NCBI GenBank assembly: GCA_943704525.1 | Contig: CALSCQ010001516.1 | Coordinates: 1-27,218, forward strand | Direction of reading: 5' to 3' | DNA from: Pigoraptor vietnamica | Taxonomy: Eukaryota; Opisthokonta; Filasterea | DNA length: 27,218 nt | In this document: positions 1 to 27,218 of the stretch, one piece after another | How the letters are laid out: each line of letters opens with the position of its first letter | Position numbering within the stretch: the first letter of the stretch is position 1 | Made by a program: the position numbers and the translations under genes | Notes under the pieces: model-generated | Told to the model about the DNA's origin: nothing | The model's input: the letters and a program-made list of their open reading frames with translations, nothing else | Databases searched by the model: none

Positions 1-5
1 GCTCT

Positions 6-24
6 CCCCCCCCCCCCCCCCCCC
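6..24. repeat. Poly-C run at left window edge
   Basis: Nineteen consecutive C residues preceded by gctct. The right edge of the window also ends in a C run after ctctct. Such runs often stop assembly, so this may be a contig end rather than a biological boundary. On the minus strand it lies in the first intron of the gene whose exon is 70-747. Confidence 0.85.
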
Positions 25-69
25 GCGTAAATGAATATGGCACCCATGTCGCACGACTTGAGCACTCAC

Positions 70-747
70 CGCGAATTCCTCGAATGGTCCGTAGTCGTCC
101 ACACCACTGCCGACCGTTGCAAAGTATGAGCCACTTCTGTATGTGTTCATGGACGTCCACCACCGCGTCGGTGTGTAGTGATTGTCGTTGAAGTTCAGCC
201 CGTATTTTTGGTTCGCCGCCGGCCATATCCTGTTGCTGCCGTCCGGCCAACTTAACTGGGCGAAACGCATGCGTCCATCTCCCCACATGTACGAAATCTC
301 GACGAGGTTGTTGCGAAGGTTATTCCCCGCCGTGCACCAGTAAGTGACTGAACTGTGCCGATCGCGTCGGACGCGCGCACCGCCACGCGTCAAATTCGAG
401 GACAACTGCGTCGCGTCATCAGCCCGAGCCGCACCGTCAGGGTCAGCCTCGACGGCGCGCTGACGTGCCTCGGCCTGCCCGTGGCCGCTAGCGCCGCCGT
501 CACTGACAGTTGTTGTTGCAGTCGACTCCATCCTCTGTTCCGCGATACCGTCCACGTCGGCAGCGCCCCCGGAGGCAAGGGCCATGTCGATGCTATTCGC
601 GACCGCGAGAAAGAGACACGCAAGCAAGAGAACGACGCCGGTTGCGCCGCCGCTTGTCGTGCCGATGCGCGTGCGGTGCGGCACGGCCGACCGGCCTCGC
701 CAGTGCACGCCGTGCGCATGGTCGGCGTTGCGTTGATGCGTTCCCAT
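70..747 (-). CDS. First exon of unrecognised secreted or type II membrane protein (partial)
   Basis: A 226-codon open frame runs from an ATG at 747-745 (G at -3, G at +4) to a GTGAGT donor at 69-64, ending in phase 0. Further exons would lie left of the window. The N-terminus has about 35 polar, basic residues, then a hydrophobic stretch near residues 38-58 (GVVLLLACLFLAVANSIDMA), which could be a signal anchor or a late signal peptide. A low-complexity Ala/Asp/Gly/Glu linker follows, with one N-glycosylation sequon (NLT) and a basic RVRRDRH patch that might be a processing site. The last 90 residues are rich in Trp, Tyr and Asn (SYMWGDGRMRFAQLSWPDG, RIWPAANQKYGLNF, TRWWTSMNTYRSGSYF) and look like a folded beta-type extracellular domain. 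I do not recognise the family. The frame is open to the window edge, and opposite-strand frames over the same bases look like GC shadows. Confidence 0.62.
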
Positions 748-1672
748 CTCGACGCCGTCCACGAGGGCACGACTAGGTCGTTGGCGAATCCGCACAACTG
801 AAAGTGCCGTCAGTTTGCGCGCCGGTGCGAAAAAGCCGTTCTGCCGGTTCGGCGGGCGCCCGGCAGCCAGCCCCGAATGACTTGCTTCACTTCGCTCACG
901 GTCACGATGGCCGAGATGCCGGCCCAACGGTTTGCGAATTCGAGGTGGCCTCGTGCAATGCGCGTGAGGAAGGGAAGGGCGATGTGAATTGGGAACGGAA
1001 CCGAGCATATCACACCTGTTATTCAGGCGTCCATCGGGCGCGCTGAAAACACGATTCCGGAATTTCTCAAATCGAGCCATTTGTATGGCGTTTTCCATGT
1101 CGGACGATTTATTCTCGAATCGGAATGAAAAAATGACGTTCATTGGTGTAGGCCGTCTGGACATCGGATTTTTCAGCGCCGACCCGGCGCTTTTTAGACT
1201 CCGGTGGACTCCGAATCGGCGGCCAGCAAAGTGACTGAATCAGTCCCTTAGTGACCGGCGGGCGGCTGGCATTCAGGACCGGTGGCTTGCCCGAACTATG
1301 AAGTTGGGGAACAGGTACCGGGTGCGGCGGCGCGCGAATGGCTAGGCCGTACGTGTCCGTGCCGTCCGCCGGCGACGTTGCCGAAGCACCTCCGAGTCTG
1401 AAAACTAAGTGTACAATAAAGGGAGCGACGACGCGGTGCCGGCGGAACTGTCAGTTAGGCTGAGGGCTATAATAATTATCAGCAAAATTTCGCGTTGTCG
1501 CGGCGAATCGGAGGCGTCCCCGCACGACCGGCCGAACAGTTGAGCCGAGTGTGACACTGACCCAACAGAATTTTCTGAAAAGACAATGGCTGCAGCGACA
1601 ATTACGTCTCAGGTGACCGACCGGAACGTAAACAGGCCTTTAATGCGAAGATAGCGGAACCGCGAGGCGTCG
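748..1672. other. Intergenic interval between two minus-strand genes
   Basis: No convincing coding frame: the short open frames here lack domain character and splice context. The right part holds the 3' UTR of the giant gene. The left part should hold the promoter of the gene starting at 747. A short A/T-rich patch lies at about 1468-1492 (ataataattatcagcaaaat). An AATAAA occurs on the plus strand at 1415-1420, but no plus-strand gene is seen that would use it. Confidence 0.6.
1639..1644 (-). terminator. Candidate poly(A) signal of the giant gene
   Basis: The minus strand reads ATTAAA about 30 bases after the TAA stop (1675-1673) of the giant gene. ATTAAA is the commonest variant of the animal AATAAA signal. 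Assignment is by position only. Confidence 0.35.
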
Positions 1673-4600
1673 TTACCGCTTCTTTGGGTTGAGAATGTTC
1701 TCCTTCGCCTTGCGCACCGTCTCAAACTTGGAGAAGAGGCCGATCGCGCGGCGCGAGTACATCGAATAATCGTTGGCTTTCGCTGTTGGAGCGCAAGTGG
1801 ATATAGATCAGTCGAGCGCACGTCTGGCGTCTACGCGAATCAAGTGAAATTGCCGTGGCGCGCCGCTGCAAATAGCCAACACCAAAGTAAGTCAATTTCT
1901 CACCTGTGCGCTGCTCTTCTGTGAGCGGTTCGTCGTCGTCCCCACTTGTCATCGGCACGGTGTGCGGGTCGTCGTCTCCAGTCGAGCTCGCTCCCGCAGC
2001 AAACTTCGCCGCAACCTCCTTCTTGTCGCGGCGGTGGGACTCCTGCCCCTCGGCGACGTCGTCCGCGCCCCTAATGCGCTCCAGCAGCGACAGCCGCCGT
2101 GCCGGCTTCTCTTCGACCTCGAGGGGGGTAAACTCGACGAGGTTGTCCAGACTGCCAATGCGCGACATTGTGTGCGCGGGGTTGTCCATCATCTCGATCC
2201 CCTCCTCTTCCGCCATCCACTCGGCCGCCGCCTGTTCCTGCGCAGTCAGATCGTGCGCTTCGCGCGTCACAACGACGTGGCGAACAAGCACCGATTCTTC
2301 CGGCGCAACCACCGGCTCGCCGTACTCCGGCATCGGAGGGGGAGCGTCTGGCCGGTGCGTCTCCACAAAGTGCGCAAGGGGGGCCGCGGGCGCCTCGTCG
2401 CCAGCATTCCCTGCCACGTGCGCCGACGTGAGCACGTCGAGCGACCCGGCACGACTCAGCGTGGCGTGCGTCTTCGGCGCGGCGCCCGTGAGGTCTTCGA
2501 AGCTCACGCTCCTGGAACGCATGGGGTTGTCGAGCATCTCAATTTCGTCCTGCGTGGCCATCCAGTCCTCGAGCACCGTCTCTTGACTCAGCGACTTCTT
2601 GATCCCTGCGGGCGCCGGCTTCTTCTGCGCCATCCGCCGCCGGTACACCACGGCACCCACGACGCACGCCGCGACGCCCAGCACGCCCACGACGCCACCG
2701 ACGATCGGCCCGACGTTCGAGGACGAACTCTTCTTGCCGCTGATCGTGGTCGCAGTCTTGAACGTGTACTGCGCAAAGGACGTCGTCGCCAGCGTACTCG
2801 CCCTGCGGCGGGCCACTTCGCGAGGACACACGGTCCACTCAAACGCGCTCCCCGAGACGCCGTCCTGCGTCCCCGGCTTTCCATACACCTTCGATTCGCC
2901 GCACTTGCCCGTGCCAGGGACCCACTGCAGTGCGTGGGCGTCCCACGTGACCAGCTCGAGGTAGCCGTCGCTCGCGGTGACGGTGGCAAGTTGGCTGCCG
3001 GAGAGGAACACGCCGACTTTCACGACGGTCGCCGCGTCCGACAGCACAAATGACATGTCGATGAACTTGACGAGCTTGTCGCCCGAAGTGTACTGCTCGG
3101 GCTTGCGCAGGAAGGGCATGGCGCCCGGCTCGAGCGTCACGGGCGCGTCATAGTCGTCGCGTGAGACGTCTCCCACGACAAGGGTGCCGTTGTTGACAAT
3201 TTCGGTTGCCTCCGTCGCAGAAATGGCGACGGAAATGCCCGTTACGCCGTACGCACGCCGAGGAAAGTGAGCGTCGATGTCCTCGGGGTCCGAAAAGCTG
3301 CGTTGTTGGGTGCGCGGGTGAAAGAGGGGCGGGGGGTTAGAGTCCAGGTTCCACGTCGCTTGCTGGACACAGCAGAGATAGCCGGCACGTGTGCGGGTAC
3401 GCGTGTCCGCGCGTGTATGAAGCGCGCGTTGCATGGGCAGTATGCGGCATGCACGATGCAAGGGAAACCCACCGGTAATCAGTGTCGGCGAGTACAATGA
3501 TGGGCTTGTCGGACGTCACAGACGAAGCGAGCCCGGCGTAGTTGTGCGCGCGCACCGTGTTCCACAGCGTGCGGTACCGCTCCAACATAAAGTGCGAGTG
3601 GAAGCGACGGATGTTCGTGATGTTGCGACCCGTCTCCGCCTTGCCAGAGTAGAGGCCGAGCGTGAGATACGACGTGTCGTTTTCGTTCTTGCCTCTGAAG
3701 ACGTTGTCGCCCAGCGCCTTTCGCAGCGCCGACGTGTTGAAGCTGAAGCCGACAGAGACGAAGCGCTGAATGTCCGCGCCGCCAGGCGTGGAGCCAATGG
3801 CCCAATCGTAGTACCTGGACATCGTCAGTCGTCAGAGAGAGAGATCGTGGAAGGACACCGGCACATAAGACGACAAGAGCATATACACAAAGCGCGCGCA
3901 GGCATCCAAGCAGTATGATTTTTTCAAGTTGCCCGCGACTTACTTGATGCCCGACTCGGGGTCGCTGAAGCCCTCGTACTTGATGGAGATGGCATCGTTC
4001 GTTGTGGTGAAGATCGTGCCGGTGCCATCGGGCGTCCCGTTCGCGACAGTAGCCGTGACGTCCACGCGGTCGCTCAGCGGCGGTGTAAGGTCCACAAGCA
4101 CAGGCGGCGTCTTCACCGACCTGACAAGCAGCGCACCGTTCGTGGCGCGCACGGTCGCAAAGTATGTCCTGTTGTGCGATAACGTGATGTTCGTGACGGT
4201 CGCGATGATCGTGTCGTCGTTGGGATCGAGTGAATCGGCTGGCTTGAAGGGGCGAACGGACGTCGGGCTGCGCGCATTGCCGACAGCAACCTAGGGGTAT
4301 TGTGGCGAATTCACACGCATTAGACCCGTGCTGTGAGACGTGCGAGGTGTGCGTGCGTTCGTGCGTGCGTGTGCGTGTGCAGTGCGTATGGGCTTTATGT
4401 GCGCGCGTGCATCCACTTACGTCGTAGAGCATGATACCAGACTCGTAGTCGGTACACGACCACAGCACCCTCAGCGCCGTTCCGTTCGAATGAAAGGTGA
4501 TCTGGTTGTGGCCGTCCGTCTCCGCGTCCGCCATCGACACGATAATCGTGCGCAGACACTCCGGCGGTGTGAGGTCGACCATCACGCCGTTCGTCACGGA

Positions 4601-7600
4601 CGGCAGAGAGTAGAGGCCAGCCGCGTTGCGCGCACGCAAAAAGACAAAGTACTGTGCCGCCCCGAGCCACCGGATGCGCGGCGTGCAACCCGTCTTGCCA
4701 ACCCCGGACCCCTCGGAGTCCGGCGGGCATAGGCACTTGTACGACCCCAGCTCGTTCACGCACGTAGCCTTCGGGAAGCACGGCGACTTCTCGCCGCACT
4801 CATCCACATCGTCGCAGAGGGTGCCGTTGGCGACAAAGCCGGCCCGGCAAGCACACATCGGTGACCCACCCACCGCCACGCACTCGGCGCCCCGGGTGCA
4901 CGTTTTGCCCGCGCATGGGTCCGCAACAACGAGTGAATCGGCGCACGTGGGACCGCCAAAGTTTCCTGCGCACGCGCACTTGTTGGTCGACACGCACGTT
5001 CCGCCGTTCTTGCATGGAATGGCGCAGGTTGGAGCTGTCGTCGAAAGCGAAGCAGACACCGACGCGTTCTTGACGGTCGCCCACGGGATGAATGCATTGT
5101 CGATGAGCCCCATGAAGAATGAGTACGCCGCTCCCGGCACCACGGCGACGGTGGCGGACAGTGCAAACGGACACGTGGGGTCGGCATCCATGGTAGCATT
5201 GATCCGCGTGGCATTGACGGCCAGGAAGCACGTGTCGCTTGAGCAGCCTGCAGCGCCACCGTGCACAACATGAGTACCTCCGCGAAACAGGAAATGTGTG
5301 ATGGAACGCCATTAAGACACTCACACACGCACACACTCTCTCTTACCTGTGAACGCAAAGAGCACGGCGTAGATGCCATCGGTCGACGCATTTGCCGGCG
5401 CCACGTCAACGCACGACGTGACCGTGATGGAGGGCGAGATGGCGTCCACATGCGTCCATGTGCCCAGTGCACCCGCCACGGCGCCGCGACTCCATGCGTC
5501 GCAAGAAAATGTCTCCTGCGGGAAGGCCAGAGGGAAAACAACCTGCGCCGCAAGCTGCGCGGCTGGGGATGCAGTCGCACCGAACTTCACATCCTGCGCG
5601 CTTGCACAGCTCGCGCCCACGCTCGTGCACGTCGTGCCGTCTCCAATGTAACCCGGCCGGCACTCGCATCGGTAGGCGCCCGGCGTGTTCTTGCAGTCTG
5701 CGTTCCGATCGCAAGAGTACGTTTTCTCCGCACACTCGTCAACGTCCGCGCAGTTGATGAAGTCGCCGGGGGCAGCCGTGAAGCCCGGCATGCACGCGCA
5801 TGCTCCGGCCTTGCATATCGCGTTGGGGCTGTGGCAACCGAGCGGTCCGACGCCGTCGCCGTCGAATCCAGAAGCGCACGAGCACACGAACGATCCGTAC
5901 GTGTTTTTGCAGTCGGCAAGCGGGTGGCAGGGGGGGTCGACAGCTGCGCACTCGTCCACGTCGACGCACACGCGCTCAATCGTCTTGTTGAAGTGCAGCA
6001 GGTCCGTGACGTTGAGGCCGTCGTGGCCGGCAGGCAGGAGTTCCGCTTGGAGAATGTCGTTCGGGTCGCGGAGAATGCCAGTGGCGGTGTAGATCGTCGC
6101 GTTGAGGAAAACAATGCCGTCCACCTCGCGATAGCCGGGCTGGCAGGCGTACTGCGCCAGTGACACCGTGACGTTGCCCGTGAGCACGCGCGCATCGGCG
6201 GTGCAGTTGGTGTCGCACGCGTGCGACCACTGCGGAAGGCACGGGACGCACGCGCCCGAGGGGACGGGTAGGTATTCCTTCACATTCGGTGCGGCTTTGG
6301 TGCTGCCAACCGCGAGCTCGTAGGAAACGACGGGGCTGTCGGCGTCGCCGAATACAGGGGCGCCGTCGCACTGCTCGGCGTCCGCGGCCGCCGGCATTCC
6401 CACAGCCACAAATTCAGCCGCGTCACGTGTTCCCGGGGCGATGATGATGGGGTCGTCCTTGTCCCCGCCGAACGGCCACACAGCCGCACGGATAACATTC
6501 GAAAGCATAATGGGAGCGCCCGTGGATGCCCCCACGGAGACACCGTCGACAACCCAGTTCACCGACCCGTCGCCAGCCACTGAGAAATCGAACGTCGACA
6601 TGGAGGTGAACGGGGAGGTGCTATTGACGAGGAGCACGAACGACGCAGTGCGGGTGCGCGCACTCATGACCCAGCCGAGCACGTAGCCGGCATGCGGGTG
6701 GAACTGTAGACCGATCGCGTCATACGCGACGTCCCCATTCCACAACGACTGCTGCGGGAACGGCTTGCTGAGTTGCGGCAGCGGCTCGGGCAGTCCGGAC
6801 GGAAGGGCGCCGTCGGAGTTCCAGACTGAGAACGACGTGACAACGCCCGCGGACTTCGCCGGCCGCAGCTGCACCCAGAATTCGCCCTGGCGGGTGGGCA
6901 CAGTCGTCTGGTAAGCGCCCGTGAAGACAGCGCCCGCCGTCGATTCGAGAGACACCGAGACGCCTGTCGCAGTGCGCGTGACACGGGACGGCTGCACGAC
7001 CATGGAAAACACCGACGACTTGGCCGTTGCCGCGGGCGCCGCAGTCCAACCAGCGCGGCCGGGTTTGAATTGCGGCGATGAGAACGTATCCGTTGTCATC
7101 GGGCAGAGGCCGTCGGGTGTCCCGTCAAACTCGACCCACGCGGCGGCGATCCACGAGAGCGTCGACTGGTACTGCGCGTCTGTCACAATGTGCCACACGC
7201 CGTCCACGTCCACGGCGGCGCCGTCGCGCACGAAACCCGCCGAGGGGGCGGTGGAGTCGATGGTCACCGGCGGCGACGTGAGCTGGACTACCCTTCCGGC
7301 CCCTGTCGTCGCTGATATAGTCGCAACGAACGACTGCCCCACATCAAGCTTCAATCCTAAGAGACTGGCGGACGACGCCGAGCCGTCCGCGACCACTTCC
7401 CCAACGACGTAGCCAGACACCCCACCGGCGAGGAAGGTCACCCAGTACGACTCGATGCCGCTTTCCGCGTCGCTCACCGCGGAAACATTCTTGTGGCCGT
7501 TCAGAGAGACCCACGAAATGACGAGGGCGTTGTCTGCCGCCTGGTACTGCGCAGCCGTCGGAAGCACGCCGCCGGACACCGGCGCGAGGGCCCACGAGAT

Positions 7601-10600
7601 AGCCGAAGCGGTCACTGTCGGCGGCGTCACGTCAACGCGGACGCCATCAGATGCAACGGTGGTGCTGAGGCCGCCCGTGTTGGTGCAACGCACGAACGCG
7701 TAGTACGTCGTGTTCCCAGACGCGTCGAGCGTGACGTTGAGACGAAACGATCTAGCCATGCCGACGCTCGTGTAATTGGCCACGTCAAACGACGTCCCAT
7801 TGCGCATCGTGCGGTCGGTGCCAAAAGCCACCTCGTACCCGACCACTCCGAGCACGGTGTCAGAAAACCCGTCCCAATTCACCGCAAGGAACGTCGTGTC
7901 GTACTGAAAGTCCGTGTCCGGCACACGCGAGCCGTTCCCGTCGTTGACCACGCCCGCCACGGGGGACGCGCCGAAGCCCACAACTACGCCGTTGGAAGTC
8001 GCCGAAGCGGACGCGCCGGCGCCCGTGCTGCAGCGGACCGTCACGTAATAGCGCGTCAGGGCCACGAGGGGACTCTGGAGCTCAAAACGGACGGCCATGA
8101 CACCGTCCTGTGCGACGGGCTTAAAGGCGACCATGTCGTCCACGGCGCCGTCAACAAGACTGCCGAGCGCAGCCTCGAAGGAGAGCGCCTTGCCCGTCGT
8201 CGAGTTGAACCCGGACCACGTCGCCGACACGATGTACACGGAGCCTTCAGGGAGAGAGTGGATTGCAATGTTATGTGCTGCGGAATTCTGGACTTGCGCA
8301 GAATACAAGTGATAGCTTGTGCGTGCAAGACGAAGGTGCAAAAGTGAATGATTCACACAAAAAGGGGCGACAAAACCAGTCGGAGAGACCGCATACCTTG
8401 GAAGTCGATGTCGGCGCCGGGGTTCGGCCCGTCACGGACAACGCCCGGCGTGGGCTTTTCGGTCGAAACGAGTGCGCCATCCGAGCGCACAATGTGAGTC
8501 GTCCCCGCGCGGTTGAGCACAGCGACCTCCGCGAGGTACCTGACGCCATCCATGAGATTGATGTTGAAGAGCGAGCCGTAAGGCAAGAGGCCCGTCGATA
8601 CAAAGTCCGTGATGTTGGTGCCATCAGCATACACCAGGCGCCACCGGAATTCCACAACCCCGCACGCGTCGTCGATGGCCCAGTTCGCCGAGTACGAGAC
8701 GGTCGTCGCGCGCACTTGCAAATCGACGTCCGCGAGGCCGTCGCGGACCTCGTGCTGCACGAGCGAAGTAGCTTCGCTGTCGATCACGCGCATGACGGCA
8801 GACCGCGCCTGACGCCATCCGCCCGCGCGGTTGACGGCCCGCACAGATGCGTAGTAGTCGACGCCCGACGCGAGCTGCGCCTCGAAGGGAACGACGGCCG
8901 ACGACACCGACGGGGAGAGGGACACAGGGCCGTAAATAACGTCATTGCTACCATCGCCACCGGGTAGCGCACCGCGAACAATGCTCAGCTCGTAACGATC
9001 AAGGCCGCTGGGGTCGAAGAACCCATTCCACTCGACGGCAAAGCGCATGCGATCGAGCTGGCACGTGGAAGGCGCGTCTTGGCTGCCGCCCACTCCGCGA
9101 ATGCGGACAGTGCCATCGCCCGGCCGCGTAGCGTCGACGAGTGTGCCGGCGGAGGAAGCCGTCACGGACAGGTGCACCGCGTTGTATGCGGTGACGTCCG
9201 CAAAATAGACCTGGCCATCCAACAGCGCAAGCTTCGTGGCGCGATATGCGCGTTTGGTTCCGGACAGGGGTACCGGGAGAAGGGCGTCACGGCCGCCAAG
9301 GTTCGAGCCGATCGAGATCTCGTAAGACGCAATGGGGCTCTCCGCGTCCAGAAAGCCCATCCACGTGCACGCGAGCGACGAGTTGGAAGTCTGCGCGTGC
9401 GGACACGTGACCACGCCGCGCATGGGCGCCGTCGTGTCCACCGTTACTCCCGGGGATTCGGCGAGCATTGACGCAATGCCGTTACGCCCGACAGCAACGA
9501 CGGAGAGCAGCACCTGCGAGCCGCGGAGGCCAGCCACTTCGCTGGGGGTGAGAAGGCGTGCGTAGTACGGGTCCTCCACAGTCGTGCGCTTCAGCAGCGT
9601 CGCGTCGCCGGGATAGCTGCCGAGCGATATGTCGTACGAATCCACGCCTGCCCCACCGTCCACAAACTCCCAGTAGAACTGCAAATCCGCAGTGGCATCG
9701 AAGATGCCCGTGGAACCGAGAGCCATCGCGTCGCGCTTCGTCTGCGAGCCCACGTTGGTCCAAGACACGCGCGGCGCCTCGCGGTCGACCACAAAGCCCG
9801 GCGAGCGCGCGTCGAGGGAGCGCTCGCTACAGATGCCCCGCACGGTGACCCTGTAGCGCTGCGCGTCCACGAGCGTCTGCGGCAGAATGCAGTTGCCGGC
9901 GCCCTCGCCCGTGCGGTCAATCCCAAACGGCGTGAACAACTGCAGGGCCTCTGGGTCGTCGTCGGTGCCAATGGCCCACTCAAAGTGGAGGAGCGTGTCC
10001 ACCTCGCTCTCCCACCCTGAAAACGTCGCGATGACCTGCGTCGGGTCCGTCGTGTACGGCGTCTCGGTGGCTGCGGCGCCGTCCAGGACAGTCCCAGCCA
10101 CAGGCGTCGGCTTGATCGTGAGGTAGCTCGAAGTCGCGCGCCCGCTCGTCATGCCGGCCGCGTTGGTCGCCGTAACAATGTATCGGTAGACCTGGTCCTT
10201 CACGAGGGGCTCGGGCAGCTGGCTCACGGGGAATGCATACGCCGCCTCCGCGAAGCCCTCCATGTCAACGACAGCGCTGGCCACGTCCGCGCAGACGGTG
10301 TCAGCCACAGACGCGCACTTTTGCACGACCACGAGGGAGGATTTGACAGGCGTTTCGGGATCCACGGCGCTCCAGTGGAGACGGAGAGCGGTCGCCGAGG
10401 TCACCTCAAATTCCTGCACCGAAACGGGCGTGGGGAAGGGGAGTTCGAACGGGTGAGAGGCGCGAGACAGCGGGCATGCCGCAGAGCGTACATATAGGGT
10501 ACGACGGCATCCATCACATGCACGCACAGACTAAACACATTCACTCACGCACACGCATACGCACCTGGTCTTCATCCCCGCTGCCCACTATCAATTCGTT

Positions 10601-13600
10601 GATGGTCGGTGGGCTGTCGTCAAACACAACAACCGGCGACTTCCTCGTCGACGATAGCGCGGCTCGGTTCGTTGCGGTGGCGGTGAGGATGTACTTGACG
10701 CCGACGAGAATATTGCAGCCGCACGTCTTCGAATCGATGGTCGCCGCGGTCCCCGCGGCGTCCGTGGCTGGGAGGGGTCCTTTCGTGGAAAGTATCTTGT
10801 CGTTGGTGGCGTCGTTCGTAAACGACCACTCGTTCGTATTCACTTGCGACTCGGCGTCCGTGAAATGCCACGTGAACGCAAGAGGCAACGCAAGCTGGCG
10901 ATACAGCACGACCTCCTTCACGGGGTTGCCGTCAACGTTGAAGAACGTAAACGCGGGCGGCGTCGAGTCGACCATGAATCCGCTCGTAGTGACGTCGGTG
11001 TTCGTCCCGGCGCCGTTGACCGCGCGGATGGTCATCGTGTACGTGTGGCCCTGGATCAACGACAGCCCGTACATCACCACGGACGTGTCCGTCGCGCGAA
11101 TCTTGAGGAAGAAGTCCTCGTTGGTGCCGTGCGCAGCCACGCCGGCCTTCGCGGTGACGTCGTAGAGCTTGACGTACTGCGCGGCAATGCCCGAGACGTC
11201 CTCGCCGAACGGCTGCCAGGAGGCGGAGGCCTGCGAGGCGCTCGATTGGTAGTCCACATCCGCCGGAGTGGCGGCGTCCAGCCCGTCCACGAATACCGCG
11301 GGCTCGACCGGCGGAGTCGTGTCCACGGTCACTGCGAGAGTCACGAACAGCGTGTGAGGTGAAGTGATGGTGAAATGTGGCTGAGCGAGCATATTGCAAC
11401 TCCCGGGGGGGGGGGGGGGGCTCACCGCCATCGCTGCAAACGGTCGTGGACAGCTGCGGGCCCATTTCCGGTGGAACGTCGTCGTAGGCGATGACCATGC
11501 AGAAGTATGTGCCCTTGTGGTGCAGGGTGGTCGTGAACGAGATGGTGCGCTTCTTCTCCTCAGGCAACACAGTGAAGTTGCCGCCAGGAATGAGCTCGAA
11601 CGTGGGCAGGTTGCACGAACCGGGGTTGGTGCCAAAGTACACCTCGAAGCGATTCATCCCCGACTCTGGGTCTGAAAACCCCGACCACGCGCACGACAGA
11701 ACCTTGTCCGAAGGCTGGAACGCGGCGTCGTCGAGGGTCGACGCACCGTCGAAGACTGTGCCAGCGATCGGCGGCGTGCTGTCGATGACGAGCACGGGGA
11801 CGGCGACGACGAACGTCTGCCGCGTTGTCGGGTTCTCCGCGAGCACCTTGCCAAAGAGGCGCACGCCAGAGGGAATGTCAAAGAACACCATGCGGGACGC
11901 CGGGTCCGCAATGTCCGTGAAGGGTATCACGCTCGCGTCCTGCTCGCTGCGGCCGAGGGCGAATTGGACGCTAGAGAGGCCGCTCTCGTAGTCCCAGACA
12001 TCGACGTCAATGGGAATCGCGCGGAGGTCCATGCGGTACGATATGTGCGGCAGGGACACGAGCGGCGCCGTCATGTCGATGATCCGCATGCGCGTGCACA
12101 CAGTCGTCGTGAGACCGACGACGTTCGTCCCACGGACGGCAATAAAGTACTCTCCCGGCACCAGATCGCTGTCAAAGAGGTAGTCGGCGAGCACGTAGTC
12201 CTCGCGCCCGTTTGGCATCGGCGGAACACGCATAGGGCGGAAGGCGACGTGAGCGCCGCTGCACTCGGCGTCATCCGACACGCCCCACTGGTACGTCGCC
12301 ATGGGCGACTCGAGGTCCCAAAAATTGCGCAAGTTCATCGCGAGGTACCGCTGCGTCAGCGTGAACGGCGTGTCGGTGCCGGGCACATACCCCCTGCGGA
12401 CGCTGCTGAGGTCGGCCACGGGCGGCGTGTAGTCGACGAGGACGCTCGCCGAGCCGATTCCCTCGTAGCCGAGCTGGTTGAACGCGCGCACGTTGAAGTA
12501 ATACAGCGTGTTGTGCGAGAGCAGGCCGCCCAGGCTGTCGTTCTTGACGGTCGCAGAGAGGGCGTTCACCAGAGTCCACGGCGAAATGTCGTCCTTTGAG
12601 CCCGACGTCCCAATCGACCACGTGACGTTGACAATCGGCGTCTGTATTCGTGACAAGGCCAAAGCACTCGGGTGAGGCGCACACGCAATAGACGTGGATT
12701 TTGCACCGTGACTCACCTCATCCGTAACAACGAAGCTGGCCGTGATGAGCGACGGGTGGCTCTGGAACGCAGTTAGCTTGATTGAAATGGCCGGAGGCGA
12801 GAGGTCCCACGTAAGGGGAACTGTGGGCTCGTTTGCGGCGCGCTCGCCCCTCTCTCCAATGCCGCGCCGGCGTGCATGCGCCCTGGGGGTGACAGAGTGC
12901 GTCGCCGACACGCCGGCCTTGTTTGTAGCCTTCACCGTGACCGTCAGCTCGGCTTTGTCCGGCGCATCGATGGAGACGAGCGCACCACTCTTCGAAACGG
13001 CATTGCGCCAGCCCTGCGTGTACGTCGTGTCTCCGGCGCTTTTCCCGACGGCGTAATCGACGGAGGCAACGTCGGTCTCGTCGTCGCGAATGTCCCTGCG
13101 AGCAAGAGATTGCGCGGCATATCAAGAGGATGGGAGTTGAAGCGGATAGAGAGGAAACTTTGGGAACGGCACACGCCGAATACGCGCTTCCGCCAAAGCA
13201 GAAACAATAGATGAGGGGCGACCGAAGAAACGGCGCGATCACATCGTCAGCAGACCCACCATTCAATGCGCAGCGTGGCCTGGTTTTGCGGCGTGTTGTG
13301 CTCCATGTAAGCGACGAAGCAGTCCATCGAGTCCCTGCACTTGGTTGCCACGCCGTCGTCCGCCTTGATGAAAAAGTTGGGCGGCGTCTTGTCGTCGTCG
13401 CCGAGGCAGATGCGGAATAAGTCCGAGATAGTAATCTTGTTTGACGACCACCCCCACACTGCGCGAGCATCGCGATTGCAGTGAATTAAACGCAAATGTA
13501 GAGACGCAAAACGGGCGCGCGCGTACGCACTCGGACGTCGTAACAAGAAGCGCGCGCCGTCCTCAAAGTAAAGGAGGAAAAGCGTCCATGTGCGAAAACG

Positions 13601-16600
13601 AAAAAACGGAGGCAAGACACGCACAAACGCACGCCCCACAGACACACACACGCACGCGCACACATACACAGCGGTCGCCCACACACCAGTCTTCTCAAAG
13701 ACGTTGTACCACTTGACAAGGCCGAACATGTCGAGGTAAATCGTGAACGCTGCGCGATAGTAAAAGCGTCCTGTGAGCACACAACCGAAAACAACCGCGC
13801 ACTTGCAATGCTGTACCATACGAGCCCGCGCACAAACGTGCGGCCCCACACGACACATAAGCGAAGGACGCGGCACTCGTACCAATCTGCAGCGGGATGA
13901 GGTCGAGGTCGGCTGATATGCACACGCCCGGGGGGCTCTTTCCAAACATCACGACGCCGTTTCCGGTGAGCGTCATGTCAGCCACAGTCCCGTCGATGCG
14001 GAATCCAGCGCGCGCAAAGCCTGCGATGTCCGTGAGCGAAATTAAAACACGGCTCGCCGCAGGCACAGAATGCATGGCTACAGGAGTGCGGGGATACGTG
14101 CGCATGGCGGCAAAGGCACACTCAGAATACACAAACGGCGTACCGATGCTGATTTCAAGCTCAATGGTGACGTCGACGGCGAACTTTGGCGCGAGCGAGA
14201 GCGTCCCGGTCATTGTAAGGAAGCACGCTGCGCAGTGCACTCGCACTCGTGAGGCGCGCAATGTGAAGGATGCGGCACGCAGTAACAGACAAACGACGGA
14301 GTTTCGGTGTGCAAAAGTACACTACCTTTGAGCCGATAGTACGCTCCCATTCTCGCCCCAGCCGAAATTCGGACCGTCATGAGGACGGGGCTGCCGGCAA
14401 TGCGAATACTCTTTGTTACAATACAACCAACCCACATTTACGTACAAACGCGCGCACGGAAACCCGTACGCCCCATGGACGTACACGCGAGTGTGCGCGC
14501 ACACGCGAATAACAGCAACAGCAGCGGAGAACAACAAACGTGTGAAACAATCTTCTTCACGCAATAAATACACGTTGCCAGAAAGACGAACAAACGCATA
14601 GCGCTCAGTGCAGTTGTAGAGCAACTCACCCAACAGTGTACGTGAATTGGACTTGAATAATCTGCGCGAGCAGAAGGTGACGTGAGGTGCACGCACGAAC
14701 GGACGCACTCAAGTCCAAAGCGCACCGCAGGCATTTCGGCCACGCACGGCACCCACCACCATCGTCTTCTGCCAGATGGGTTGCAGGCTGCCCGTGTCGA
14801 CGCAAGCGTCCGGAAGGTTAACGAGTTCGGTGCTATGGTGTGGGTGTATAGAGTCAGAAAGACTGTACATTGCATCGACGCAGAACACACGCACCAAAAC
14901 TGTCGGTAGGCAATGTGAACCCGCCGTTGTTGGACACAATTCTGAGAAATGTGCACTCACGAGCATACGTCGGTGTCCGACTCTCCGTCCCTTCGCAGCC
15001 GATGAATGAGCTGGTCGTCGTCGCGCCTCTTCTTCGAACTCGCGGCCTTTCGTATGCTCGCGCCGGCGCTCGCCATCGCCTCCGTCAGCGGGCGCGGGCG
15101 GACAATGGGAAAGCCGAGGACGTTGAGGTATATGATGTTGGCCGACACCTTCGGCATGAGATCGGAGAGGAAGCTTTTGGCGAGGAACGGCGTCGGGTCC
15201 TCCAACTTCACTTCGTCGTCGTCGCCGTACGTGTAGTACGAAAGGTGGATAAAGATGGCGCTGCTTTTACCGCAGAGGTCCGAGAGGACGCCCGCAGGCA
15301 GCGACTTTCCGAGCGTCTTGCCCTTCTCGATGTGGTTCCCGACGATCGCGTCCGTGCGCACGTGATCGAGGCGAACGTACTTCTCCTTGAAAAAGCCGTC
15401 CGTCCCCTTAAACTCGATGAACGAAGTGTAATCGTCTGACTGCGCGATCACGGTCACCTCGCCGGTGAAGGGTGCAACGATGTCCTGTCCGGGCGTCACG
15501 AGGAGGTCGATGCCCGCCTTGTATGAGAAATCCCTATCCCTGGCTTTCGTGGGGATGATGGCACGCGGGCGTTTTCGGAACTCTTTTCCGCGGCACTTGT
15601 TCTCGTCGTCCAGCTGCGCGACGCCCCACACGCCGCTGCAGCCGCACGGCCCGCATTCGGGCTTGCAAACGCGTTCGCGGTCGCACAAGGCCGCCGGCTG
15701 ACACGGGCGCAGCTTGTTCGGAAAGTCACTGTGGAACTTGGAGCCGAAAACGCTGTAATAGAACCTTTGCATACTCGCCCAGCTGAGTGGGGAGATGCGC
15801 GGGGGAGAAGGAGGGGGGAAGGGGGGTGGGGAGGGAAGGAGGGTTTTGTTAATGCGTCTCTATATAATAACATGCATGAGCCTTTCACTAATCACAATTG
15901 TTGTTATGTTTGTGTAAGCGTTCGTGCGTGCGGCGTGCGTGTGTGCGTGTGTGCATGTGCGTTTGTGTGCATGTGTGGCGTACGTGTACGTGGTGTGCGT
16001 GCATGTTTGGCGTACGTGTGCGTGGTGTGTGTGTGTGTGTGTGTGCGTGCGTTCATGTTTGGTGTACGTGCGGTATGTGTGTGTGTGTGTGTGTGTGCGT
16101 GTGGTACGTGGTGGGCATGCAGGTGTGAGTATGTGCGGCGTGTGTGAGTGTGCGTGCATGTGCGTGCACGTGCGTGCGTGTGCGTGCGTGCACGTGCGTG
16201 CGTGTGCGTGCGTGTGCGGGCGTGCGAGGAATAAGCGTAAGCAACCCCAAACCATTCCCCGCCAAGCCACTCACGCGTTCTTGAAAGTCGCCCCAATTCC
16301 GGTCACTTCCTCGCGCACGGACGTTATCTCCTTCATCTTATCCTTGATCGACCCCGTGTTGGGACAACTCAGCTTCGAGTTGAGCTCCAGGGCAAGCTTT
16401 GCCGCCTTGCTGTCGTCGTTGACGTGGAGGCTGAACAAGATCCGCTGCGCTAGCACGCGAATCTGCGTGGTAACCGACCTGCGGCCTGCCAGTCGCGTTG
16501 GAAAGCCACGTGATGGATGCATCAATTACCAGGAACAAAACGGCTGTGACCATGTGAATGAGCAGAGTCACGAAAGCCAGGCGGAAATCTTCGGCCCTAA

Positions 16601-19600
16601 GCCAAAAGTCCGCCCAGGCGGGAGAGAGCGGAGAGAGAGGTTTTCTCTCCAAGGTTTAAGGGAAGGAGAGCGGCGTATTTGGAGATGCATGGCATAATGG
16701 CAATAAAACGACAACCGCACCTGGGCGCCACCCGAACAAGTCGGCCATTGAGAGGATGTCGCGGACAACCGTGACGATGGACGAAATGATCGACATGACC
16801 GTCTCCCCGATCGAAACGAGTGCCGCGAGGGGACACTTTGTGAACACGTCCGCGGCCGCCTTGACGTGGCCAATGCCTGTCTTGATCGTCGTAAATGCCT
16901 TGGACACATCGCCCGCCAGCTTCTTGCCTTTCTGCGCGTGCCGGTGTGCGTGACACTGTGTTAGTGTGCATGCTGACGCACGATTGCACCTGTGAGTGTG
17001 TGTTTGTGTGAGTGAGTGTGCGTGTGTTTGTGCGTGAGTATGTGTGTGAGAGTGTGAGTATGTGTGTGTATGTGTGTGTGACTATGTGAGTGTACGTCCA
17101 GTACACGCGTGTGCGTGTGCGTGTGCGTGTGTGTGGCCTCCGCGCGTGTGCGTCCAGGCAGGCGTAAGCGGGCCTAGGGAGAGCACGTGCCAAGTCGCAA
17201 GATGAGAGGGGAGGGGGGGGGTAATCACCTGAATGATGTCGGCAACAATGCCGAGGATCTGCGAGATCTGCCGCCATATTCCAAGCAGCACGGTGAAGGC
17301 GCCCGTGGATGGCACCTGTACCACGTCGTCTACGTCGCGGCGCTGCTTTTGCACAACTGTGGCGTAAGTGTTGTGTGCATCTCGCGATCAGCACCAAGCA
17401 AGAGCACACAGAATCCGCGTACCTCGTCTCCGCTCCCATTATCGCCGTCGTTGGCAGCGGCGACGCCATCAGCTGCCGCCTTTTCGATCTTGTCTTGCAT
17501 CGCGTCGATGCCAGTCAGCGTGGCGAGGATGCTCCCCACCGACGAGATCGCATTCTTGGCCGCATTGATGCCCTTCGTCACCATTTTCGAGATCTTATCT
17601 TTCACACCCTCGGCGTACTGCACGATCTTGTCGATGAGTTTTACGGGGTTGAGCTCCTTGAGCTCCTGTTTCGCGCGCGGGAATTTGGGAAAACGGCGTC
17701 GGATTAATGACAGACTGCGTGCATGGCGCATGCATTTCACACACGAGGCGAACGACTGATGGCGGATCAGCTCCCCTCAGACGGCTGTCCATCGAATCCA
17801 CTTGAGCAAGAGTTAGAGACATAGAGGAGAGTGTGCACGCTGAGATATGCTCGTCATGAAGCGTGAAATGGGGGTGACGCGAAGGACGTTGACGGACCCA
17901 CCTTGGCGATGTTGAGATCATAGCCCGCTGACACCTTCAAAGTCTGCACGTAACAACAGTAACGTGACGTCAGGGTTGATCGCGGACACCTGTTCTGCGA
18001 TACGCAACTCACCGCCGCCCCGTTGACGACGCGTGCGCTCGTGCCGAACACATATGCGTCCATGTACCTGTTGCGGGCGAGGTGAAAGGTGAGACGCCGC
18101 GTGCACGAGAAGCAAAGCGAACGTCATGAGACCGGCACAGACAGTCACTCACGCGCTGTTGTCGATGTTGATGCCAAACTGGCTCTTGGCCAGACCGAGG
18201 TCAAGCGTGGCCTCGTTGACGACATTGACCGACACTTTGGCGCCCATATCTTCAGAGCATACGTACGCGCGAGTGCGTGTGTAAGTAAGTATGTTGTGTG
18301 TGCGCGATTTGGCGGAGAGGAGGAAAGAGGGGCGGGGGGGGGGCTTAATTAGGGGACCAAATGCTGTTGACTGAACCATTCTCGTGCAGATAGGCCACGA
18401 AAAGCATCGGCACAGTGTAAATATGTGACTCACCAGATGAGCCCAATTTCTTGTCCATAGAAAACTGCGCGTGGATAAGGCGGAGCGGACGACGCGTCAA
18501 TGCCTCAGAGGTATTACGGCACTCGACTCTCTTCCCACATACCTGCGGAATGGCAACCTTGGCGTTGTACAGCCCGCCGAGCACGTGGTCTATCTCAGCC
18601 ATGGTGTCTGCTCTCCCGTTGCGGATGATCACGTCCGTGTCGCTGCTCCGTGACACGTTCGTGCCTCGCGTGACGCGCGGTTCACGCACGGCGCGCTGGA
18701 ACGTCAGTGCCATCGACCGCGGGCGCGCGTGAAATTGGGCGGCGGCATGCTCGCGCACATCCTCGTCGGCGTGGGAGAGCGCGACGCGGACGAGCAGTGC
18801 GTCCGCAGCGACAGTCTCCGTGTTGCGGATCGAGTCCAGCAAGGGCTTGTGGTACGCCGCGGGAACTCCGGTGCGCGTCTCTTCATCGCCGTGGATTGCG
18901 TCGGATATCCACCGCTCCGATCCCTCCATCCCGCTCACGCCGACGGACAGCAGAAGAGCGAGCTCGTGCGCCATGTCGGCTTCGTTCGCCTCCACGAAAC
19001 GGTCGGGAAGGTCGTCTCCGCGGGCCTGCCGACGGCGGCGGGCGGCGCGGGCGTGGATCGTGAGCTCGGACTCGATGTCGGCATAGATTCGACGCGCCTC
19101 GGCGGGGTCGGTCACAGCGAGATTCCGGACGATGTTTCCGAGAGACAGAATGAGGTGCTGCCGGGCAACAGTCCCGAGACGCGCACGCGTTGCCGCGCTC
19201 TCGGCGTCCATGCCGTAGATGATGGCGTGGAAGGCCCGCGCAAACGCGACGGTGGGCTCCACAATGGAGACAGTGGACGAGCAGAGATCGACCACGTCCG
19301 CCAGTGTCGACGACGGGTTATGTAGCACGGCCTCGACGAGCGCGTCCTGTGCTGTCGGCGTCGCGAGTTCCGCAAGGACCTGAAGGAGGTGCTCGTGGGC
19401 GACGCGACTGAGACCGGGCTGGTGGAGAAGCGTGAGCACGTACGCGACGGCCTCCCTGTCGTCCAGCGTTCGCGTGTGCGCGATGAGCTTGTTGTAGCAG
19501 CGCGCGTACAACGCGTCCGCCTCGCCGGCCGATTCCAGGCACATGATGGCAGACGCGATAGCCGGCGACACGGCGCTCAGCGGCTTTGGTGGCGGGGCGA

Positions 19601-20732
19601 TTGTCGTGAGGACGGGATCGGCGACAACGAGCGATGCAATGTCGTCCTCGAGCGAGCGCCTGCGCCTGGCAAGATCGACGCGTGCCGATGTGGTCATACG
19701 CGCAGACGAGCTGTGGAGGATGCCGTAGTCGATGTGTGGCATGACAAAGTCTTCGCCGGGTGCGTGGTGTGCCGTGTACTCTGAAGAGGCCGCGCCTGCA
19801 GACCGTGCGCGCTTCGCGGTGCCCGGCATCGCCTCGGGAACGCGTCCAAAGTGGGCGGAATCCCACGCCTGTCGGCTAGCACGCACCTCGGCGGCGCGCC
19901 CGTTGATCATGCGGACGAGCGGACCCTTCGAACGCCGCCCGAGCTCGACGGACGACGAGTGCGACAGGAGCCACATCTCCTCTGTTTCCGCGATGTCGTG
20001 GAAGGGCGCGGCCTCGCCCAACGGCACGGCGCGGCGGCGGATGGTCTTTGAGTGCGTCATATCGACGAAATCGACGTCGGTGTTTCGCTTCGACTTCGAT
20101 ATGACAAAGTCTTCGTCGCCGGCGTGCACCGTGGATGCCGCACGCGACACGGCGTAGTCCGCGCTGTGGTCGCCCGTGTGGTCCGAGTCGTCATCCACGG
20201 CGTAGCGATCGCGCGAATGGCGGTCAAGAGTGTTGGAGAACGTGCCTACGAAGCCCTTCTTCAGGTTGACGGCCGCGGGGTCGTCGTCCTTCTCGTGCAG
20301 CACGCGCAGAATGCGCCCGTTGCGCGCCTGGCAGAACAGAAAGATACCGCTCATGTCTGCGTACGATGCATCCAGCGGCGGCTCCGAGGGATCATCATTC
20401 GCGCGGAGCTCCAGTTCGTCGACATCCAGCGACACGAGATCGCAATCGGTCTCGCGACGGACGAGATGCAGGGCAAGTTTCGCGGTCACGTGCATGGGGG
20501 CCGTGGCCGTGCCGGCGTGCACCGACGCCCCCCGCGGATGCGCGTGCGATTCGTAACGGTAGTAATAGACGCGGTCCTCCGCATACAGAGTGGGCCAAGC
20601 ATCTTCGCTGTCGGTGGGGGCCGCGTGACTGGTCGCAATCGCGAACGCGAACACGAGGACCGCGCACGCGCGCATCGACACGACCGCCGGGCGACCACGA
20701 CGGAAGCGGCACGAAGGGCTCTTCCCTGCCAT
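1673..20732 (-). CDS. Giant membrane protein: LPD_N, M23/LECT2-like, FN3-like repeats, EGF, one TM
   Basis: I join 26 exons (coordinates in the domain entries) from ATG 20732 to TAA 1673. All 25 introns are GT-AG, phases match at every junction, and the total (15,192 nt) is divisible by three, giving 5,063 residues. Domain order: signal peptide; vitellogenin/MTP-type lipid-transfer N-terminus (to ~730); helical lipid-binding-like segment (~730-1065); Cys-rich plus M23/LECT2-like domain (~1065-1338); beta-rich region (~1339-1616); FN3-like repeats (~1600-3840, more at ~4250-4560); two EGF clusters (~3848-3966 and ~4130-4245); TM (~4758-4780); cytoplasmic tail. Start chosen: A at -3, G at +4; a start at 20675 would give a shorter signal peptide. 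TGA triplets at 14959 and 13249 look like gene ends but overlap splice donors. The exon 16/17 junction restores one FN3-like repeat, so lipid-transfer and receptor halves appear to be one gene. It could still be two genes if transcripts show an internal end. Confidence 0.72.
2139..2573 (-). other. Duplicated cytoplasmic motif with SRxxS sites
   Basis: Two similar blocks lie about 115 residues apart: LEDWMATQDEIEMLDNPM with SRSVSFEDL (2490-2573) and AAEWMAEEEGIEMMDNPA with SRIGSLDNL (2139-2225). A third half-copy, SRAGSLDVL, lies between them, and RRLSLLERI follows. The shared core is W-M-A...IEM-x-DNP followed by S-R-x-x-S-hydrophobic-acidic-x-L. The RxxS(L/F) core resembles sites of basophilic Ser/Thr kinases and could bind 14-3-3-like adaptors once phosphorylated. 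That function is inference; the repetition is seen directly. Confidence 0.7.
2646..2714 (-). other. Single transmembrane helix of the giant protein
   Basis: The Gly/Val/Ala-rich segment VGPIVGGVVGVLGVAACVVG followed by AVVYRRRMAQKK has the standard layout of a type I membrane protein: about 23 hydrophobic residues, then a basic stop-transfer. It puts the large N-terminal part outside the cell and about 283 residues inside. The GG/GxxxG-rich face could favour helix pairing. Confidence 0.88.
3473..4290 (-). other. Exons 23-24: last FN3-like repeats
   Basis: Exons 3944-4290 and 3473-3814. The first carries NRTYFATVRATNGALL and VLVDLTPPLSD, then IKYEGFSDPESGIK. That last motif is completed across the intron by YYDWAIGSTPGGADIQ, the usual continuation of this repeat type, which independently supports the splice. 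The second exon continues through FRGKNENDTSYLTLGLYSG and ITNIRRFHSHFMLERYRTL to a GTGGGT donor in phase 2. Confidence 0.75.
4421..5247 (-). other. Exon 22: second EGF cluster and start of another repeat
   Basis: Phase 1 in, phase 0 out (GTAAGT donor). The exon starts with a Cys-containing strand domain (CSSDTCFLAVNATRINATM). Three EGF-like domains follow at about 4684-5030: CKNGGTCVSTNKCACAG, CTRGAECVAVGGSPMCACRA, and an EGF_CA with DVDECGEKSPCFPKATC and NELGSYKCLCPPDSEG. It then goes back to the FN3-like type (YFVFLRARNAAGLYSL, then VMVDLTPPECL), ending in WSCTDYESGIMLYD. Confidence 0.82.
5620..5975 (-). other. First EGF cluster: three EGF-like domains, two calcium-binding
   Basis: At residues ~3848-3966, inside the exon 5347-8292. 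DVDECAAVDPPCHPLADC with NTYGSFVCSCASGFDGDG is a textbook EGF_CA (DxDEC, then a G-S-F/Y-x-C core). A shorter EGF-like unit follows (NAICKAGACACMPGFTAAPG), then a second EGF_CA (DVDECAEKTYSCDRNADC, NTPGAYRCECRPGYIGDGTTC). Upstream of the cluster is a Cys-containing segment (VPCLPQWSHACDTNC). Calcium-binding EGF units usually give rigid rods in adhesion and matrix proteins. Confidence 0.9.
5976..13095 (-). other. Exons 17-21: array of FN3-like repeats with D-x-TPP linkers
   Basis: Exons: 12717-13095, 11426-12641, 10565-11331, 8397-10413, 5347-8292 (the last also carries the first EGF cluster). Each repeat of about 90-130 residues has a strand such as CAWSGFSDPESGMNRFEVYF or CTWMGFLDAESPIASYEISI, then a Y-x-V-x-A-x-N-x-G strand (YTMTIRAVNGAG, YYASVRAVNRAG, YFNVRAFNQLG), and ends with a linker such as VLVIDSTPPIAGTVFDG, VTVDTTPPVEPAVFVDG or TIDSTAPSAGFVRDG. 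This is the extracellular Ig-fold repeat type seen in large invertebrate surface proteins. I count about 17 linkers in the whole gene. Many NxT/NxS sequons fit an extracellular location. Intron sites do not coincide with repeat boundaries. The acceptor of the 5347-8292 exon is uncertain (8292 or 8277; both keep frame). Near residues 3300-3700 one repeat carries a long insert with lectin-like beta strands. Confidence 0.72.
11405..11420. repeat. G16/C16 homopolymer just inside an intron donor
   Basis: Sixteen G on the plus strand. In the sense of the giant gene it reads GTGAG followed at once by C16, at the start of intron 18 (11332-11425). It is a slippage-prone site whose length may be wrong in the assembly. 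It lies outside the coding sequence. Confidence 0.85.
13260..14862 (-). other. Exons 11-16: beta-rich region between M23-like domain and repeats
   Basis: Exons: 14757-14862, 14630-14661 (32 nt), 14326-14390, 13883-14227, 13687-13770, 13260-13458. Each junction keeps frame. The protein here (residues ~1339-1616) is made of alternating hydrophobic strands (IIQVQFTYTV, VLMTVRISAGARMGAYYRL, LSLAPKFAVDVTIELEISIG, GFRIDGTVADMTLTG) with scattered Cys and the acidic loop LGDDDKTPPNFFIKADDG. It could be the beta-sheet lipid cavity that follows the helical domain in large lipid transfer proteins, but I cannot match it to a named family. The acceptor of exon 11 (gtacag at 14864-14863) has a weak pyrimidine tract and was chosen because it alone joins the phase-2 donor in frame. 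The long introns 13459-13686 and 13771-13882 show no further exon. Confidence 0.52.
14961..15782 (-). other. Exon 10: Cys-rich segment and M23/LECT2-like domain
   Basis: An 822-nt exon, phase 2 in and phase 2 out. After a Cys-rich stretch (RPCQPAALCDRERVCKPECG, then GPCGCSG) comes a peptidase-M23-type fold at residues ~1148-1266: KAGIDLLVTPGQDIVAPFTG matches the HxGxD strand and following turn of M23 and of the animal protein LECT2 ([20 protein letters not shown]). EKYVRLDHV, GNHIEKGKTLG, then SAIFIHLSYYTYGDDDE and EDPTPFL match the later strands. M23 zinc sites are H and D of HxxxD plus the second H of HxH. Here the first H is Lys (codon 15520-15518), Asp is kept (15508-15506), and HxH reads FIH with only the last His (15247-15245). 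A non-enzymatic binding role is therefore likelier than peptidase activity. The exon's tail is basic (KAASSKKRRDDDQ) and ends before a GTGAGT donor. Confidence 0.68.
15783..16274 (-). repeat. 492-nt intron filled with GT/CA and GC-mixed repeats
   Basis: On the plus strand about 15,918-16,230 is a long imperfect (GTGC/GTGT)n tract, broken by short words such as catgtttggcgtacgtg that recur at roughly 50-60-base spacing. In the sense of the minus gene it is CA-rich. A C-rich pyrimidine tract with ccactcag forms the acceptor of the next exon. Open frames inside the tract are products of the repeat, not genes. Confidence 0.8.
16275..18464 (-). other. Exons 2-9: beta strands then amphipathic helices after LPD_N
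   Basis: Exons: 18434-18464 (31-nt microexon), 18153-18249, 18013-18067, 17902-17943, 17423-17665, 17229-17342, 16721-16931, 16275-16485. Phases join throughout. Exons 2-4 encode alternating strands (GAKVSVNVVNEATLDLGLA, AYVFGTSARVVNGAA). Exons 5-8 encode helices with hydrophobic and Lys/Asp faces (LIDKIVQYAEGVKDKISKMV, AKNAISSVGSILATLTGID, LLGIWRQISQILGIVADIIQ, VMSIISSIVTVVRDILSMA). Such helices suit a lipid surface, as in apolipoproteins. For the last exon the acceptor at 16486/16485 is chosen. An alternative uses an extra 59-nt exon (16530-16588) with the acceptor at 16463/16462 and also keeps frame, but adds a very hydrophobic segment. The intron 16932-17228 is CA-rich in the sense strand. 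Confidence 0.6.
18543..20732 (-). other. Exon 1: signal peptide and vitellogenin-type N-terminal lipid-transfer domain
   Basis: This single 2,190-nt exon encodes residues 1-730. A hydrophobic core (MRACAVLVFAFAIATSHA, residues 20-37) is the signal peptide. Family signs of the large lipid transfer proteins (vitellogenin, apoB, MTP; LPD_N domain) follow: a first beta-strand with DRVYYYRYES, then a strand ending CDLVSLDVDELEL, then NGRILRVLHEKDDDP and NLKKGFVGTFSNTLD, which match the family's 'NG.I..V....DDP....N.KRG......LD' pattern. Residues ~390-690 are a helical repeat region (REAVAYVLTLLHQPG, HEHLLQVLAELATPTAQDAL, RQHLILSLGNIVRNLAV, DEDVREHAAAQFHAR) as in the LPD_N alpha-helical horseshoe. 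The region between them is longer and more Arg-rich than in vitellogenin and carries a polybasic RRRR site. Family assignment is by pattern memory, not by search. Confidence 0.78.
19656..19667 (-). other. Polybasic RRRR site, possible furin cleavage
   Basis: The encoded ARRRRSLEDD lies between the N-terminal beta-barrel and the helical region. RXXR followed by S is the furin-type consensus, and many vitellogenins and related lipoproteins are cut by furin-like proteases. A second polybasic stretch (ARRRRQARGDD) lies further on in the same exon, near 19030-19050. Actual cleavage is inferred. Confidence 0.4.
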
Positions 20733-21419
20733 GATTGACCTGCACACGCTCGGCGCAGTCTTCCTCCGTCTCACAACGGCGAGCGAACGAACCGTGCGGT
20801 GGGTTCTAGAACGCCGGAATCTGATTGTAGGTTAAGTTGTTCGAATCTCTCCAGAGCGAACGATGCCCCAGCGACGGGGCGGATGCGCTCGTCGACGGCA
20901 GCGTCCCAGCAACAGGGAGCCCCAGCGCAAGCAGCTTCCTTCAAAACACGATGGTGAGCTCATGGCGCGTTTGGCACGGAGGTGTGTGTGTGTGTGTGCG
21001 TGTGTGTGTCTAGTCTGCCGATGCCTACCTTGTGTCCTGAGCGGCGATTGGTGTTTACTTTGCCGCCTTTTTATTTTGGGTTTACAAGTGTATGGACTTT
21101 GTATGGACCGCCCTTTATTGGGGGGGAGGACCACGGGGGTTGTCCACTGCCCTTCCGTGCCGACAGTCCAGTGATTGCTGTTGTCGCAGTGTTCCTCGCG
21201 CTCGTTTCTCGCTGCGCTGACGGCGCTCGCTAAAGGGGCGCTTTCCGTCGCTCTGTGCGTGTGCTGACGCTGTTTGCCGCGCAGCGGTCGTCAGAATTCG
21301 CGTTGTTCGATAGTGTAATTTCGCCCGGATCAAATCGAACGCTGCATCGGCGATTCGGTTGCTGCCGTCACGGTCACGGTGTCCGCGACGGTGGCACGAC
21401 CACCCTCGGCGCGACAAAT
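20733..21419. promoter_or_regulatory. Divergent promoter interval between two secretory-pathway genes
   Basis: 687 bases separate the ATG of the giant gene (minus, 20732) from the ATG of the plus-strand gene (21420), so both 5' UTRs and promoters must lie here. It contains a short GT repeat (20982-21008), T-rich patches (around 21058-21080, gccgcctttttattttgggt), two GC-rich flanks and a G8 run near 21119-21128. No clear TATA box, and no motif that I can name with confidence. The short open frames here lack domain character. Confidence 0.65.
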
Positions 21420-27155
<5,736 letters not shown>

Positions 27156-27218
27156 GTGAGTATGCGTGTCGCACCTCCTCAGGCGCCCTTATTCGCCTTG
27201 CTCTCTCCCCCCCCCCCC
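27156..27218 (+). other. Start of the next intron and poly-C at right edge
   Basis: After the GTGAGT donor at 27156 the sequence becomes pyrimidine-rich (cttgctctct) and ends in twelve C (27207-27218). No acceptor is reached inside the window. The C run may be part of a polypyrimidine tract or the cause of a contig break. Confidence 0.7.

Follow-up and report, generated by a model that had tools for sequence, protein, structure and literature searches.

A putative lipid-transfer-type head on a giant predicted FN3/EGF membrane protein of a unicellular holozoan

The window analysed here, a 27,218-nucleotide stretch of Pigoraptor vietnamica DNA corresponding to contig C629, carries a long gene on the minus strand with its ATG at position 20732 and its stop codon at 1675-1673. 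Our exon-by-exon model of this gene has 27 exons with GT-AG borders at all 26 introns, and the coding sequence of 14,991 nt, divisible by 3, translates without an internal stop into a protein of 4,996 aa in the order signal-like stretch, Vitellogenin_N/LPD_N-type head, degenerate M23 domain, beta-rich region, 20 FN3-like repeats, EGF domains, membrane helix, and a tail of ~285 residues. An earlier note on this DNA had proposed a type I membrane protein of about 5,063 residues whose exon phases all join and whose spliced length is divisible by three; the topology, the joined phases, and the divisibility carry over to our model, but the length does not, coming out 67 residues shorter. The earlier coordinates, phases, and junction sequence otherwise agree with the independent 27-exon model. 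The small exons 2-9 and 11-16 were picked by judgement, and most borders from aa 995 on are backed by a related gene on contig C551. An ATTAAA lies past the stop at 1644 on the minus strand, and neither AATAAA nor ATTAAA occurs on that strand between 20732 and 1673, both observations being weakly informative at this GC content. Elsewhere in the window, a separate minus-strand frame at 1-809, with a signal-like stretch recognised by eye, is cut by the window end; a scanned piece of it gave no Pfam match, and the 8 window ORFs scanned besides the long gene gave none at E <= 0.01.

Searches of the same-genome assembly (32.5 Mb, 1,395 contigs) with exon 10 and exon 1 identified relatives on contigs C551 and C988, which were compared with C629 by scripted spliced alignment (local, with linear gaps and GT-AG introns). 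C551 aligns from aa 924 to the end (3,978 residues, 57% identical, stop-free), and 15 of the 19 C629 introns from aa 995 on recur in C551 with residue and phase unchanged, among them the disputed one that separates the two halves of the gene; three of the other four lie within 7 residues in C551 (one shifted by one codon and two in another phase, the alignment there being uncertain), one is missing, and C551 has two extra introns. The C988 alignment covers about aa 278-4,990 (4,382 residues, 38% identical, stop-free); C988 carries head and stalk together and shares few intron positions with C629; upstream of its head the sequence reads N, so that the first ~277 residues are unseen. The exon 1 search matched C629 and C988 only, the C551 contig ending before the head. 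A fourth, more distant member at C154:9001-15996 (L062) has the beta region, FN3 repeats, and, upstream, what appears to be an M23-like end; its contig, too, stops short of the head. A search with its beta region recovered, at E <= 0.01, the four members C154, C988, C551, and C629 alone. Other giant FN3-like genes on C1277, C300, and C575 (L041-L044) gave no match to the lipid-transfer half in the pieces covered.

The genome at large also yielded at least 47 cadherin matches on two contigs (C1328 and C874) and 28 exact tyrosine-kinase-like H-R-D-[L/F]-A-A-R-N motifs, against 0 for the same pattern read backwards; HRD[L/F]AARN motifs and cadherins are what unicellular holozoans, choanoflagellates among them, are expected to carry, and an animal origin is unlikely for a genome of 32.5 Mb. 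The mitochondrial contig C295 (L024-L027) encodes cox1 with TGA read as Trp, together with ribosomal-protein-like frames named by eye, and its 21 tRNA genes all lie in the first 20 kb, the other 19 kb having none. Of 8,000 database proteins scored against this cox1, one matches at 99%, and the others of the best 120 reach 74% or less. EF-1A, represented by a lone first exon at a contig end, was uninformative as a taxon marker.

The head begins in exon 1 (aa 1-730; 18543..20732, this and all following features being on the minus strand), a single open frame comprising a signal-peptide-like hydrophobic stretch at about aa 20-38 (20619..20675; Kyte-Doolittle value 2.10 at aa 16-34, limits set by eye), an N-terminal beta part, and a helical part; the C988 homolog is 29% identical over aa 306-676. 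The earlier note had predicted an LPD_N module within residues 1-730, and Pfam Vitellogenin_N (PF01347) indeed matches aa 50-202 (20127..20585), corresponding to profile positions 1-151 of the N-terminal beta-barrel part, with an E value of 5.8e-6 and 25.6 bits against a cut-off of 24; inside a 1,582-aa piece the same match scores 22.6 bits, under the cut-off. The helical part at about aa 400-680 (18693..19535) is not matched in C629 itself, and was assigned from alignment A1 and from its C988 counterpart, which matches Vitellogenin_N positions 317-550 at 5.8e-7 and 28.9 bits (28.5 in a six-frame search). Thus the C629 and C988 matches fall on different, complementary, and correctly ordered parts of one profile. 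Exons 2-5 (aa 731-805; 17902..18464) encode a beta-type stretch that follows the helical part in the gene model and is conserved in C988, and exons 6-9 (aa 806-1065; 16275..17665) encode a helical segment with a conserved hydrophobic helix at aa ~962-980 (16764-16820; Kyte-Doolittle 1.91 in C629, 2.14 in C551, and 2.25 in C988). Because 32 N-glycosylation sequons precede aa 4680 and the EGF domains lie beyond this stretch, we take it to be a lipid-facing or buried helix; a membrane span at this point would alter the topology.

The head could in principle be a helical-repeat protein that resembles large lipid transfer proteins (LLTPs) by chance, a reading we consider improbable. It would account for Vitellogenin_N scores that barely pass the cut-off, for the HEAT_PBS match in the C988 head (E 0.02) and the Flu_NP match on the C629 helical part (0.054), and for PDB sequence searches with the head and beta region that returned chance-level matches only and no solved LLTP structure at E <= 10. 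Against it, two paralogs pass a curated cut-off on different, ordered parts of the same profile, and no Pfam family was matched by the reversed C629 and C988 head sequences. A whole-genome Vitellogenin_N search listed C988 alone, with C629 absent. The earlier description of the module as vitellogenin/MTP-type is partly supported, by two above-cut-off Pfam matches in two paralogs; the lipid-cavity sheets were not recognised, and a profile search for DUF1943, run without a positive control, gave no match in the genome. DUF1081 and VWD gave no match in the Pfam-scanned pieces, which cover the C629 protein except for a few residues at exon borders; MTP likewise has neither VWD nor DUF1081, so their absence here bears on LLTP subfamily only. 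A comparison of MTP_lip_bd with the beta region reached E 0.11-0.17 in C154, one of the four members, which is not significant (reversed C154 matched Pex24p at 1.1). We conclude that the head is probably of the large-lipid-transfer (LLT/LPD_N) type, a call that is modest but doubly supported.

Following or interrupting the head module, inside the lipid-transfer half, exon 10 (aa 1065-1339; 14961..15782) encodes a cysteine-rich stretch and a degenerate M23 domain (aa 1153-1228; 15293-15520). Pfam Peptidase_M23 matches C629 exon 10 at 3e-7 and 31.0 bits, above the cut-off of 28.7, but scores 28.2 inside a longer piece, and C551 and C988 reach 18.1 and 15.5 bits, both under the cut-off; against the PDB, profile A2 of the domain finds 5kqb at 0.0058, and exon 10 alone at 0.093. 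M23 peptidases bind zinc through H-x3-D and H-x-H. When C629, C551, and C988 are aligned, the first His is replaced by K, P, and R, respectively, and HxH has become F-x-H, while the D and the last H are kept; with two of the four ligands missing, peptidase activity is very improbable, and the domain may serve in binding instead. Degenerate M23 domains of the LECT2 type, and others, use the M23 fold without peptidase activity; LECT2 itself is small and secreted, whereas the C629 domain, lacking two of four zinc ligands, is embedded in a giant receptor.

A basic RLRR site (aa 1326-1329; 14990..15001) stands before the beta-rich region of exons 11-16 (aa 1339-1499; 13687..14832), which has a C154 homolog at E 4.5e-16. 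An R-x-[KR]-R motif directly precedes the beta region in C629, C551, and C988, and RRRR occupies the place in C154. ApoLp-II/I, apoCr, and most insect vitellogenins have known convertase sites (PMC1783640), and by analogy the basic site suggests processing as in the apolipophorins. The protein might accordingly be a precursor in which a furin-type protease cuts at this site, and perhaps also at an RRRR near aa 356, freeing a soluble lipid-carrying head and leaving the beta/FN3/EGF part as a membrane dock. The recurrence of the site at one place in the relatives and the convertase precedents speak for such a precursor, but the motif, a short one, occurs 3 times in the extracellular part of C629, compared with a mean of 0.97 and a maximum of 4 in 200 shuffles, and the beta region, which would stay with the membrane part and away from the head, is the best conserved of nine stretches compared between C629 and C551 (aa 1340-1498; 71% identity and the lowest dN, 0.21, synonymous sites being saturated). 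We regard a released head as rather unlikely.

The junction between the lipid-transfer and repeat halves falls in exons 17-18 (12717..13458), where the repeat HMM and the relatives place the first FN3-like repeat (aa 1521-1634) across the intron at residue 1565. It had been claimed that joining 13260 to 13095 restores one repeat motif, and this is what we find: the spliced sequence reads TLRIEW followed by DIRDDETDVASVDYAVG, and the HMM copy runs through residue 1565 with an i-E of 2e-17. As that HMM was built including this copy, a stricter HMM was built with repeat 1 of every protein left out (0 matches in 20 shuffles); it still matches repeat 1 of C629 at 1556-1631 (6.8e-9), and matches repeat 1 of C551 (7e-11) and C988 (1.9e-9) over its length. 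Could two neighboring genes, one for a secreted LLTP-like protein and one for an FN3/EGF receptor, have been wrongly joined? The junction is an intron in C629, the model was drawn from genomic sequence, and the stricter HMM covers only 9 C629 residues before the junction. Nonetheless, i) the disputed intron (aa 1565, phase 2) is present in C551 at the same residue and phase, being 164 nucleotides long in C629 and 105 in C551; ii) C988 lacks this intron, and its exon 19721-21231, starting at about aa 1508, reads through so that repeat 1 is unbroken; iii) in C154 one open frame takes in the beta region together with the beginning of repeat 1 and extends to GEWEADDK, past the junction-equivalent residue, and by eye the next exon continues with ETGVDKVEWAGG; and iv) repeat 1 itself straddles the junction, and both halves are collinear in C551 and C988. 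A misjoin is very unlikely because C551 shares the intron and both the C988 exon and the C154 frame run through the point, and on these grounds we reject the two-gene model; the proposed linkage of the two halves in one gene is strongly backed by all three relatives.

A repeat HMM built from C629, C551, and C988 finds 20 FN3-like repeats in C629 at i-E <= 1e-3 (some partial; aa 1521-4415; 3715..13393), 20 in C551, and 19 in C988, again some partial, and 0 in 20 shuffles of the C629 protein. Pfam fn3 scores 27.9 bits in C629 exon 21 (cut-off 25), falls under the cut-off in exon 20, and passes it in C988 and in C154 (33.7 bits in the latter). The repeats are interrupted by a weakly lectin/GH16-like stretch and by a block of EGF and EGF_CA domains in exons 22-23 (about aa 3788-4170; 4709..5956; EGF_3 at 6.2e-18, EGF_CA at 2.1e-15 and 3.7e-7). 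All four families anticipated in the earlier note (LPD_N, M23, FN3, and EGF_CA) are therefore found in C629 by Pfam profiles. Exons 19, 24, 25, and 27 had no Pfam match, exons 18 and 26 had below-cut-off matches only, and an NCBIfam scan of four pieces gave nothing useful. The GH16/lectin-like stretch scores 22.8 bits in C988 (L003:6675-9758) against a cut-off of 22, and its C629 counterpart, at about 6820-7010, has an E value of 0.058.

The stalk is followed by a predicted transmembrane helix at about aa 4690-4712 (2649..2717), with a Kyte-Doolittle peak of 2.52 at aa 4694 and corresponding values of 2.42 in C551 and 2.43 in C988, and by a predicted cytoplasmic tail at about aa 4713-4996 which, with the stop codon, occupies 1673..2648 in the gene model and is 53% identical in C551. 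By eye the tail repeats an EWM...EIEM.(D/E)NP-like motif that is partly kept in C551, and C988 has NPLY instead. NPxY is the sorting signal of LDL receptors. The NPLY of C988 resembles it but is no family feature, because the C629 and C551 tails have NP without the tyrosine. The architecture as a whole, in which one gene encodes a giant type I membrane protein with its head on an FN3/EGF stalk, is well supported, and we are confident of it; from this architecture we infer that head and stalk are extracellular.

LLTPs are known as soluble or ER lipid carriers of animals, and the superfamily (MTP large subunit, vitellogenin, apoB, apolipophorin II/I, and apoCr) resembles the C629 protein in its signal-like start, its N-terminal LPD_N module, a beta part placed before the helical part, and a linker with a basic site. 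The described members differ, in the parts of the literature cited here, in being extracellular or (MTP) intracellular lipid carriers without a membrane helix, FN3, EGF, or M23 domains; conversely, the C629 protein has no recognised DUF1943, DUF1081, or VWD. The LLT module, with its twenty-two conserved motifs N1-N22, is the N-terminal marker of LLTPs, and is partnered by DUF1081 and VWD in some families (PMC1783640). Honey bee vitellogenin has a similar layout, with a barrel at 21-323, a linker at 324-360, and a helical part at 361-756 (PMC8727950). Crustacean dLp/HDL-BGBP is likewise a giant LLTP precursor (predicted 4,831 aa) whose product is a beta-1,3-glucan-binding lipoprotein; unlike the C629 protein, these are soluble hemolymph lipoproteins with a predicted furin cleavage, and no FN3, EGF, or membrane part is described in the passages cited (PMC8416765). 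The other half of the C629 protein shares its FN3 repeats, EGF domains, and single membrane helix with FN3-repeat membrane receptors. In choanoflagellates and animals, giant membrane receptors of the FN3/EGF kind combine FN3-like repeats, an EGF block, a single membrane helix, and a short tail, and we know of none with a lipid-transfer-type head.

Nor did we find the arrangement of a lipid-transfer head on a giant FN3/EGF membrane receptor described elsewhere, among the matches listed by our searches. A literature search produced, among the matches listed, no paper on an LLT module joined to FN3, EGF, or membrane parts, or on an LLTP in a protist, and the terms "vitellogenin" and "lipid transfer" are absent from the main text of a study of choanoflagellate gene families (PMC6040629). 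In the protein database, the full-length query with words from aa 1065-1565 had no match at E <= 1e-3 among 5,659 candidates, and alignment A1 had none at E <= 10 among 8,000 candidates scored, both searches being confined to proteins close to the query in length and having 5-letter words in common with it. Unstudied protist Vitellogenin_N proteins may be present in public databases.

What might such a protein do? The head could form a cup that binds lipid on the outer side of the plasma membrane; the inactive M23 domain, and likewise the lectin-like stretch, could attach to cell-wall or glycan material; head, M23-like, and lectin-like parts together could retain bacterial prey, vesicles, or lipid particles; and lipid, or a signal, could then reach the cell, perhaps once the basic site has been cut. 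We wish to stress that the steps of this scheme are not equally secure. That the head binds lipid is somewhat favored, whereas a capture or sensing role at the cell surface is tentative, and the full reading, a membrane-tethered surface protein of large-lipid-transfer type that probably captures or senses lipids or bacterial material, has in our judgement an even chance of being right. Alternatively, no lipid would be transported at all, and the protein would be a receptor for adhesion or prey recognition that binds bacterial surface material through all of its LPD_N-like, M23-like, and lectin-like parts. The degenerate M23 domain and the GH16-like stretch would suit such a receptor, as would the recognition of pathogen patterns by N-terminal parts of vitellogenin (PMC8727950), but the alternating strands of the beta region resemble, by eye, a lipid-facing sheet, and we think pure recognition unlikely, though less so than a chance resemblance of the head to LLTPs.

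If the lipid-capturing or lipid-sensing reading is true, an LLTP-type head tethered to the membrane of a unicellular holozoan would push the module back before animals and give it a new job. It is conceivable, as a long shot, that the lipid-transfer module of yolk proteins, apoB, and MTP was used before animals in holozoan surface receptors that captured lipids from bacteria or the water and reported them to the cell. Choanoflagellates respond to bacterial lipids, namely rosette-inducing sulfonolipids and LPEs, and the RIF receptors are spoken of, in the passages cited, without any being named (PMC7237790, PMC10770216). Were this idea correct, the C629-type family would be a candidate for the receptors behind the choanoflagellate response to bacterial lipids, and the genes on C629, C551, C988, and C154 offer a concrete, testable candidate receptor type.
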